Part shown: positions 1 through 64,000 of the stretch, in pieces
How positions within the stretch are numbered: position 1 is the stretch's first letter
Layout of the letters: every line of letters begins with the position of its first letter
Source of the DNA: Tabrizicola aquatica
GTDB lineage: Bacteria; Pseudomonadota; Alphaproteobacteria; Rhodobacterales; Rhodobacteraceae
DNA length: 64,000 nucleotides
Direction: 5' to 3'
Assembly: GCF_002900975.1 (NCBI RefSeq)
Contig: NZ_PJON01000001.1
Coordinates: forward strand, 1,116,001 to 1,180,000
Translations under genes and position numbers: made by a program
Notes under the pieces: model-generated
Databases searched by the model: none
What the model saw: the letters and a program-made list of their open reading frames with translations, nothing else
Told to the model about the DNA's origin: nothing

Positions 1-2
1 AC

Positions 3-551
3 TACGGCGCCAAGCGCAACATCCTGCGCTGCCTGGCCTCCGTCGGCTGCGAGGTCACCGTCCTGCCCGCCTCTGCCACGGCCGAGGATGTCCTCGCCCT
101 GAACCCCGAGGGCGTGTTCCTCTCGAACGGCCCCGGCGACCCGGCCGCGACCGGAAGCTATGCCGTGCCGATGATCCAGGGCGTCCTGGCCCAAGACGTG
201 CCCTTGTTCGGCATCTGCCTTGGCCACCAGATGCTGGCCCTGGCGCTTGGCGCCAAGACCCGCAAGATGAACCACGGCCACCACGGCGCGAACCACCCGG
301 TGAAGGACCTGACCACCGGCAAGGTCGAGATCACCAGCATGAACCACGGCTTCACCGTGGACGCCGACACCCTGCCAAAAGGGGTCAGCGAGACTCACGT
401 CTCGCTCTTCGACGGCACCAACTGCGGCATCGCGGTGGACGGCAAGCCGGTCTATTCCGTCCAGTACCACCCCGAGGCCTCACCCGGCCCGCAGGACAGC
501 TTCTATCTCTTCGAGCGGTTCGCCGAAGCGATGAAAACCCGCAGGGCCTGA
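3..551 (+). CDS. carA: Carbamoyl-phosphate synthase small subunit, C-terminal part (5' end outside window)
   Basis: This is the glutaminase subunit of carbamoyl-phosphate synthase, which hydrolyses glutamine and passes ammonia to CarB for arginine and pyrimidine synthesis in the cytoplasm. The frame is open from the window edge, so the gene is truncated at its start and about 182 residues remain. They form the class I glutamine amidotransferase domain. The nucleophile motif GICLGHQML is present, the SNGPGDP loop lies before it, and the catalytic His/Glu pair sits in [10 protein letters not shown] near the end. The protein ends normally at TGA. No carB follows, so the two subunits are probably unlinked here. 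Confidence 0.96.
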
Positions 552-597
552 AGGGTCTTAACCCTCTGTTAACCCGGGCGGGCGCACTCTGCGGGGC

Positions 598-2448
598 ATG
601 AGCCTTGCACAGCGCCTTCCCGACCCCACGTTGCACCCGCCCCGGCGGCTTGCGATGGGCGCTGCGCTGCTGCGCGACGGGGTCGTCGGGTCCGAGGATG
701 TGGTGAACGCCCTGGCCCACAAGGGGCGTGAGGCTGGGCGTCTGCCCGACATGCTTCGCGCGCGTGGCCTGGTCGTGGAACGCGACCTCCTGGCGGCCGA
801 AGCGCGGAATTGGCGCATGGGCCTGGTCGACCCCCTGGCCGACCCGCCCGATCCCCGGTTGATCGACCTGATGGGCGCCGCAGACTGCCTGCGCCTTGGC
901 CTCGTCCCCTGGCGCCGGGCGGGCGATGTGACCGTTGTCGCAACCTCGCGCCCCGCCGAATTTCCCCGCCTCCGCGCCCGGCTGGAGGCGCGGCTTGGCC
1001 CGATTTGCCCGGCGCTCGCCTCACCCCACGCGGTCGAGGCGGCGATCCTTGCCCAGGCCGGCCCGGCCCTGGCCCGGGCCGCCGAAACCTGCGTCGCGCC
1101 GTCCGAAAGCTGCCGCTCCTGGCCGCGCCTGACCCGCTCGCCGCGCACGCTGGCGCTGCTGGCGCTTGCGGCCGCGCTGGCCTGGACCGCCCCGATGGGC
1201 TTCGCACTTGGCCTTCTCGCGCTGTTCGTCGCCAGCCTGTTCCTGCTGGTCGGGCTGAAGCTCGTGGCGATGGTCGCATCCCTGGCCCGCCCCCCTGCCC
1301 CCGCCGCGCCAGCCGATGGCGGGATCAACCCGATCATCTCGATCATCGTGGCGCTATACCGCGAAAGCGACATCGCCCCGCGCCTGGTCGCACGGCTTGC
1401 CCGTCTCGACTACCCCGAGGAGCTGTTGGACGTCCTTCTCGTGGTCGAAGAGGACGACCAGATGACGCGCGCCGCCCTTGCCGCGTCCGAAATTCCGCCC
1501 TGGATGCGCGTCATCTCCGTCCCGCGCGGTACCGTGAAAACCAAGCCGCGCGCGCTGAACCACGCCCTTGTCTATGCCCGCGGGGCCATCGTCGGGGTCT
1601 ACGACGCCGAGGATGCGCCCGACCCCGACCAGTTGACCAAGGTCGTGGCCCAGTTCCAGCGATCAGGGCCGGAAGTCGCCTGCCTGCAAGGGATGCTCGA
1701 CTACTACAACCCGACGACCAACTGGCTAAGCCGCTGTTTCACCATCGAATATGCCGGCTGGTTCCGCCTGATCCTGCCCGGCGTCGCTCGCCTTGGCCTG
1801 GTCGTGCCCCTGGGCGGGACGACGCTTTTCTTCCGCCGCTCGGTCCTGGAAGAATTGGGTGCCTGGGACGCCCACAACGTGACCGAGGATGCCGATCTTG
1901 GCCTGCGTCTGGCCCGGCACGGCTATCGCACCGATTTCGTCGAGACGGTGACCGGAGAGGAGGCAAACTGCCGCGCGCTGCCCTGGATCAAGCAGCGGTC
2001 GCGCTGGCTCAAAGGCTACATGATGACCTGGGCCGTCCACATGCGCGACCCGCGCCTCCTGTGGCGCCAGCTTGGCCCCTGGCGCTTTTTCGGGGTGCAG
2101 GTCCTGTTCCTGGGCACGATCGCGCAATTCCTGCTGTCGCCCATCGCCTGGACCTTCTGGCTGGTTCCCTTCGGGTTTGACCACCCGCTGATGGCCGCCC
2201 TGCCCCTGCCTGCCCTTTGGGCCATGGTCGCGGTGTTCATTCTGTCCGAGGCGGCGAACCTTGCCATCGGGATCATCGGCCTCAAACGCAGCGGCCAGAA
2301 CCTCAGCCTTCTGTGGATTCCGACGATGAAGCTCTACTTCCCGCTCGCCTCGCTGGCCACCTACAAGGGGCTGTGGGAGTTGGCGACACGCCCCTTCTAT
2401 TGGGACAAGACCACGCACGGCCTATTCGACCAGCCTGCGGCGAAGTGA
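598..2448 (+). CDS. Membrane family-2 glycosyltransferase with N-terminal GspE/MshEN-like domain
   Basis: A 616-residue processive-type glycosyltransferase of the inner membrane. Residues about 15-150 resemble the N-terminal domain of type II secretion ATPases (GspE/MshEN), found in some exopolysaccharide synthases as a nucleotide-binding module. Two membrane helices follow at about 183-230. The GT2 catalytic domain starts near 241 and contains the DxD-like DAED at about 335, the acid motif TEDAD at about 429 and the QRSRW acceptor-side motif near 465. Further membrane helices fill 490-595. The nucleotide-sugar substrate and the polymer cannot be told from sequence. No other polysaccharide genes are adjacent, so it may act alone or with unlinked partners. 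Confidence 0.88.
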   Translation: MSLAQRLPDPTLHPPRRLAMGAALLRDGVVGSEDVVNALAHKGREAGRLPDMLRARGLVVERDLLAAEARNWRMGLVDPLADPPDPRLIDLMGAADCLRLGLVPWRRAGDVTVVATSRPAEFPRLRARLEARLGPICPALASPHAVEAAILAQAGPALARAAETCVAPSESCRSWPRLTRSPRTLALLALAAALAWTAPMGFALGLLALFVASLFLLVGLKLVAMVASLARPPAPAAPADGGINPIISIIVALYRESDIAPRLVARLARLDYPEELLDVLLVVEEDDQMTRAALAASEIPPWMRVISVPRGTVKTKPRALNHALVYARGAIVGVYDAEDAPDPDQLTKVVAQFQRSGPEVACLQGMLDYYNPTTNWLSRCFTIEYAGWFRLILPGVARLGLVVPLGGTTLFFRRSVLEELGAWDAHNVTEDADLGLRLARHGYRTDFVETVTGEEANCRALPWIKQRSRWLKGYMMTWAVHMRDPRLLWRQLGPWRFFGVQVLFLGTIAQFLLSPIAWTFWLVPFGFDHPLMAALPLPALWAMVAVFILSEAANLAIGIIGLKRSGQNLSLLWIPTMKLYFPLASLATYKGLWELATRPFYWDKTTHGLFDQPAAK

Positions 2449-3084
2449 TCAGCGCAGCTTCAACTCGCCCGCATCGACCCGCAGCCGCGTCTCGAACGCC
2501 TTGCTGATATGCGACTTCAGCGCCTGATAGGCCGCGTCGCCATCCCCCGCCTCGATCGCCGCGACGATCTGGTCATGCTCGTCCAGCGCCACCTCATCGC
2601 GACCCTCGGCCGCAAACGAGGTATTGGCCATCAGCGCCATGCTGCGATGCACAAGGTCCAACTGCTGCACCAGAAAGCGGTTGTGGCTGGCCAGGTGGAT
2701 CTGCTTGTGGAACCGCTTGTTCGCCCGGCTCAGATTGCGCGGATCGCCCCCTAGCAGCGCGCGGTCCTCGGCCACCATGCTGCGCAGGACCCGCACTTCC
2801 TCGGGCGTCGCATGGCGGGCCGCCAGCCGTGCCGCCAGCCCCTCCAACTCCGTCCGCACCGCGTAAAGCTCGGCCAACTGGTTATGGTCCAGGCTGGCGA
2901 CGATCAGGCTGCGCCCGTCGCGGGTCAGCATCGCCTGCGTCTCCAGCCGCTGCAACGCCTCGCGCACCGGGGTACGGCTGACGCCCAACCGCTCGGCCAA
3001 TTCGCTTTCGACCAGCCGGTCGCCCGGCTTGTAAACCCCGGCCTCGATCGCCTCCAGGATCAGCGTATAGGCGTCTTTCTGCAC
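2449..3084 (-). CDS. GntR-family transcriptional regulator with FCD ligand domain
   Basis: A FadR-subfamily GntR regulator. The N-terminal winged helix-turn-helix carries the hallmark run LGVSRTPVREALQRLE, and the C-terminal all-helical FCD domain has the metal/ligand His positions (HKQIHLASHN and a late KSHISKAF). No ATG exists in a sensible place. I chose a GTG at 3084, preceded by an AGGGG ribosome-binding site and four residues before the first HTH helix; a TTG at 3129 would add 15 residues. It ends tail-to-tail against the glycosyltransferase with no gap. The target and ligand are unknown; such proteins usually sense organic acids and repress nearby catabolic genes, but none is adjacent. 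Confidence 0.9.
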   Translation of the reverse strand: MQKDAYTLILEAIEAGVYKPGDRLVESELAERLGVSRTPVREALQRLETQAMLTRDGRSLIVASLDHNQLAELYAVRTELEGLAARLAARHATPEEVRVLRSMVAEDRALLGGDPRNLSRANKRFHKQIHLASHNRFLVQQLDLVHRSMALMANTSFAAEGRDEVALDEHDQIVAAIEAGDGDAAYQALKSHISKAFETRLRVDAGELKLR

Positions 3085-3180
3085 CGGATCGGTCCCCTCA
3101 TTCCCGCTGCGGACCCTAGCCTGCCCCAAGCCCCGCTTTCAACCCTTCCCAAACCAGCCCCGCAGGGCTAGATGCGGGCC

Positions 3181-3828
3181 ATGGTCCAGCAGCTTTTCTC
3201 CGACGTCACGACCTGGGTCTTTGACCTGGACAACACGCTTTACCCGCCGCACATGCGCCTTTTTGACCAGATCGAGGTCAAGATGACCGACTGGGTGATG
3301 CAGGCGCTGCAGGTCGACCGGGCACGCGCCGACCATTTGCGCGCCTACTACTGGCAGACCTACGGCACCACGCTGGCCGGCCTGATGAGAGAGCATGACG
3401 TCGATCCCGGCCCCTATCTGACCGAGGTGCATGACATCGACTTCTCGGTCCTGACCTCTGACCCGGCGCTCGCAGGGGCGATTGCCGACCTGCCGGGCCG
3501 CAAGATCATCTACACCAACGGCTGCGCCCCCTATGCCGAGAAAGTCCTTTCGGCACGCGGGCTTGCGGGCCTGTTTGACGCGATCTACGGGGTCGAGCAT
3601 GCCGCGTTCCACCCCAAGCCCGACGCTCGGGCCTTTGCCACCGTCTTTGGCCGCGACGGCCTTGATCCCGCCCGGGCAGCGATGTTCGAGGATGATCCCC
3701 GCAACCTGGCCGTGCCGCATGACCTGGGGATGCGAACGGTCCATGTCGCCCCCGCGCCCGAACCCGCGCCGCATATCCAGCACCACACCGACGACCTTGC
3801 CGGCTTCCTGCAGCGCCTGCGGGGGTGA
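3181..3828 (+). CDS. HAD-superfamily pyrimidine 5'-nucleotidase
   Basis: A cytoplasmic haloacid-dehalogenase-fold phosphatase of the SDT1/PpnN-like pyrimidine 5'-nucleotidase type. Motif I is FDLDNTLY near residue 14-21 (nucleophile Asp15, acid Asp17), motif II is YTNG, the motif III lysine lies in HPKPDARAF, and motif IV is FEDDPRNL. The length of about 215 residues fits the family. An ATG nine bases upstream (3172) is in frame, but the downstream ATG matches the usual N-terminus better. It faces away from the GntR gene. It probably salvages or detoxifies pyrimidine nucleotides; the exact substrate is inferred from family only. Confidence 0.88.
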   Translation: MVQQLFSDVTTWVFDLDNTLYPPHMRLFDQIEVKMTDWVMQALQVDRARADHLRAYYWQTYGTTLAGLMREHDVDPGPYLTEVHDIDFSVLTSDPALAGAIADLPGRKIIYTNGCAPYAEKVLSARGLAGLFDAIYGVEHAAFHPKPDARAFATVFGRDGLDPARAAMFEDDPRNLAVPHDLGMRTVHVAPAPEPAPHIQHHTDDLAGFLQRLRG

Positions 3829-3899
3829 CGAAGCGTCACAGCCCCTGACCTTCCGCCGCGCCGCCCCTATCTCCTCCGAAACTGCTCGGAGATATCCCC

Positions 3900-4145
3900 G
3901 TGACCGCCCAGACCCTTGCCGCCTTCCGCAGCCCTGCTTCGCGCCTCATCCGCGCCCTGCCCGTCGTCGGCCGCGTCATCCGCGAGGTCGAACGCGAAAT
4001 CGACACGGTCTACTACCTGATCGTCATCGCGCTGACCGCGCTGATCCTGGCGATCCAGGTCTGGGGTCTGCCTGCCCTGGTCCTCAGCGCAATCGCCTTC
4101 GTCCCGGTGATGTTCGTCTTTCTGATCTGGGTCACCCTGCCCTAG
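3900..4145 (+). CDS. Small two-helix membrane protein of unknown function
   Basis: An 81-residue protein starting at GTG with a CGGAGAT ribosome-binding site just upstream. After a basic amphipathic N-terminus, with VGRVIREVEREID near residues 23-35, come two hydrophobic segments at about 37-54 and 57-78, so it is predicted to sit in the inner membrane. GC-rich third positions and the tight fit between the nucleotidase and the UbiH-type hydroxylase support it as a real gene. I recognise no domain. It could be a membrane partner of the neighbouring hydroxylase, but only the position suggests this. Confidence 0.7.
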   Translation: MTAQTLAAFRSPASRLIRALPVVGRVIREVEREIDTVYYLIVIALTALILAIQVWGLPALVLSAIAFVPVMFVFLIWVTLP

Positions 4146-4208
4146 GACAACCTGTCCTCTGGCCCCCGCCCGCACCCCGGCCTACAACCGGATAGCGGAG
4201 GGCCCATC

Positions 4209-5429
4209 ATGCGCGAAACCACCGATATCCTGATTTCCGGCGGCGGCGTCGCGGGTCTGACCGCGGCAGCGGCCTTCGGCTCGGCCGGCTTTCGTGTGAT
4301 CTGCGTCGATCCGACCGCCCCCGTCACCCAGGCCGAGGATGCAGGGGCCGACCTGCGGACCACCGCCTTTCTGCAGCCGTCGCGTCGGGTGCTGGACGAC
4401 GCCGGTCTTTGGGCACGCCTGGAACCCCATGCCGCCGCGCTGCAGGTCATGCGTATCGTCGACGCGGGCGGCGAGACGACCGAGGCCCGCCTGACCAAGG
4501 AGTTCGACGCCGCCGACATCTCGGACGCGCCCTTCGGCTGGAACCTGCCCAACTGGCTGTTGCGGCGCGAGATGATGGCCCGCATCGCCGAACTGCCCAA
4601 CGTTTCCCTTCGCATCGGCACCGGCTTCGCCCGCCTTCTGACGCGCGAGACCGAGGCGCTGGCGACCCTTACCGACGGAACCACCGTCTCGGCGCGGCTG
4701 GTGATCGGGGCCGACGGCCGCGACTCGCCCGTGCGCGAGGCGTTGGGGATCGCCTCCCGCACCTTCCGCTACGGCCAGAAGGCGCTGGCTTTCGCCGTCA
4801 CCCACCCCCTCACGCACGGCAACGTCTCGACCGAGGTGCATCGCTCGGGCGGGCCCTTCACCCTGGTGCCGCTGCCCGACCGCGACGGCCAACCCGCCTC
4901 GGCCGTCGTCTGGATGGAGCGCGGGGACGAGATCGCCCGCCTGTCGGCCCTTCCGGTTCTCGAGTTCGAGGCCGAGATGACCACGCGGTCCTCCGGCGTC
5001 CTCGGGCCGCTGACCCTGGCCAGTCGGCGCAGCGTCTGGCCGATCATCAGCCGCATCGCCGACCGCATGTCCGGCCAGCGCGCCGTCCTGATGGCCGAGG
5101 CCGCGCATGTCGTCCCGCCGATTGGCGCGCAGGGCCTGAACATGTCGCTGGCCGACCTCACCTGCCTCCTGGACCTGGCGACGAAGCACCGCGAGGACCC
5201 CGGCCTGCCAGCCGTGACCGAGGCCTACCACCGCCGCCGCCACTGGGAGGTGCAGGCCCGCGTCACCGGGATTGACCTTCTCAACCGCGCCTCGATGGCC
5301 GGGGCGCAACCGCTGCGCGACCTGCGCGCACGGGCGCTGGACCTGCTCTACTCGGCGCGGCCAGTGCGGCAGACCCTGATGCGGGCGGGCCTGGGCACAG
5401 GAAAAACGGCTACGGCCGCTGACGCCTGA
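4209..5429 (+). CDS. UbiH/UbiF/COQ6-type FAD-dependent hydroxylase
   Basis: A 406-residue aromatic-ring hydroxylase of the class used in ubiquinone biosynthesis, expected to hydroxylate a membrane-bound polyprenyl benzoquinone precursor with FAD and NAD(P)H. The N-terminal Rossmann motif is SGGGVAGLTAAAAFGSAG, the NAD(P)H/FAD 'DG' motif is GADGRDSPVREALG near residue 170, and the second FAD motif is AEAAHVVPPIGAQGLN near 297-312, where the usual GDAAH reads AEAAH. A GGAGGG ribosome-binding site lies at 4197-4202. Which ring position (C5, C6 or C1) it acts on cannot be decided from the sequence. Confidence 0.9.
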   Translation: MRETTDILISGGGVAGLTAAAAFGSAGFRVICVDPTAPVTQAEDAGADLRTTAFLQPSRRVLDDAGLWARLEPHAAALQVMRIVDAGGETTEARLTKEFDAADISDAPFGWNLPNWLLRREMMARIAELPNVSLRIGTGFARLLTRETEALATLTDGTTVSARLVIGADGRDSPVREALGIASRTFRYGQKALAFAVTHPLTHGNVSTEVHRSGGPFTLVPLPDRDGQPASAVVWMERGDEIARLSALPVLEFEAEMTTRSSGVLGPLTLASRRSVWPIISRIADRMSGQRAVLMAEAAHVVPPIGAQGLNMSLADLTCLLDLATKHREDPGLPAVTEAYHRRRHWEVQARVTGIDLLNRASMAGAQPLRDLRARALDLLYSARPVRQTLMRAGLGTGKTATAADA

Positions 5430-5687
5430 AGTTTCGTGCATTTTTGCACAGACTTGCCGCAGCGCCGCAAGGCCGCGTGAAAATCCTGTAACATGTGATG
5501 CCCGGCGTGACCCGGCCCCTGGATTTCCCCAAGAAACACCCATGTTCCCGCCGCAAGGCGCACAGGCGTTCACATTAGGGCGATTGCACGCGACCAAGCC
5601 GTGATTTTGCTTTTCCCCGGTTATCGCCCATTTCTCCCTCACCGCCCCACGGTGGGGCAGGACGAAACAAACCCGAAGGAATACAAC

Positions 5688-5936
5688 ATGAAACGCTTCG
5701 CTCTCGCTTCCGCTCTCGTCGCTTTCTCTGCCGTTGGCGCCCTGGCCCAGCAGGCCCCGGTCGCGCTGCCCTCGTCGATCACTTCGCAGATCCTGACGCT
5801 GGTTCCCTCGGCCGACCTGTCGACCCTGACCAACTCGCAGTATGCCCAGCTGGTGACCTTCTTCGCCGACTCCGAGAACCTGAACACCCGCGCTGGCGCT
5901 GCTCAGGGCATCGAAGCGATCCTCGGCGCGCAATAA
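5688..5936 (+). CDS. Small secreted protein of unknown function
   Basis: An 82-residue protein with a clear Sec signal peptide (about residues 1-20, ending GALAQ) and a mature part of about 62 residues that is rich in Ser, Thr and Ala and lacks Cys. A good ribosome-binding site (GAAGGA) sits 8 bases before the ATG. It has a long private upstream region (5430-5687) and a strong terminator immediately after it, so it is probably a single-gene transcript. The short simple sequence, with phrases such as SSITSQILTLVPSADL, resembles no family I know. Periplasmic location is inferred from the signal. Confidence 0.78.
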   Translation: MKRFALASALVAFSAVGALAQQAPVALPSSITSQILTLVPSADLSTLTNSQYAQLVTFFADSENLNTRAGAAQGIEAILGAQ

Positions 5937-5961
5937 TCTCGCGTCCCTCTGCCGAAACGCA

Positions 5962-5996
5962 CAGGCCGGAGAGCTCCCCTCCGGCCTGTTTGTTTT
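5962..5996 (+). terminator. Rho-independent terminator
   Basis: A perfect 10-bp stem (CAGGCCGGAG / CTCCGGCCTG) closes a 7-base loop and is followed by TTTGTTTT. It ends the small secreted-protein transcript just before the convergent aminotransferase stop codon. Confidence 0.9.
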
Positions 5997-7125
5997 ATGC
6001 CGGGATCACCGCATCCAGCGCCCGGGTCAGCCGCGCGACGGTCGCGTCCACATCCTTCAGCTTGTCCAGACCGAACAGGCCCAGCCGGAAGGTCTTGAAC
6101 TCCGGCCCCTCGCCAACCTGCAGGGGCACCCCGGCCGCAATCTGCAAACCCTGCGCCCGGAACTTCGCGCCGTTCTGGATCTCGGGATCGGCGGTGTAGC
6201 TCACCACCACCCCCGGCGCCTGAAAACCTTCGGCCGCGACCGAAGCCACCCCGCGCCCCGCCAGCAGCCCCCGGACCGCACGCCCCAGCGCCCATTGCGC
6301 GGCCTTCGCCGCCTCGAAGCCCATCGCCTGTGTCTCGACCATCGCGTCGCGGAAACCCAGGATCGCGTCGGTCGGCATGGTGGCGTGATAGGCGTGGCCG
6401 CCCTTCTCATAGGTCTCCATGATCGCGCGCCACTTCTTCAGGTCCAGCGCAAAGCTGTTCGAGGCGGTCTCGGCCAGCCGCGCCTCCGCCGCCGGGGACA
6501 GCACCACCACCCCCGCACTGGGCGAGGCCGACCACCCCTTCTGCGGCGCGCTGATCAGCACATCGACCCCGGTCGCGGCCATATCCACCCAGATGCAGCC
6601 ACTGGCGATGCAGTCCAGCACCATCAGCGCGCCCACCTCATGCGCTGCCGCCGCCATCTGCGCGATGTAGTCGTCGGGCAGGATGATCCCGGCGCTGGTC
6701 TCCACATGCGGCGCAAACACCGCCTCGGGCTTCACCTCGCGAATCTTCGCCACCACCTCCTCGATCGGCGGCGGGGCATAGGGGGCGCGGGCGTCATTCC
6801 CGGTCTGCCGGGCCATGACCACGGTCGTCTCGCCGGCGAACCCTCCCGCCTCGAAGATCTGCGTCCAGCGATAGCTGAACCAGCCGTTGCGGACGATCAG
6901 CACCCGGCCCTTGCCGAACTGCCGTGCCACCGCTTCCATCGCATAGGACCCGCCGCCCGGGATCAGCGCCACGGCCGACCCCTTGTAGACCTCCTTCAGC
7001 ATCCCCGAGACATCGCGCATCACCCCCTGGAAGCGGGCGGACATATGGTTCAGCGAGCGGTCGGTGAAGACGACCGAGAATTCCTGCAACCCGTCCGGGT
7101 CGATATGCGCATGCGGCAAGTTCAT
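5995..7125 (-). CDS. Class V PLP-dependent aminotransferase (serine/alanine-glyoxylate type)
   Basis: A 376-residue cytoplasmic aminotransferase of the serine-glyoxylate/alanine-glyoxylate family (class V, fold type I). The phosphate-binding loop is GGGSYAMEAVARQFG, and the PLP-binding lysine lies in ISAPQKGWSASPSAG. The start at 7125 follows an AGGGAGGA ribosome-binding site; open sequence upstream is not part of the gene. It lies next to two Lrp-type regulators and ilvC, which fits a role in amino acid metabolism. The substrate pair is not fixed by sequence; alanine, serine or a phosphonate could be the donor. Confidence 0.9.
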   Translation of the reverse strand: MNLPHAHIDPDGLQEFSVVFTDRSLNHMSARFQGVMRDVSGMLKEVYKGSAVALIPGGGSYAMEAVARQFGKGRVLIVRNGWFSYRWTQIFEAGGFAGETTVVMARQTGNDARAPYAPPPIEEVVAKIREVKPEAVFAPHVETSAGIILPDDYIAQMAAAAHEVGALMVLDCIASGCIWVDMAATGVDVLISAPQKGWSASPSAGVVVLSPAAEARLAETASNSFALDLKKWRAIMETYEKGGHAYHATMPTDAILGFRDAMVETQAMGFEAAKAAQWALGRAVRGLLAGRGVASVAAEGFQAPGVVVSYTADPEIQNGAKFRAQGLQIAAGVPLQVGEGPEFKTFRLGLFGLDKLKDVDATVARLTRALDAVIPA

Positions 7126-7181
7126 GTAATCCTCCCTCTTTGCAGCGAAGCCTAGCGCCTGCCGTCCCGCTCTGCCAGCCC

Positions 7182-7208
7182 GTAGGGTGGGGTTGAACCC
7201 CACCTTAC
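7182..7208. repeat. Dispersed palindrome family B, copy 1
   Basis: On the minus strand this reads GTAAGGTGGGGTT-C-AACCCCACCCTAC: a 13-bp inverted repeat with one conserved A/C mismatch at the fourth pair. Two related copies lie at 45371 and 45492. It sits between the aminotransferase start and the end of the second Lrp gene, so it could also act as a terminator. Confidence 0.75.
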
Positions 7209-7213
7209 GATCC

Positions 7214-7672
7214 CTACCCCAAGGGGCCCGGCCGGCGCTCTTCGGTCAGCAGCACGTTCGCCTCGACGTTCCCCACCCCCGGCAGCGTCATGATCCGCCG
7301 CCGCAGGACCCGTTCGAAATCCGCGATGTCCCGCGCCACCACGCGCAAGCGGTAATCGAACAGGCCCAGGACATGCTGCACCACCTGCACCTCCGGGATC
7401 GCCTGCACCGCGCGCTCAAAGTCCTCCAGGCTCACCCGGCCCTTGGTGGCCAGCTTCACCCCAAGAAACACCGTCACCCCGAACCCCAACTTCTCGCGGT
7501 CAACCTCCACAGCAAGGCCCTTCAGCACCCCTGCCTCCTCCAGCCGCCGCACCCGCCGCCAGGCCGCGGGTTGCGACAGGCCCAGCCGCCGCCCCAACTC
7601 CCCCGCCGACAGCGTCCCCTCGCCCGCAAGCGCCCGCAAGATCGCCCGGTCCGTATCATCAAGGTCGATCAA
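7214..7672 (-). CDS. Lrp/AsnC-family regulator (second of a coupled pair)
   Basis: A 152-residue feast/famine regulator: N-terminal HTH (LDDTDRAILRALAG, then LSQPAAWRRVRRLEEAGV) and a C-terminal RAM ligand domain with VQVVQHVLGLFDYRLRVVA. The start is a TTG whose last two bases overlap the TGA of the upstream Lrp gene (TTGA), so translation is coupled. It shares the RAM domain's GxxDxxL pattern with its neighbour, and the two may form mixed dimers. The adjacent aminotransferase is its most likely target. Confidence 0.88.
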   Translation of the reverse strand: MIDLDDTDRAILRALAGEGTLSAGELGRRLGLSQPAAWRRVRRLEEAGVLKGLAVEVDREKLGFGVTVFLGVKLATKGRVSLEDFERAVQAIPEVQVVQHVLGLFDYRLRVVARDIADFERVLRRRIMTLPGVGNVEANVLLTEERRPGPLG

Positions 7673-8127
7673 AGCGGCAGCCCCCCGGTTTCCTTGATTG
7701 TGGCGACCAGCATCAGCGCCTCGACCTCGGCGATATGCGGCAGGGTCAGGATGCGGTCGCGGTAGATGCCGGTCCAGTGGCCCATGTCCCGCGCGATGAC
7801 ATTCAGGCGCACGTCCACGCGGCCCAGGAAGGTCTCGATCGCCAGCACCTCGGGCACCTGCCGCGCGGCTGCGATGAACTCGTCGAAGGCGCGGGGGTTG
7901 GTCTTGTCCAGCGTAAAGCGCAAGCTGACCTCGACCGCATACCCCAGCGCGCGCCAGTCGATCACCGCGCCCTCGGACCGGATCACGCCCGCCGTGCGCA
8001 GCCGGTCCAGCCGGCGCCACAGCGTCGCTGGGGTCACCCCCGCCCGCTCGGCCAAAGCCGCGCGGTCCAGCCCCGGCTCGGCCAGCCAGTTGCGCAGGAT
8101 ACGCCGGTCGGTATCGTCGATCTGCAT
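7669..8127 (-). CDS. Lrp/AsnC-family regulator (first of a coupled pair)
   Basis: A 152-residue Lrp/AsnC protein. The HTH covers about residues 4-60 (DDTDRRILRNWL then VTPATLWRRLDRLRTAGV), and the RAM domain follows with ETFLGRVDVRLNVIA near residue 100. It is divergent from ilvC across a 127-bp gap that contains an AT-rich palindrome only 32 bp from this start codon, a natural place for autoregulation or control of ilvC. The gene overlaps the second Lrp gene by four bases. The effector amino acid is unknown; a branched-chain amino acid is suggested by position only. Confidence 0.9.
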   Translation of the reverse strand: MQIDDTDRRILRNWLAEPGLDRAALAERAGVTPATLWRRLDRLRTAGVIRSEGAVIDWRALGYAVEVSLRFTLDKTNPRAFDEFIAAARQVPEVLAIETFLGRVDVRLNVIARDMGHWTGIYRDRILTLPHIAEVEALMLVATIKETGGLPL

Positions 8128-9277
<1,150 letters not shown>

Positions 9278-9282
9278 GACGG

Positions 9283-9308
9283 AAAGGGCGCCTTCGGGCG
9301 CCCTTTTT
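9283..9308 (+). terminator. Rho-independent terminator of ilvC
   Basis: A perfect 10-bp stem AAAGGGCGCC / GGCGCCCTTT closed by a stable TTCG tetraloop and ending in a T run, 6 bases after the ilvC stop. Confidence 0.93.
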
Positions 9309-9313
9309 CAACC

Positions 9314-9628
9314 ATGCGCAAGTGGATTCCCGTCGCCCTTATCGTCCTGGCGATCCTGTGGTTCGCCCTGACCAACCTCGGCTCGGCCCTGGCCCTGACC
9401 GAGCTTGGAACCCGCCCGATTCTTGCCCTGACCCGCGGGGACGAGCGTATCCTCACCCAGACACCGATCCGAGCGGCGGCGCCGGGCGAGGCGGCGCTGG
9501 TGGGCGGTCAAGGAATCCATTTCGGCTATAGCAGCGTGTACCGCCTGCCCGATGACAGTCTTGTCACCTGCCGCTACCGCTTCCGCTCCGTCTCGTGCGA
9601 CGATGGCTGGCAGCCCGAACGGCCCTAG
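9314..9628 (+). CDS. Hypothetical membrane-anchored protein
   Basis: A 104-residue protein with a hydrophobic N-terminal anchor at about residues 5-24 and a hydrophilic remainder that would face the periplasm, with two Cys near the end (TCRYRFRSVSCDDG) that could form a disulphide. It starts just after the ilvC terminator and lacks an obvious ribosome-binding site. Codon use has the strong GC third-position bias of its neighbours, which supports it as real. Its stop overlaps the stop of the convergent gene at 9625. No family recognised. Confidence 0.6.
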   Translation: MRKWIPVALIVLAILWFALTNLGSALALTELGTRPILALTRGDERILTQTPIRAAAPGEAALVGGQGIHFGYSSVYRLPDDSLVTCRYRFRSVSCDDGWQPERP

Positions 9629-9891
9629 TACAGGGCGCGGTTGACCCGGTCCTCCTGGACCTCGTTCAACCGCAGCACCGGACGGGCCAGCGGGTCGCGC
9701 GGATCGATCACCCGGGCCGCCAGGGGCCGCAGGAAGGCCACGCCGCCGTATTTGCCATCCTTCGCCAGCGAGGACACCGGCGCATTCGGGTCGCGCTTGC
9801 GGTCAATGGTGCGCTCCTTGCTGACCAAGGCCAGCACGATCACGGCCAGCAGGGTGAAAAGCGCAAGCAGCGGAATCATTTCTTCGAACAT
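9625..9891 (-). CDS. Hypothetical single-helix membrane protein
   Basis: An 88-residue protein: MFEEMIP, then one hydrophobic helix (about residues 7-24), then a charged cytoplasmic or periplasmic tail with the motif YGGVAFLRPL near the middle. I chose the ATG at 9891; the open sequence upstream of it reads as non-coding. It converges on the preceding plus-strand gene with stop codons overlapping by two bases. No known domain. Confidence 0.55.
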   Translation of the reverse strand: MFEEMIPLLALFTLLAVIVLALVSKERTIDRKRDPNAPVSSLAKDGKYGGVAFLRPLAARVIDPRDPLARPVLRLNEVQEDRVNRALY

Positions 9892-10086
9892 CGTCGGACT
9901 CCATGCAAAGGGTGCCACATTGGCACCGGTTGCAGGGTCAACCCGACCGTGGCCCGGATGGTTCCCGACCGCGCGCCGCCCCCTCCTCGTGCGACTTCGT
10001 CTTCTCGTCGGCCCCCAAACGCCGGCGTGTCCCAGAGGTGCCAAGCGAGGAGTGACGAAGTCATCGACGAGCGCCCCCGCCAGACA

Positions 10087-10560
10087 CTACTGGCTGAACC
10101 CCTCGCCCGGCCTCCAGACCCAGGCCTCGCCATCCTCGCCAGACTGCCGCATCGGGTCCTCTTCCAGCAGGATCATGTCATTCGTGACCGAAACCACCAG
10201 TTCGACACAGGTCGTCAGCGGACCGTCGGTCGCCAGCAACGGGCCAAGCGTGATCACATGATAGGCCAAAGGCGTACCGGTCTCGCAGCTGTGCGTTGCA
10301 TGCATCCGCGTCACCACCGCCGGCACGCCCAGAAGCCCGACGCCAAGATCATCGGTCGCGAAAGTCTCGATCTCGATGTCATCGCCCGACAGGACCTGCG
10401 TGCGTTCGTAAAGGTTCGGGCCGACCCACATGATTTCGATCGGGTCGATATACTCGATCCAGATCTGCTGATCCCCGGCCGAATAGGTTTCGTCGCGGCC
10501 CTCAGCCCCCGCCGCACTGGCCAATAGCGCCGCCGCCAGCGCGATCCGCGCCCGGCTCAT
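10087..10560 (-). CDS. Secreted protein, paralogue of the upstream gene product
   Basis: A 157-residue protein with a signal peptide (residues 1-19, ending SAAGAE) and a mature part with two Cys (HSCETG, LTTCVEL). It ends with EAWVWRPGEGFSQ. The same C-terminal phrase (WVWxPGxGF), preceded by a similarly spaced Cys pair, occurs in the protein encoded immediately upstream, so the two are related. Its ATG overlaps that gene's stop (ATGA), so they are co-translated. Function unknown; periplasmic location inferred. Confidence 0.75.
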   Translation of the reverse strand: MSRARIALAAALLASAAGAEGRDETYSAGDQQIWIEYIDPIEIMWVGPNLYERTQVLSGDDIEIETFATDDLGVGLLGVPAVVTRMHATHSCETGTPLAYHVITLGPLLATDGPLTTCVELVVSVTNDMILLEEDPMRQSGEDGEAWVWRPGEGFSQ

Positions 10561-11375
10561 GGCGTGCTCCAGTCGACCAGGGCCAGCGCCTCAGGCGGCC
10601 AAAGGCTGCGGTCGACCGGCCAGATCTGCGGAGAGGCGTCGTCATAGGTCTGCCAGATCGCAAAGACGCCCTGCGTCTCGCGGTGCAGATACAGGATCGC
10701 CCAATCGGTGTCGCAGGTCGGCTTGTCGCAGGCGCTGCCCAGATAGCCCTCTGACGTCAGATTCCCCGCACCAATGCCACCGATCAGCCGGGCATAATCC
10801 GGGAACTCCGCGCCCAGCCCCGCTTGCAGCCGGTCCAGCACCGGGATTAGCGCCAGAGCATCCACCGGATGCGCCCCGGCCAGGCTGTCAAAGCCCTCCC
10901 AACCACCATTCGAGGCAAAGCCGACCGCCGGGCCGGGCGCAAAGCCCGCGCCGGGTGTCCAGACCCAGGTCTCGCCCGGCGTGCCCGGCAGGGCGTCCGC
11001 GGCAAAGACAATCCGCCCGCCGTCAACCCGAGGGGTGAAATAGGCGCAGCTTTCGACCGGCCCCCAGAATTCGGGCGGGCCGCTTTCGGGCAGGGCCAGC
11101 ACCACGGGCGCCGCATTGCAGGCATTGCCGCCCGCCCCCGCCGCGCCGGTCAGAACCGTGACGCCGTCCACCACCTGCGGCGCGTCGTCCATGTAGATGA
11201 CGCCGTTTTCATGCAGCACCGCCCCATCCACGACCAGGGCCGCGCTGCCCATGCCATCGTCGGTGACGGTGATCTCGCGCCCCGCGACGCGCATACCTTC
11301 GGCCAACAGGGCCGAGCCACAAAGCCCCGCAAGCCCCCCCACCAGAAGTCCCGCACCGATGACCGCACTCCGCAT
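10557..11375 (-). CDS. Secreted protein of unknown function
   Basis: A 272-residue protein beginning at MRSAVIGAG with a signal peptide of about 26 residues. I rejected a longer start at 11498, whose first 41 residues are basic and unlike a protein N-terminus. The central part (Cys in NACNAAP and VESCAYF, then GETWVWTPGAGF) matches the whole of the smaller downstream paralogue. The C-terminal 110 residues are an extra region with SACDKPTCDTD, and resemble no family I know. Likely periplasmic. Confidence 0.72.
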   Translation of the reverse strand: MRSAVIGAGLLVGGLAGLCGSALLAEGMRVAGREITVTDDGMGSAALVVDGAVLHENGVIYMDDAPQVVDGVTVLTGAAGAGGNACNAAPVVLALPESGPPEFWGPVESCAYFTPRVDGGRIVFAADALPGTPGETWVWTPGAGFAPGPAVGFASNGGWEGFDSLAGAHPVDALALIPVLDRLQAGLGAEFPDYARLIGGIGAGNLTSEGYLGSACDKPTCDTDWAILYLHRETQGVFAIWQTYDDASPQIWPVDRSLWPPEALALVDWSTP

Positions 11376-11548
11376 CCCGACCTCACAAGCTTTTGCCTGC
11401 CGCCAGACTGCCCGCGCCAGCCCCTGGGCGCCAGAGCGGAAACCCTGACCCAAGGGGCAGCGCGTCCGGGTTAAGGCCAGGTTAACGCGAACCGGCATCT
11501 ATCTGTTTATAATAGGCAATCAGAAAGTGACCACCGTGGACACTGTGG

Positions 11549-12892
11549 TCAGACAGCCGCCTCGACCGCGCCAACGATCTCGTCGACGACCTGGATCAGC
11601 AGACCCTCGTCCTCACATTCGGCCATCACCCGGATCAGGGGCTCGGTCCCGGATTTGCGGATCAGGATGCGCCCCCGCCCGGCGATCCGCTCCTCACTTG
11701 CGCGGATCACCGCCTGCACCGCCGCGACCTCCAGCGGCCGGGCCTCGGCACTGAACCGGACGTTCTTCAAAAGCTGCGGGACCGTGTCGAAGGACCGGGT
11801 CAGCTCGCTCGCCGGCCGCCCGGTCCGCACCATCTCGGCCAGGAACTGCAGGCCCGCGATCAGCCCGTCCCCGGTCGTCGCATAGTCGGTCATCACGATA
11901 TGCCCCGACTGCTCCCCCCCCAGGTTGAACCCGCCCTCGCGCATCCGTTCGACGACGTAGCGGTCGCCCACCGAGGTCCGCTCCAGCCGCAGCCCCCGGC
12001 CTTCCAGGAACCGCTCCAGCCCCAGGTTGGACATCACGGTCGCCACCAGCGCCCCGCCCTGCAGCCGCCCCTCCTCGGCCCAGCGGGCCGCCAGCAGCGC
12101 CATGATCTGGTCGCCGTCCGCCACACGGCCGGTCTCGTCCAGGATCATCACCCGATCCGCATCCCCGTCCAGACTGATGCCCACATGCGCGCCGTGGGCC
12201 ACCACCGCCTCGGCCGCCGTCTCGGTGTGGGTGGACCCGCAGCGGTCGTTGATGTTGGTCCCGTTCGGAGCCACGCCGATAGGGATCACCTCGGCCCCCA
12301 ACTCCCACAGCACCTCGGGGGCCGCGCGATAGGCCGCCCCGTTGGCGCAGTCGATCACCACCTTCAGCCCGTCCAGCCGCAGGCCGGTCGGAAAGCTCGT
12401 CTTGACGAACTCCTGATACCGGCCCCGCCCGTCCTCGATCCGCTTAGCGCGACCGATGTTTTGCGGCTGGGCCGGCGCAATCTCGCCCTCGACCAGCGCC
12501 TCGATCTCGGCCTCGGCGGCGTCCGACAGCTTGAACCCGTCCGGGCCGAAGAACTTGATCCCGTTGTCCTGGTGCGGGTTGTGGCTGGCCGAGATCATCA
12601 CCCCCACATCCGCCCGCATCGATCGCGTCAGATACCCCACCGCCGGCGTCGGCACCGGGCCAAGGAGCAGCACGTTCATCCCCGTCGAGGTCAGACCCGC
12701 CGTCAGCGCGTTCTCCAGCATATAGCCCGACAGTCGCGTATCCTTGCCGATCACCACCCGATGCCCCGAAGAGCCGTCGCGCCGGAAGTGCCGCCCGGCG
12801 GCCGCGCCCAGTTTCAGCGCCATCTCGGCGGTCATCGGCCAGGTATTGGCCCGGCCGCGCACCCCGTCAGTCCCGAACAGCTTGCGGCTCAT
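11549..12892 (-). CDS. glmM: Phosphoglucosamine mutase
   Basis: This enzyme converts glucosamine-6-phosphate to glucosamine-1-phosphate on the way to UDP-GlcNAc for peptidoglycan and LPS. At 447 residues it has the family's usual length. The phosphoserine is in [20 protein letters not shown] near residue 103, the metal-binding loop is [10 protein letters not shown], the sugar-specificity loop is GGEQSGHI, and the phosphate-binding loop is [12 protein letters not shown]. The ATG at 12892 overlaps the folP stop (ATGA), so it is the last gene of a folB-folP-glmM operon, a common alphaproteobacterial order. Confidence 0.97.
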
Positions 12893-13908
12893 GCCTGTCC
12901 CTCCAGATGGTCGGTATGCAGCGCCTGCCACAGCCGCAGCGCCTGCCGCGTCTCGGCCACGTCATGCACCCGGGTGATCTGCACCCCTTGCGCGATCCCC
13001 GACAGCGCGACGGCAACCGATCCCGGCATCCGTTCTTCGGCCGTCTCGGCCCGCCCGATCGAGCCGATGAACCGCTTGCGGGACGTACCGACCAGCAGCG
13101 GACAGCCCAGCCCATGGAACAAGGACAGCCCGCGCAGCAGCACCAGGTTGTGCGCCATGGTCTTGCCAAAACCGATGCCGGGATCGATGGCGATATCTTC
13201 GCGGGCGATCCCCATAGCCTCGGCCCGGGCGAGGCGCTCGGCCAGCGCGTCATAGACATCCAGCAGCACGTCGCCATATTGGGGCGCGTCCTGCATCGTC
13301 TCGGGCAGGCCCTGGGCATGCATCAGGACCATCGGCACCCGCGCCTTGGCCACGACCTTGCCCAGCGAGGGGTCGAAATCCAGGCCCGAGACATCGTTGA
13401 CCACCGAGGCCCCCGCCTTCAGCGCTGCGGTCGCCACCAGAGACTTGCGCGTGTCGACCGAGATCGGCGCGCGCATGCCCCCGGCGCGCAGCGCCTCGAT
13501 CACCGGGGCGGTGCGGGCGATTTCCTCGGCCACCGGCACTTCGGCCGCGCCGGGCCGCGTGCTTTCGCCGCCGATATCCACCAGTTCCGCCGACCGCGCG
13601 ACCAGCCGCGCATGGTCCACCGCGGCCGCCTGAGACAGGTAGCGGCCGCCGTCCGAGAAACTGTCCGGCGTCGTATTGACGATCCCCATCAGCCGTGGCC
13701 GGTCCATCGACAGGCTGGCGAAGTCGGGGCGCGGGGCGGTCAGGCGGTGCAGCACGATCTCGGGCAGGTCACGGGCCGCGATCAGCCGCGGGGCGGCGGC
13801 GCGGGACAGAACCTGAACCCGGTCAAACCAGCACCAGCCACCGGCAAGAGAGAAAGCGCCGTCCGGGCGGGCGGCATCGGTCATTGCGATCGGTCTGAAG
13901 TATTCCAT
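12889..13908 (-). CDS. folP: Dihydropteroate synthase
   Basis: Joins p-aminobenzoate to dihydropterin pyrophosphate in folate synthesis; it is the sulfonamide target. The diagnostic loop [15 protein letters not shown] lies near residue 74, after an N-terminal extension of about 70 residues that many alphaproteobacterial enzymes also carry. Further signatures are [37 protein letters not shown] and GTSRKRFIG. Length is 339 residues. It is coupled by a 4-base overlap to glmM downstream and lies 24 bp after folB. Confidence 0.97.
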
Positions 13909-13932
13909 GGCCCCCGATTGGCCGATGCCCTG

Positions 13933-14862
13933 TCACTTGGCAAGGGGGAAGTCTTGGCCCTTTTCGACCGGCACGCGGCTTCCTGCCGGGACCGTAACCT
14001 CGCCGTGAACGATCAGGGCCGTGGCCGACATCATCTCGGCCAGCCACAGCGCCAGAGTGACCGGGGCGGTGCCTTGCGGCCCGTCCACCGCGTCCAGCAC
14101 CAGTTTCGACGGCGCCCAGACCACGGACTGGCCGCGCTTGATCGCCCAGTCGATCTCGGTCCGGGTGGCGACGACGACGCAGCGCGGGTCGCGGGCGGCC
14201 AGCGTCCAGGCATTCTGCTCCATCGCCAGAAGGTCGATCCGGCGCTGGGTCGGCTTGTGGCCGGTCGCAGGGCGCGGAAAGTCGGGCAGACCCACGGTCA
14301 GGATCAGCGGCAGCCCGCGGGTCAACAGGGCATCCAGCCGGGCCGACAGATCGGGGGCCGCAATCGTGGCGTTGTCCAGGTAGACCACCAGCGGATGCAC
14401 CGCCTCGTCCCCCTCGGCACCGACGCGCTGAACCGGAACCTCGGCGCGCGAGCGGACGATCTCGACCCCCAGGGCATAGGGGCCGATGTCCAGCTTCTCG
14501 ATGCGGATGAAGGCGCGCATCGCGGCGGGCTCGGCCAGGATGCGCTCGGCCACGCGCTCGGCCAGCGTTTCCAGCAGGTTCAGCCGTTCCGCCGCCAGTT
14601 CGGCCGCAATCGCCTCGGTGATCCGGTCGTAGGAAAGGATGCGGTCAACGTCATCCTCCAGGGGTTCGGTGACAGGGCGCACCTCGACCGCCACGTTGAA
14701 GCGCAGGCGTTGCTTGTGGCCACGTTCTTTCTGGAAGGCGCCGATATCGGCCTCGACCACATGGTCGCGCAGGGAAATCCGGTCACGCGGGGCGGCCCCG
14801 GCCGAAGCTTCGGACCGATCCTCGGGGTGGGCGAAGGCAAGCTCGATATCGGACATGGTCAT
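13933..14862 (-). CDS. folB: Dihydroneopterin aldolase with uncharacterised C-terminal domain
   Basis: The N-terminal part of about 125 residues is a FolB-type aldolase/epimerase: DRISLRDHVVEADIGAFQKER, then the YDRITEAI helix, LNLLETLAERVAERIL with the catalytic Glu-rich strand, and a KLDIGPYALGVEIVRSR end. It cleaves dihydroneopterin to the hydroxymethyl pterin used by FolK/FolP. Standard FolB stops near 120 residues, but this protein continues for about 180 more as an alpha/beta-looking domain (LVVYLDNATIAAP, then PLILTVGLPDFPRP) that I do not recognise. The start could also be the ATG six bases later. First gene of the folB-folP-glmM operon. Confidence 0.88.
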   Translation of the reverse strand: MTMSDIELAFAHPEDRSEASAGAAPRDRISLRDHVVEADIGAFQKERGHKQRLRFNVAVEVRPVTEPLEDDVDRILSYDRITEAIAAELAAERLNLLETLAERVAERILAEPAAMRAFIRIEKLDIGPYALGVEIVRSRAEVPVQRVGAEGDEAVHPLVVYLDNATIAAPDLSARLDALLTRGLPLILTVGLPDFPRPATGHKPTQRRIDLLAMEQNAWTLAARDPRCVVVATRTEIDWAIKRGQSVVWAPSKLVLDAVDGPQGTAPVTLALWLAEMMSATALIVHGEVTVPAGSRVPVEKGQDFPLAK

Positions 14863-14949
14863 GGGCGCCTCCGCAAGTTCGGCCCCGTCATAGCATCTGG
14901 GACGGCCGGGCCAAGCGAGAAGGCGTCGCGGATGCCGCCATTGGCGACA

Positions 14950-15555
14950 TCACCCGCGCGGGCTGGGTTGGCGGTAAAACAGATGCGCCCCGATCGAGGT
15001 GGTATGGGCGAAACGCTTCGACCAGCCGGGCCGGACATGGCGGGTGTGGAAATGGGTGGCCCCATCGGTCAGAAGGCGCGGCGCGCCGTCCAGCATGGCG
15101 CGGGCGATCCGGCCTGCCAGGTCGGCGGCATCGCGTTCCCGCATCTTCTTCTTGCCGTCGCAGACATAGGAGAACTGGCAGCCCCCACCCCCGCGCTGCT
15201 TGACCACGCCGCAGACGGTGCCGGGATAAAGCCCGCTGTCCTTGCGGTTCAGGATCACCTCGGCCACGGCGATCTGCCCGTCCAGGCTTTCGCCGCGCGC
15301 TTCGAAATACAGCGCCTCGGTCAGGCATTGCCATTCCGCATCGCCTTCGGGCGCGGGTTGGGCGGTCAGCCAGTCCTGCGTCAACCCCTCGGTCTGGGCG
15401 GTGGCGGGCAGCGCGGCCGTAAAGTCGGGGGCGGGAAGCCGTTCGATCAGCGGGGTGCGCATGTCGGCCACCCGGCCATCCGCAGCGACGGGCATGGCCG
15501 ACAGGGCGGCGAGCAACAGGGGCGCAACCACACGCGCCAGGGGATACAGTTTCAT
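14950..15555 (-). CDS. SleB-type cell wall hydrolase, secreted
   Basis: A 201-residue exported protein with a signal peptide ending near AMPVAA (residue 24). The C-terminal half is the Hydrolase_2/SleB domain, with the catalytic Glu in LYFEARGESLDGQIAVAEVILNR (quoted here in parts: FEARGES, then VILNR), followed by VCGVVKQR, CQFSYVCDG and a late HFHTRHVRPGW. Members cleave peptidoglycan (lytic transglycosylase-like). The start at 15555 places the signal peptide at the N-terminus; a longer frame upstream adds only a basic tract. Confidence 0.9.
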   Translation of the reverse strand: MKLYPLARVVAPLLLAALSAMPVAADGRVADMRTPLIERLPAPDFTAALPATAQTEGLTQDWLTAQPAPEGDAEWQCLTEALYFEARGESLDGQIAVAEVILNRKDSGLYPGTVCGVVKQRGGGGCQFSYVCDGKKKMRERDAADLAGRIARAMLDGAPRLLTDGATHFHTRHVRPGWSKRFAHTTSIGAHLFYRQPSPRG

Positions 15556-15744
15556 TCTGCTCTTCCGTCGTTGTTTCCGAAACGGCGGAAGTGACCCCCG
15601 CCTTGCAAGCGGGTCGCTAGGTAGGAGGATGCGGCTTGGGGGTCCACCACTGTTGCTGGAATGCAACGGTTTTCAGCCCGAAGTCGGCGAAATCTCGCCT
15701 AAAATCGGGGGATTCATGTTAACAAAGGGTTACAAGCCCTTGGA

Positions 15745-18339
15745 TTATATCGAATTCCGCCGATCGCGCAACGCCAGATGCGCCGCCGCCAGCCGCGCCA
15801 TCGGCACGCGGTAGGGCGAGCAGCTGACATAGTCAAAGCCCTCGCGCCGGCAGAACTCAATCGACTCCGGGTTGCCGCCATGTTCACCGCAGATGGACAA
15901 TGTCAGGTCCTTGCGGGTCATCCGGCCGCGTTCGGCACCAATGTGCAAAAGTTCGCCCACCCCGTCGACGTCCAGGATATGGAACGGGTCCTCGGGGAAA
16001 ACGCCCTGGCGGACATAGGTGTTCATGAACCGGCCGGCATCGTCGCGGCTAAGGCCATAGGTCATCTGGGTCAGGTCATTGGTGCCAAAGGAGAGGAAAG
16101 CCGCGTGCTGCGCGATCTCGCCTGCCCGCAGGGCCGCGCGCGGGGTTTCGACCATCACGCCCAGCTTATAGTCAAAGCTGGCCCCCGCCTTGGTCCGCAC
16201 CATCGCCGCCAGCGCGTCGATCCGGGTCTTGACCAGTTCCACCTCGCGCCGGGCGCTGACCAGCGGGATCATGATCTCGGGCACGACCGGGGCGCCTCGG
16301 CGGGCCGATTCCAGCGTCGCCTCGAAGATCGCCTGCGCCTGCATGTCATAGATTTCCGGCAGCACCACCCCCAGCCGGACGCCGCGCATCCCCAGCATCG
16401 GGTTCACCTCGGTCAGCGCCTCGGCCCGCCGCGTCACCTCGGAGAGGGGACGGTCCAGCGCCTCGGCCAGATCGCGCAGACCCTCGCGGTCCTGCGGCAG
16501 GAATTCGTGCAAGGGCGGGTCGAAGAGCCGGATGCAGACTGGCAGGCCCTGCATGATTTCAAAGAGTTGCACGAAATCCGCCCGCTGCATCGGCAAAAGC
16601 CGCGCCAGCGCCGCCGCCCGGTCGCCCGGCGTGTCGGCGAAGATCATCTCGCGCATGACGATCAGCCGGTCCTCGTCAAAGAACATATGCTCGGTCCGGC
16701 ACAGGCCGATCCCCTCGGCCTCGAACTTGCGGGCAGTCTCGGCATCCGCCGGCGTGTCGGCATTCGCGCGCACCCCGATGTCGCGCACCTCGTCGGCCCA
16801 GGACAGGAGGCGGCGGAAACTGTCGTCCAGCGCCGGGGGCAGCATCTCGGCCGCGCCCGCCAGCGCCTCACCCTTGGAGCCGTCCAGCGTCACCAGGTCA
16901 CCCTCGCGGAACACCCGGCCATCCGCCGCCGTCAGCTTCTTGTCGCGCGCGTCCAGCCGCATGTCGCTGGCGCCGACCACGCAAGGCAGGCCCAGCCCGC
17001 GCGCGATCACCGCCGCGTGGCTGGTCATGCCGCCGCGTTCCGTCAGCACGGCCGCGGCCGAATGCATCCCCCGGATATCCTCGGGCGAGGTTTCGCGCCG
17101 CACCAGCACGCAAGGCTCGCCCCGCGCCGCTGCCGCCTGCGCGGCAGAGGACGAGAACACCAGAATCCCCGTCGCCGCCCCGGGCGAGGCCGCAATCCCC
17201 CGCGCCACCACGTCGCGCGCCCCGCGCGGATCGACCTGGTGGTGCAGAAGTTCCGAGAGCGCCCGGGGTTCGACCCGCAGGATCGCCTCGTCGCGCGGGA
17301 TGATCCCGTCCTCGGCCAGCGCAACCGCGATCCGCAACCCCGCCCGGGCCGAGCGTTGCACCTTCACCGCATCCAGCACCGCCAGGCGGCCGTCCTCGAC
17401 GGTGAACTCGACCTGCATCTCCTCGCGCAGGCGGGCACGGCAGATCGCGCCATAGTCGACCAGGCTGGCAAAAACCTCGGGCGCCACATCCTCCAGCGAG
17501 GGGCCGCGCGGGTCGCGCGTCAGATACAAAGCCTCGGTCGTTTTCAGCGCATCGCGACCCTGGCTTTGCCCCAGGTAACGTCCGGTGATCTGCCGCTGGC
17601 CGGTCACCGGATCGACGAACTGGATCACGCCCGACCCGCTGATCCCCTGCCCGATCCCCTGCGCCATTTCCTGCACGACCAGCCCCAGCGCCGCCTCATC
17701 CGGCGCGCCCTTGGCCTGGCGCAAGAGGCGCGCCGAGGTCCCCTCCCAGGCCCGCGCCATGCTGCGCAGGACCTCGGACAACTGGCGGGCGGCCTCTTGC
17801 GGGAAGGGTTCGTCGGTCTCGACCTCGTACTCGCGCAGCGCCTCGCGCAGGGCGCCCGGTCCCGGCTTCAGCGCGTCGAACACGTCCGGGTCCAACCGCG
17901 CGACATGGATCGCATAGGCCTGGACAAAGCGCAGATACAGGGCGTCGGCCGCCTGTTCGCCATGGGTTTCGGCCAGCCGCGCGTGGCGCTTGGCGTTCAT
18001 CCCGATGTTCAGGATCGTCGCCGGACCGCCCCAATCCGGGTTCGCCGGGCTGGGGCGCACGCTGATCAGCGGGCCGTCGCCGAAATGGTCCAGGATTCCG
18101 GCCGCATCCACCCCATGCCCGGCCGCAATCGCCCGCACCGTGGCGGTGGGCAGGGCGACGGACTTTGGCACCGGCAGGTCCAGCCGCACCAGACGCTGCA
18201 AGCACTTCGCACGCCAGCCATGGCTGGCCGTCGCGATCTGCGCCGGGGGCGTGATCTGGACGAACTCGGCAATCGGATCGTGTTTCTGCACCGCAGCACC
18301 TTTGTGTTCAGGTGCAGAATACGCCGAAAGCCCTGTCAA
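15745..18339 (-). CDS. Pyruvate, phosphate dikinase-like protein with degenerate nucleotide-binding half
   Basis: An 864-residue relative of PPDK. The phosphohistidine domain is intact (GGMTSHAAVIARGLGLPCVVG, His near 442), as is the PEP/pyruvate barrel: CIRLFDPPLHEFLP, LTEVNPMLGMRGVRLG, VMVETPRAA, FGTNDLTQMTYGLSRDD and the acid/base Cys in SICGEHGGNPESI near 813. The N-terminal ATP-grasp part is odd: the usual VRSGA...PGMMDT loop reads VRPSPANPDWGGPAT (about 92-107), and the LQTR strand reads LDAV (about 321). A GTG 16 codons in (18291) is an alternative start. It could be a working PPDK with an unusual site or a protein that now uses another phosphodonor. Confidence 0.85.
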   Translation of the reverse strand: MTGLSAYSAPEHKGAAVQKHDPIAEFVQITPPAQIATASHGWRAKCLQRLVRLDLPVPKSVALPTATVRAIAAGHGVDAAGILDHFGDGPLISVRPSPANPDWGGPATILNIGMNAKRHARLAETHGEQAADALYLRFVQAYAIHVARLDPDVFDALKPGPGALREALREYEVETDEPFPQEAARQLSEVLRSMARAWEGTSARLLRQAKGAPDEAALGLVVQEMAQGIGQGISGSGVIQFVDPVTGQRQITGRYLGQSQGRDALKTTEALYLTRDPRGPSLEDVAPEVFASLVDYGAICRARLREEMQVEFTVEDGRLAVLDAVKVQRSARAGLRIAVALAEDGIIPRDEAILRVEPRALSELLHHQVDPRGARDVVARGIAASPGAATGILVFSSSAAQAAAARGEPCVLVRRETSPEDIRGMHSAAAVLTERGGMTSHAAVIARGLGLPCVVGASDMRLDARDKKLTAADGRVFREGDLVTLDGSKGEALAGAAEMLPPALDDSFRRLLSWADEVRDIGVRANADTPADAETARKFEAEGIGLCRTEHMFFDEDRLIVMREMIFADTPGDRAAALARLLPMQRADFVQLFEIMQGLPVCIRLFDPPLHEFLPQDREGLRDLAEALDRPLSEVTRRAEALTEVNPMLGMRGVRLGVVLPEIYDMQAQAIFEATLESARRGAPVVPEIMIPLVSARREVELVKTRIDALAAMVRTKAGASFDYKLGVMVETPRAALRAGEIAQHAAFLSFGTNDLTQMTYGLSRDDAGRFMNTYVRQGVFPEDPFHILDVDGVGELLHIGAERGRMTRKDLTLSICGEHGGNPESIEFCRREGFDYVSCSPYRVPMARLAAAHLALRDRRNSI

Positions 18340-18427
18340 TCAAGCGTGACATGTCAGTCCTGTGACGAATCTTTGGGCAGTCTGGAAACCGCTGGCGACC
18401 GCCGTCGTGGTCAAGGGCGGCCGGCGG

Positions 18428-20695
18428 TCAGCCCTCAATCCGCGTCAGGTCGGCGACGCCCGAGCAGACCGCCCGGATGCGGTGGAGGAGGTTCAGCCGG
18501 TTGCGCCGGACGATCTGATTGTCGCTGTTGACCTGGACGGCGGTAAAGAAGGCGTCGATCGGCGCACGCAGGGCGGCCATCGCGGCCATCGCGGTGCCGA
18601 AATCCTCGGCCTGCATCGCGGGGGTGATCGTCGCCTCGGCCTTGTCCAGCGCCGCGAACAGCGCCCGCTCCTCGTCGGTTTCCGCAAACTTGAGGTCCGC
18701 GCCGAACGAGTATTCGACGCCATCCTTCGCCTCGGCCTGAGACAGGATGTTGTTGGCCCGCTTGAAGCCTTGCAACAGGTTCGCCCCGTCCTCGGTCTTC
18801 AGCACCTCTGACAGCGCCGTGGCCCGCTTGACGAGCAGCGTCAGGTCGTCATTCCCCGGCATGGCGAGGCAGGCGTCGATGATGTCGTGCCGGACGCCCT
18901 GGTCCTTGAGGTAGACCTTGAGGCGGTCGTGGAAGAAGGAGAGGAGGTCGGACAGCTTAGCATGTGTCAGCCGCAACTGATCACCACTAAGACCGCCGTA
19001 CCTGGCAAACATTCGATTGCTCCTGTCGCGCAATTCGTCGGGGTGGGTAACAACTACGTCATCACCAAGTTGCTTTTTGACCTGTTCGATGAAGGCTTCC
19101 TTGACCCGTTTGTCTTGTTCAATCTTGGCTTCAAGAGCCGGCAGGGCGGCTCGGTTGGCCGCTTCGTAGTGCAGTTCGATTGAGTTCAAAAGCTGAAGAA
19201 GAAGATCCAGCTTGTAGCCATTCCCCAACACCAACCGGATCACCCCCAGCGCCGCGCGGCGCAAGGCAAACGGGTCCTTCGAGCCCGTCGGCTTCTCGTC
19301 AATCGCCCAGAACCCGGTCAGCGTGTCGATCTTGTCGGCCAGCGCCACGGCGACCGACACTGGCTCCACCGGAACCGAGTCGCTCTCCCCTTTCGGCCGC
19401 CAGTGATCCCGCGCGGCATCCGCCACGGAAGCCTTCTCACCGGCCTCCAGCGCGTAATACCGGCCCATTACACCCTGCAACTCCGGGAACTCGCCGACCA
19501 TGGCGCTGCGCAGGTCCAGTTTCGCCAGCCGCGCCGCGCGTTCGGCGTCATCGGCGTCGGCCCCGACCAAGGGCGCAATCTCGCGCGCCAGGGCGGCGAT
19601 GCGGTCGATCCGGTCGGCCTGCGAGCCAAGCTTGTTGTGGAAGGTGACGGATTTCAGCCCCTCGACCCACTCGCCCATCCCGGCTTTGGCGACCCGCAAG
19701 TCGTTCTCCCAGAAGAACTTCGCGTCCGACAGGCGCGCGGCCAGGACCTTCTGGTTGCCCTTCAGGATCACCTCGCCGCCATCCGCGGCCTCGATGTTCG
19801 CCACGGTGACAAAGCCCTCGATCCGGCCGGTCTTGGGGTTCCGCACCGAAAAGAACTTCTGGTGTTCCTTCATGCTAGTCTGCAGCACCTCGGGCGGCAG
19901 GGCCAGGAACTGGTCGGCAATCCGCCCCATCAGCGGCACCGGCCATTCGACCAGCCCCGCAACCTCGGTCAAAAGGCCGGGGTCCGCGACCACTTCCATC
20001 CCGGCGGCAAAGGCCAGGTTCTGCGCGCCCTGCCAGATCGCGGCCTCGCGTTCGGCGCTGTCCAGGACCACCTTCGCGCGCTTCAGCTTCACCGCATAAT
20101 CGTCAAAGCCCGTAACCGTGAAGCGGCCCATGCCCATGAAGCGGTGGCCCTCGGTCGTGTTGCCGGCCACGATCCCGTCCACCGTCAGAGGCACGACATG
20201 CGCGCCGGTCTCATCCGACAGAAGGCACAGGATCGACTGCAGCGGCCGCACCCAGCGCAAGGAGCCCGCGCCCCAGCGCATCGACTTGGGCCAGGGGAAG
20301 CTGCGGATCACGCCTTCCAGCACCTCGGCCACGATCTCGGCCGCCTGCCGGCCGGGCTTTTCCACGACGGCATAGAAGGTCTCGCCCTTCTTGTCCGCCC
20401 GCCGCTCCAGTTGGTCCAGCGTCAGGCCGGTAGAGCGCAGGAACCCCTCCACCGCCTGTGCGGGGGCCGATACTGAAGGGCCCTTGCGTTCTTCGCGCAC
20501 CGGGCGGCTTTCGCTGGTCAGCCCCTCGACCGACAGCACCAGCCGGCGCGGGGTCGAGAACGCCCCGGCAGAGGCATAGGTCAGCCCGGCCTCGACCAGA
20601 CCGTCGGTCACCAGTTTCTTCAGGTCCTCGCGGGCCTTCGCCTGCATCCGGGCCGGAATTTCCTCGGAGAAAAGTTCGATCAGAAGGTCGGGCAT
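18428..20695 (-). CDS. glyS: Glycyl-tRNA synthetase beta subunit
   Basis: The tRNA-binding subunit of the bacterial alpha2beta2 glycyl-tRNA synthetase, 755 residues, beginning [18 protein letters not shown], the characteristic N-terminus. Typical internal signatures are FSTPRRLVLSV, EVLEGVIRSFPWPKSMRWG, TVDGIVAGNTTEGHR, LVEWPVPLMG and FNKLGSQADR-like (FHNKLGSQADRIDRI). The C-terminal anticodon-binding region includes VQVNSDNQIVRRNRLNLLHRI. Its ATG overlaps by one base the stop of a small membrane-protein gene (TGATG), itself overlapping glyQ, so the three form one translationally coupled unit. Confidence 0.98.
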   Translation of the reverse strand: MPDLLIELFSEEIPARMQAKAREDLKKLVTDGLVEAGLTYASAGAFSTPRRLVLSVEGLTSESRPVREERKGPSVSAPAQAVEGFLRSTGLTLDQLERRADKKGETFYAVVEKPGRQAAEIVAEVLEGVIRSFPWPKSMRWGAGSLRWVRPLQSILCLLSDETGAHVVPLTVDGIVAGNTTEGHRFMGMGRFTVTGFDDYAVKLKRAKVVLDSAEREAAIWQGAQNLAFAAGMEVVADPGLLTEVAGLVEWPVPLMGRIADQFLALPPEVLQTSMKEHQKFFSVRNPKTGRIEGFVTVANIEAADGGEVILKGNQKVLAARLSDAKFFWENDLRVAKAGMGEWVEGLKSVTFHNKLGSQADRIDRIAALAREIAPLVGADADDAERAARLAKLDLRSAMVGEFPELQGVMGRYYALEAGEKASVADAARDHWRPKGESDSVPVEPVSVAVALADKIDTLTGFWAIDEKPTGSKDPFALRRAALGVIRLVLGNGYKLDLLLQLLNSIELHYEAANRAALPALEAKIEQDKRVKEAFIEQVKKQLGDDVVVTHPDELRDRSNRMFARYGGLSGDQLRLTHAKLSDLLSFFHDRLKVYLKDQGVRHDIIDACLAMPGNDDLTLLVKRATALSEVLKTEDGANLLQGFKRANNILSQAEAKDGVEYSFGADLKFAETDEERALFAALDKAEATITPAMQAEDFGTAMAAMAALRAPIDAFFTAVQVNSDNQIVRRNRLNLLHRIRAVCSGVADLTRIEG

Positions 20696-21225
20696 CAGTT
20701 CTGTCCTTCGGGGGGCGGGCAGCCTTCGGGGGCGGGGCGGCCGGCAAAGACCTCGACGCCGCAATTGTTGATCTGGTGCCAGGCATAGCCGCGCCCGTCG
20801 CCGGTCACGGCAACCACGCGGTCGATACCATAGGTGATGTTCGGTTCCGACAGGAAGGCCAGCGCCTCGCCCGTCTCCAAAGCGCGGCCGATGGCGGCGG
20901 CGTCGAAACAGTCAAAGCCCGAGGGCGCGACCAGGGGCTCGGCCCCCTCATAGCCACGGTAGGTCTCGGTCAGCATCGCCAGCGACAGGGGCGTGGTGAA
21001 ACAGGCGCGGAACTTGATCGGAGAGCTGGCGGCGTCGATCCCCTCGACCCCCTCGGCCAGGATCGCCTCGGGCTGGTCGCCGGTCAGCGGGACCAGCCGG
21101 ATTTCCGCGCCGGGGGTGAAGGCCACGGGTTCATAAAAGGCGCGCTCGGCCGTGTACCACAGGAAAGCCCCGCCCAGGGCAGCCGTCAGCACGATGACCC
21201 CCACCGCCATGCGCCCGACATTCAC
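20695..21225 (-). CDS. Membrane-anchored protein encoded between glyQ and glyS
   Basis: A 176-residue protein starting at a GTG that overlaps the glyQ stop (GTGA). One N-terminal membrane helix (about residues 6-26, [19 protein letters not shown]) anchors a periplasmic domain with four Cys ([30 protein letters not shown]) that may pair as disulphides. From memory it matches the uncharacterised DUF6446 family of Rhodobacteraceae. A periplasmic domain has no evident role in tRNA charging, so its place inside the glycyl-tRNA synthetase operon is unexplained; it may simply share expression. Confidence 0.82.
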
Positions 21226-22148
21226 AGATCCGCCCCCGCTTCGGTCTGCCGGAAGGCATCGGCGCATTGCTTCGCCAGGGCGCGCACCCGGCCGATATAG
21301 GCCTGACGTTCGGTGACGCTGATCACGCCCCGCGCGTCCAGAAGGTTGAACAGGTGGCTGGCCTTGATCGTCTGGTCATAGGCCGGGTGCGCCATGATGA
21401 TCCGCTTGCCGGACTTGGGGTCCTGCGGCGCAAAGGCCAGAAGACGCTGGCATTCTGCTTCGGCATCCTTGAAATGCTGGAACAGCATCTCGGTCGTGGC
21501 GCCGTCAAAGTTGTGGCGGCTGTACTCTTCCTCGGTCTGGCGGAAGATGTCGCCATAGGTCAGCGGGATCGGCGCGTCGGGGTCATTGAACGGCATGTCC
21601 ATCACATGGTCCACACCCATCACATACATCGCCAGCCGCTCCAGCCCATAGGTCAGCTCGCCACTGACCGGCTTGCAGTCATGTCCGCCGACCTGCTGGA
21701 AATAGGTGAACTGGCTGACCTCCATCCCGTCGCACCAGACCTCCCAGCCCAGGCCCCAGGCGCCCAGCGTCGGGCTTTCCCAGTCATCCTCGACAAAGCG
21801 GATGTCATGCAGGCCAAGGTCGATGCCGATGGCCGCAAGGCTGCCAAGGTAAAGCTCCTGCAGGTTCGGCGGGCTGGGTTTGATGATGACCTGATACTGG
21901 TAATAGTGCTGCAGGCGGTTCGGGTTCTCGCCATAGCGCCCGTCGGTCGGCCGGCGCGAGGGCTGGACATAGGCCGCCGCCCAGGGCTTCGACCCCAGGG
22001 ACCGCAGCGTGGTCGCCGGGTGGAAGGTGCCCGCCCCCACTTCCATGTCATAGGGCTGCAGAACCGCGCAGCCCTGCTTCGCCCAATAGGTTTGCAGGCG
22101 CAGGATGATCTCCTGGAAACTGCGGGGCGTCGTGGTCTCATGCGGCAT
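21222..22148 (-). CDS. glyQ: Glycyl-tRNA synthetase alpha subunit
   Basis: The catalytic subunit of the alpha2beta2 synthetase, 308 residues, close to the family length. Class II motifs are visible: [31 protein letters not shown] (here in parts: [18 protein letters not shown]), then the [16 protein letters not shown] motif, [15 protein letters not shown] and [19 protein letters not shown]. It charges tRNA-Gly with glycine and ATP together with GlyS. It is the first gene of the coupled glyQ-membrane protein-glyS unit. Confidence 0.98.
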
Positions 22149-22334
22149 GGCGCACCTTCAGGACAGGGCGTGGCAGGGTCGCGCCTTCCCTATCCATTGG
22201 CCCGGCAAGGGTCAATTCCCGGATTGGCCGCACCGCCTGCGGGATTGTGACCGGCGGGCTGCCGGTTATGGCTTGCCGCGGCGGTCCCGTCCACTAATGT
22301 CGGCGCGATTGTGAAACCCTGTCCGGGACGCCCT

Positions 22335-24101
22335 ATGTTCAGACCTATTGCCCTGTTTGCCCTGCTTCTGTCGGCTCTTGCCCTGTGGGCGGCGCCCCAC
22401 CCCGCAGCCGCGCAGGACGGCACCGTCTGGATCCAGATCGAGGCGCAACCCACCCTGGCCGAGGCCGAGGAACGCGCCCGCGCCTATGCCGAACTGTTTC
22501 CCGAAACGGCCGGGTTCCAGCTTCGCTCGGGCTGGTATGGCATCGTCCTTGGCCCCTTCCCGGAAACGGAGGCCCGCCAGCGCATGACCCGGCTGGCGCG
22601 TGACGGGATGATCCCGGCTGACAGCTTCATCGCCTTCACCCGCAACCTGGGACAGCCGTTCTGGCCCCCCGCCGGCAGCCCCGCCGTGGTTCCCGTGCCC
22701 GAGACCGAGGCCGCCCCCGAACCCGACACGACCGAACCCGACACGACCGAACCCGCCCTCGCCGACCTGCCGGATGAAACCCGGGCCGAGGCGCGCGACA
22801 GCGAAGCACTTCTGTCCGAGGACCAGCGCAAGGAATTGCAGACCGCGCTGCAATGGTTCGGCTTCTACGACGGCGGCATCGACGGCGCCTATGGCCCCGG
22901 CACCCGCAACTCCATGTCCGCCTGGCAAGAGGCGCAAGGGGTTGAGGCCACCGGCATCCTGACCACCCGCCAGCGCCGCGCCCTTCTGGACGCCTGGCGC
23001 GGCGAGACCGCCGCCTTCGGCTTTGCCGAACTGGTCGAGGAGGAGGCCGGGATCACCCTGACCCTGCCGCTGGGCCTGGTGGAATTCGACCATTACGAGC
23101 CGCCCTTCGTGCATTTCCGGTCGAAAACCGGCACCGGCCCGCAGATCGTGCTGATCTCGCAACCCGGCGACCAGGCGGCGCTGTATGGGCTTTATGACAT
23201 CCTGCAAACGCTGGAATCCGTCCCCCTGACCGGCCCGCGCGATCGGACCGAGGGCGGCTTTCGCATCCGCGGCACCTCGGACAAGTATGACACCACCGTC
23301 TATGCGGAACTGACGGGCGGGCTGATCAAGGGCTGGATGTACATCTCCTCGCCGGGGAACGAGGCGCGCGATGCCCGGATCATCCGCACGATCGAATCCA
23401 GCTTCGCCCCCCGCGACGACAAGGCGCTGGACCCCGGCATGGTCGCCATGTCGGCCGAGACGAAGGCCGGCCTCCTCTCGGGGCTAGAGGTGCGCAAGCC
23501 CCGGTTCAGCCGCTCGGGCCTGTTCGTCGATGCCAGCGGCGCGGTGCTGACCACGGCCGAGGCGGTGCAGGGCTGCGCCCGCGTCACCATCGACCGCACG
23601 ACCGAGGCGACGGTGACCCTGACCGATGCCGCCACGGGCCTGGCCTTGCTGAAACCCGCAGCCGCCCTTTCGCCCCGCGCTGTGGCCGAATTCCAGCTTG
23701 CCCCCGAACGCACCGGGACCGAGGTGATGGTTGCCGGCTACCCCTATGAGGACCGCCTGCCCGCCCCGGTGATGACCTTCGGCACCCTGGAAGAGGTGAC
23801 CGGCCTGAACGGCGAACCCGGCGTGAAGCGGTTGGCCGTGGCCACCCTGCCCGGCGATGCCGGCGGGCCGGTGCTGGATGCCACCGGCGCGGTGATCGGG
23901 ATGCTGCTGCCTCGCCCGACCGATGCGACCCGGCAACTGCCCGAGGGCGTCCACTTCGCCGCCGCCGGGGCCGAGATCGCGCGTCTTCTGACCGGCTCGG
24001 GCCTGACCCCGCTGCAAGCCGAACGCCGCGCGGCGCTGCCGCCGTCGGACCTGTCGGCGGCGGGTCTGGGGATGACGGCGCTGGTCTCCTGCTGGGACTA
24101 G
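22335..24101 (+). CDS. Exported SPOR-like / peptidoglycan-binding protein with inactive trypsin-like domain
   Basis: A 588-residue exported protein. A signal peptide (1-26, ending AAAQ) is followed by a SPOR-like repeat domain (about 30-105), an acidic Thr/Pro linker with a repeated DTTEPDTTEP phrase, a peptidoglycan-binding type 1 domain (about 158-222, with FYDGGIDGAYGPGTRNSM), an unassigned region (225-365) and a C-terminal chymotrypsin-like fold (390-560). In that last domain all three catalytic positions look lost: LTAAH is LTTAEAV, the DLALLK aspartate is Gly (GLALLKP), and GDSGGP is GDAGGPV. It is therefore probably a binding or scaffold protein at the cell wall. Confidence 0.85.
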   Translation: MFRPIALFALLLSALALWAAPHPAAAQDGTVWIQIEAQPTLAEAEERARAYAELFPETAGFQLRSGWYGIVLGPFPETEARQRMTRLARDGMIPADSFIAFTRNLGQPFWPPAGSPAVVPVPETEAAPEPDTTEPDTTEPALADLPDETRAEARDSEALLSEDQRKELQTALQWFGFYDGGIDGAYGPGTRNSMSAWQEAQGVEATGILTTRQRRALLDAWRGETAAFGFAELVEEEAGITLTLPLGLVEFDHYEPPFVHFRSKTGTGPQIVLISQPGDQAALYGLYDILQTLESVPLTGPRDRTEGGFRIRGTSDKYDTTVYAELTGGLIKGWMYISSPGNEARDARIIRTIESSFAPRDDKALDPGMVAMSAETKAGLLSGLEVRKPRFSRSGLFVDASGAVLTTAEAVQGCARVTIDRTTEATVTLTDAATGLALLKPAAALSPRAVAEFQLAPERTGTEVMVAGYPYEDRLPAPVMTFGTLEEVTGLNGEPGVKRLAVATLPGDAGGPVLDATGAVIGMLLPRPTDATRQLPEGVHFAAAGAEIARLLTGSGLTPLQAERRAALPPSDLSAAGLGMTALVSCWD

Positions 24102-25546
24102 CGCCGCCAGAAGCTGGGCAACACCATCACCAGGATCGCCAGCAGGCCCAGACGCCCAAGGATCATGCACAGCGCCATGATCGCAATGGCGCCGGGTGGA
24201 AAGTCGATGAAGGTCCCGGTCCGCTCGACCAGCGGGCCGAAGCCGTAGCCGACATTGCCCAGCGTCGTCCAGACCGCGAACAGCGCCGAGACCGAGTCCA
24301 CGCCCAGCAACGTGATCGACACGGTGAAGATGCCCAGCAGCAGCACGAAGCTGGACACGAACAGGATCAGCGCGTTCAGCACATCTTCTTCCACCGCCCG
24401 CCCTTCATAGCGGATCGGGTCCACCGCCGAGGGGTTGGCGATCCGCCGGATCTCGCGTTTCAGGACGGCGATGACCAGTTGCACGCGAAAGACCGACAGC
24501 CCCGCCGCCGATGATCCAGAACAGGCCCCGATCACGCCGATCACGAAGGCCACGACCAGCATGAACCCGCCCCAGGTCGGGAAACTGCCCGAGAAGAACC
24601 CGGTCGAGGACATGATCGAACTCAGGTTGAACAGCGCCTGGCGGAAGGTCGGCTCCAGCGACGATCCCGTGGTCCACATCTGCCACACCGTGACCGAGAC
24701 CACGGCATAGGCCAGCCAGCGCAGATAGGCGCGCAGCTGGCTATCCTGCCACAGCGGCCCCGCCTGGCCATTCACCAACTGCACATAGCGGATATAGGGC
24801 AGACTGCCGAGGACCATGAACAGCGCGCCGAAATACTCGCCCGCGCCGCTGTATTTCTCAAAGGACACATCCGCCGGAAAGAAGCCCCCTGTGGCGATGG
24901 TGGCAAAACCGCCGACCACCGCGTCAAGCGCGCTCATGCCGATGGCGGAATAGACCGCGATGCAGATCACCGTCAGCCCGACATAGATCACCAGCAGTTG
25001 CCGCGCGATGTCGGTGGCGCGCGGCAGGGCCTTGCCAAAGGTGTCAAAGCCTTCGGTGCGGAAGAACTGCATCCCGCCGACCCGCATCAACGGCAGAAAG
25101 ATCATCGCGATGAAGGCGATCCCCAGCCCGCCCAGCCAGTTCAGCATCCCGCGCCACAGGTTCATCCCCGCCGGCAGTTCCTCCAGCCCATAGATGACCG
25201 TGGCCCCGGTGGTGGTGATCCCCGAGACGCCCTCGAAATAGGCGTACAGAAGCGACAGGCCGGGCGCGCCGATCCAGAAGGGCAAGGCGCCGAAGAACGG
25301 GACCAGGAACCAGATCCCTGCGGTCAGCAGATAGGCCTGCCGCGTGTCCAGCGCCCGCCCCAGCGCATTGCCGGTGGACAGGGTCAAGGCCCCGCCCACC
25401 ACGCCGGTCAGCGCGGCAGATTGCAGAAAGGCGATGCCATTCTCCAGCCCCGCGCGCCAATCGATGATGGCCGGGGCCAGCATCAGGATCGCCAGGACGA
25501 TCAGGATGCGGCCAATGACATAGGCGACGGGGCGGAGGTCAACCAT
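24098..25546 (-). CDS. trkH: TrkH-family potassium uptake protein
   Basis: A 482-residue inner-membrane K+ transporter subunit, with about ten helices and the four membrane-pore-membrane repeats of the Trk/Ktr/HKT superfamily. Filter-loop segments include GVSGITTTGATVIYGLEELP, FATIATGGFFPADVSF, LSSIMSSTGFFSGSF and ALFAVWTTLGNVGYGFGP. It normally works with the NAD-binding protein TrkA, which is not encoded nearby. It converges on the previous gene with overlapping stop codons. Confidence 0.95.
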   Translation of the reverse strand: MVDLRPVAYVIGRILIVLAILMLAPAIIDWRAGLENGIAFLQSAALTGVVGGALTLSTGNALGRALDTRQAYLLTAGIWFLVPFFGALPFWIGAPGLSLLYAYFEGVSGITTTGATVIYGLEELPAGMNLWRGMLNWLGGLGIAFIAMIFLPLMRVGGMQFFRTEGFDTFGKALPRATDIARQLLVIYVGLTVICIAVYSAIGMSALDAVVGGFATIATGGFFPADVSFEKYSGAGEYFGALFMVLGSLPYIRYVQLVNGQAGPLWQDSQLRAYLRWLAYAVVSVTVWQMWTTGSSLEPTFRQALFNLSSIMSSTGFFSGSFPTWGGFMLVVAFVIGVIGACSGSSAAGLSVFRVQLVIAVLKREIRRIANPSAVDPIRYEGRAVEEDVLNALILFVSSFVLLLGIFTVSITLLGVDSVSALFAVWTTLGNVGYGFGPLVERTGTFIDFPPGAIAIMALCMILGRLGLLAILVMVLPSFWRR

Positions 25547-25580
25547 GATGGCGCATGGCTACGCGGCCCTGCGCCGCTGG

Positions 25581-26666
25581 TCAACCGGCGTGGATCAATC
25601 CCTGGAACAGACGCGGGTCCAGGCTTTCGGCCGCGAAGGTCGCGCCTTCGGTCAGCAGGCTGATCGCGTCGTGGCTGTGCAAGGACTCCTGATGGCTGGC
25701 AATCACCCGGAAATCCCCGATCCGCGCGTCGCGCCGCAACGCCTCGCAGAAGAGGCGCGCCGCATCCTCGACGAAGATCGGGTTCGCCGCGTTCAGTTCC
25801 GCAAAGGCCTGCTCATCCTCGCGCTTCACCATCACCTGGGTCTCGGTCACCACCGCGCCACGCGCCAGGTCCACCAGATCCTCGATCCACATCTCGCCCG
25901 TCAGTTCCACCGACAGCCGCGCGACCGAGCGCTGCGAGTGCGGCGTCGCCAACTGACCCCGCACCGAGCGCGCATGTTCCGACAGTTCCAGGCTGCACGG
26001 GCAGGTCGAGGAATAGACATAGTCCAGATGCACGATCCGCTTGCGGACCCCGGCCACCTCGACCAGTTCCAGCGCGATGTCGTAATACTGCCAGCCCGAC
26101 AGGCCCGACCGCAGCGAGGTCATCTGCATCGGGAAGGACGCCCGCATCTGGATGCGCGCATCGAACGACCCAAGGTCGCGCATGTAGTCGTCCAGCGCCG
26201 CCTCGATCACGCCAAAGGAAAATTCTTTCTCTGCATGGGCATAGAACGACCGCATGATGCGGCTCATGTTGATGCCCTTCTTTTCAGCCTCCAGGCTGAC
26301 GGTGCCGGTCACGCTGGTCTCCAGCACCAGCGCGCCGCCGTCACGGGTGGCAAAGCGGATCGGCAGGCGGAAGTTCGAGATGCCGACATGCTGAATACGC
26401 GCCTTGGCGCCCCGGATCAGGCTGGACGGCCCATTCTGCAAGTCGGGCATGCTGTCGCGATAGGCCGCATCGGGCCGAAAGCCCTGCGGATAGTCGCGCG
26501 ACAGGGCAGGATAGCCCTGCCCGGGCAAAAGATAGCCCAGCGCGGAATCCAGCCGTGCGATTTCGTCGTCCGAGGACTTGCCCGCCCACTGCCGCAGCAC
26601 GGCCAGCGCCGCCTCTGCCTCTTCGCGCGAGGGGATGCGGTCGAAATCGGGGGTATGGATGTTCAT
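25581..26666 (-). CDS. folE2: GTP cyclohydrolase I type B (FolE2)
   Basis: Converts GTP to dihydroneopterin triphosphate, the first step of folate synthesis, using a metal-flexible tunnelling fold different from classical FolE. The 361-residue protein shows the FolE2 signatures: SNFRLPIRFATRDGG, KKGINMSRIMRSFYAH, and the metal-site Cys in YSSTCPCSLELSEHARS followed by TPHSQRSVARLSVE. With folB and folP at 13-15 kb, most of the early folate pathway lies in this window. FolE2 genes in other bacteria are often induced by zinc starvation; I see no clear Zur box. Confidence 0.95.
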   Translation of the reverse strand: MNIHTPDFDRIPSREEAEAALAVLRQWAGKSSDDEIARLDSALGYLLPGQGYPALSRDYPQGFRPDAAYRDSMPDLQNGPSSLIRGAKARIQHVGISNFRLPIRFATRDGGALVLETSVTGTVSLEAEKKGINMSRIMRSFYAHAEKEFSFGVIEAALDDYMRDLGSFDARIQMRASFPMQMTSLRSGLSGWQYYDIALELVEVAGVRKRIVHLDYVYSSTCPCSLELSEHARSVRGQLATPHSQRSVARLSVELTGEMWIEDLVDLARGAVVTETQVMVKREDEQAFAELNAANPIFVEDAARLFCEALRRDARIGDFRVIASHQESLHSHDAISLLTEGATFAAESLDPRLFQGLIHAG

Positions 26667-26817
26667 CGGGCGGTCCTTTCGGTTCAGGCGGCCGGTTGGC
26701 CACCATCAATTTCCGGAATGTTCTACGCAGGAACTCCGCCGCCGGATCACCCTGGTCCGGGGCAGGTCCCCATCAGATAGGCATTTTGCCGCAGGACACA
26801 AGCGGTCTTTGCGACAC

Positions 26818-27999
26818 TCATGCCACCGAAAGCGCCTGCGCCAGATCCGCGACCAGATCGCCCGCATCCTCCAGCCCCAAAGAAAGCCGGATCAGACCCG
26901 GCGTGATCCCCAGCGCGTCCTTCTGGTCCTGCGGCAGGCGCTGGTGCGTCGTCGTGGCCGGATGCGTCGCGATGGTCTTGGCATCGCCCAGGTTGTTCGA
27001 GATCTTGGCGATCTCCAGCGCGTTCATGAAGCGGAAGGCCGCGTCCTTGCCGCCCGCGATCTCGAACGTGACCAGCGTCCCGCCCGAGCCCATCTGCGCC
27101 ATCGCCAGCGCGTGCTGCGGGTGGCTTTCCAGGCCCGGATAGATCACCTTCGTCACCTTGCCATGCCCTTCCAGCGCGCGGGCGACCTGCAACGCGGTGT
27201 CCGCCATCGCCCGGCACCGCAGGTCCAGCGTCGCCATGCCGTTCAAGTGCATCCAGGCGGTAAACGGGCTCATGCTGCCGCCGGTATGCTTCATGTAGGG
27301 TTCCAGCACCTTGCGCACGAAGGCGGTCGTGCCGCAAACCACGCCCCCCAGCGCCCGGCCCTGCCCGTCGATGTGCTTGGTCGTGGAATAGACCACCACA
27401 TCCGCCCCCTGCTCGACCGCGCGGGAAAAGATCGGCGTTGCAAAGACGTTGTCGCAGATGACCAGCGCACCCGCCGCATGGGCGATCTCGGACACGCCGC
27501 GGATATCCACCAACTCCAGCGTCGGGTTCGACATCGACTCGAAGAACACCGCCTTGGTGCCGGGCGTGACCGCTGCGCGCCATTGGTCCAGGTCCGCGCC
27601 ATCGACGAAGGTCACCTTGACGCCAAAGCGCCCCAGCACCTCTTCCAGGACATAGAGGCAGGACCCGAACAGCGCGCGGGCGCTGACCACATGGTCGCCG
27701 GCCCGCAGACAGGCCATCAGCGCGCCCGAGACCGCCGCCATGCCGCTGGCGGTGGCAAAGGCATCCTCGGTCCCCTCCAGCGCGGCGATGCGCTCTTCGA
27801 ACATCCGGGTCGTGGGGTTGCCGTAGCGGGCATAGATGAACTCGTCCTCGCCCGCCTTGACGAACCGCGCTTCGGCCGCCTCGGCGGTCGGGTAGACGAA
27901 GCCCTGCGTCAGGAAGATCGCTTCGGCCATCTCACCATACTGGCTGCGGCGGCTGCCTTCATGCACCAGGCTTGTGCGGGTCTTCCAGTCCTTCGTCAT
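26818..27999 (-). CDS. metZ: O-succinylhomoserine sulfhydrylase
   Basis: A 393-residue Cys/Met-metabolism PLP enzyme that makes homocysteine directly from O-succinylhomoserine and sulfide. The PLP lysine lies in VVYSTTKHIDGQGRALGG; other signatures are YARYGNPTTRMFEERIA, ATASGMAAVSGALMA and the C-terminal GLIRLSLGLEDAGDL. The ATG at 27999 is chosen from the usual N-terminus (KDWKTRTSLVHEG). Its leader carries a SAM-II riboswitch followed by a terminator, so methionine synthesis is shut off when S-adenosylmethionine is plentiful. Acetyl- versus succinyl-homoserine preference is inferred. Confidence 0.95.
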   Translation of the reverse strand: MTKDWKTRTSLVHEGSRRSQYGEMAEAIFLTQGFVYPTAEAAEARFVKAGEDEFIYARYGNPTTRMFEERIAALEGTEDAFATASGMAAVSGALMACLRAGDHVVSARALFGSCLYVLEEVLGRFGVKVTFVDGADLDQWRAAVTPGTKAVFFESMSNPTLELVDIRGVSEIAHAAGALVICDNVFATPIFSRAVEQGADVVVYSTTKHIDGQGRALGGVVCGTTAFVRKVLEPYMKHTGGSMSPFTAWMHLNGMATLDLRCRAMADTALQVARALEGHGKVTKVIYPGLESHPQHALAMAQMGSGGTLVTFEIAGGKDAAFRFMNALEIAKISNNLGDAKTIATHPATTTHQRLPQDQKDALGITPGLIRLSLGLEDAGDLVADLAQALSVA

Positions 28000-28031
28000 C
28001 GTGTGATCTTCCCCAGCATGGCCCCCGGCCA

Positions 28032-28063
28032 AGAAAAAACCCCGGAACCGAAAGGTGCCGGGG
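28032..28063 (-). terminator. Leader terminator (attenuator) ahead of metZ
   Basis: Read on the minus strand: CCCCGGCACC, a TTTC loop, GGTTCCGGGG (one internal mismatch), then TTTTTT. It lies between the SAM-II aptamer and the metZ start, where it can stop transcription. Confidence 0.88.
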
Positions 28064-28079
28064 CCGATGCCCTTCACCT

Positions 28080-28132
28080 CTTTAGCGGTTTGTTTAACGT
28101 GGCCCGCAATCCGGTAACAAAGCGCCACGGCC
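28080..28132 (-). ncRNA. SAM-II riboswitch (metZ leader)
   Basis: The minus strand shows the SAM-II signature in order: 5' P1 arm CGTGGC, a T-rich loop (GCTTTGTT), the matching 3' arm GCCACG, then the conserved GTTAAACAA and finally GCTAAAG, which pairs back as the pseudoknot. This layout matches what I know of the metA/metX leaders of Rhizobiales. It lies about 80 bases before metZ and directly upstream of an intrinsic terminator, so SAM binding is expected to lower metZ expression. Confidence 0.9.
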
Positions 28133-28239
28133 TGCCTCTTACGCCCGTGGCCTGCCGGGGTCAACCCGGCCGCGCGGCCCTTGATTTTCAGCCACAGGTA
28201 AAGGACGCTTGCCCCGCCCCATTGCCCCCGCAGGTTTCC

Positions 28240-29355
28240 ATGCGCCCCTTGCTTTTCGTCCTTGCCACCCTGATGCCCAACCCCCTCCTCGCCCAGACCT
28301 GCGAGGATCGCGGCCCGGACTACGCGGCCCGCATCACCCTTTGCGACCAGGCCTTCGCGGCGGCCGAAAACAACAGCGCCGCCGCCATGGCCCTTGCCTT
28401 CAAGGCCGAGGCGCTGCGCCTTCTTGGCCGCTATGACGAGGCGGACGCCGTCCTGAAAGAGGCGCTTGGCTTTTCCGCCGACAATGCCTGGATCTGGGTC
28501 GAGCTGGGCAACGTCGCCTATGACAAGGGCGAGGCGGCCGAGGCGCTGGCGCATTACTCGGCGGCGCTGGCGGTCGAGGATAACGTCGATGCCTGGGCCA
28601 ACCGAGCCGAGGTCTGGTGGCAGTACCGCATGGGCGAACGCTGCGATTTCGACGCCGACAATGCCCTGCGCATCGACCCCAGCTTCGCCTATGCCAACGA
28701 GGTGAAGGGCCGCTGCCTGATCGACCTCGGCCGCGCGGAAGAGGCGCTGGCCTATTTCGACACCGCGATCTCGCTCTTCCCCGGCTACCAGAACGCCTAT
28801 CGCAACAAGCTTTCCGCGCTGGCAGCCCTTGGCCGGCATGAGGAGGTGGTGGCCACCGCCGACCAGGCGCTGCGCCCCGATGTGGTGCCCGACCCTGTCC
28901 CCGCGATCGAAGAGGACATCCTGTCGCGCCGCCTTCTGGCCCTGTCGCACTATGCCCCCGCCGCCACCGTCACCGCCGAGGCGGATGCCCTGCTTGCGCG
29001 CTATCCCGAAAGTCTTGCGGCGGTGAACGTGAAGGGCCGGGCGCTTCTACTGACGGGCGATCTTGCGGCGGCCGATCAGGTCACCCAACCCCTGCGCCAG
29101 GCGATCGAAGGCCGGCGGATGGAGGCGGTCTATCACGACACCCTGGCGCAGATCGACGTGGGCCTGGCCCGGCTTGAGGAGGCCTATGCCCATTACGCCG
29201 CAGCGATGGATCTCGATCCCACTCTGTCCCGCGCCTATGCCCGCAGCCTGTCGGGCCTGGGCTTCCTGCCCTTGTCGAATGCGCCGCCAGGGGTGCTGAC
29301 GGCGCTGCGGCGGTGTCTGGATGTGAAGAAGGCTGGGTGCAAGGTGACCAGCTGA
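28240..29355 (+). CDS. Exported tetratricopeptide-repeat protein
   Basis: A 371-residue protein with a signal peptide (1-18, ending LLAQ) followed by about seven TPR-like helical pairs. Consensus-like units include ALAFKAEALRLLGRYDEADAVL, WVELGNVAYDKGEAAEALAHY, VKGRCLIDLGRAEEALAYF and a late ARLEEAYAHYAAAMDLDP. Four or so Cys occur, two of them near the N-terminus (TCEDRG, TLCDQ) and two near the end (RRCLDVKKAGC), suggesting disulphides and a periplasmic site. TPRs mediate protein contacts; the partner is unknown. It is divergent from metZ. Confidence 0.85.
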   Translation: MRPLLFVLATLMPNPLLAQTCEDRGPDYAARITLCDQAFAAAENNSAAAMALAFKAEALRLLGRYDEADAVLKEALGFSADNAWIWVELGNVAYDKGEAAEALAHYSAALAVEDNVDAWANRAEVWWQYRMGERCDFDADNALRIDPSFAYANEVKGRCLIDLGRAEEALAYFDTAISLFPGYQNAYRNKLSALAALGRHEEVVATADQALRPDVVPDPVPAIEEDILSRRLLALSHYAPAATVTAEADALLARYPESLAAVNVKGRALLLTGDLAAADQVTQPLRQAIEGRRMEAVYHDTLAQIDVGLARLEEAYAHYAAAMDLDPTLSRAYARSLSGLGFLPLSNAPPGVLTALRRCLDVKKAGCKVTS

Positions 29356-29383
29356 CCGCACGGGGCGATCAGACCGTATCGCC

Positions 29384-30019
29384 TCAGATCGGGTGGGCGT
29401 CGTCGTCCAGGTTGATCACGGTCAGGACCATGGCCCGCAGGATCATGTGACCGATCACCGGCAGCACCGCCCAGAACAGCAGCCAGTACGACGTATCCAG
29501 AGCGCGGATCAGGGTCTCGTTCAGCAAGAGGAACGCGAAGTTGTAGACCACCATCATCCGGGTCAGGTTCGGCAGATGGTCACGCATCTCGGCATCCGGC
29601 CAGAAGCTGGCGGCGGTCGCGGTCTTGCCCTGGATCACGTCGATCAGGAACACGCCGCCGATCACCACATAGAACACGCTTTGCATCCGCTGGCACCAGA
29701 CCGGGTCGTCCACGGCCGCCAGAACCAGCATCGGCAGCAGCGCGAAAGCCACGGCGAACAGCACGGCCTGCGCGGTGGAGTAGCGCGTCAGCATCCGCCG
29801 CACCATGCCTTCGAAGCCCAGACCCAGCCGGACGGCCAGCGCGGCAAGGAACGCGGTCACGAAGGCCTGCCCCTCATGGTCGGGGCCCAGCATCACCGAC
29901 AGGACCGGATAGCCGATCAGCAGCACCGCGCCCGGCAGATACAGCGCCCGGCTTAGCGGCGGCAGATCCTGAAACAGGCTAAGGAACAGGCGGACAAGAT
30001 CGAACGGATGACGGTACAT
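29384..30019 (-). CDS. Multi-pass membrane protein of unknown function
   Basis: A 211-residue hydrophobic protein with about five or six membrane helices, for instance ALYLPGAVLLIGYPVLSVML, AVLFAVAFALLPMLVLAAV, SVFYVVIGGVFLIDVIQG and two near the C-terminus. A GAGGGG ribosome-binding site precedes the ATG. It lies downstream of yciB on the same strand with a 95-bp gap. I recognise no domain. Confidence 0.7.
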   Translation of the reverse strand: MYRHPFDLVRLFLSLFQDLPPLSRALYLPGAVLLIGYPVLSVMLGPDHEGQAFVTAFLAALAVRLGLGFEGMVRRMLTRYSTAQAVLFAVAFALLPMLVLAAVDDPVWCQRMQSVFYVVIGGVFLIDVIQGKTATAASFWPDAEMRDHLPNLTRMMVVYNFAFLLLNETLIRALDTSYWLLFWAVLPVIGHMILRAMVLTVINLDDDAHPI

Positions 30020-30114
30020 GGCGAACCCCCTCAGGTCGCCTCAAGATCTACCCGACCATCAAGGCAGGCCTGCGGCATGAACCGGACCGCGCCGGGGCAT
30101 TCCTGTGCAAATGC

Positions 30115-30723
30115 TCAGGGTTCGTCCTTGGGCGGCTCGTCGATGTAGGACTGCAGCATCGCGAAGTTCACCATCAGGAACAGGAACAATGCGGCGGGCA
30201 TCGCAAAGGTCTCCAGCTTGACCCAAAGCTCGGTCGACTGGGTGCGCCAGATCACCTCGTTCGCCACCGCAAGCGCCGCGAACATCACTGTCAGGCGGCG
30301 GGTCAGGATCATCCAACCCTCTGGTTTCATGGGCAAAGCCTCGGCCATCACCCATTGCAGCAGGCTTGTGCCACGCAAAAGCCCGATCCCCAGGATCACC
30401 GCGAAGGTGCCGTAGACGATCGTCGTCTTCATCTTGAAGAAGCTTTCGTCGTTGAACCAGGCGGTCAGCCCGCCGAAGAAGATCACCATCACCGCGACGA
30501 AGATCTGCATCCGGCTCAGGCTGCCGGTCAGCCACCACAGCGCCGCAATCGAGGCAAGAAGCAGCGGCACCAGCACCACGGCTGCCACAATGAAGCCCGA
30601 ATATGTCGTGCCGGCGATCAGGTACGACTCATCCTTGATCCACATGTAGATCAGGAAGAAGACGACCGTCGGTCCCAGTTCCAGCACCTGTTTCAGGACC
30701 GGGTTGATCTTCTTTTCCGCCAT
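30115..30723 (-). CDS. yciB: YciB/IspZ-family inner-membrane septation protein
   Basis: A 202-residue, five-helix inner-membrane protein of the YciB (IspZ, intracellular septation protein A) family. Signatures are LELGPTVVFFLIYMW at the N-terminus, GLTAWFNDESFFKMKTTIVYG in the middle and VANEVIWRTQSTELWVKLE in the last third. Members affect envelope integrity and cell division. It lies 4 bases after the EamA transporter gene, with ftsY at the head of the same run of minus-strand genes, an arrangement common in Rhodobacterales. Confidence 0.94.
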   Translation of the reverse strand: MAEKKINPVLKQVLELGPTVVFFLIYMWIKDESYLIAGTTYSGFIVAAVVLVPLLLASIAALWWLTGSLSRMQIFVAVMVIFFGGLTAWFNDESFFKMKTTIVYGTFAVILGIGLLRGTSLLQWVMAEALPMKPEGWMILTRRLTVMFAALAVANEVIWRTQSTELWVKLETFAMPAALFLFLMVNFAMLQSYIDEPPKDEP

Positions 30724-30727
30724 CGCC

Positions 30728-31627
30728 TTACCCCGCGAATTCCATGATGACCGCGCCCGCCGCGATCAGCGCCATCAGGCCCGCCCGGACCGGCCCCACC
30801 TTCTCGCCCAGAACCAGCCAGCCGATCAAGGCGGCAAAGACGGTGCTGGTCTCGCGCAGCGCCGCCGCCTCGCCCACCTTGTCCAGCCGCGTGGCCAGCA
30901 TGATCGAGCCGAAACTGAAATAGGCGACGAATGCGCCCAATACACCCCGTTTTAGCAGGGGAACCGCTTCCTCGCGCGCCAGACGGCTCCAGCGCCGCCA
31001 GGTCAGGGCGGGGATAAAGACGCCGTCCAGCATGAAGAACCAGGCCAGGAAAGTGAAAGGGTCCGCCGTCGCCCGGATGCCATAGGCGTCATAGGTGGTA
31101 TAGGTCGCGACCATGGCCCCCGTGGCCACCGCAAGCCCCAGCGCCGGGACCAGCGTCGCGCGGTCCACCGTCACGTGCACCAGGTTCCAGGCGGCCAGCC
31201 CCAGGATACCGCCGACCAGAAGGCCCAGGCCCGCCCATTGCCCCGGCGCGAAGGTCTCGCCAAAGACCAGGCCCGCACCGATCACCGTGAAGAACGGCCC
31301 CGTGCCGCGCACCACCGGGTAGACCACGGTAAAGGCCCCCCGGCTGTAGGTCATCGCCTGCAACACCTTGTAGACCGAGTGGATCACCACCGCGCCCGCG
31401 AAGATCGGCCACATATGCGGCTCGGGCCAGGGCACGGCAAACAGCGCGAAGGGCACTGCGATCAGCCCATAATTGGCATCAATCGCCGCCCGGCTTAGCC
31501 AGGGATCGTGCCGACCCTTCTGCAACGCGCCGAACAGCGCATGCAGCACCGCCGCCAGCAAGGCCAGCGCCAGAGCCAGGTCCTGCCCCGCAAGGGTTCC
31601 CTCCAGGCTTTGCAGATAGGCGCTCAA
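30728..31627 (-). CDS. EamA/DMT-superfamily transporter
   Basis: A 299-residue drug/metabolite transporter-type permease with ten predicted helices in two EamA repeats. Typical stretches are LFGALQKGRHDPWLSRAAID near the N-terminus, VVYPVVRGTGPFFTVIGAGLVFGE closing the first repeat, and LRETSTVFAALIGWLVLGEKVG closing the second. The substrate is unknown. It overlaps the upstream secreted-protein gene by 4 bases (31624-31627), so it is co-translated with the ftsY-linked cluster. Confidence 0.88.
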   Translation of the reverse strand: MSAYLQSLEGTLAGQDLALALALLAAVLHALFGALQKGRHDPWLSRAAIDANYGLIAVPFALFAVPWPEPHMWPIFAGAVVIHSVYKVLQAMTYSRGAFTVVYPVVRGTGPFFTVIGAGLVFGETFAPGQWAGLGLLVGGILGLAAWNLVHVTVDRATLVPALGLAVATGAMVATYTTYDAYGIRATADPFTFLAWFFMLDGVFIPALTWRRWSRLAREEAVPLLKRGVLGAFVAYFSFGSIMLATRLDKVGEAAALRETSTVFAALIGWLVLGEKVGPVRAGLMALIAAGAVIMEFAG

Positions 31628-32508
31628 GGTGACAGACCGGGTGTCCAGTCCAGCTCCAGCCGCGCGCCGTCCAGAAAGCGCCCCAGCGCCTCGGATGAGG
31701 CCGGATCGCCGGACAGCGCCAGCACCGCCACCTGCGCCGCACCGATCCCCGGCTCGGCGGCGAATGCCAGATGCAGCCGTCCCCGGCCATGCGGCAGGGC
31801 GGCAAGCAGCGCGGCAAGCTCGGACCGCCCGTCCTCGCCGAACAGCGTCTCGGGCAAGTTGTCGCCAAGCATCCGCAGCGCCAGCCGCGCCGCATCGACG
31901 GCCGCGCTACCCTTTGCCCCATCGACCAGCCGTTCGCCCAGCATCTCCATCACCGGCCGCAGGCTGCGCCCGTCGTTCTGCCAGTCCAGCGCCAACCCGG
32001 TCAGCCGCCCCGCCAGCAACGCGGCGGGGTCCAGCCCCCCGGCCCGCCCCTCCACATCCAGCCGCAAGGTCATGCCGCTGCCCAGCCGCAAAATCAGCGG
32101 GCGCAGCGCGACCACCCCGTCCTCCAGACTGGCCGCAAGGCTGACATCCACCACCTGCAACCGCAAAATCGAGCGTAGCCGGTCGTCCATCTGCCGGTCG
32201 CCCGCCTTGGGTTGCAGCCGCAGCCCCTCGGCCTCGACCGCCAGCGCGACCAGCGCGCCCGCCTCGACGCTGCCGCGCAGGCGCAACCGCTCGACACTGA
32301 CATTGGGCCGGTCCAGCGCCGGGGTCCGCAACGTCGCCCCGTCAAACACGCACCAGCCATCGGCCGGGGCCTGCGGCGGGGCGGCAAGGACATAGCCCTC
32401 CAGCCCCTGCAAGGGCGCGATCAGGGCGGCACAATCGGCCGGAACCGGCTCGGCCAGGGCGGGACGCGCCAGTGCCAGCGCCGCCAGAACGGCCAGGTTA
32501 CGGAGCAT
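31624..32508 (-). CDS. Secreted protein, second of two tandem paralogues
   Basis: A 294-residue protein with a signal peptide (ending ARPALAE, about residue 19). Two Cys early in the mature protein (ADCAAL, GWCVFDG) are placed like the two in its upstream neighbour. The C-terminal 100 residues align with that neighbour: LPETLFGEDGRSELAALLAAL versus LPEALVSAESKAALVALVEEM (in part), ending FLDGARLELDWTPG versus LLQGVTLDIGWSPE. Amphipathic strand-rich composition suggests a beta-rich lipid-binding fold, but this is a guess. Start at 32508 gives an 11-base overlap with the preceding gene. Confidence 0.75.
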   Translation of the reverse strand: MLRNLAVLAALALARPALAEPVPADCAALIAPLQGLEGYVLAAPPQAPADGWCVFDGATLRTPALDRPNVSVERLRLRGSVEAGALVALAVEAEGLRLQPKAGDRQMDDRLRSILRLQVVDVSLAASLEDGVVALRPLILRLGSGMTLRLDVEGRAGGLDPAALLAGRLTGLALDWQNDGRSLRPVMEMLGERLVDGAKGSAAVDAARLALRMLGDNLPETLFGEDGRSELAALLAALPHGRGRLHLAFAAEPGIGAAQVAVLALSGDPASSEALGRFLDGARLELDWTPGLSP

Positions 32509-33439
32509 CCTCGGGGCTCCATCCAATGTCCAGGGTCACGCCCTGCAACAGCGGCACCACCTCGGCCAGACCCTGCGGCATCCCGGTCATCACCGGCCCC
32601 AGCAGCCGCACCGGACCAAGCCCGGCCTCGGACCGCAGCCGCACCGTCAACCGGCCCGCTGGGTTGGGCATCTCCTCCACCAGCGCCACCAGCGCGGCCT
32701 TGCTTTCGGCCGAGACCAGCGCCTCGGGCAGATCGGCGATCCCCGCCTTCGCCTCTTGCCGCAGCGCCTCGGCGGCGGCGTCGATGTCGCCCTCGCTCTG
32801 CAGCAGACTTTCCCCCAGGCCCATCAGCAGGTAGGTCTCGAAGAACCCGTGGCTTTGCACCATCAGGTCGGCCTCGGTCACGGCAAAGCTGGTCAGCGAC
32901 ATCTGCGCCGCCCCGACCGAGCCCAGGTCCACCCCCGCAACCTTGGCGCTGAGCGTCACCAGGTTCTCGCCCGGCAGATCGACGGTCAGCCCCTCCACGG
33001 CCAGCACACGCGCCGGCGCATCCCAGGCCAGGTCCATCTCGACCCGGATCAGGTTCGACTTCGCTTGCGCCTGGGCCGCGTAAAGCCAATCCAAATGCGG
33101 AACGTCCAGCTTCACCACCATCCGCAGGCCTTGCACCCGCACCGACAGCCGGTCGGGAACGGTCGTGCCATCGGCAACCCATTGCAGCGCGCCGGACAGA
33201 TGCAGGCTGTCCATCAGCACATCCGGCATATACTGGCCCGGCAGGTCCAGCCGCAGGTCCGTGTAAAGACAGCCCTCCATCGCGCTTGGCGTCACGGTCG
33301 CGGCAAGCGGAGCGACCGGCTCGGCAATCGCGATCAGCCGCGCCAGCACCGCCTCGCAGACCGGCGGGACGACCGAGACCTGGGCCGCCGCAGGTGCAGC
33401 AAGCCCGGCCGCCAGAAACAGAGCCGCCGCCCGGATCAT
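32498..33439 (-). CDS. Secreted protein, first of two tandem paralogues
   Basis: A 313-residue exported protein (signal peptide 1-19, ending APAAAQ). Mature Cys at PPVCEAV and MEGCLYTD probably form a disulphide. The rest alternates hydrophobic and polar residues with several LxVxxLxVDL-type strands, and its last 100 residues match the downstream paralogue. Its start overlaps the end of ftsY by 4 bases, so it is made together with the SRP receptor and the EamA transporter. No known family; not obviously related to protein targeting. Confidence 0.75.
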   Translation of the reverse strand: MIRAAALFLAAGLAAPAAAQVSVVPPVCEAVLARLIAIAEPVAPLAATVTPSAMEGCLYTDLRLDLPGQYMPDVLMDSLHLSGALQWVADGTTVPDRLSVRVQGLRMVVKLDVPHLDWLYAAQAQAKSNLIRVEMDLAWDAPARVLAVEGLTVDLPGENLVTLSAKVAGVDLGSVGAAQMSLTSFAVTEADLMVQSHGFFETYLLMGLGESLLQSEGDIDAAAEALRQEAKAGIADLPEALVSAESKAALVALVEEMPNPAGRLTVRLRSEAGLGPVRLLGPVMTGMPQGLAEVVPLLQGVTLDIGWSPEDAP

Positions 33440-34458
33440 TCCGCAGCCCCCACCAGCGCGCGGGCGAAATCCTCGGGGTCGAAGGGCGCAAGGTCGTCGA
33501 TCTGCTCGCCCACACCGATGGCATGGATCGGCAGGCCGAACTTGTCGGCCAACGCCACCAGCACGCCCCCCTTGGCCGTGCCGTCCAGCTTGGTCATCAC
33601 CAGACCCGAGACATCGGCGATCTTGCGGAAGATGTCGACCTGCGTCACCGCGTTCTGCCCCGTGGTCGCGTCCAGCACCAGAAGCGTGTTGTGCGGCGCG
33701 GTTGGATCAACCTTGCGGATCACGCGCACGATCTTGGCCAACTCCTCCATCAGGTCGGCCCGGTTCTGCAACCGCCCCGCCGTGTCGATCATCAAAAGGT
33801 CCGCGCCGTCCGCCCGCGCCTTGGTCAGCGCATCGAACGCCAGCGACGCCGGGTCCGAGCCTTCGGGCGCGGTCAGCACCGGCACCCCGGCGCGCTGGCC
33901 CCAGATCTGCAACTGCTCCACCGCCGCCGCGCGGAACGTGTCACCGGCCGCGATCACCACCGACTTGCCCGCCGCCTTGAACTGGCTGGCGAGTTTCCCG
34001 ATCGTCGTCGTCTTGCCGGACCCGTTCACCCCAACCACCAGCACGACCTGCGGCTTTGTCGGATAAAGGGGCATCGGCCGCGCCACCGGGGTCATGATCC
34101 GCGCCACCTCCTCGGCCAGCGCCGTCCGCAACTCGCTGGTAGAGATGCGCTTGCCAAAGCGCCCCTCGGCGATGTTGGCCGTGACCCGGACAGCGGTATC
34201 CACGCCCATGTCGGCCTGGATCAGCACCTCCTCCAGGCTTTCCAGCATCGCATCGTCCAGTACGCGCCGCGGCTCCTCGGTCCGGCCGATCAGGCGGCCC
34301 AGAATACCGGGTTTCTCGGCTGCTGGCTGCGGCGTTTGCGCCGCAGGGGCTGCCGGCGTCTGAGGGGCCGCCTCGTCCGCGACCAGCGCCTCCAGCCCCT
34401 CGCCGATCTTGTCCGACGACCGGAACATCCGGTCCTTGAGTTTCTTGAAGAACGACAT
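33436..34458 (-). CDS. ftsY: Signal recognition particle receptor FtsY
   Basis: The SRP receptor GTPase that docks ribosome-nascent chain complexes at the membrane for SecYEG insertion. 340 residues: a short acidic/Ala-Pro-rich A region, the helical N domain, then the G domain with P-loop GVNGSGKTTTIGKLA, DTAGRLQNRADLMEEL, and the TKLDGTAKGG specificity loop. The closing stretch (GVGEQIDDLAPFDPEDFARAL) is typical. The shorter A region is usual for alphaproteobacteria. Confidence 0.97.
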   Translation of the reverse strand: MSFFKKLKDRMFRSSDKIGEGLEALVADEAAPQTPAAPAAQTPQPAAEKPGILGRLIGRTEEPRRVLDDAMLESLEEVLIQADMGVDTAVRVTANIAEGRFGKRISTSELRTALAEEVARIMTPVARPMPLYPTKPQVVLVVGVNGSGKTTTIGKLASQFKAAGKSVVIAAGDTFRAAAVEQLQIWGQRAGVPVLTAPEGSDPASLAFDALTKARADGADLLMIDTAGRLQNRADLMEELAKIVRVIRKVDPTAPHNTLLVLDATTGQNAVTQVDIFRKIADVSGLVMTKLDGTAKGGVLVALADKFGLPIHAIGVGEQIDDLAPFDPEDFARALVGAAE

Positions 34459-34521
34459 CGGCCTGGCCCCCGGGCTATCCTGATCTTCACCTAGTCGCTT
34501 TGGCAGGCGGTGAAAAGTCCG

Positions 34522-35223
34522 TCAGGCCGCCCCTTGCCAATACAGCACCGCCCCCCAGGCAATCAGCGCCTGCCCGACCCAGTAGGCGGGCCATAGCGTC
34601 AGGGCCAGCCAGCGCCGCACCGTCTCGCCCTTCGCGACGAACAGTTGCACCGCCAGCATCAGGTCCGACAGGATGAACAGCCCCGCCCCCAGCCGCAGCA
34701 CCCCTTGCCCTGGATGCGCCGGCAAAAGCACCGCCGCCACGCCCATCAGCCCGATCAACCCGACATAGACCCGCACCGGCTGGCGCAGCACACCCGTCCG
34801 GGGCGTCAGCCACATCTCGGTCGAGGCGACCAGCCCCCCCAGCGCCACCAGCGCCCCGATCTCGGCACCCGAAAGCCCGTCAAAGCCCAGATCGCCCGAG
34901 CGCAGAAGAAATCCCCCCGCATAAGCCAGATGTCCCGCCCCAAAGGCCGCGACCCCGGCCAGGAACCGCGCGATACCGCCCAAAGCCAGGAAAAGATCGC
35001 CCAGCGCGCCCAGTGCCAGGCCCAGCGGGACCAGCCAGAACCAGTCGCCCAAGGGAAACGTCAGCACCACCAGCGCCAGCAGCCCGGTCGAGCCGGTCTT
35101 GACCGCCACCCCCGCCCAGCCCTTCACCTCACGCGCGGCAAAGACCAGCCAATAGCCGATCGCCGCCGACAGCGACACTATGGCAGTTGCAAGCGCCACG
35201 ATTTCGCCCAAGGTTCCCGGCAT
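34522..35223 (-). CDS. YhhN-family lysoplasmalogenase-like membrane protein
   Basis: A 233-residue, roughly eight-helix membrane protein of the YhhN/TMEM86 family. Members include lysoplasmalogenase, which cleaves the vinyl-ether bond of lysoplasmalogens. Family marks are KTGSTGLLALVVL in helix 2-3, LALGALGDLFLAL with the conserved GD acid pair, FGAGHLAYAGGF with its His, and the late FILSDLMLAVQLFV. Start taken at MPGTLGE (35223). It is divergent from the AlkB-like hydroxylase, another membrane lipid-modifying enzyme, so the two may act on related lipids. Confidence 0.82.
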   Translation of the reverse strand: MPGTLGEIVALATAIVSLSAAIGYWLVFAAREVKGWAGVAVKTGSTGLLALVVLTFPLGDWFWLVPLGLALGALGDLFLALGGIARFLAGVAAFGAGHLAYAGGFLLRSGDLGFDGLSGAEIGALVALGGLVASTEMWLTPRTGVLRQPVRVYVGLIGLMGVAAVLLPAHPGQGVLRLGAGLFILSDLMLAVQLFVAKGETVRRWLALTLWPAYWVGQALIAWGAVLYWQGAA

Positions 35224-35300
35224 CCAAGACCTCCCGCCCCCGACCTTCCGCCCCGATCTTCCGCCCCCCGACCGCCAGCCTTCACCGGACCTGCCCGCCG

Positions 35301-36362
35301 ATGCAACCCCGCCCTCTGCCGCTTGCCGGTTTCGCGCTGGCCGCACTCCTGCCTTTGCCGCTGCTTGCCCTTGGCGTGACGCTGGGCGGCGGCTGGCTTT
35401 GGGCGGCCTTCCTGTACATGGCGGTGCTGACGATCCTTCTCGACCAACTCATCCCCCTGACCGCCGGGGCCGACGAGGGGATGGAGTTTCCCGCCGCCGA
35501 CATCCTTCTGGTCAGCCTTGGCCTTGGCGCGCTGACGATCCTGCCGGTGGCCACCTGGGCCATCGCCGGCGACAGCCCCCTGACGGCGGGCGAGCGTGTG
35601 CTGTGCTTCTTCGCCACCGGCTTCTGGCTGGGCCAGGTCGCCCACCCCGCCGCGCACGAGCTGATCCACCGCCCCCGGCGCGAGCTGTTCCGGCTTGGTG
35701 CCGCCGTCTATGTCGCGCTGCTTTTCGGCCAGCACGCCAGCGCGCATCGGCTAGTCCACCACCGCCATGTCGGCAGCGCCGAGGACCCGAACACCGCTCG
35801 CGCGGGCGAGGGGTTCTACCGCTTTGCGCTCCGCGCCTGGCGCGGCAGCTTCCTGCAGGGCCTGCGGGCGGAAAGCGATCTGCGCGCGCGCGGCAGCCGG
35901 CTGGGTCTGCACCCCTACTACTTCTACATCGCCGGCAGCCTGTCGGCCCTGGTGCTGGCCGCGCTGATCGCTGGCCTGCCGGGCCTTCTGGCCTGGGCCG
36001 GCCTTGCCCTGCATGCGCAAAGCCAGGTCCTTCTGTCCGACTATGTCCAGCACTACGGCCTGACCCGCCTGCGCCAGCCCGACGGCCGGCTAGAGCCGGT
36101 GGGCCTGCGCCACAGCTGGAACACCGCGCATTGGTTTTCCTCGGCCCTCATGCTGAACGCCCCCCGCCACTCGGACCACCACGCCCACCCCGGGCGTCCC
36201 TTCCCCGCGCTTCGCCTTCCGCCCGAGGGCGAGGCCCCCCGCCTACCCTGGCCCCTGCCCCTGGCCTGCGCGCTGGCCCTCGCCCCCCGCCAGTGGAAGC
36301 GCCTGATTCGCCCGCATCTTGCCAAGTGGCAGGCCGCCGAGGCCAAGCAATCCGCGCGGTGA
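35301..36362 (+). CDS. AlkB-type alkane 1-monooxygenase / membrane fatty acid hydroxylase
   Basis: A 353-residue integral-membrane non-haem di-iron enzyme of the alkane hydroxylase/desaturase superfamily. The histidine clusters are intact: HELIH near 118, HRLVHHRHVGSAEDPNTA near 149, and HSWNTAHWFSS... HSDHHAHPGRPF near 290. The SAEDPNTAR phrase is typical of AlkB. It would hydroxylate the terminal carbon of alkanes or acyl chains using rubredoxin electrons; no rubredoxin gene is adjacent. A long frame upstream of the ATG at 35301 is very Pro/Arg-rich and not part of the protein. A C-rich non-coding gap follows. Confidence 0.9.
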   Translation: MQPRPLPLAGFALAALLPLPLLALGVTLGGGWLWAAFLYMAVLTILLDQLIPLTAGADEGMEFPAADILLVSLGLGALTILPVATWAIAGDSPLTAGERVLCFFATGFWLGQVAHPAAHELIHRPRRELFRLGAAVYVALLFGQHASAHRLVHHRHVGSAEDPNTARAGEGFYRFALRAWRGSFLQGLRAESDLRARGSRLGLHPYYFYIAGSLSALVLAALIAGLPGLLAWAGLALHAQSQVLLSDYVQHYGLTRLRQPDGRLEPVGLRHSWNTAHWFSSALMLNAPRHSDHHAHPGRPFPALRLPPEGEAPRLPWPLPLACALALAPRQWKRLIRPHLAKWQAAEAKQSAR

Positions 36363-36759
36363 CCACTCTCGCCTGCCCTAGGTCAGTGATGCCTCGCAGC
36401 CTGACTGGCGCCGCAAAGCGTTCCAGCCACCCGCCCCCACCAAGCGTGACCAACCCGGCGTCGGTGCATCGGCTTTGCCGCCCCCACCAACCTCCATCGC
36501 CGCGCCAGACCCGCAACCGCGCAAGCCTGACTCGTCGCCTCAGTCCAGCCGCCAACAGATAGCCCCGCACCCCCGACGCCGTTTCCACACCCGCCCCGCG
36601 TGACCCGCCGCACGCTGCCCCCTCGACGCGACACCGTCGCACCTGTTCGGCCCAGCGCCACCGCCCCTCCGCGCGCCCTGCGCAAGACACGGGCGCTTGA
36701 CTGGCCAATCGCTCCCGTCTCTGGCAGTCTCCCCCCGAACCGACCTGCTGGAGCCGTAG
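36363..36759. other. C-rich gap without recognised gene
   Basis: 397 bases between the AlkB-like gene and the first four-Cys protein. The plus strand is strikingly C-rich and G-poor in runs (for example around 36425-36500). I see no stem followed by T run and no convincing ORF on either strand. Such C-over-G stretches are typical Rho loading sites, so it may terminate the AlkB transcript; it must also carry the promoter of the next gene (a TTGACT lies near 36698). Confidence 0.5.
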
Positions 36760-37152
36760 ATGCGCCATCTTCTTGCCGCCCTGATCCTGACCGCCACGCC
36801 CGTCCTCGCCGAAACGCCGCTCTCCGCGCCCGAGTTCGACGCCGCCACCCTTGGCGCCACGATCACCTATGACTACGGCGGCGGCCTCTTCGGGACCGAG
36901 GAATACCTCGCCGACCGCCGCGTCCGCTGGGCGTTCGAGGGCGACCTGTGCATCTACGGCACCTGGTATCAGGCGGGCGACGAGATCTGCTTTGCCTACG
37001 AGAACGACCCCGACCCGGCCTGCTGGCTGTACTTCCTGGAAAACGGCAAAATTCGCGGCCGCTACATGGGCGAAGGCGGCGGGTGGGAGATCGTCGAACA
37101 TTCCCGCGACGGCGGCCCCTTGCCCTGCGCCGGTCCCGACGTCGGCGTCTGA
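36760..37152 (+). CDS. Small secreted four-cysteine protein, tandem paralogue 1
   Basis: A 130-residue protein with a signal peptide cut after about residue 17 (PVLA). The mature part starts ETPLSAPEFDA and has Cys at 64, 77, 88 and 123, with the core YGTWYQAGDEICFAYE and the C-terminus PCAGPDVGV. Four more copies follow. All keep Cys spacing 13, 11 and 34-35 residues, which implies two disulphides in the periplasm or outside. The layout (LSxxDF, then ...GTWYxxGDxICFxYE) recalls the DUF995-like small exported proteins, but I cannot confirm membership. Function unknown. A 382-base gap separates it from copy 2. Confidence 0.82.
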   Translation: MRHLLAALILTATPVLAETPLSAPEFDAATLGATITYDYGGGLFGTEEYLADRRVRWAFEGDLCIYGTWYQAGDEICFAYENDPDPACWLYFLENGKIRGRYMGEGGGWEIVEHSRDGGPLPCAGPDVGV

Positions 37153-37534
37153 TGCCCTCCGGTCCGCCCCCCGCGCTGCCGACACCAACCCGCGCACCTG
37201 CTGCCCGTGTCGCCAAGGATCAGCCCCGCCCCAATCGTGGCGGCACGGCGCAGCGGGCGCATCCCACGCCTCGCGATATCCACCTTCGCGCCATACCGCC
37301 CGCCAGCCCCGCGCGCCCGGCAGGCGGGCCCAAGCGCATGACCTGCCCCCGTCCTTTCCGCGCTCTGCCGACAGGCGCTGCGCAAGGGGTGGTCGGTGCC
37401 ATCGACCAACCCCCAGCGGCCACCCGGGCCAGGGGTCAGCCCCACCCAGGGCCGCTGCCCGGCACCTCCCCGCTCAAGCACCGCCGCGTCCGCAACCCGC
37501 GCCAGCCTGGCGCCCCCAGCCCCCGGACCCACTG
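37153..37534. other. C-rich gap inside the paralogue array
   Basis: 382 bases between copies 1 and 2 of the four-Cys family. Composition is like the gap at 36363, with C-rich plus-strand runs. I find no remnant of the family's motifs (LSxxDF, ICFxYE, PDVGV) in any frame, so a decayed copy is not supported. It presumably separates two transcripts. Confidence 0.45.
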
Positions 37535-37924
37535 ATGCGCGCCGTCCTCCTCCTGTCGCTGCTCGCCACCCCCGCGCTGGCCGAAGTCCCGCTCTCGGCC
37601 CCGGACTTCGAGACGCATGTCTCCGGCCACACCCTGACCTACACCCAGTTCGGCCGCGTCTACGGGGTCGAGGAATACCTTCCCGGCCGCAAGGTCCGCT
37701 GGTCGGTCGCGCCCGATGAATGCCAGTACGGCACCTGGTATCCCGAAGGCGACTTCATCTGCTTCGTCTACGAATACGACCCCAACCCGTCCTGCTGGAC
37801 CTTCTGGCTGCGCGAGGGGCGGCTGGTCGCCCTCTCCATCGCCGATGCCCCCGGGGCCGAATTGACCGAGGCCGAGCGTAGCCAGACCCCCTTGCCCTGC
37901 CCCGGCCCGGATGTGGGGGTCTGA
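37535..37924 (+). CDS. Small secreted four-cysteine protein, tandem paralogue 2
   Basis: A 129-residue protein, signal peptide to about residue 16 (ATPALA). Mature part: EVPLSAPDFE, YGVEEYLPGRKVRWSV, YGTWYPEGDFICFVYE, PSCWTFW, and C-terminus PCPGPDVGV. Cys at 63, 76, 87, 122. It is the closest of the set to copy 4 (both have FGxVYGVExYLPGRKVRW). Its stop overlaps the start of copy 3 (TGATG), so they are coupled; it is probably the first gene of a four-gene operon. Confidence 0.85.
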   Translation: MRAVLLLSLLATPALAEVPLSAPDFETHVSGHTLTYTQFGRVYGVEEYLPGRKVRWSVAPDECQYGTWYPEGDFICFVYEYDPNPSCWTFWLREGRLVALSIADAPGAELTEAERSQTPLPCPGPDVGV

Positions 37925-38313
37925 TGCGCCGCGCCTTTCTTCTCGCGCTCCTCGCCGCGCCCGCCGCAGCCCAGACCCCGATGACGCCCGAGGAATTCGA
38001 AGCCTGGGCCACCGGCAAGACCCTGGACTATGCCGTGGGCGGCCAGGTCTGGGGCAGCGAGGCCTATCACCCCGGCCGCCGGGTGACCGACGCTGATGCC
38101 GACGGGCCCTGCCGCGCGGGGCGCTGGTTCCCCCGCGAGGGGGCCGTGTGCTTTGTCTATCAGGACCTCCCCGGCGAGCATTGCTGGCGCTTCTGGCGCG
38201 ACGGCCAGACCGTCCTCGCCAGCCCGCTGACCGCCGATCCCGCCGATCCGCCCCAGACCGTCACCCCTGCCGCCGGGCCGCTTGCCTGTCCCGGACCGGA
38301 TGTCGGCGTCTAA
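37924..38313 (+). CDS. Small secreted four-cysteine protein, tandem paralogue 3
   Basis: 129 residues with a signal peptide to about residue 16 (APAAA). This copy is the most divergent in its middle: the PGRKVRW segment reads PGRRVTDAD, and the Tyr of YGxExY is Trp (VWGSEAY). Cys at 63, 76, 87 and 122 keep exactly the spacing of copies 2 and 4, and the C-terminus is PLACPGPDVGV. It starts inside the stop of copy 2 and is followed after 14 bases by copy 4. Confidence 0.84.
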   Translation: MRRAFLLALLAAPAAAQTPMTPEEFEAWATGKTLDYAVGGQVWGSEAYHPGRRVTDADADGPCRAGRWFPREGAVCFVYQDLPGEHCWRFWRDGQTVLASPLTADPADPPQTVTPAAGPLACPGPDVGV

Positions 38314-38327
38314 CGCAGGGACAGCCC

Positions 38328-38717
38328 ATGCGCCTTCTCGTCACCCTTGCCCTGCTGACCGGCCCCGCGATGGCCGAGACACCGCTTTCGGCGCAGGACT
38401 TCGACGCCCTGACCCGGGGCCGCACCCTGACCTGGGCCGAGTTCGGCCAGGTCTACGGGGTCGAACAATACCTGCCCGGCCGCAAGGTCCGCTGGACCGT
38501 GCTGGGCGACGACTGCCAGACCGGCCATTGGTACGCGCACGACCAGGCGATCTGCTTTCTCTATGACGGCCGCACCGACCCGGTCTGCTGGGAGATCACC
38601 GCCGCAGGCACCGCCCTGCACGCCCGTCTCAGCGGCAGCCCCCCGGATGCTGCCCCGGTGATCCTGGAAGAGACGACCGCCCCCCTGGCCTGCTTCGGCC
38701 CCGAGGTCGGCGTCTGA
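38328..38717 (+). CDS. Small secreted four-cysteine protein, tandem paralogue 4
   Basis: 129 residues, signal peptide to about residue 16 (GPAMA). Shares LSAQDFDALTRGRTL, YGVEQYLPGRKVRWTV and QAICFLYD with its neighbours; Cys at 63, 76, 87, 122; C-terminus PLACFGPEVGV. Where copy 2 has Trp-rich PSCWTFW, this one has PVCWEIT. The stop overlaps the start of copy 5 (TGATG). Confidence 0.85.
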   Translation: MRLLVTLALLTGPAMAETPLSAQDFDALTRGRTLTWAEFGQVYGVEQYLPGRKVRWTVLGDDCQTGHWYAHDQAICFLYDGRTDPVCWEITAAGTALHARLSGSPPDAAPVILEETTAPLACFGPEVGV

Positions 38718-39130
38718 TGCGCGCCGCTCCCGTCCTCGCCCTCGTCCTCGCCCTTCTCCTGACGCTCCAGCCGCCGACGGCCCAGGCGGAAGGGGCAGAC
38801 CCGCCGCTCTCGGCCCAGGACTTCGAGGCCATCGTCCAGGGCCGCACCTTCGACACGCTCAACCTCTCCGGCCGCTACGGGGTGGAAACCTTCCTGCCCG
38901 GCCGCCGCGCGATCTGGCGCGATGCGGGGCAATGCCTGGAAGGCACCTGGCGCGCCGAGGGCGAGATGATCTGCTTCGACTACCTGGGCGAACCCTTCCC
39001 CTATTGCTGGACCTACCACGACCGGGGCGGCTGGCTGGTGGCCTGGCTGAACGGCGACCGCAGCCGCGAGCCGATCACGCTGCAACCCGCTGACGAGGTG
39101 GTGACCTGCGAAGGCTTCTTCGGCGTCTGA
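38717..39130 (+). CDS. Small secreted four-cysteine protein, tandem paralogue 5
   Basis: 137 residues with a longer signal peptide (about 24 residues, ending TAQA). Mature part: PPLSAQDFEAIVQGRTF, YGVETFLPGRRAIW, EGTWRAEGEMICFDYL, PYCWTYH. Cys at 73, 86, 97 and 131 (spacing 13, 11, 34). The C-terminus is CEGFFGV instead of CPGPDVGV, so only the last two residues of that motif remain. Last gene of the array; two family A palindromes lie just behind it. Confidence 0.85.
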   Translation: MRAAPVLALVLALLLTLQPPTAQAEGADPPLSAQDFEAIVQGRTFDTLNLSGRYGVETFLPGRRAIWRDAGQCLEGTWRAEGEMICFDYLGEPFPYCWTYHDRGGWLVAWLNGDRSREPITLQPADEVVTCEGFFGV

Positions 39131-39144
39131 CCGCGCTCCGCCAC

Positions 39145-39163
39145 GATCTTTCTGCGAAAGATC
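39145..39163. repeat. Dispersed palindrome family A, copy 2
   Basis: GATCTTT-CTGCG-AAAGATC, the reverse-complement orientation of the CGCAG loop. A T/A to C/G exchange in one arm is matched by the other arm. With copy 3 it forms a closely spaced, oppositely oriented pair between the convergent array and xseA. Confidence 0.8.
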
Positions 39164-39164
39164 A

Positions 39165-39183
39165 GATTTTTCGCAGAAAAATC
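39165..39183. repeat. Dispersed palindrome family A, copy 3
   Basis: GATTTTT-CGCAG-AAAAATC, one base after copy 2 and in opposite orientation. Its AT-rich stem could work as a bidirectional terminator for the convergent genes. Confidence 0.8.
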
Positions 39184-39252
39184 GTCGCCCCGCCGGTCTG
39201 CAAACTCGGACCTGTGGTTACCAGCCCGCCAGAACCAGACCGGCGCGGACGG

Positions 39253-40821
39253 TCAGAACAGGCTCCCCTGCCCGCTCTCGCCCTCGCCCCGGCCCTTCTT
39301 GCCTGGCCTGCCACCGACCAGAAGCCGCCCGTCGCGGAATTCGATCTCCAGCGCCGCAGCCTTCTCGGCCCCGGCTTTCGAAGTGACCACCGCCCCGTCC
39401 CCCCGCACGACCGCATAGCCCCGCTTCAAGGTCTCGGCATAGCCTAGCGTGACCCGCGTCCGGTCCAGCGCCTCCAGCCGGTCGGCCAGCCGGGCCAGCC
39501 GCTGCCGGGGCGCCGCGTTCAGCCGGTCGCCCAGCCGCGCCAGGTCGCGCCGCCCGTCGCCCACCTTCCGCCCCGCCTCGCCCAGCATCCGCGCCAGCGC
39601 CGGGGCCAGCCGGGCCGCCAGCGCCTCCAGCCGCTCCCCCCGCCGTTCCAGCCGCAAAAGGATCGCGCGGGCCAGCCGCTCCTCCCGCGCGCCAAGCAGG
39701 TCCCGCTGTCGCGCCACCAGCCCCCGCAGCGCCGCAGGCTGCAGCCGCCCCGCCACCCGGTCAAACTCGCGGTGCTTCTTCGCGACCGCCAGCCCAAGCC
39801 CCGAGCCAAGCCGCATCCCGCAGGTATCCAGCCGCTGCCGCGGCGTCGCCACCAGCGTCTCGACCCGAGGCAAGGCCCGCGACAGGTCCCGCAACCTTTG
39901 CCGCCGCAGGGTCACACCCTGCCCCACCCCCCGCACCAGCCGCGCGCCCAGCGCCTCCAACACCGCCAGCAACTCCAGCCGCACCGGCACCGCCAGCTCC
40001 GCCGCCGCCGTGGGCGTCGGGGCCCGCAGGTCCGAAGCATAGTCGATCAGCGTCGTATCCGTCTCATGCCCCACCGCGCTGATCAGCGGGATCGCCGACC
40101 CTGCCGCCGCCCGCACCACGATCTCTTCGTTGAACCCCCACAGGTCCTCCAGCGACCCGCCACCCCGCGCCACGATCAGCACATCAGGGCGCGGGATGGG
40201 CCCACCCGGCGCAATCGCGTTGAACCCCCGGATCGCCGCCGCCACCTGCGCCGCACAGTCCTGGCCCTGCACCGCCACCGGCCAGATCAGCACATGCCGG
40301 GGAAAGCGGTCCCGCAGCCGGTGCAGGATATCCCGGATCACCGCGCCACTGGGCGAGGTCACCACCCCGATCACCTTTGGCAGATAGGGAATCTGCTTCT
40401 TCCGGCCCGCATCAAACAGCCCCTCGGCCCCCAGCGCGGCCTTCCGCTTCTCCAGCATCGCCATCAGCGCGCCCGCGCCCGCCGGGGCCACGTCATCGAC
40501 GATCAGCTGATACTTCGATTGCCCCGGAAAGGTGGTCATCCGCCCGGTGGCCACGACCTCCATCCCCTCCTCGGGCCGCACCTGCATCCGCGCGACCTGG
40601 CCCTTCCAGCTGATCGCGGCAATCACGCTGCGGTCATCCTTCAGGTCAAAGTACAGATGCCCCGAGGCCGGACGCGACACCCGCCCCACCTCGCCCCGGA
40701 CCCTGACAAGGCCGAACTCGCCCTCGATCACGCGCTTCACCGCGCCCGAAAGTTCGGACACGGTGTATTCCGGCTGGTTGCCGCTGGGTCGGGGACCGTC
40801 GTCTTCGAAAAGCTCGCTCAT
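39253..40821 (-). CDS. xseA: Exodeoxyribonuclease VII large subunit
   Basis: The large subunit of the single-strand-specific nuclease ExoVII, used in mismatch repair and damage processing. 522 residues: N-terminal OB-fold (EYTVSELSGAVKRVIEGEFG, then VRGEVGRVSRPASGHLYFDLKDD in parts), then the catalytic domain with PYLPKVIGVVTSPSGAVIRDI, LIVARGGGSLEDLWGFNEE and SAVGHETDTTLIDYASDLRAPTP in parts, and a long Arg/Leu-rich coiled coil. Small subunit xseB is not adjacent. Confidence 0.96.
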   Translation of the reverse strand: MSELFEDDGPRPSGNQPEYTVSELSGAVKRVIEGEFGLVRVRGEVGRVSRPASGHLYFDLKDDRSVIAAISWKGQVARMQVRPEEGMEVVATGRMTTFPGQSKYQLIVDDVAPAGAGALMAMLEKRKAALGAEGLFDAGRKKQIPYLPKVIGVVTSPSGAVIRDILHRLRDRFPRHVLIWPVAVQGQDCAAQVAAAIRGFNAIAPGGPIPRPDVLIVARGGGSLEDLWGFNEEIVVRAAAGSAIPLISAVGHETDTTLIDYASDLRAPTPTAAAELAVPVRLELLAVLEALGARLVRGVGQGVTLRRQRLRDLSRALPRVETLVATPRQRLDTCGMRLGSGLGLAVAKKHREFDRVAGRLQPAALRGLVARQRDLLGAREERLARAILLRLERRGERLEALAARLAPALARMLGEAGRKVGDGRRDLARLGDRLNAAPRQRLARLADRLEALDRTRVTLGYAETLKRGYAVVRGDGAVVTSKAGAEKAAALEIEFRDGRLLVGGRPGKKGRGEGESGQGSLF

Positions 40822-40889
40822 GCTTCATTGATGCCCGATCCCGACGCGAAGATGAAGCGCCGGAATCGGACAGGATAATCGGGGACGCG

Positions 40890-41450
40890 TCAGGCCGCCG
40901 CGCGCTGGTGCGTGCCCTCGGCGATTTCTTCGACCAGCTTGGCGCAGAAGGCCGGCAGATCCTCGGGCTTGCGGCTGGTGACAAGACCCTTGTCGGTCAC
41001 CACCTCGGCATCCGACCAGATCCCGCCCGCGTTCTTCACGTCCGTCTGGATCGAGGCGTAAGAGGTCACCTCGCGCCCCCGCACGATCCCTGCCTCGACC
41101 AGCAGCCAGGGCGCATGGCAGATCGCGCCGATCACCTTGCCCGCGTCCCAGAACGCGGTGATGAAGGCAATCGCCTCGGGTTCCACCCGCAACAGGTCCG
41201 GGTTGATCTGGCCGCCAGGCAGCACCAGCGCGTCATAGTCGCCGGCACTGACCCCGGATAGCGCCGCATCGACCGTGATCGGCCGACCCCAGTCCTTGCC
41301 CTCCCAGCCCGTGATCTCGCCGGCTTTCGGCGCGATGACATGGACCTCGGCCCCTTCGGCCCGCAGATGCTTCAGCGGCACTTCCAACTCGGACTGTTCG
41401 AACCCGTCGGTGGCCAGAATGGCGATGCGCTTGCCTTGAATGCTCGGCAT
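40890..41450 (-). CDS. DJ-1/PfpI-family protein (class I glutamine amidotransferase-like)
   Basis: A 186-residue cytoplasmic protein of the PfpI/YhbO group. The nucleophilic Cys is in GAICHAPWLLVEAGIVRG near residue 104 with its His partner immediately after, the conserved Glu near the N-terminus lies in FEQSELEVPLKHLR, and LVLPGGQINPDLLR precedes the elbow. Members act against stress, as deglycases, hydrolases or chaperones; which applies here is open. Single gene with its own short upstream region. Confidence 0.92.
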   Translation of the reverse strand: MPSIQGKRIAILATDGFEQSELEVPLKHLRAEGAEVHVIAPKAGEITGWEGKDWGRPITVDAALSGVSAGDYDALVLPGGQINPDLLRVEPEAIAFITAFWDAGKVIGAICHAPWLLVEAGIVRGREVTSYASIQTDVKNAGGIWSDAEVVTDKGLVTSRKPEDLPAFCAKLVEEIAEGTHQRAAA

Positions 41451-41545
41451 GGGATGCTCCGTTGCTGTTTGGGATTATCGCCCAGTCAACGTCAACGCGT
41501 TCCGCAGGGTTCCGTTGTCAGATGGTCGCAGGGCCGATCCGGCGA

Positions 41546-41818
41546 CTACTCACCTGCGTCCGCTGCATCCGGGCCGTCGGGTCCAACGCCGCGTCCCCGG
41601 TCCAGGCCAGACCCGTGCGTCCTGCGGTACAGGGCATAGCTTCCCAGGATCAGCCCCCCGCCCAGCGCAGCCAGCCAGATGCCAGACGTCGCCAGCCCAT
41701 AGATCACCAGACCAAGGCCCACCATCTCCAGACCCCGAACCAGAAGCGAGGGCCGCGGCCTTCGCCTGGCGCCCGCGGTGTTGTCCGGTTCGATCCCAAG
41801 GCCTGCGTCCGGGTCCAT
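41546..41818 (-). CDS. Small two-helix membrane protein of unknown function
   Basis: A 90-residue protein. After a hydrophilic 30-residue N-terminus come two adjacent hydrophobic segments (LEMVGLGLVIYGLATSG and WLAALGGGLILGSYALY), then a Gly/Asp-rich tail. GGGGAGG lies at a good distance before the ATG. It is divergent from purD. No family recognised; the start fits the ribosome-binding site better than an ATG six codons upstream. Confidence 0.7.
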   Translation of the reverse strand: MDPDAGLGIEPDNTAGARRRPRPSLLVRGLEMVGLGLVIYGLATSGIWLAALGGGLILGSYALYRRTHGSGLDRGRGVGPDGPDAADAGE

Positions 41819-41882
41819 GCTTGCCTCCCCGCCCACCTGACCCTATGACGCGAAGAGCAGATTTCCAAGCGGGGGCACGGCC

Positions 41883-43148
41883 ATGAACATCCTGATCCTG
41901 GGTTCCGGTGGCCGCGAACATGCCCTTGCATGGGCGGTGAAGCAGAACCCGAAATGCGACCGGCTGATCGTGGCACCCGGCAATGCCGGGATCGCGATGC
42001 TGGCCGAATGCGCCGACATCAACATCCTGGACGGCGCCACCGTGGTCACCTTCTGCGAAGAGAACGCCATCGACTTCGTGATCGTCGGACCCGAGGCCCC
42101 CCTGGCCGCCGGCGTCGCCGATGCCTGCCGCGCGGCGGGCCTGCTGACTTTCGGCCCCTCTGCCGCCGCCGCGCGGCTGGAGGCATCGAAGGCCTTCACC
42201 AAGGAAATCTGCGACGCCTGCGCCGCCCCGACCGCCGGTTACGCCCGCTTCACCGAAGCCGCCCCCGCCCGCGCCTATATCGCCGAAAAGGGCGCGCCCA
42301 TCGTGGTCAAGGCCGACGGGCTTGCCGCCGGCAAGGGCGTCATCGTGGCGATGACCGAGGCCGAAGCCCTTGCCGCCATCGACGACATGTTCGGCGGCGA
42401 ATATGGCGCAGCCGGGGCCGAGGTGGTCATCGAGGAATTCATGGCCGGAGAAGAGGCCAGCTTCTTCATCCTCACCGACGGAACGCACGCCCTGCCCATC
42501 GGCACCGCCCAGGACCACAAGCGCGTCGGCGACGGCGACACCGGCCCGAACACCGGCGGCATGGGGGCCTACTCCCCCGCCCCGGTCCTGACCGAGGCGC
42601 TGCAACAGCAGGCGATGGAGGAAATCGTCCTGCCCACCATCGCCGAAATGGCCCTGCGCGGCACGCCCTATCAGGGTGTCCTTTACGCGGGCCTGATGAT
42701 CGAAAACGGCAAAGCGCGCCTTGTCGAATACAACGCCCGTTTCGGCGACCCGGAATGTCAGGTCCTGATGATGCGCCTTGGCGCGCAGGCGCTGGATCTG
42801 ATGCTGGCCACCGCCGAAGGCCGGCTGGACCAGGTCCAGGTCAACTGGGGAGACGATCACGCCCTGACCGTGGTCATGGCCGCGCAAGGCTATCCCGGCG
42901 GCTACCTCAAGGGCTCCCAGATCCGGGGCCTGGAGGAGTTGCCCGAGGACAGCCGCCACATGGTCTTTCACGCCGGCACCGCCACGCGCGACGCCCAGAT
43001 CATCGCCACCGGCGGCCGCGTGCTGAACGTCACCGCCCGGGGCGAGACCTTGCAACAGGCGCGTGACGCCGCCTATGCGCTGGTCGACCGCATCGACTGG
43101 CCGGGCGGGTTCTGCCGCCGCGACATCGGCTGGCGCGCGCTGCCATGA
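41883..43148 (+). CDS. purD: Phosphoribosylamine-glycine ligase
   Basis: The GAR synthetase of purine biosynthesis: joins glycine to phosphoribosylamine with ATP. 421 residues with the PurD order: MNILILGSGGREHALAWA, FVIVGPEAPLAAGV, the ATP-grasp centre IVVKADGLAAGKGVIVA, QDHKRVGDGDTGPNTGGMGAYSP (in parts), YAGLMIENGKARLVEYNARFGDPE in parts, and a C-terminal ALTVVMAAQGYPG domain. It overlaps the bestrophin-like gene by 4 bases (ATGA). Confidence 0.98.
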   Translation: MNILILGSGGREHALAWAVKQNPKCDRLIVAPGNAGIAMLAECADINILDGATVVTFCEENAIDFVIVGPEAPLAAGVADACRAAGLLTFGPSAAAARLEASKAFTKEICDACAAPTAGYARFTEAAPARAYIAEKGAPIVVKADGLAAGKGVIVAMTEAEALAAIDDMFGGEYGAAGAEVVIEEFMAGEEASFFILTDGTHALPIGTAQDHKRVGDGDTGPNTGGMGAYSPAPVLTEALQQQAMEEIVLPTIAEMALRGTPYQGVLYAGLMIENGKARLVEYNARFGDPECQVLMMRLGAQALDLMLATAEGRLDQVQVNWGDDHALTVVMAAQGYPGGYLKGSQIRGLEELPEDSRHMVFHAGTATRDAQIIATGGRVLNVTARGETLQQARDAAYALVDRIDWPGGFCRRDIGWRALP

Positions 43149-44020
43149 TCCTGCGCGACAAGCCCGGGATCCTCGCGCTTCTCTTCGCCGTCCGGTGCTC
43201 GGTCCTGCCGCATATCGCGCCGCAACTCCTGTTCGTCGCCCTTTTCGCCACCACCATCGTCGCCATCGACCGCCACGTCCTGACCCTGCCCCATGTCCAG
43301 GCCGCGCCCCTGGCCGTGTTCGGCGTCGCCCTCTCGCTCTTCCTCGGCTTCCGCAACAACGCCGCCTATGACCGCTGGTGGGAGGCGCGTCGCCTTTGGG
43401 GCGGCCTTCTCGCCGATACCCGCTCCCTGTCGCGCGAGGCGGAGATCTTCCTACCCGACCCTGCCGACCGCCGCCGCCTTCTCACCGCGATGCGCGCCTT
43501 CCTGCACCAGCACCGCTGCGTCCTGCGTGGCCTGCCCAACGACGCAGCCGCCCTGCGCGACACCGCCACCGCCACCCCTGACGCGACCCTGGACGCCATG
43601 GCCGCCCACCTGGCCGAGGCCCTGCGCCAAGGCCGCATGGACGGCTTCGGCGCCCGCACCCTCTCCACCCGCCTTTCCACCATCGCACTCGCCCAGGCGG
43701 GCTGCGAAAGGATCAAGCTTACCCCGCTGCCTTACGTCTATTCCCTCCTCATCTTCCGCACGAGCTGGCTTTACTGTCTCCTTTTGCCCTTCGCGCTGCT
43801 GGAACCCACCGGCTGGCTGACCCCGCTCTTCGCCGTCATCGTCGCCTACACCTTCTTCGGCCTGGCCGAGGTGACCGAGGAACTGGCCCACCCCTTCGGC
43901 CTGACCGCCAACGCGCTGCCCCTCGACGCGATCTGCCGCACCGCCGAAATCTCCCTCGCCCCGCACCTGGACGAGGCCCCGCCCCTGCCCCTGCAACCCA
44001 TCGGCTACCGCCTCGACTGA
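43145..44020 (+). CDS. Bestrophin-like membrane protein (YneE/UPF0187 type)
   Basis: A 291-residue relative of bacterial bestrophins, pentameric anion or cation channels of the inner membrane. Marks are ALSLFLGFRNNAAYDRWWEARRLWGG (in parts: GFRNNAAYDRW, ARRLWGG) after the first helix pair, a cytoplasmic helical region, then the second helix pair ending in FFGLAEVTEELAHPFG. Starts inside the purD stop codon, so it is co-translated with purD; a metabolic link is not obvious. Confidence 0.9.
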   Translation: MILRDKPGILALLFAVRCSVLPHIAPQLLFVALFATTIVAIDRHVLTLPHVQAAPLAVFGVALSLFLGFRNNAAYDRWWEARRLWGGLLADTRSLSREAEIFLPDPADRRRLLTAMRAFLHQHRCVLRGLPNDAAALRDTATATPDATLDAMAAHLAEALRQGRMDGFGARTLSTRLSTIALAQAGCERIKLTPLPYVYSLLIFRTSWLYCLLLPFALLEPTGWLTPLFAVIVAYTFFGLAEVTEELAHPFGLTANALPLDAICRTAEISLAPHLDEAPPLPLQPIGYRLD

Positions 44021-44086
44021 CCCTTGCGCATGGGCGCACCCGCGCATAAGAAGCCCAGGTTTTGAACGCCCATGGGGGAGGCGCGG

Positions 44087-45343
44087 ATGCCGCTTCTGGT
44101 GATGAAATTCGGCGGAACCTCCGTGGCGGACCTCGCCCGGATCGAGAACGCCGCCAAGAAAGTCCAGGCCGAGGTCGAGCGCGGCTATGACGTGATCGTC
44201 ATCGTCTCGGCCATGTCCGGCAAGACCAACGAGCTTGTGGGCTGGGTCGAAACCACCTCGAAACTCTACGACGCCCGCGAATACGACGCCGTGGTGTCCA
44301 GCGGCGAGAACGTGACCGCCGGCCTGATGGCGCTGCGCTTGCAGGAAATGGGCGTGCCGGCGCGCAGCTGGCAGGGCTGGCAGGTGCCGATCAACACCAC
44401 CTCGGCCCACGGCCAGGCGCGCTTTGTCAGCATCCCGCGCGAAAACATCGACGCCAAGTTCGCCGAAGGCTTCAAGGTCGCCGTCGTCGCCGGGTTCCAG
44501 GGCGTCAGCGCCGAAGGCCGGATCACCACCCTGGGCCGCGGCGGCTCTGACACCACCGCCGTCGCCTTCGCCGCCGCTTTCGGCGCGGAACGCTGCGACA
44601 TCTACACCGACGTCGATGGCGTCTACACCACCGACCCCCGCATCAGCCCCAAGGCGCGCAAGCTGGACAAGATCGCCTTCGAGGAGATGCTCGAACTCGC
44701 CTCCCTCGGCGCCAAGGTCCTGCAGACCCGCTCCGTGGAACTGGCGATGCGCTACAAGGTGCGGCTGCGGGTCGTGTCCTCGTTCGAGGATGTCGACGAG
44801 AACTCTGGAACCCTGGTCTGCGACGAGGATGAAATCATGGAATCGAAAGTTGTGTCCGGCGTCGCCTATTCCCGCGACGAGGCGAAGATGACCCTCTTGA
44901 AGGTCGAGGACCGCCCCGGCGTCGCCGCCGCGATTTTCGGCACCCTTGCCGATGCGGGCGTCAATGTTGACATGATCGTCCAGAACATCTCGGAACTGGA
45001 CGACCCCAGCGACAAGCGCGCCCATACCGACATGACCTTCAGCCTGCCCACCAATCAGGTGGACCGCGCGAAAAAGGCCATCGAGGATGCCGCCGCCGCC
45101 GGCGCCTTCGCCTATACCTCGCTGGTCACCGACAGCGATGTGGCCAAGGTCTCGGTCGTCGGCATCGGGATGCGCAGCCAGGTCGGCGTCGCGGCCAAGA
45201 TGTTCGCGGCGCTGGCGGCCGAGAACGTGAATATCAAGGTCATCACCACGTCCGAGATCAAGATTTCGGTCCTGATCGACCGCAAGTACATGGAACTGGC
45301 CGTGCAGGCCCTGCACGACACGTTTGAACTCGACAAGGCGTAA
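44087..45343 (+). CDS. lysC: Aspartate kinase
   Basis: Phosphorylates aspartate, the entry to lysine, threonine and methionine synthesis. 418 residues: kinase motif MKFGGTSVADLARI, catalytic GRGGSDTTAVAFAAAFGAERC (in parts), YTDVDGVYTTDPR, then paired ACT domains with feedback-binding MTLLKVEDRPGVAAAIFGTLADAG (in parts) and VSVVGIGMRSQVGVAAKMFAALA in parts. GGGGGAG sits 6 bases before the ATG at 44087, which I prefer to the ATG at 44072. The neighbour order lysC-ptsP is usual in Rhodobacterales. Confidence 0.97.
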   Translation: MPLLVMKFGGTSVADLARIENAAKKVQAEVERGYDVIVIVSAMSGKTNELVGWVETTSKLYDAREYDAVVSSGENVTAGLMALRLQEMGVPARSWQGWQVPINTTSAHGQARFVSIPRENIDAKFAEGFKVAVVAGFQGVSAEGRITTLGRGGSDTTAVAFAAAFGAERCDIYTDVDGVYTTDPRISPKARKLDKIAFEEMLELASLGAKVLQTRSVELAMRYKVRLRVVSSFEDVDENSGTLVCDEDEIMESKVVSGVAYSRDEAKMTLLKVEDRPGVAAAIFGTLADAGVNVDMIVQNISELDDPSDKRAHTDMTFSLPTNQVDRAKKAIEDAAAAGAFAYTSLVTDSDVAKVSVVGIGMRSQVGVAAKMFAALAAENVNIKVITTSEIKISVLIDRKYMELAVQALHDTFELDKA

Positions 45344-45370
45344 TCCCGCAAGCTGCGTCACCGCACCGGC

Positions 45371-45398
45371 GTAAGGTGGGCGATAACGCCCACCCTAC
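45371..45398. repeat. Dispersed palindrome family B, copy 2
   Basis: GTAAGGTGGGCG-ATAA-CGCCCACCCTAC: 12-bp arms with the conserved A/C mismatch at pair 4. It lies 28 bases after the lysC stop. Confidence 0.8.
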
Positions 45399-45491
45399 CC
45401 CCCTTCTTCAGTCGCAATGAAACGGCCCATCAACGCCCCGCGCTTTTGCCCGGGTATCGTTCGCGCGCCGCACGTTGCTGTTTGCCCGGGC

Positions 45492-45519
45492 GTAAGGTGG
45501 GCGATATCGCCCACCCTAC
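45492..45519. repeat. Dispersed palindrome family B, copy 3
   Basis: GTAAGGTGGGCG-ATAT-CGCCCACCCTAC, same orientation as copy 2 and 121 bases from it. Only the centre differs. It lies 5 bases before the end of the convergent oxidoreductase gene. Confidence 0.8.
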
Positions 45520-45523
45520 CCCC

Positions 45524-46423
45524 TCACTCCAATATCCCCAGCAGGTCCTGATGGCAGGCCGCCCCCGCCCGGTTGCCCGTCGATGCCGCTTGCGTGGCTG
45601 ACGGAAAGGGCCGCGCCAGGTCCCCCGCAGCAAAGACCCCCGGAACGCTGGTCCGCTGGTGGTCATCCACCTTCAGATGCCGCCCCATCGGCGTCTCCTC
45701 GACTTCGCAGCCCAGCGCCTCGGCCAGGTCCGAGGCCGGCTCTTGCCAGGTGACCAGATACAGCGCCCGCATCTCGACACGGGTGCCGCCGTCAAGCTCC
45801 ACCGCCTCGATGGCACCTTCGGACTGATGCACCCGCACCACCCGCCCCGCCGCGCGGCGCAGGCCAAGGCGCTCCAGCTTCTCGGCCTCTTCCGGCATCA
45901 GCGGCACGCCGTTTTCCAGTAGAACCAGATCATCGGTCCAGTCCTGAAGATGTGCCGCATGGTGCATCGGGATCGCGTCCACGGCCAAAAGGCCGGTGGT
46001 CCGGTCCGCCAGTTCATAGCCGTGGCAGTAGGGGCATTGCGCCACCGTCTGGCCCCAGCACTCGGCCAGCCCCGGAATGTCCGGCAGCACATCGCGCTGG
46101 CCGAAGGCCAGGATCACCCGTTCGGCCTGCACCTCTTCGGGCCCCTGCAGCACGAAGGCCCCCCGCTGGCCCGTGATCCCGGTAACCCGGCCCGCCATGT
46201 GCCGGGCGGTCGGATAAGCCAGCACCTCGGCCAGCCCCTTTTCGCGGATCGCCGCCGGCGCGGCCCCATCCATGCCCAGAAACCCGTGCGAGCTATGGGC
46301 GAACCGGTTCCGCGTCACCCCGTCGTCGATCACCAGCACGCTCCGCCGCGCCCGTGCCAGCATGATGGCGGCCGAGACGCCCGCAAAGCTGGCCCCGACC
46401 ACCGCAACATCGACCTTCTGCAT
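45524..46423 (-). CDS. Thioredoxin-reductase-like NAD(P)/FAD oxidoreductase
   Basis: A 299-residue pyridine nucleotide-disulphide oxidoreductase of the small, TrxB-like class. FAD motif VAVVGASFAGVSAAIMLARA at the N-terminus; redox pair in AQCPYCHGYELAD; second dinucleotide region around TTGLLAVDA, which is not a clear GxGxxG; C-terminal FAD contact GVFAAGDLARP. The CPYCHG form and the weak NADPH motif set it apart from true thioredoxin reductase (CATC); some relatives use ferredoxin or have no dedicated thioredoxin. The start is at MQKVDVAV (46423). Confidence 0.87.
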   Translation of the reverse strand: MQKVDVAVVGASFAGVSAAIMLARARRSVLVIDDGVTRNRFAHSSHGFLGMDGAAPAAIREKGLAEVLAYPTARHMAGRVTGITGQRGAFVLQGPEEVQAERVILAFGQRDVLPDIPGLAECWGQTVAQCPYCHGYELADRTTGLLAVDAIPMHHAAHLQDWTDDLVLLENGVPLMPEEAEKLERLGLRRAAGRVVRVHQSEGAIEAVELDGGTRVEMRALYLVTWQEPASDLAEALGCEVEETPMGRHLKVDDHQRTSVPGVFAAGDLARPFPSATQAASTGNRAGAACHQDLLGILE

Positions 46424-46591
46424 CCGCTGGCTCCCCCTGTCAGACCCAAGCCTTACGCGCGCCCCCCACCGGCAGTTCCCCCTGCCCAAGTTTCAGGCAC
46501 CCGCCCCCCGGACCCGCCGCCCGCGCATCAACCGTGTTCCCCTTCCGCGCGACCTATGCTCTAAGGACGTCAAAACCCGAGGGGCCGCCGA

Positions 46592-48838
46592 ATGCCGGAA
46601 CGCAGCGAAAGCGACAGCCGCAAGCTCTTGCGCCGCCTGCGCGACATGCTGTCCGTCCCGGGCAAGGGCCAGGACCGGCTGGACCAGATCACCCACCTGA
46701 TCGCCGACAGCATGAAGACCGAGGTCTGCTCGATCTACCTGTTCCGCGACCCCGAAACGCTGGAGCTGTGCGCGACCGAGGGCCTGCGCAAGGAATCGGT
46801 CCACCAGACCCGGATGAAGCTGGGCGAGGGCCTGGTCGGTCGCGTCGCGCGGCTGGGCCAGCCGGTCAACACCGCAAACGCGCCCGCCGAAAAGGGCTTT
46901 CGCTACATGCCCGAAACGGGGGAAGAGATCTATTCCTCCTTCCTTGGCGTGCCGATCCAGCGTGTCGGCGAGAAACTTGGCGTCCTTGTCGTCCAGTCCA
47001 AGACCGCCCGCCAGTTCTCGGAAGACGAGATCTATGCCCTGGACGTCGTCGCCATGGTCCTGGCCGAGATGACCGAACTTGGCGCCTTCATCGGCGATGA
47101 CGGCGCGATGAAGGCCTTGCACAAGCAGCCGGTCCTCTTCCGCGGCTCCTCGGGCCAGGAAGGCGCGGCCGAGGGCCGGGTCTGGCTGCATGAACCCCGC
47201 GTCGTCGTCACCAATCCCGTCGCCGACGACCCCCTGACCGAAATCGACCGCATCCGCGCCGCCGTGGGCGAGTTGCGCGTATCCATCGACGACCTCTTGG
47301 AGGCCGAGCAACTGGACAAGGACCAGAAGCAGGTCCTGGAAGCCTACCGCATGTTCGCCCATTCCCGTGGCTGGCTGCGCCGGATGGAAGAGGACATCAT
47401 GCGCGGCCTCTCGGCCGAGGCGGCGGTGGAAAAGGAACAATCCGCCGCCCGCAGCCGGATGGAACAGGTGCCGGACCAATACCTGCGCGAACGGCTGCAG
47501 GATCTGGACGACCTGTCGAACCGGCTTCTCCGCATCCTGACGGGCCAGGGCAAGGACACCGGGGCGGAAATGCCGGAAAACCCGGTCCTCGTCGCGCGCA
47601 ACATCGGCCCGGCCGAACTCCTCGACTATGGCCGCAAGCTGAAGGGCGTCGTGCTGGAGGAAGGCTCGGTCGGCAGCCATGCCGCGATCGTCGCCCGCGC
47701 GCTGGCCATCCCGCTGGTCATCAACGCCTCCCGCGTCACGTCCGAGGCGCTGAACGGCGACCCGATCCTGGTCGACGGCGACCAGGGGATTGTCCACCTG
47801 CGCCCCGAGGAAACCGTCGCCCGCGCCTTCCGCGACAAGATCGCCATGCAGGCCGAGGCGCAGAAACGCTATGCCTCCTTGCGCGACCTGCCCGCCACCA
47901 CGACCTGCGGCACCACCATCGCGCTGCACATGAACGCAGGCTTGATGGCCGACCTGCCCAGCCTGGAAGGCTCTGGCGCCGATGGCGTCGGCCTCTTCCG
48001 CACCGAACTGCAGTTCCTGATCCGCTCCAAGATGCCGCAGCGCGCCGAACTCGCCCGGCTTTACGCCCGGGTGATGGACGCGGCCAAGGGCAAGCGCGTC
48101 GCCTTCCGCACGCTCGACATCGGCTCGGACAAGGTCCTGCCCTACATGAAGCCGCCCGAGGAGCCAAACCCCGCCATGGGCTGGCGCGCGGTTCGTGTCG
48201 GCCTCGACAAGCCCGGCGTGATGCGGATGCAGGTCCAGGCCCTGATCCGGGCTGCGGCCGGGCGGCCCCTGACCATCATGTTCCCCCTCATCACCGAGTT
48301 CAGCGAGTTCCAGGCCGCCCGCGCCCATGTCCTGCGCGAGTTGCACCGCGAACGCTCTCTCGGCCACCCGGTGCCCGAGCGGATCGAGATCGGGGCGATG
48401 CTGGAAACCCCCTCGCTGGCCTATGCGCCGCGCGCCTTCTTCGAGTTGACCGATTTCATCAGCGTCGGCGGCAACGACCTGAAACAGTTCTTCTTCGCCG
48501 CCGACCGCGAGAATGAACTGGTCCGCCGCCGCTATGACACGCTGAACCTGTCCTTCCTCGCCTTCCTTGAACAGATCGTCGCCCGCTGCGCCGAGACCGG
48601 CACCCCCCTCTCCTTCTGCGGCGAGGATGCCGGCCGCCCGATCGAGGCGCTGGCCCTTGCCGCCATCGGCTTCCGCGCGCTGTCCATGCGGCCGGCCTCG
48701 GTCGGCCCGGTCAAGGCGCTGTTGCGCCGGGTGAACCTGTCCGAAGCCCGCGCGGTGATCGACCGCGCCCGTGCCGAAGGGGCCGAAAGCGCGCGCCCGC
48801 TGCTCATGGACTGGCTTGCCACCCAATCCGGCACCTGA
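46592..48838 (+). CDS. ptsP: PTS-Ntr enzyme I (PEP-protein phosphotransferase with GAF domain)
   Basis: First phosphotransferase of the nitrogen-related PTS relay; takes phosphate from PEP and passes it to NPr, controlling K+, nitrogen and storage metabolism rather than sugar import. 748 residues: GAF domain (about 20-160), phosphohistidine domain with EEGSVGSHAAIVARALAIP (His near 362), and PEP-binding barrel with GVGLFRTELQFL, RVAFRTLDIGSDK, IMFPLITEFSEF, IGAMLETP, VGGNDLKQF and the Cys in SFCGEDAGRPIEAL. It follows lysC and a TrxB-like gene; NPr and EIIA-Ntr genes are elsewhere. Confidence 0.97.
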   Translation: MPERSESDSRKLLRRLRDMLSVPGKGQDRLDQITHLIADSMKTEVCSIYLFRDPETLELCATEGLRKESVHQTRMKLGEGLVGRVARLGQPVNTANAPAEKGFRYMPETGEEIYSSFLGVPIQRVGEKLGVLVVQSKTARQFSEDEIYALDVVAMVLAEMTELGAFIGDDGAMKALHKQPVLFRGSSGQEGAAEGRVWLHEPRVVVTNPVADDPLTEIDRIRAAVGELRVSIDDLLEAEQLDKDQKQVLEAYRMFAHSRGWLRRMEEDIMRGLSAEAAVEKEQSAARSRMEQVPDQYLRERLQDLDDLSNRLLRILTGQGKDTGAEMPENPVLVARNIGPAELLDYGRKLKGVVLEEGSVGSHAAIVARALAIPLVINASRVTSEALNGDPILVDGDQGIVHLRPEETVARAFRDKIAMQAEAQKRYASLRDLPATTTCGTTIALHMNAGLMADLPSLEGSGADGVGLFRTELQFLIRSKMPQRAELARLYARVMDAAKGKRVAFRTLDIGSDKVLPYMKPPEEPNPAMGWRAVRVGLDKPGVMRMQVQALIRAAAGRPLTIMFPLITEFSEFQAARAHVLRELHRERSLGHPVPERIEIGAMLETPSLAYAPRAFFELTDFISVGGNDLKQFFFAADRENELVRRRYDTLNLSFLAFLEQIVARCAETGTPLSFCGEDAGRPIEALALAAIGFRALSMRPASVGPVKALLRRVNLSEARAVIDRARAEGAESARPLLMDWLATQSGT

Positions 48839-48847
48839 CACCGGGCA

Positions 48848-48868
48848 CGATTTTTCTGCGAAAAATCG
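48848..48868. repeat. Dispersed palindrome family A, copy 4
   Basis: CGATTTTT-CTGCG-AAAAATCG, 10 bases after the ptsP stop; 8-bp perfect stem in the CTGCG orientation. Confidence 0.82.
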
Positions 48869-48904
48869 CAGCACTCCTCCCCACTCCTCCCGCGCCCCCG
48901 GACC

Positions 48905-48925
48905 CGATTTTTCGCAGAAAAATCG
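48905..48925. repeat. Dispersed palindrome family A, copy 5
   Basis: CGATTTTT-CGCAG-AAAAATCG, opposite orientation to copy 4 with 36 bases between. The pair fills the ptsP-ridA gap and could end ptsP transcription. Confidence 0.82.
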
Positions 48926-49011
48926 TCGCCGCCGCCCGAACACTCCTGACAGCACGCTGTCAGGGGCAATGTGGTTTCTTCCCGGCACTGACAACAGCAA
49001 GGGAAGCCTCC

Positions 49012-49407
49012 ATGCACCGCACCCCCATCAACCCCTGGCCCTGGTCCCTGCCGCTGGGCTACCATCAGGCCGAGCTTCTGACCGGCATCACCCGCCAGTT
49101 GATCTGCGCCGGGCAGACCGCCGTCGATGCCACCGGCGCGCCACAGCATCCCGGCGACATGCGGGCGCAACTGGGCCTGGCGCTCGACAACCTGGAATCC
49201 GTGCTGCACGCCGCCGGGATGGGGCTGGCCGACATCATCCGGCTGACCGTCTATGCGACCGATGTGGACGCGGCGCTGCGCAACTTCGACCTCTTGGGCC
49301 AGCGCATCGGGGCGCTTGGCGTGGCCCCGCCGATGACGGTCGTCGGCGTCACCCGGCTGGCGATCCCGCCGCTGCTGGTCGAACTGGAAGCGACCGCCGC
49401 CGCCTGA
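49012..49407 (+). CDS. RidA/YjgF-family protein
   Basis: A 131-residue member of the RidA family, trimeric proteins that hydrolyse reactive enamine/imine intermediates. Features: LICAGQTAVDATGAPQHPGD near residue 37, MRAQLGLALDNLESVLHAAG, the helix-strand IIRLTVYATDVD, and VVGVTRLAIPPLLVELEATA at the end. The catalytic Arg of classical RidA is replaced at the equivalent strand by a Thr-Arg-Leu-Ala pattern, so it may belong to an Rid2-7 subgroup. A good ribosome-binding site (AAGGGAAG) precedes it. Confidence 0.88.
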   Translation: MHRTPINPWPWSLPLGYHQAELLTGITRQLICAGQTAVDATGAPQHPGDMRAQLGLALDNLESVLHAAGMGLADIIRLTVYATDVDAALRNFDLLGQRIGALGVAPPMTVVGVTRLAIPPLLVELEATAAA

Positions 49408-49410
49408 CCC

Positions 49411-50205
49411 TTGCGCCCGGCCGTGCTAGGCTTGCGGCCGGGCCAATCGGAGGACAATGGGATTCGCCGCGCCGAACGCCTGTTCAGACTGGTGCAGGAA
49501 CTGCGGACCCGGGGTGTTGCCCGGGCCGAAGATCTTGCCCTGCGGCTTGAGGTCAGCACCCGTACCGTCTACCGCGACATCGCGCATCTGCAAGGCTCTG
49601 GCCTGCCGATCGAGGGCGCGGCCGGGATCGGTTACCTCTTGCGCCCCGGCTTCGATCTGCCGAACGTGACCTTCACCCATGACCAGGTCGAGGCGCTGGC
49701 CCTGGGCCTGGCCTTTGCCGAACGGGCGGGCGATCCGGTCCTGGCCTCGGCCGCGCGCGAAGTGCGGGCCAAGCTGCAGGCCGGCATGCCCGATCCCGGC
49801 GCGCGGCGGCTGGCCGATGCGCCGTTCTTCAGCCTGCACCGCCCACCGCCGCCCAGCCTGCGCACGCTGCGCAGCCTGCGTGAGGCGATCCGACAGCGGC
49901 ACGTCCTGCGGCTGGCCTACCGCGACGGCGAGGCGCGCCCCTCGGACCGCCGCATCCGCCCGCTGGCGCTCTGGTGCTTTGCCGAAGGCTGGATGGTCAG
50001 CGCCTGGTGCGAGCTGCGGCAGGACTTCCGCACCTTCCGACTGGACCGGATCGCGGCCTTGGCCCAGACGGGTGTGGCCTTTGCCGATGATCCCGCCACC
50101 AGCCTGTCCGCCTTCCTCGCCCGCGAGGATTGCGAAGGTCCGGGACATGACCGGACGGCTGGTCCCTGGCAGGAAGCGGGCTGGCCCGCCGTGGCCGAAC
50201 TATGA
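49411..50205 (+). CDS. HTH-WYL domain transcriptional regulator (start uncertain)
   Basis: A YafY-type regulator: N-terminal HTH (RRAERLFRLVQELR, then VSTRTVYRDIAHLQGSGLPI) and C-terminal WYL ligand domain (LRLAYRDGEARPSDRRIRP, then LALWCFAEGWMVSAWC). The frame has only weak non-ATG starts (TTG 49411, GTG 49423). A strong GGAGGA at 49449-49454 precedes an ATG at 49457 that is in a different frame; one extra base after it would give M-G-I-R-R-A-E-R, the expected N-terminus. Either a rare ATT start (49462) or a one-base loss is likely. Confidence 0.8.
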   Translation: MRPAVLGLRPGQSEDNGIRRAERLFRLVQELRTRGVARAEDLALRLEVSTRTVYRDIAHLQGSGLPIEGAAGIGYLLRPGFDLPNVTFTHDQVEALALGLAFAERAGDPVLASAAREVRAKLQAGMPDPGARRLADAPFFSLHRPPPPSLRTLRSLREAIRQRHVLRLAYRDGEARPSDRRIRPLALWCFAEGWMVSAWCELRQDFRTFRLDRIAALAQTGVAFADDPATSLSAFLAREDCEGPGHDRTAGPWQEAGWPAVAEL

Positions 50206-50281
50206 AAAATTCCTTAACGAAATCAAGCAAGTTACTGATTTCACTTGCAATACGGACCTTGTCCACCGTGGACAGCCTGAC

Positions 50282-51478
50282 CTAGCCGACGATCAGCCCG
50301 GCCCCCGACAGCCGGTCCAGCAGGCCGTCCAGGTCCGCCACGATCCGCTCGGCCGGGGTCTCTGGAAAGACCTCCCCCAAGACCGCCGCCAATTCCCCCG
50401 CCGTCGCCGGCTCTTCCAGCACCCCCCAGATCGCCGCGGCCAGGGGGTCCATCCGGTGGATCGCGCGCCCCTCCGGGTCCGCGAGGTAAAGCGTCCCCCC
50501 GATCGCCCGGGCCACCACCCCCACCCGCTGCCGCAGCCGCGCCCCCTCTCCCAGCGGGGCAGGCTCCGCCCCGAACTCGGCCAGCCGGAAGGGCGCAACC
50601 GGCCCCGGCGGCGGGCTCACGGGCCAGGACCGGAAGGCCGCCCCCAGACACGCCACCGCCCCGGCCAGGTCAGCATAGGTCAGCCGATAGATCGGCAGCC
50701 CATCCAAGGCCCCCGCCATCGCCTGCAGGACGTCCCCCGAATGCCGATCCCGGGTGAAATTCTGATGCAGCAGCGCATCCATCGCCAAATCCGGCGGCAC
50801 CGGCTCCAACAGGGCGGCGGTGGGTTCATCCCGCCGATCCAGGATCACGAACGCCCCCAGGGGCAGCGTCTCGCCATGGGCAGGCTGATCGGGCAGCGAC
50901 AGATACCGGTACTGCCGGTTCGCCGGACCCGAAATTGCGGCGACCCAGGTGTGGAACGCCGGACCCGCCGCCTCGGGCAGCGGCAGTCGCAGGCGGGGCG
51001 AGATGCCCATTGACCGGGCAAGCGGCGGGCCGGCGGAAGGGAAGGACAGCGGCAGGACATCATCGCTGAAGACCCGGTGTCCAGCATGGGCCAGCGCCGC
51101 CGACAGCGTGCTTTTCCCCGCGCGCCGGACGTTGGGAAACACCACCAGCCGCCCCGCCATCGCCACCCCGGCCGCATGCAGGCAGATCACCGTGGCATCC
51201 TCGGCCGGAAGTGCCATCGCCAGCCCCGCCATCGCGTCGCAGGCCGCATTCACCGCGTCCAGCTTGCGGGGCGGCGCGGGCTCGACATGGGTCTCGCACA
51301 GGAACATCCCCGCCTCTGCCCCAGCTTGGATCGTATAGAACGGCCGCGCGGCGGGATCGGCGGGGCGCACCTCATGCGGCCAGCCACGGGCAATCTGGGG
51401 CATAAGCTGAAGCACGGGCTGGGAATCAACCAGCCGCAGCGGAGCAGTCAAGCCGCGAAAAAGGATATCCTGGTCCAA
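50282..51478 (-). CDS. HPr-kinase-like protein fused to C-terminal PqqD-like domain
   Basis: A 398-residue cytoplasmic protein. The first 230 residues resemble the C-terminal kinase domain of HPr kinase/phosphorylase: LHAAGVAMAGRLVVFPNVRRAGKSTLS (in parts; GKST near 121) and the magnesium/second acid HRVFSDDVLPL. The P-loop's first Gly is Asn, and no HPr-docking domain precedes it. The last 90 residues look like PqqD: RVGVVARAIGGTLYLADPEG, then MDPLAAAIWGVLEEPATAGEL. PqqD proteins bind peptide substrates of modifying enzymes. It lies 54 bases after a gene for a Tat-signal Ser/Thr/Pro-rich peptide, which may be its substrate. Comparable 'HPr-rel-A' systems are known by name only. Confidence 0.82.
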   Translation of the reverse strand: MDQDILFRGLTAPLRLVDSQPVLQLMPQIARGWPHEVRPADPAARPFYTIQAGAEAGMFLCETHVEPAPPRKLDAVNAACDAMAGLAMALPAEDATVICLHAAGVAMAGRLVVFPNVRRAGKSTLSAALAHAGHRVFSDDVLPLSFPSAGPPLARSMGISPRLRLPLPEAAGPAFHTWVAAISGPANRQYRYLSLPDQPAHGETLPLGAFVILDRRDEPTAALLEPVPPDLAMDALLHQNFTRDRHSGDVLQAMAGALDGLPIYRLTYADLAGAVACLGAAFRSWPVSPPPGPVAPFRLAEFGAEPAPLGEGARLRQRVGVVARAIGGTLYLADPEGRAIHRMDPLAAAIWGVLEEPATAGELAAVLGEVFPETPAERIVADLDGLLDRLSGAGLIVG

Positions 51479-51532
51479 GCCTGCGACCCGCTGCTGGCCC
51501 CGGCACGGGCGGTCCGCGCCGGGGTGGTCTGC

Positions 51533-51850
51533 TTAAAGGGACGGCTCGCCGGTGCCGCCGCAGCCCGCGTCATCGTCCGACGGGCCCGAGCAGGTGCTGG
51601 GGGTGGTCGGCGTGGTGGGCGTCGTCGTGGACGAAGACGAGCTTGCCGTCGAGGTCGGGCTGGGTGCGCTGGTCGGGCTGGGGGTGGAAGTCGGGCTCGG
51701 GCTGCTGGACCCGCTTGAGCTGCTGGAGCCGCTGGCCCGCGCCACGCTGAGGGTCGTCAGGGCCGGCGCGGCATAGGCCGCCAGGGCAAGCGCCCCGATC
51801 CGGGCCAGCGCCCGGCGGCGCGATGCGATCTGGTCGTTGAAATCGGTCAT
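51533..51850 (-). CDS. Short exported Ser/Thr/Pro-rich peptide with Tat-like signal
   Basis: A 105-residue protein. N-terminus MTDFNDQIASRRRALARIG has an arginine run followed by a hydrophobic helix ending AYAAPALTTLSVARA, like a Tat signal. The mature part (from about residue 40) is nearly all Ser, Thr and Pro with three repeats of an SPTSxx unit, and ends with TCSGPSDDDAGCGGTGEPSL, where two Cys may pair. GGAGAG lies before the ATG. Co-directional with the kinase/PqqD gene. It could be a precursor or anchored cell-surface stalk; unknown. Confidence 0.75.
   Translation of the reverse strand: MTDFNDQIASRRRALARIGALALAAYAAPALTTLSVARASGSSSSSGSSSPSPTSTPSPTSAPSPTSTASSSSSTTTPTTPTTPSTCSGPSDDDAGCGGTGEPSL
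51654..51707. repeat. Three 18-bp tandem repeats
   Basis: Three imperfect units each starting GTCGGGCT (on the plus strand), encoding the SPTSxx repeats of the exported peptide. Confidence 0.8.
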
Positions 51851-51997
51851 GTCACTCTCCACTTGTTCTGCACGGGCACCATTCGCGGACCGCCCGTCCC
51901 GTGTCGGGTAGGGGCACGTTGCGCAAGGAAAATGGCGGCGAAAAGTCATCAAAGGTTTAATTCGCCGTCATAAACCAAAGGTATAGACGGGATTCTG

Positions 51998-53470
51998 TCA
52001 GCTTTCGCTGAACAGCCCAGCATGCTGGCGGCGAAGCTCCGCCTTCTGCACCTTGCCCATCGCGTTGCGCGGAAACTCGGGCAGAACCAGCATCCGCTTG
52101 GGGATCTTGAAGGCCGCAAGCCGGTCGCGCAGGGCCGCGCGCAGCGCGCTTTCCTCCAACGCAGCGCCGGGTGCGGCGATCAGGCAGGCCACGACCGCTT
52201 CGCCGAAATCAGGGTGTGGAACTCCGATCACGGCCGAGGCGGCGACGCCGGGCAACGCGTCCAGCGCGGACTCGACCTCGGTCGGATAGACGTTCAGCCC
52301 GCCCGAGATCACCAGGTCCTTGGCCCGGCCCAGGATCGACAGGTAGCCCTGCGAATCGAAGGCCCCCAGATCGCCGGTGACAAACCAGCCGTCGCGAAAC
52401 TCTTCCGCCGTCTTTTCCGGCAGCCGCCAGTAGCCGTGAAAGACGTTCGGCCCCCGCACCTCGATCGCGCCTGCCTCGCCCACTGGAACCGGCGCACCGT
52501 CCGGGCCGGTCACCCGGACCTCGACCCCCGGCAAGGGCCTCCCCACCGTCCCCGCCCGCCGCGCGCCCGCATAGGGGTTCGAGGTGATCATGTTCGTCTC
52601 GGTCATCCCGTAGCGTTCCAGGATGGCATGGCCGGTCCGCTCCTGCCATTCGGCATGGGTGGCGGGCGACAGGGGCGCGGAACCCGAGATGAAAAGGCGC
52701 ATTCCCCGGCAGGCGTCCCGCGTCAGGCGGGGATCGGCCAGAAGCCGGGTGTAGAAGGTCGGCACCCCCATCATCACCGTGGCCTGCGGGAAGGCGGCCA
52801 GCACGGCCTCCGGCGCAAAGCCCGGCTGAAAGATCAGCGAGGCACCGGAATAGAGCGCGCAGTTCGTCGCGACGAACAGGCCATGCGTGTGAAACACCGG
52901 CAGCGCGTGCAGAAGCACGTCCGTCTCGGTGAACCGCCACAGATCGACCAAAGCCTCGGCGTTCGAGGCCAGGTTCTCACGGCCAAGCATCACGCCCTTG
53001 GACCGCCCAGTGGTGCCCGAGGTGTACAGGATCGCCGCCAGATCGTCGGGACCATGCGCTGGATCGGCGAACTCTGGCGCGGCGCTTGCGGCCTGGGCCA
53101 GCACCTCTGGCAGTGCCAGCACCCGCGCGCCGGTCGCGGCGATGGCGGCGGCGCGGTCTGGATCGGTCACGGCCAGGGCGGGGTCGGCGTCGGTCAGGAA
53201 ATGCTGCGTCTCGGCCACGGTATAGCCGGGGTTCACCGGCAGAAAGACCACGCCCAGCCGCAGACAGGCGAGGTAAAGCGACAGCACCGCCTCGCATTTT
53301 TCGACCTGAAGCAGCAGCCGGTCGCCCTTGACCAGGCCCATCGCCGCAAGGGTATTGGCCAGCCGCCCGGTTTCCGCCAGGAGATCGGCATAGCTGGACC
53401 GACCTTGAATCCAGACGCGATCCGACCGCGCCGCCATGTCCTTCAGCTTGACGATGACATCCGTACTCAT
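51998..53470 (-). CDS. matB: Malonyl-CoA synthetase (MatB-like acid-CoA ligase)
   Basis: A 490-residue AMP-forming ligase that activates malonate to malonyl-CoA. ANL motifs: YTSGTTGRSKGVMLGRENLASN (in parts), PVFHTHGLFVATN, ERYGMTETNM, DGWFVTGDLGAFD and SGGLNVYPTEVE with the catalytic Lys near the end (FKIPKRML). The stretch VDLWRFTETDVLLHALP matches characterised Rhodopseudomonas/Rhizobium MatB closely from memory. The usual partner matA (decarboxylase) is absent. Its upstream region holds a family A palindrome. The start at 53470 was chosen at MSTDVIVKL. Confidence 0.9.
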   Translation of the reverse strand: MSTDVIVKLKDMAARSDRVWIQGRSSYADLLAETGRLANTLAAMGLVKGDRLLLQVEKCEAVLSLYLACLRLGVVFLPVNPGYTVAETQHFLTDADPALAVTDPDRAAAIAATGARVLALPEVLAQAASAAPEFADPAHGPDDLAAILYTSGTTGRSKGVMLGRENLASNAEALVDLWRFTETDVLLHALPVFHTHGLFVATNCALYSGASLIFQPGFAPEAVLAAFPQATVMMGVPTFYTRLLADPRLTRDACRGMRLFISGSAPLSPATHAEWQERTGHAILERYGMTETNMITSNPYAGARRAGTVGRPLPGVEVRVTGPDGAPVPVGEAGAIEVRGPNVFHGYWRLPEKTAEEFRDGWFVTGDLGAFDSQGYLSILGRAKDLVISGGLNVYPTEVESALDALPGVAASAVIGVPHPDFGEAVVACLIAAPGAALEESALRAALRDRLAAFKIPKRMLVLPEFPRNAMGKVQKAELRRQHAGLFSES

Positions 53471-53521
53471 GCCGCCCCCCGACTTTCGCGCCGGTTTAGC
53501 CAAGCCGGGAACGAAACCCAA

Positions 53522-53540
53522 GATTTTTCGCAGAAAAATC
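53522..53540. repeat. Dispersed palindrome family A, copy 6
   Basis: GATTTTT-CGCAG-AAAAATC, between the ecsC-like gene end and the matB start. Confidence 0.8.
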
Positions 53541-53566
53541 GTTCGCGCGGGGTCAGGCAGCGCAGA

Positions 53567-54337
53567 TCAGGCGCGGGTGACGCGCGGCGGGGAGATGGCG
53601 GCGGCGAAGGCGTCCAGCACCGGCTCGGCCCCGTGGCTTTCCGCAAGGCGCAGAAGCTCGAACCGGATGCGCGCGACTTCGCGGTAATAGCTCAGGAACG
53701 CCGCGTTCAGCGCAGCGCCTGACACGGCACCGATCACCGGCACGGCCTGAGCGGCCAGTTTCTGCCCAAGCGCCGCGGCCAGCCTTGGGGCAACGGCGGC
53801 GATCACGCTTTGCACCGCCTGGCCGGTGATCGACAACCGGGCGGTCAGGAAACTGGTGTTGATCCCGTCATCGCTGGCCAAGGGGCTGCCCGCGCCAAAG
53901 ACGCGCAGGCATTCCTCGCGCACGGCAGGGGTGTCGGGGTCATAGCCCGCCGCCCGCGCCTCGGCCCGGATGGCGTTCAGGATCAGCGTCACCGTCACCG
54001 GCAGTTCGGCAATCGAGGTCGCAAGCCCCCCCGCACCCCCGGCCGCACCCGAGGCAAGGACCGCCATCATCGGACCACGCTCGCCCATGTCCGGGGCGCG
54101 GCCGGCCAGCCCATAGGCGGTTTCCAGCGCCTGGGCGGTGGCACGCTCGACATGGCCGCGATAGCGGTCGGGCACGACGGAAAGCTGGTTCTCCAGCGTG
54201 TTGCCCATGCGGTTGACCAGCCGCATCACCGGCCCGTTCGCGCGCTTGTAACGGCGGGCAAGCTCGGCAATCCGGGGGCCGGGATCGGCAACGGGCACGG
54301 GCAGGGAAACGGGCAGCGTCTGGTCCATCCCGTTCAT
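53567..54337 (-). CDS. EcsC-family protein
   Basis: A 256-residue protein of the EcsC family, named for the third gene of the Bacillus ecs locus. It shows the family's helical pattern: MRLVNRMGNTLENQLSVVPDRYRGH (in parts), ATAQALETAYGLAG, a Gly/Ala-rich membrane-active segment GAAGGAGGLATSIAELPVTVTLIL (in parts), and PVIGAVSGAALNAAFLSYY. Possibly membrane-associated. The function is not established in bacteria generally. Confidence 0.82.
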   Translation of the reverse strand: MNGMDQTLPVSLPVPVADPGPRIAELARRYKRANGPVMRLVNRMGNTLENQLSVVPDRYRGHVERATAQALETAYGLAGRAPDMGERGPMMAVLASGAAGGAGGLATSIAELPVTVTLILNAIRAEARAAGYDPDTPAVREECLRVFGAGSPLASDDGINTSFLTARLSITGQAVQSVIAAVAPRLAAALGQKLAAQAVPVIGAVSGAALNAAFLSYYREVARIRFELLRLAESHGAEPVLDAFAAAISPPRVTRA

Positions 54338-54367
54338 ATGGGGCCAGCGGCCCTGCGTGCAATGGGA

Positions 54368-54916
54368 TCAGGTGGCTTTCGCGACCTTGCCGGTCACGCC
54401 GGCCCAGGCGCCGGCCTTCAGCTCCAGCCCAAGGACACGGTCGGGGTTGGTGGGCGGCGGCATCTCGACCCCCTCCAGCCTGCGAAAGCCGAAGCGGGCG
54501 TAATAGGGCGCGTCGCCGACCAGCATTACCCGCTCCCACCCCAGGCGGCGGGCCTCGGCCAGGCTTTCGGTGATCAGCATCGCCCCCAGCCCCTCGCCCT
54601 GGTGGGTGGGGTGGACGGCCACGGGGCCCAAGAGCAGCACGTCATGCTCGCCGATCAGCGCGGGCCAGTAGCGGATCACGGCAGCCAGCGCGTTCTCGTC
54701 ATCCCGCAGGGTCAGGCACAGGGGCGCGACCGTCGGCACGCCGTCGCGCAGCCGGTAGGACGACAGCGCCGTGCGGCCGGGGGCAAAGCAGAGGTCATAG
54801 AGCGCCTCGACCTCCCACCAGTCATCCTCGGTCTCTTCCTCAAGCCGGTACACCAGCGCCCCGTCCCTTTCGACCGCCCCCGAATCTGCTTGATGCGCGC
54901 CGTAACATGGTCCCAT
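54368..54916 (-). CDS. GNAT-family N-acetyltransferase
   Basis: A 182-residue acetyltransferase of unknown substrate. Acetyl-CoA-binding motif A is in VAVHPTHQGEGLGAMLITES; then WERVMLVGDAPYYARFGFRRLEG, the pattern of the YhbS-type subgroup. It starts in the promoter region of the divergent flavin reductase gene; the exact start (ATG 54916) is uncertain, since no good ribosome-binding site is seen. Confidence 0.85.
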   Translation of the reverse strand: MGPCYGAHQADSGAVERDGALVYRLEEETEDDWWEVEALYDLCFAPGRTALSSYRLRDGVPTVAPLCLTLRDDENALAAVIRYWPALIGEHDVLLLGPVAVHPTHQGEGLGAMLITESLAEARRLGWERVMLVGDAPYYARFGFRRLEGVEMPPPTNPDRVLGLELKAGAWAGVTGKVAKAT

Positions 54917-54946
54917 GTCAGGATCAAATCGTTGAAAGGCATCAGC

Positions 54947-55528
54947 ATGTTCTACCGCCCAGCCGATGGCCACGGCCTGCGTCACAGCCCGTTCTCGGCC
55001 ATCGTCTCGCCCCGCCCCATCGCCTGGATTTCCACCCGTGGCGCGCAGGGCGACAACCTTGCGCCCTACAGCTTCTTCAACGCGGTGGGCTACACCCCGC
55101 CAAAGGTGATGTTCTCGGGCGATCCGCGCGACACGGTGGCGAATGTGCGCGCCACCGGCGTCTTTGCGGTGAACATCGTGGAAGAGGCCGCCTGGCGGCT
55201 GATGAACGAAACCTCGGCCCGCTTTCCGCATGGCACCGATGAATTCCAGGCCGTCGGCGTACCCAAGGCCGAGTGCAACGAGATCGACTGCCCCCGCGTC
55301 GATGGCGCGCCCGCCACGCTGGAATGCCGGGTGATCCAGATCCTGGACCTGCCAGTGGACGACCATCTGGTGGTGGGCGAGGTGGTGGGCATCCACCTGC
55401 GCGACGATTGCCTGGTCGATGGCCGCTTCGACGTGACCCGCTACCGCCCCGCCGCGCGGCTGGGCTATCACGACTATACCTTCGTCCGTGAGGTGGTGGA
55501 GTTGCGCCGCCCCAAGGACCCGGCCTGA
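54947..55528 (+). CDS. Flavin reductase-like domain protein
   Basis: A 193-residue FMN-binding split-barrel protein of the flavin reductase/DIM6-NTAB family. Motif SPFSAIVSPRPIAWIST near the N-terminus binds flavin; then NLAPYSFFNAVGYTPPKVMFS and the DTVANVRATGVFAVNIV strand. It may supply reduced flavin to a monooxygenase or bind FMN itself. Ribosome-binding site GAAAGG lies 7-8 bases before the ATG. Its 3' end overlaps that of the convergent LysR gene by 55 bases. Confidence 0.9.
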   Translation: MFYRPADGHGLRHSPFSAIVSPRPIAWISTRGAQGDNLAPYSFFNAVGYTPPKVMFSGDPRDTVANVRATGVFAVNIVEEAAWRLMNETSARFPHGTDEFQAVGVPKAECNEIDCPRVDGAPATLECRVIQILDLPVDDHLVVGEVVGIHLRDDCLVDGRFDVTRYRPAARLGYHDYTFVREVVELRRPKDPA

Positions 55529-56466
55529 TCCCCGCCCGGCAGGCTTAGCCCGACGATCCCCAGCACGGTTTCCGCCGCCGCCGTCAGCCGTGCGCCCTTG
55601 CGGGTGAGCAGGCTGTAGGGCGCAACCTCGATGCCAAGATCCAGCCGCAGCTGCACCAGCGGCGCATCGGGACCGCGCGCGAACTGGTCGGCGACCGCCT
55701 GCGCCAGCGGGGCCACCACGTTGGACTGATGCAACAGCGCCAGCGTCAGCAGGAACGACGCGGTGGACAGTCGCTGGCTGGGCCGCGGCAGCCCCAGCGC
55801 CGCCAGCCGCGCCAGCACCGCCTGGGTCAGCGGGCTTTCCTCGCCCGGCAGGACCCAGTCATAACCCATAAGCTCGCCCGGACCCTGCGGCGGGCGCTCC
55901 GCCAGATGGTGCCCCTTGCGCACCACCAGCGCCACGGGTTCCGGCGCGATCACCCGCCCGTCGAAAAGCCCGGCATCCACCCCCGCCGGCACCCGGCCGA
56001 TCACAAAGTCCAGCCGACCCGAGGCCAACTGGTCGCACAGAATGTCCGAGGCGGCGACGACCACCTCGGACTCGATGCGCGGATGCGACAGGCGCGCGGT
56101 GCGCAAGGCGGGCAAGACGATGTCCAGCGCCGGGGCCGTCACCGCGCCGATCCGCACCCGGCCCACGCCCCCCGCCGCGATCTCGGCCACCTCGCGGCCG
56201 GCTTCGGCCAGTTCCTGCATGACCCGGCCCGCCCGGTCGGCCAGCACGCGCCCGGCTTCGGTCAGCATCACCCCCCGCCCGGCCCGCGTCCGCACCGGCA
56301 GGCCCAGCATCTCCTCAACCTCGGACAACAGGCGCGAGGCGGCGGGCTGCGCGATCCCCAAACGTTCGGCCGCGGACCCGATCTGGCCGGTCTCGGCAAA
56401 GGCCGCCATCATCTGCAAATGGCTAAGCTTGAGGCCCCGGGTCAGAAGGGCTGGCAGGCTTTTCAT
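55474..56466 (-). CDS. LysR-family regulator, GbpR-like
   Basis: A 330-residue LysR regulator. HTH: LKLSHLQMMAAFAETGQIGSAAERLGIAQPAASRLLSEVEEM (in parts), then a two-lobe effector domain (VRIGAVTAPALDIVLPALR, and GRLDFVIGRV). It is divergent from chvE-ggu, exactly the place of gbpR in Agrobacterium, where GbpR activates chvE in response to galactose or arabinose. The start at 56466 is MKSLPALLTRG; the C-terminus ends SKTV-type RTSRTKV and overlaps the flavin reductase gene end. Confidence 0.88.
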   Translation of the reverse strand: MKSLPALLTRGLKLSHLQMMAAFAETGQIGSAAERLGIAQPAASRLLSEVEEMLGLPVRTRAGRGVMLTEAGRVLADRAGRVMQELAEAGREVAEIAAGGVGRVRIGAVTAPALDIVLPALRTARLSHPRIESEVVVAASDILCDQLASGRLDFVIGRVPAGVDAGLFDGRVIAPEPVALVVRKGHHLAERPPQGPGELMGYDWVLPGEESPLTQAVLARLAALGLPRPSQRLSTASFLLTLALLHQSNVVAPLAQAVADQFARGPDAPLVQLRLDLGIEVAPYSLLTRKGARLTAAAETVLGIVGLSLPGGDQAGSLGRRNSTTSRTKV

Positions 56467-56604
56467 ATCATGCCCGTTATCTATCAATCGCAAAACATGA
56501 TTTGACGGATATGTGGGCAGATTGCAAACACCATCACAGACCTGACCCGAACCGGGCACAGGCAGACCGCGGGCCAAGGTCCCGCCACCCAGGGAGGAAT
56601 ACCC
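56467..56604. promoter_or_regulatory. Divergent control region of the LysR gene and chvE operon
   Basis: 138 bases between the two starts. A TTGACG lies at 56502-56507 and AT-rich sequence precedes it at 56480-56500, as expected for a LysR-activated promoter, but the -10 box is weak. AGGGAGGA at 56591-56598 is the chvE ribosome-binding site. Confidence 0.45.
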
Positions 56605-57672
56605 ATGCAACTTTCCCGACGCGCGCTGCTCGCGCTTGCTTCCGTCATGCCGCTGGCCTCGCTGCCGGCTTTTGCCCAGGACAAGGGCACTGTCGGCATC
56701 GCCATGCCGACCAAGTCGTCCTCGCGCTGGATCTCGGACGGCCAGTCGATGGTCGACCAGTTCACCGCCGCCGGCTACGCGACCGACCTGCAATATGCCG
56801 AAGATGACATCCCGACCCAGCTGGCCCAGGTCGAGAACATGATCACCAAGGGCGTGAACGTCCTGGTCATCGCCGCCATCGACGGCACCACCCTGTCGAA
56901 CGCGCTGGAAAACGCCGCCGCAGCCGGGATCAAGGTCATCGCCTATGACCGCCTGATCCGGGATTCGGGCGCGGTCGACTATTACGCCACCTTCGACAAC
57001 TTCAAGGTCGGCGTGCAGCAGGCCGAGAGCCTGGTCGCGGGCCTGAAGGAACGCTTCCCGGATGCCAAGCCGTGGAACGTCGAACTCTTCGGCGGCAGCC
57101 CGGACGACAACAACGCCTTCTTCTTCTACAACGGCGCGATGTCGGTCCTCGACCCGCTGATCGCGGACGGCAGCATCGTGATCCCGTCGGGCCAGATGGG
57201 CATGGACGTGGTCGGCACCCTGCGCTGGGACGGCGCGGTCGCGCAGTCGCGGATGGACAACCTTCTGTCCGCCAACTACGGCGACAAGCAGCTGCACGGC
57301 GCGCTGTCGCCCTATGATGGCCTCTCCATCGGCATCCTGTCGTCGCTGAAGGGCGTGGGCTATGGCTCGGGCGATCTGCCGATGCCGATCGTCACCGGCC
57401 AGGACGCCGAAGTCCCCTCGGTCAAGTCGATGATGGCGGGTGAGCAGTACTCGACCGTGTTCAAGGACACCCGCGCGCTGGCGGGCGTCACCGTCAAGAT
57501 GGTGGATGCGATCCTGCAGGGCGGCGAGCCCGAGATCAACGACACCTCGACCTATGACAACGGCGTCAAGGTCGTGCCGTCCTACCTGCTGGAGCCGATC
57601 TCGCTTGGCGTTGCCGACATCGAGAAGGTGCTGGTGGAATCCGGCTACTACACGGCCGATCAGCTGAAATAA
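56605..57672 (+). CDS. chvE: ChvE-type periplasmic sugar-binding protein
   Basis: A 355-residue periplasmic binding protein for galactose, arabinose and related sugars; in Agrobacterium it also presents sugars to the VirA kinase. Signal peptide to about residue 24 (LPAFAQ). Family signatures: [24 protein letters not shown] (in parts), [34 protein letters not shown] with the sugar-stacking residues, and [20 protein letters not shown] near the C-terminus. Followed by a strong intercistronic hairpin and then the ATPase gene gguA. Confidence 0.95.
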
Positions 57673-57683
57673 GCTGAACGGCC

Positions 57684-57726
57684 CATGCCCGCCGGACCCG
57701 CGCTCCCCGTGGTCCCGGCGGGCATG
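57684..57726 (+). promoter_or_regulatory. Intercistronic hairpin between chvE and gguA
   Basis: CATGCCCGCCGG-ACC pairs with GGTCCCGGCGGGCATG, a 15-bp stem with one bulged G and a 12-base loop, without a T run. Such hairpins stabilise the upstream message and keep the binding protein in excess over the ATPase and permease. Confidence 0.75.
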
Positions 57727-57745
57727 ACTTCACCAAGGGGGAATC

Positions 57746-59275
57746 ATGGCCGCACTTCTGGAAATGCGCGGGATCAGCAAGATCTTTCCGGGCGTGCGCG
57801 CGCTGGACCGCGTGAACCTGACCGTGGAACAGGGCGAAATCCACGCGATCTGCGGTGAGAACGGCGCGGGCAAGTCCACGCTGATGAAGGTGCTGTCCGG
57901 CGTCTATCCCCATGGCTCTTACGACGGCGAAATCCATTACGATGGCGAGGTCCTGGCCCTGCGCGGCATCCGCGACAGCGAGGCGAAGGGCATCATCATC
58001 ATCCACCAGGAACTGGCGCTGGTCCCCCTCCTGTCGATTGCCGAAAACCTGTTTCTCGGCAACGAGGTCGCGCGCGGTCAGGTCATCAACTGGCCCAGGA
58101 CCTATCAACGGACCGAGGAACTGTTGGCCAAGGTCGGCCTGAAGGAGCCCCCCACCACCAAGGTGGAAAAGCTGGGCGTCGGCAAGCAGCAGTTGATCGA
58201 GATTGCCAAGGCCCTGGCCAAGGATGTGCGGCTTCTCATCCTCGACGAACCCACGGCCGCGCTTCAGGAAAACGACAGCCAGAAGCTTCTGGACCTGATG
58301 CTGGAGCTCAAGACCCAGGGTGTCACCCAGATCATCATCAGCCACAAGCTGAACGAAATCTCCCGCGTTGCCGACCGGATCACCGTGATCCGCGACGGCG
58401 CGACCGTCTCGACCATGGACCGCCACGAGATCACCGAGGACCGGATCATCCGCGACATGGTCGGCCGCGACATGGCGCACCGCTATCCCGAGCGCACCCC
58501 GAAGATCGGTGACGTGCTGATGGAGGTGAAGGGCTGGAACGTCTGGCACCCCGAACAGGCCGGGCGGCAGGTGATCAAGTCCGCCAGCCTGACCGTCCGC
58601 AAGGGCGAGATCGTCGGCATCGCCGGCCTGATGGGCACCGGCCGCACCGAACTGGCGATGAGCCTTTTCGGCCGCAGCTATGGCCGCAACATCAGCGGCG
58701 AAATCCTTATGGGTGGCAAGCCCGTGGATACCTCGACCGTCGCAAAAGCCATCGACGCGGGCCTCTCCTATGTGACCGAGGACCGCAAGGCCCTGGGCCT
58801 TGTCCTGGAAGAACCGATCACCCGCAACATCACCCTGGCGAACCTTGCCGGCGTTGCGGTGCGCGGCGTCCTGGACAAGCGGCGCGAGACGCAGGTGGCC
58901 GAGGGCTACCGCAAGCAGATGTCGATCCGCACGCCGGGGGTGTTCCAGAAGGCGGTGAACCTGTCGGGCGGCAACCAGCAGAAGGTGGTCCTGTCCAAGT
59001 GGCTCTTCACCGACCCCGAGGTGCTGATCCTGGACGAACCCACCCGCGGTATCGACGTTGGCGCGAAATTTGAAATCTACGGAATCATGAACCAGCTGGC
59101 CGAGATGGGCAAAGGCGTGGTGATGATCTCCTCTGAAATGCCCGAGCTTCTGGGCATGTGCGACCGGGTCTACGTGATGAACGAAGGCCGGATCGTGGGC
59201 GAACTCACCCGCGACCAGGCCAGCCAGGAGGCGATCATGGCGCTGATCCTGAAAGACAGCGGAAAGGCGGCGTGA
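57746..59275 (+). CDS. gguA: Sugar ABC transporter ATPase
   Basis: A 509-residue double-cassette ATPase of the CUT2 class. First cassette: P-loop [32 protein letters not shown] with Walker [14 protein letters not shown]. Second cassette: [20 protein letters not shown] (degenerate P-loop), and [17 protein letters not shown] with Walker [14 protein letters not shown]. Energises uptake with the permease GguB and ChvE. The stop overlaps the gguB start (TGATG). Confidence 0.96.
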
Positions 59276-60489
59276 TGAGCGACAGCGTGAACGAGGGCAG
59301 CGGTATCAAGGCCCGTCTGGGCGGGCATCTGCGGGAAAACGGGATGCTTCTGGCGCTGGTCGCCATCGTGTTCTTCTTTACCGTGGTGGTCCGCGCGTCG
59401 ATCGACGTCGATTTCCTGTCGGCGCAGAACATCACCAACCTGTTCCTGCAGAACTCATACGTCATCATCATGGCACTGGGGATGCTATTGGTGATCGTGG
59501 CCGGGCATATCGACCTGTCGGTAGGCTCGGTCGCGGCCTTTACCGGGGCTGTTGCCGCCGCGTTGACCGTGCAACAGGGCCTGCCGGTCTGGATCGTGAT
59601 CCCCGCGACCCTGGTGGTCGGCGGCCTGATCGGCGCGGCGCAGGGCTATTGGGTCGCCTACTGGCGCATCCCGTCCTTCATCGTGACCCTGGCGGGGATG
59701 TTGATCTTCCGCGGCCTGACGCTGTGGCTTCTGGGCGGGCAGAACATCGGGCCCTTCCCCAAGTCCTTCCAGGGCATGTCCACCGGCTTTATCCCCGACC
59801 TTTTCGGCGATTGGGACCAGGCGCTGCTGGGCCTTGAACGCCTGAACGGCACCGCGATCCTGGTCGTCGTCATCGCGGCCGCGGTCCTCATCTGGCTGGG
59901 CCTGCGTGCCCGCGCCCGTGACATCGAGTTCGGGATCACCCCGGAACCCACCGGCCTCTTCTGGGCGCGCAATATCGTCGTTTCGGCCGCGCTGGTCTTT
60001 GTCGGCTGGAAACTCGCGCAGTTCCGCGGCCTGCCGAACGTGCTGGTCATCCTGGTGATCCTGACCGTCCTTTACGCCTTCTTCACCGAGAACACGACCG
60101 CCGGCCGCCGTATCTATGCCACCGGCGGGAACGAGAAGGCGGCCAAGCTCTCCGGCATCCGCACCAACCGATTGGTGTTCTGGTGCTTCGTCAACATGGG
60201 CGTCCTGGCCGCGCTGGCGGGGATGATCATCACCGCCCGCCTGAACTCGGCCACCCCCAAGGCCGGCACCGGCTTTGAACTCGACGTGATCGCCGCCGTC
60301 TTCATCGGCGGGGCCTCGATGGCGGGCGGGTCCGGCAAGATCGTCGGCGTCGTGATCGGCGCGCTGATCATGGGCGTGATGAACAACGGCATGTCGATCA
60401 TGGGCATCGGCATCGACTACCAGCAGGTGATCAAGGGGCTGGTCCTTCTCGCCGCCGTGATCTTCGACGTCTACAACAAGAACAAATGA
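59275..60489 (+). CDS. gguB: Sugar ABC transporter permease
   Basis: A 404-residue CUT2-class permease with about ten helices: YVIIMALGMLLVIVAGHIDLSVGSV (in parts) and the GAVAAALT helix, IPSFIVTLAGMLIFRGL, then a long insert (about 175-240) typical of GguB/XylH-like proteins, and FIGGASMAGGSGKIVGVVIGALIMGVM (in parts) near the end. It starts inside the gguA stop codon and is followed after 7 bases by gguC. Confidence 0.96.
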   Translation: MSDSVNEGSGIKARLGGHLRENGMLLALVAIVFFFTVVVRASIDVDFLSAQNITNLFLQNSYVIIMALGMLLVIVAGHIDLSVGSVAAFTGAVAAALTVQQGLPVWIVIPATLVVGGLIGAAQGYWVAYWRIPSFIVTLAGMLIFRGLTLWLLGGQNIGPFPKSFQGMSTGFIPDLFGDWDQALLGLERLNGTAILVVVIAAAVLIWLGLRARARDIEFGITPEPTGLFWARNIVVSAALVFVGWKLAQFRGLPNVLVILVILTVLYAFFTENTTAGRRIYATGGNEKAAKLSGIRTNRLVFWCFVNMGVLAALAGMIITARLNSATPKAGTGFELDVIAAVFIGGASMAGGSGKIVGVVIGALIMGVMNNGMSIMGIGIDYQQVIKGLVLLAAVIFDVYNKNK

Positions 60490-60496
60490 GGCCAAG

Positions 60497-61489
60497 ATGC
60501 TGATTTCGCAGATCATCCGCCCCGACGGCACCCTGGCCGTCGTCGCGCGTGAAGGCTCTGAGGCCGCGGTGGTCAAGGGCGCCGCCTCGACCTATGCCCT
60601 GGCGCAGGAAGCCATCGCCAGCGGCCAGAGCCTTGCCGCCACTATTGCCGCCCATGGCCTGGGCGAGGCGGTGGACCTGGCCCGCCTGCTGGACGAAGGC
60701 CGCGTGACCCTGCCCGTCACCCACCCCGACCCGGCCCACCTGCACCTGACCGGCACCGGCCTCACCCACCTTGGCAGCGCCTCGGCCCGCGACGCGATGC
60801 ACGCCAAGCTGGACGGTGCCGAGGTGCTGACCGACAGCATGCGCATGTTCAAGATGGGGCTGGAGGGCGGCCGCCCCGCCGCCGGGCAGATCGGCGTCCA
60901 GCCGGAATGGTTCTACAAGGGCAACGGCCACGCCGCCGTCGCCCCCGGCCAGCCCCTGACCGCCCCCGGCTGCGCCGAAGATGGCGGCGAGGAACCCGAG
61001 GTCGCCGGCATCTATATCATAGCGCCCGACGGCCAGCCCTTCCGCATCGGCTGGGCGCTGGCCAACGAATTCTCGGACCATGTGATCGAGAAGGTGAACT
61101 ACCTCTGGCTCGCCCATTCCAAGCTGCGCCCGGCCAGTTTCGGCCCGGAAATCCTGGTTGGCGACCTGCCCGCTGATCTGCAAGGCACCAGCCGCATCCG
61201 CCGCAATGGCCGCGTGATCTGGGAAAAGCCCTTCCTCAGCGGAGAGGCGAACATGTCCCACACCTATGCCAACCTGGAACACCACCACTTCAAGTATGGC
61301 ATCTTCTGCCAGCCCGGCGACCTGCACGTCCACATGTTCGGCACCGCCACCCTGTCGGTTGCCGATGGCATCAAGACCGAAGCCGGGGATATGTTCGAGA
61401 TCGAGGCCCCGCCCTTTGGCCTGCCCCTGAAGAACCCGCTCGCCTTCGCGCCCCGCGAAACCGGCCCTGCCCTAGTGAAAGCCCTGTGA
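60497..61489 (+). CDS. gguC: GguC/AraD1-family protein (fumarylacetoacetate hydrolase fold)
   Basis: A 330-residue FAH-fold protein of the GguC/AraD1 type. FAH signatures: VQPEWFYKGNGHAAVAPGQPL (in parts), GGEEPEVAGIYIIAPDG, and WALANEFSDHVIEKVNYLWLAHSKLRPASFGPE (in parts: NEFSDH, SKLRPASFGPE). The fold has acid and metal sites typical of 2-keto acid hydrolases/dehydratases. The neighbouring L-arabinonate dehydratase makes 2-keto-3-deoxy-L-arabinonate, so GguC probably takes that intermediate onward. From pathway position, not proof. Confidence 0.9.
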   Translation: MLISQIIRPDGTLAVVAREGSEAAVVKGAASTYALAQEAIASGQSLAATIAAHGLGEAVDLARLLDEGRVTLPVTHPDPAHLHLTGTGLTHLGSASARDAMHAKLDGAEVLTDSMRMFKMGLEGGRPAAGQIGVQPEWFYKGNGHAAVAPGQPLTAPGCAEDGGEEPEVAGIYIIAPDGQPFRIGWALANEFSDHVIEKVNYLWLAHSKLRPASFGPEILVGDLPADLQGTSRIRRNGRVIWEKPFLSGEANMSHTYANLEHHHFKYGIFCQPGDLHVHMFGTATLSVADGIKTEAGDMFEIEAPPFGLPLKNPLAFAPRETGPALVKAL

Positions 61490-61490
61490 G

Positions 61491-63233
61491 ATGACCTTCA
61501 AACCCGCCGCCTGGCCCCGCAAGCTTCGCAGCCAAGAATGGTTCGCCGGCACGTCCAAGGACGCGATCTATCACCGCTCCTGGATGAAGAACCAGGGCTT
61601 GCCGCCCGACCTCTTCGACGGCCGGCCGGTGATCGGCATTCTGAACACCTTCAGCGAGGCCAACCCCTGCAACGCCCACCTGAACGACCTGGCCGAACGG
61701 GTAAAGCATGGCGTCTATGAGGCGGGCGGCTTCCCGATCATCGTCCCGGTCTTTTCCGTGTCCGAATCCGCCTTCCGCCCCACGGCGATGATGTTCCGCA
61801 ACCTTGCCGCCATGGCGGTCGAGGAAACCATCCGCGGCCAGATGATGGACGGCGTCGTCTGCCTGGTCGGCTGCGACAAGACCACGCCCTCGCTTCTGAT
61901 GGGCGCGGCTTCGGTGGACCTGCCGACGATCATGGTCAGTGGCGGGCCGATGCTGAACGGCTATTTCCGGGGCGAACGCGTCGGCTCGGGCACGCACCTG
62001 TGGAAGTTCTCCGAGGCCGTGAAGGCCGGCGAGATGACCGCCGAGGAATTCGTCGAGGCGGAAGCCTCCATGTCCCGCTCGCCAGGGTCGTGCAACACGA
62101 TGGGCACCGCCTCTACCATGGCCTCGATGGCCGAGGCGCTGGGGATGACCCTCTCTGGCAACGCCGCGATCCCGGCGGTGGACAGCCGTCGCCGCGTCAT
62201 GGCCCACATGACCGGCCGCCGCATCGTGCAGATGGTGAAGGACGACCTGAAACCCTCGGACATCCTGACCCGCGACGCGTTCCAGAACGCGATCCGCGCC
62301 AATGCGGCCATTGGCGGGTCCACCAACGCGGTCATCCACCTGCTGGCCATCGCCGGCCGCTGCGGGATCGACCTGACGCTGAACGACTGGGACGCCTGGG
62401 GCAAGGACGTGCCCACGATCGTAAACCTGATGCCCTCGGGCAAGTACCTGATGGAGGAATTCTTCTACGCCGGTGGCCTTCCCGCCGTGATGAAACGGCT
62501 GGGCGAGGCGGGCCTGCTGAACAAGGACGCGCTGACCGTCTCCGGCGGCCCGGTCTGGGACGAGGTCAAGGATGTCCGCAGCCACAATGACGACGTGATC
62601 CTGCCGGCCGAAAAGGCACTGGCCCAGTCGGGCGGCATCGTCGTGGTGAAGGGCAACCTCGCCCCCGATGGCGCGGTCCTGAAACCCTCCGCCGCGACGC
62701 CCGCCCTGATGCAGCACCGCGGCCGCGCCGTGGTGTTCGAGGATATCGACGACTACAAGGCGCGGATCGAGGACGAGGCGCTGGATATCGACGAGACCTG
62801 CGTCATGGTCCTGAAGAACTGCGGCCCGCGCGGATACCCGGGGATGGCCGAGGTCGGCAACATGGGCCTGCCGCCCAAGGTGCTGCGCAAGGGGATCACC
62901 GACATGGTCCGCATCTCGGACGCCCGGATGTCGGGCACCGCCTACGGCACCGTGGTCCTGCACACCTCGCCCGAGGCTGCACGCGGCGGCCCCTTGGCGG
63001 TGGTACGGTCGGGTGACTTCATCGAGCTGGACGTCGCCAACCGCCGCCTGCATCTGGATATATCGGACGAAGAACTCGCCGCCCGGCTGGCGGCCTGGAA
63101 ACCGGCGGTGGAGCCTCCGGCGGGCGGCTATGCCAAGCTCTACCACGACCACGTCCAGGGGGCCGACAAGGGGGCCGACATGGACTTCCTGATCGGCTGC
63201 CGTGGCAACGCGGTCGCGCGGGAAAGCCACTGA
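61491..63233 (+). CDS. araC: L-arabinonate dehydratase (IlvD/Edd family)
   Basis: A 580-residue dehydratase of the IlvD/Edd family, very similar from memory to the characterised Rhizobium leguminosarum L-arabinonate dehydratase. The [2Fe-2S] cluster Cys are in NPCNAH (60), CDKTTP (128) and GSCNTMGTAST (about 201); catalytic Lys is next to the second Cys, and SDARMSGTAYGT carries the alkoxide Ser. Converts L-arabinonate (or D-fuconate/galactonate) to 2-keto-3-deoxy acids. Gene symbol follows Azospirillum and is not the E. coli regulator. One base separates it from gguC. Confidence 0.92.
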   Translation: MTFKPAAWPRKLRSQEWFAGTSKDAIYHRSWMKNQGLPPDLFDGRPVIGILNTFSEANPCNAHLNDLAERVKHGVYEAGGFPIIVPVFSVSESAFRPTAMMFRNLAAMAVEETIRGQMMDGVVCLVGCDKTTPSLLMGAASVDLPTIMVSGGPMLNGYFRGERVGSGTHLWKFSEAVKAGEMTAEEFVEAEASMSRSPGSCNTMGTASTMASMAEALGMTLSGNAAIPAVDSRRRVMAHMTGRRIVQMVKDDLKPSDILTRDAFQNAIRANAAIGGSTNAVIHLLAIAGRCGIDLTLNDWDAWGKDVPTIVNLMPSGKYLMEEFFYAGGLPAVMKRLGEAGLLNKDALTVSGGPVWDEVKDVRSHNDDVILPAEKALAQSGGIVVVKGNLAPDGAVLKPSAATPALMQHRGRAVVFEDIDDYKARIEDEALDIDETCVMVLKNCGPRGYPGMAEVGNMGLPPKVLRKGITDMVRISDARMSGTAYGTVVLHTSPEAARGGPLAVVRSGDFIELDVANRRLHLDISDEELAARLAAWKPAVEPPAGGYAKLYHDHVQGADKGADMDFLIGCRGNAVARESH

Positions 63234-64000
63234 TGGCGGGCAAGATGCGCGTCGCGCTGGTCGGGATCGGCAAGATCGCGGTCGACCAGCACGTCCCCGC
63301 CCTGGACGCCTCGCCCGACCTGACGCTGGCCTGCACGGTCAGCCGCAAGGGCGAGGTCGAGGGGGTGGAGGCGTTCACCGATCTTGGGGCCATGCTGGCC
63401 GCGCGGCCGGATGTGCAGATCGTCTCGCTCGCCCTGCCCCCGGTCCCGCGCTTTGCCTATGCCGAGGCGGCGCTTTTGGCCGGGCGGCATGTGATGCTGG
63501 AAAAGCCCCCAGGCGCCACCCTGGCCGAGGTGCACGCCCTGCAGTCGCTGGCCCGCGAGCGGGGGCTGACCCTTTATGCGACCTGGCACAGCCGGATGGC
63601 CCAGGCGGTTGCTCCGGCCAAGGCCTGGCTGGCGGGCAAGACCGTGACCCGCGCCCACATCACCTGGCGCGAGGATGTGCGGAAATGGCATCCCGGGCAG
63701 GATTGGGTGTTCGAACCGGGCGGGATGGGGGTCTTTGATCCCGGCATCAACGCGCTGTCGATCCTGACCGAGATCCTGCCCTCTCCCGTGCATCTGGTGT
63801 CGGCGGACCTGGAGTTTCCAGGCAACCGGCAGACCCCGATCGGGGCGCGGCTGACCTTCTCGGGCGGGGTGACCGCGGACTTTGACTGGCGGCAGCAGGG
63901 TCCGCAGACCTGGGACATCGAGGTCGAGACCCCGGAGGGGCGGCTTGCCCTGCGAATGGGCGGCAACGTGCTGGAGATCGACGGGGTGCCGGTGTCGGGC
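63233..64000 (+). CDS. Gfo/Idh/MocA-family sugar 1-dehydrogenase (3' end outside window)
   Basis: The first 256 residues of an NAD(P)-dependent oxidoreductase. N-terminal Rossmann motif VALVGIGKIAVDQHVPAL and the catalytic-site EKPPGATLAEV are typical of galactose/L-arabinose 1-dehydrogenases. It oxidises the imported sugar at C1 to the lactone that is opened to the aldonate used by the upstream dehydratase. The start overlaps the dehydratase stop (TGATG). The C-terminal part is cut off by the window edge. Confidence 0.92.
   Translation, partial: MAGKMRVALVGIGKIAVDQHVPALDASPDLTLACTVSRKGEVEGVEAFTDLGAMLAARPDVQIVSLALPPVPRFAYAEAALLAGRHVMLEKPPGATLAEVHALQSLARERGLTLYATWHSRMAQAVAPAKAWLAGKTVTRAHITWREDVRKWHPGQDWVFEPGGMGVFDPGINALSILTEILPSPVHLVSADLEFPGNRQTPIGARLTFSGGVTADFDWRQQGPQTWDIEVETPEGRLALRMGGNVLEIDGVPVSG

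Follow-up and report, generated by a model that had tools for sequence, protein, structure and literature searches.

A stretch of 64,000 nucleotides from the Tabrizicola aquatica genome (hereafter the window) carries five consecutive genes for small exported proteins with four cysteines each, which form an old and orderly rather than fast-changing array. The family to which they belong is genuine, unnamed, and widely kept, and its predicted fold is of a known kind. We tentatively regard the array as an ancient, ordered set of paralogous periplasmic calycin-like barrels in which each copy binds a small molecule that differs among the copies, a plausible reading that could well prove wrong.

All five genes lie on the forward strand, between the conserved flanks ftsY (33436..34458, reverse strand) and xseA (39253..40821, reverse strand). 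Copy 1 occupies 36760..37152 (130 aa), copy 2 37535..37924 (129 aa), copy 3 37924..38313 (129 aa), copy 4 38328..38717 (129 aa), and copy 5 38717..39130 (137 aa), with successive gaps of 382, -1, 14, and -1 nt, such that copies 2 and 3 and copies 4 and 5 overlap by 1 nt. Each protein has exactly four cysteines (C1 to C4), spaced 13-11-35 in copies 1-4 and 13-11-34 in copy 5, and the first-pass annotation of this DNA was right, coordinates included, to describe five tandem paralogues of 129-137 residues with cysteines 13, 11, and 34-35 residues apart, copies 2-5 overlapping or almost touching. The motifs that it listed (LSxxDF, an ICFxYx core, and a PDVGV-type end) are present but looser than claimed, with copy 1 reading LSAPEF and copy 3 reading MTPEEF and VCF; copy 5, said to have lost PDVGV, does end in EGFFGV, yet keeps the final GV. 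A search of the whole 3.87-Mb genome with a five-copy profile recovered the five copies at E 2e-49 to 1e-63 and no sixth member below E 0.6 (the next match had E 0.62), and chance is therefore excluded. Copies 2-5 share 33-51% identity with copy 1, and no tandem repeats were found. On inspection, all five N-termini read as Sec-type signal peptides with an A-x-A-like end and no lipobox, and export is predicted for every copy, as had been proposed.

The annotation also took the array to be expanding and diversifying, a view that its history does not support. A FastTree phylogeny of 196 proteins (the window's five and 191 from named loci, with five open reading frames lacking a usable start left out) groups the copies by position: copy 1 falls in an orthologous clade of its own with 39 tips (support 0.93), copy 2 in one of 41 (0.84), and copy 5 in one of 32 (0.95), and copies 3 and 4 form a joint clade of 48 tips (0.91) as well as separate clades of 20 (0.86) and 26 (0.85). 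Of the 37 multi-copy arrays, ten of which have just two copies, 32 keep the position order, seven of them as exactly 1-2-3-4-5; the exceptions are L039, L041, L060, L074, and L095, the last of which runs 5-unlabelled-1. Median dN/dS for positions 1 to 5 is 0.22, 0.37, 0.43, 0.37, and 0.35, with single pairs up to 0.84-1.11; these NG86 values are gene-wide averages for the mature part, taken from pairs with dS of 0.05-1.2 (median dS 0.77-0.90, partly saturated), and they place all five positions under overall purifying selection, with selection at a few sites still possible. Position-wise clades, conserved order, and gene-wide dN/dS together led us to reject a recent or arms-race expansion, and the array was therefore built long ago, with most places kept.

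Copy 2 is likely nearest to the ancestral form because its clade includes single-copy genes of near genera. Nine genes in this clade were counted as single, three of them from loci whose second copy was left out; L049, L067, and L068 were counted as single in the analyses of order and of upstream regions, and each has a second copy in a left-out reading frame. A separate group (support 0.90) is made up of 31 single-copy genes from other genera. Across the 196 proteins, at least 90% conservation is seen (copy 2 numbering) at F25, G31, T33, G44, E46, R52, C63, G66, W68, I75, C76, F77, Y79, C87, W88, C122, G124, P125, and G128. Other residues hold a majority at one position of the array: for example, copy 3 proteins mostly carry M20 and the clade-specific substitution W56D, copy 4 proteins W36 and H67, and copy 5 proteins T36 and F48, with D35 common to copies 3 and 5, a pattern that would fit specialization of the copies. 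With five orthologous series from many genera at one conserved locus, the ordered array offers a naturally occurring test of the way in which a small exported barrel splits its job among paralogues.

The family is represented by at least 622 homologues, for which the name, where one is given among the 120 matches listed, is 'hypothetical protein'. Within the Rhodobacteraceae, the taxonomic family of the window, 241 of 295 genomes match the family at least once at E 0.001, corresponding to 240 of 294 genera and 215 of 260 good-quality genomes. Copy number is one in 189 of the 241 positive genomes and two to eight in 52, although these numbers may be underestimates, with 14 candidates scored in nearly every surveyed genome. 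Named relatives include Tabrizicola and Rhodobacter, and a plasmid collection yielded one relative, unannotated. As most positive genomes hold a single copy, clean deletion should be possible, and the family is worth naming and testing.

Profile searches gave no confident match of the five copies to a characterized family, in agreement with the first-pass statement that no described function is known. In Pfam, searched up to E 10, four copies had no match and the fifth had one at E 0.24 within its signal peptide, and NCBIfam matched none of the five; the family has no name in either collection, and no description of it was found among the open-access literature matches listed. PADLOC gave no match, PHROGs one weak match in one member (E 0.31), BFVD none under E 0.001, and Rfam only mir-5366, at 28.3 bits against a cut-off of 73, which was taken as chance. 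Scattered Pfam matches among 30 scanned members were likewise taken as chance, the best being ADAMTS_C (E 0.0071, two members), as were matches to the Aladin propeller in six of the 30 (best E 0.01).

Further members were found at E 8e-5 to 8e-31 in twelve genomes picked because their scores were weak or multiple. In a 17-member alignment of close and distant proteins, the G and E of the first strands, C2, an F, and C3 are invariant, and a T, C1, a G, and C4 are nearly so. Of 240 genomes of the class searched with a broad profile at E 1e-5, 24 contain relatives, three of them in the window's own family. Tandem sets are also seen among distant relatives in other lineages, and three of the eight distant-relative regions (L188, L189, and L190) place them within about 10 kb of the ftsY or xseA gene that also flanks the array of the window; duplication at this locus therefore seems to be recurrent or very old.

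Several observations on individual relatives may be recorded here. Two proteins, P0017 and P0084, on contigs of 971 and 581 bases, appear by eye to be hybrids of a copy-1-type and a copy-2-type half, and apparently represent either recombination between copies or assembly chimeras. A family member was also found in L083, a record titled Enemella evansiae TN21-6, which we take to be an actinobacterium, and the record seems mislabelled or contaminated. An FdsB-like gene, presumably of the formate dehydrogenase beta type from its name, lies upstream of the family, in divergent orientation, in 16 of the 80 named loci (L087, L088, L090, L093, L094, L096, L098-L101, L107, L109, L111, and L113-L115) and in four of the eight distant-relative regions (L186, L188, L190, and L191), with Nuo51 and 2Fe-2S domains (Pfam) in both of the genes scanned. 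In two of these eight regions, each from a distant lineage, a DsbH/DUF255 thioredoxin-like gene lies 3' of the tandem relatives on the same strand (L188, 9293-11428; L189, 4825-7326), directly at a shared base in one and after a TPR gene in the other, and a thiol link is possible.

A promoter is predicted upstream of copy 1, where the element CTTGACTGG-N15-TCTGGCA (36696..36726, forward strand) resembles a promoter whose spacer is 17 nt long and whose second hexamer, within its second half TCTGGCA, is unusual. The exact element occurs in 24 of 78 upstream regions of relatives (22 of 35 multi-copy and two of 43 counted as single), 59-64 nt before the start in 22 of the 24, and in the two counted-single loci that have it (L081 and L104) the sequence stops shortly after the gene. 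When up to three mismatches are allowed, it is found in 32 of the 35 and 10 of the 43, as compared with an average of about seven mismatches and a best of four to six in shuffled controls, and it precedes none of 111 internal copies. The window site is the only zero-mismatch match in the genome, and no genome-wide regulon was seen, with 23 matches at up to three mismatches against 28 in a reversed control. At several single-copy roseobacter loci, about 10 nt separate the end of a TCTGGCA from the start codon, an arrangement like that of a leaderless transcript.

The non-coding spacer between copies 1 and 2 (37153..37534) occurs once in the genome, and its 382 nt are exceptional, as 103 of 111 intergenic gaps in named relatives are no longer than 34 nt. 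The spacer is about the length of a gene, but its best family match (E 0.009) is on the opposite strand, and a decayed copy was rejected, with no copy remnant detectable. This gap and the one at 36363-36759 have G+C contents of 77% and 72%, respectively, and both are far longer than in most relatives.

AlphaFold models of copies 2 and 5 have eight strands in order (DSSP) and give the same barrel, which is predicted to be a calycin-like, eight-stranded, up-and-down fold. The nearest solved structures to both models are calycin-type barrels, with AprI and VtrC not among the matches listed (VIA-align, best 50 for each model). At the sequence level, no match to a solved structure was significant; a match of copy 2 alone to 6c1z, a 'Lipid Binding Protein' (E 0.03), was not repeated by the five-copy profile and was set aside, and the broad profile gave scattered matches with a best E of 0.019.

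The four cysteines are all present in 441 of 453 aligned relatives, a redundant set aligned over 135 residues, with a cysteine accepted within two columns of its expected place, or six for C4. C1 and C4 are jointly absent in four distant relatives and C2 and C3 in one gene (counted twice), C4 lies beyond the 135 residues in four further relatives, and L074 ends at a contig end. Loss of one cysteine of a pair has no confirmed case among the 453 relatives, P0221 being the one doubtful case. Because cysteines are lost in these pairs together, disulphides C1-C4 and C2-C3 are predicted as the only pairing that fits. The paired losses and the two models support the earlier picture of a common fold in which the cysteines are fixed and the rest has diverged.

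Ligand binding, inhibition of secreted enzymes, and a role in envelope stress, the three functions suggested in the first-pass annotation, are all compatible with these data, and the features can be assembled into a tentative account. The proteins would be exported as soluble periplasmic barrels, oxidized, and locked by the C1-C4 and C2-C3 disulphides. A single ancestral gene, now nearest to copy 2 and preceded in many relatives by an AlkB-like gene, may have been duplicated in the lineage of Tabrizicola, Rhodobacter, and Gemmobacter, and the copies are probably co-expressed from the element upstream of copy 1, aided by translational coupling. The holding of small hydrophobic molecules is a common use of such barrels, and we infer that each copy most likely holds a small, probably hydrophobic, periplasmic molecule, with different molecules divided among the paralogues. 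A more specific version, which we consider quite unlikely, is a bacterial 'lipocalin cluster' of five periplasmic barrels in fixed order, co-expressed and inherited as a unit across genera, with every barrel binding its own member of a group of related hydrophobic molecules; if true, the ligands could be, for example, oxidized lipids linked to the adjacent AlkB-like enzyme.

Some calycin-type barrels inhibit proteases, and the five proteins might instead be periplasmic inhibitors of secreted or envelope proteases, Inh/AprI- or potempin-like, with one enzyme per copy. This is unlikely, as potempin E ties as a structural match with ToxS, TP0435, and several lipocalin-like proteins, and as neither the fixed order nor the purifying selection points to targets that change. 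The Pfam Inh profile (PF02974) also matches none of the five copies or ten further relatives, and the seven neighbours queried across 80 loci (ftsY, YhhN, AlkB-like, xseA, purD, a DJ-1/PfpI protein, and one unnamed protein) include no secreted protease. A further alternative, which we also judge unlikely, is that the barrels serve envelope proteins as accessory subunits, as ToxS does for ToxR and YedD for LptDE, and bind another protein instead of a small molecule.

The locus itself raises the question of a partnership with the neighbouring membrane hydroxylase or desaturase, in which the barrels would carry or sense its hydroxylated products. In the window, this AlkB-like gene (35304..36362, forward strand; PF00487; start codon chosen by us) ends 397 nt before copy 1, an outlier. 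Among the named-genome loci (the best 80 of 189 confirmed stretches, many of them cut by contig ends), window neighbours used as queries were found in 66 (ftsY), 64 (AlkB-like), 59 (xseA), 52 (purD), and 19 (YhhN), in the usual arrangement ftsY(-), [YhhN(-)], AlkB-like(+), family(+), xseA(-), purD(+). The AlkB-like gene is upstream in 63 loci, at a median of 56 nt, and in 61 of the 63 it ends within 200 nt of the family on the same strand; in L102 it lies downstream of the family gene. Its product is an FA_desaturase-family protein that aligns with the solved alkane monooxygenases 8sbb (E 4e-28) and 8f6t (E 2e-26) across histidine-rich stretches. The family is present in 134 of 150 genomes with a strict AlkB-like match (E 1e-65) and in 107 of 145 without one, a co-occurrence above chance (odds ratio 3.0, p 0.0008) in a comparison that ignores relatedness. 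This association is real but loose: the family persists in those 107 genomes lacking a close AlkB-like match, the enzyme is present without the family in 16 others, the same association could arise from shared ancestry of the locus, and the array has its own promoter-like element, which makes the partnership decidedly improbable. A bank of immunity proteins against competitors' toxins, suggested by a copy number of 1 to 8 and by a resemblance of tandem, non-identical small proteins to immunity arrays such as esaG (in the available text of PMC9484751), is already disfavoured and very improbable, given that the copies are orthologous by position across genera, that the locus is conserved, that most Rhodobacteraceae genomes have the family, that selection is purifying overall, and that no toxin is among the neighbours queried.

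The preferred reading, of barrels that each bind a different small molecule, can be set against known families. Inh is rare in the genomes searched, with none of 100 over the cut-off and one of 142 in a second set, too few for a profile. Inhibitors of this type have a single disulphide and are encoded beside a secreted protease; the present family differs in its two predicted disulphides, and no adjacent protease was identified among the queried neighbours. The likeness to Inh/AprI lies in the metalloprotease inhibitors being a periplasmic branch of the calycins, as given in the available text of PMC4933562. Two adjacent relatives from Hasllibacter halocynthiae, P0125 and P0222, are labelled 'Protease inhibitor Inh' in UniRef, and both are among the ten further relatives without a match to the Pfam profile.

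Lipocalins carry a G-x-W motif in the first strand. This is absent from the family, in which the first strand has G31-x-T33 and a G-x-W (66-68) is found in the fourth strand, and the family is also shorter, with at most 137 residues including the signal peptide as compared with 149-166 for chains of E. coli Blc. A remote likeness may exist to DUF995 (PF06191), an alphaproteobacterial family with G-x-T, G-x-W, and two cysteines in register with the distant relatives, but with cysteine spacing unlike the family's in the members read. At the DUF995 cut-off of 20 bits, the five copies had no match and one of eight distant relatives reached 18.2 bits (E 0.0021). Profile-profile comparison of the distant relatives with five DUF995 members, signal peptides removed, gave probability 20 and a score of 24.6, against 8.6-17.7 for ten shuffles, 11.6 for a reversed control, and 14.0 for the close family; the untrimmed comparison (probability 95) was inflated by signal peptides. 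A remote tie to DUF995 is thus possible, rather than membership. Among the open-access papers listed, each of the two names occurs in one: PF06191 is given as a DUF over-represented in rhizobia in the available text of PMC4653623, and DUF995 is named in a rice study.

The broadest comparison is with the calycin barrels, whose branches, according to the available text of PMC4933562, are lipocalins, fatty-acid binding proteins, avidins, and metalloprotease inhibitors, and where VtrC of the VtrA/VtrC pair is described as binding bile salts in its chamber. The predicted models share their fold class with ToxS, VtrC, potempin E, TP0435, and Bacteroides lipocalin-like proteins, and the family differs from these barrels in its two predicted disulphides in a fixed pattern and in its tandem, ordered arrays.
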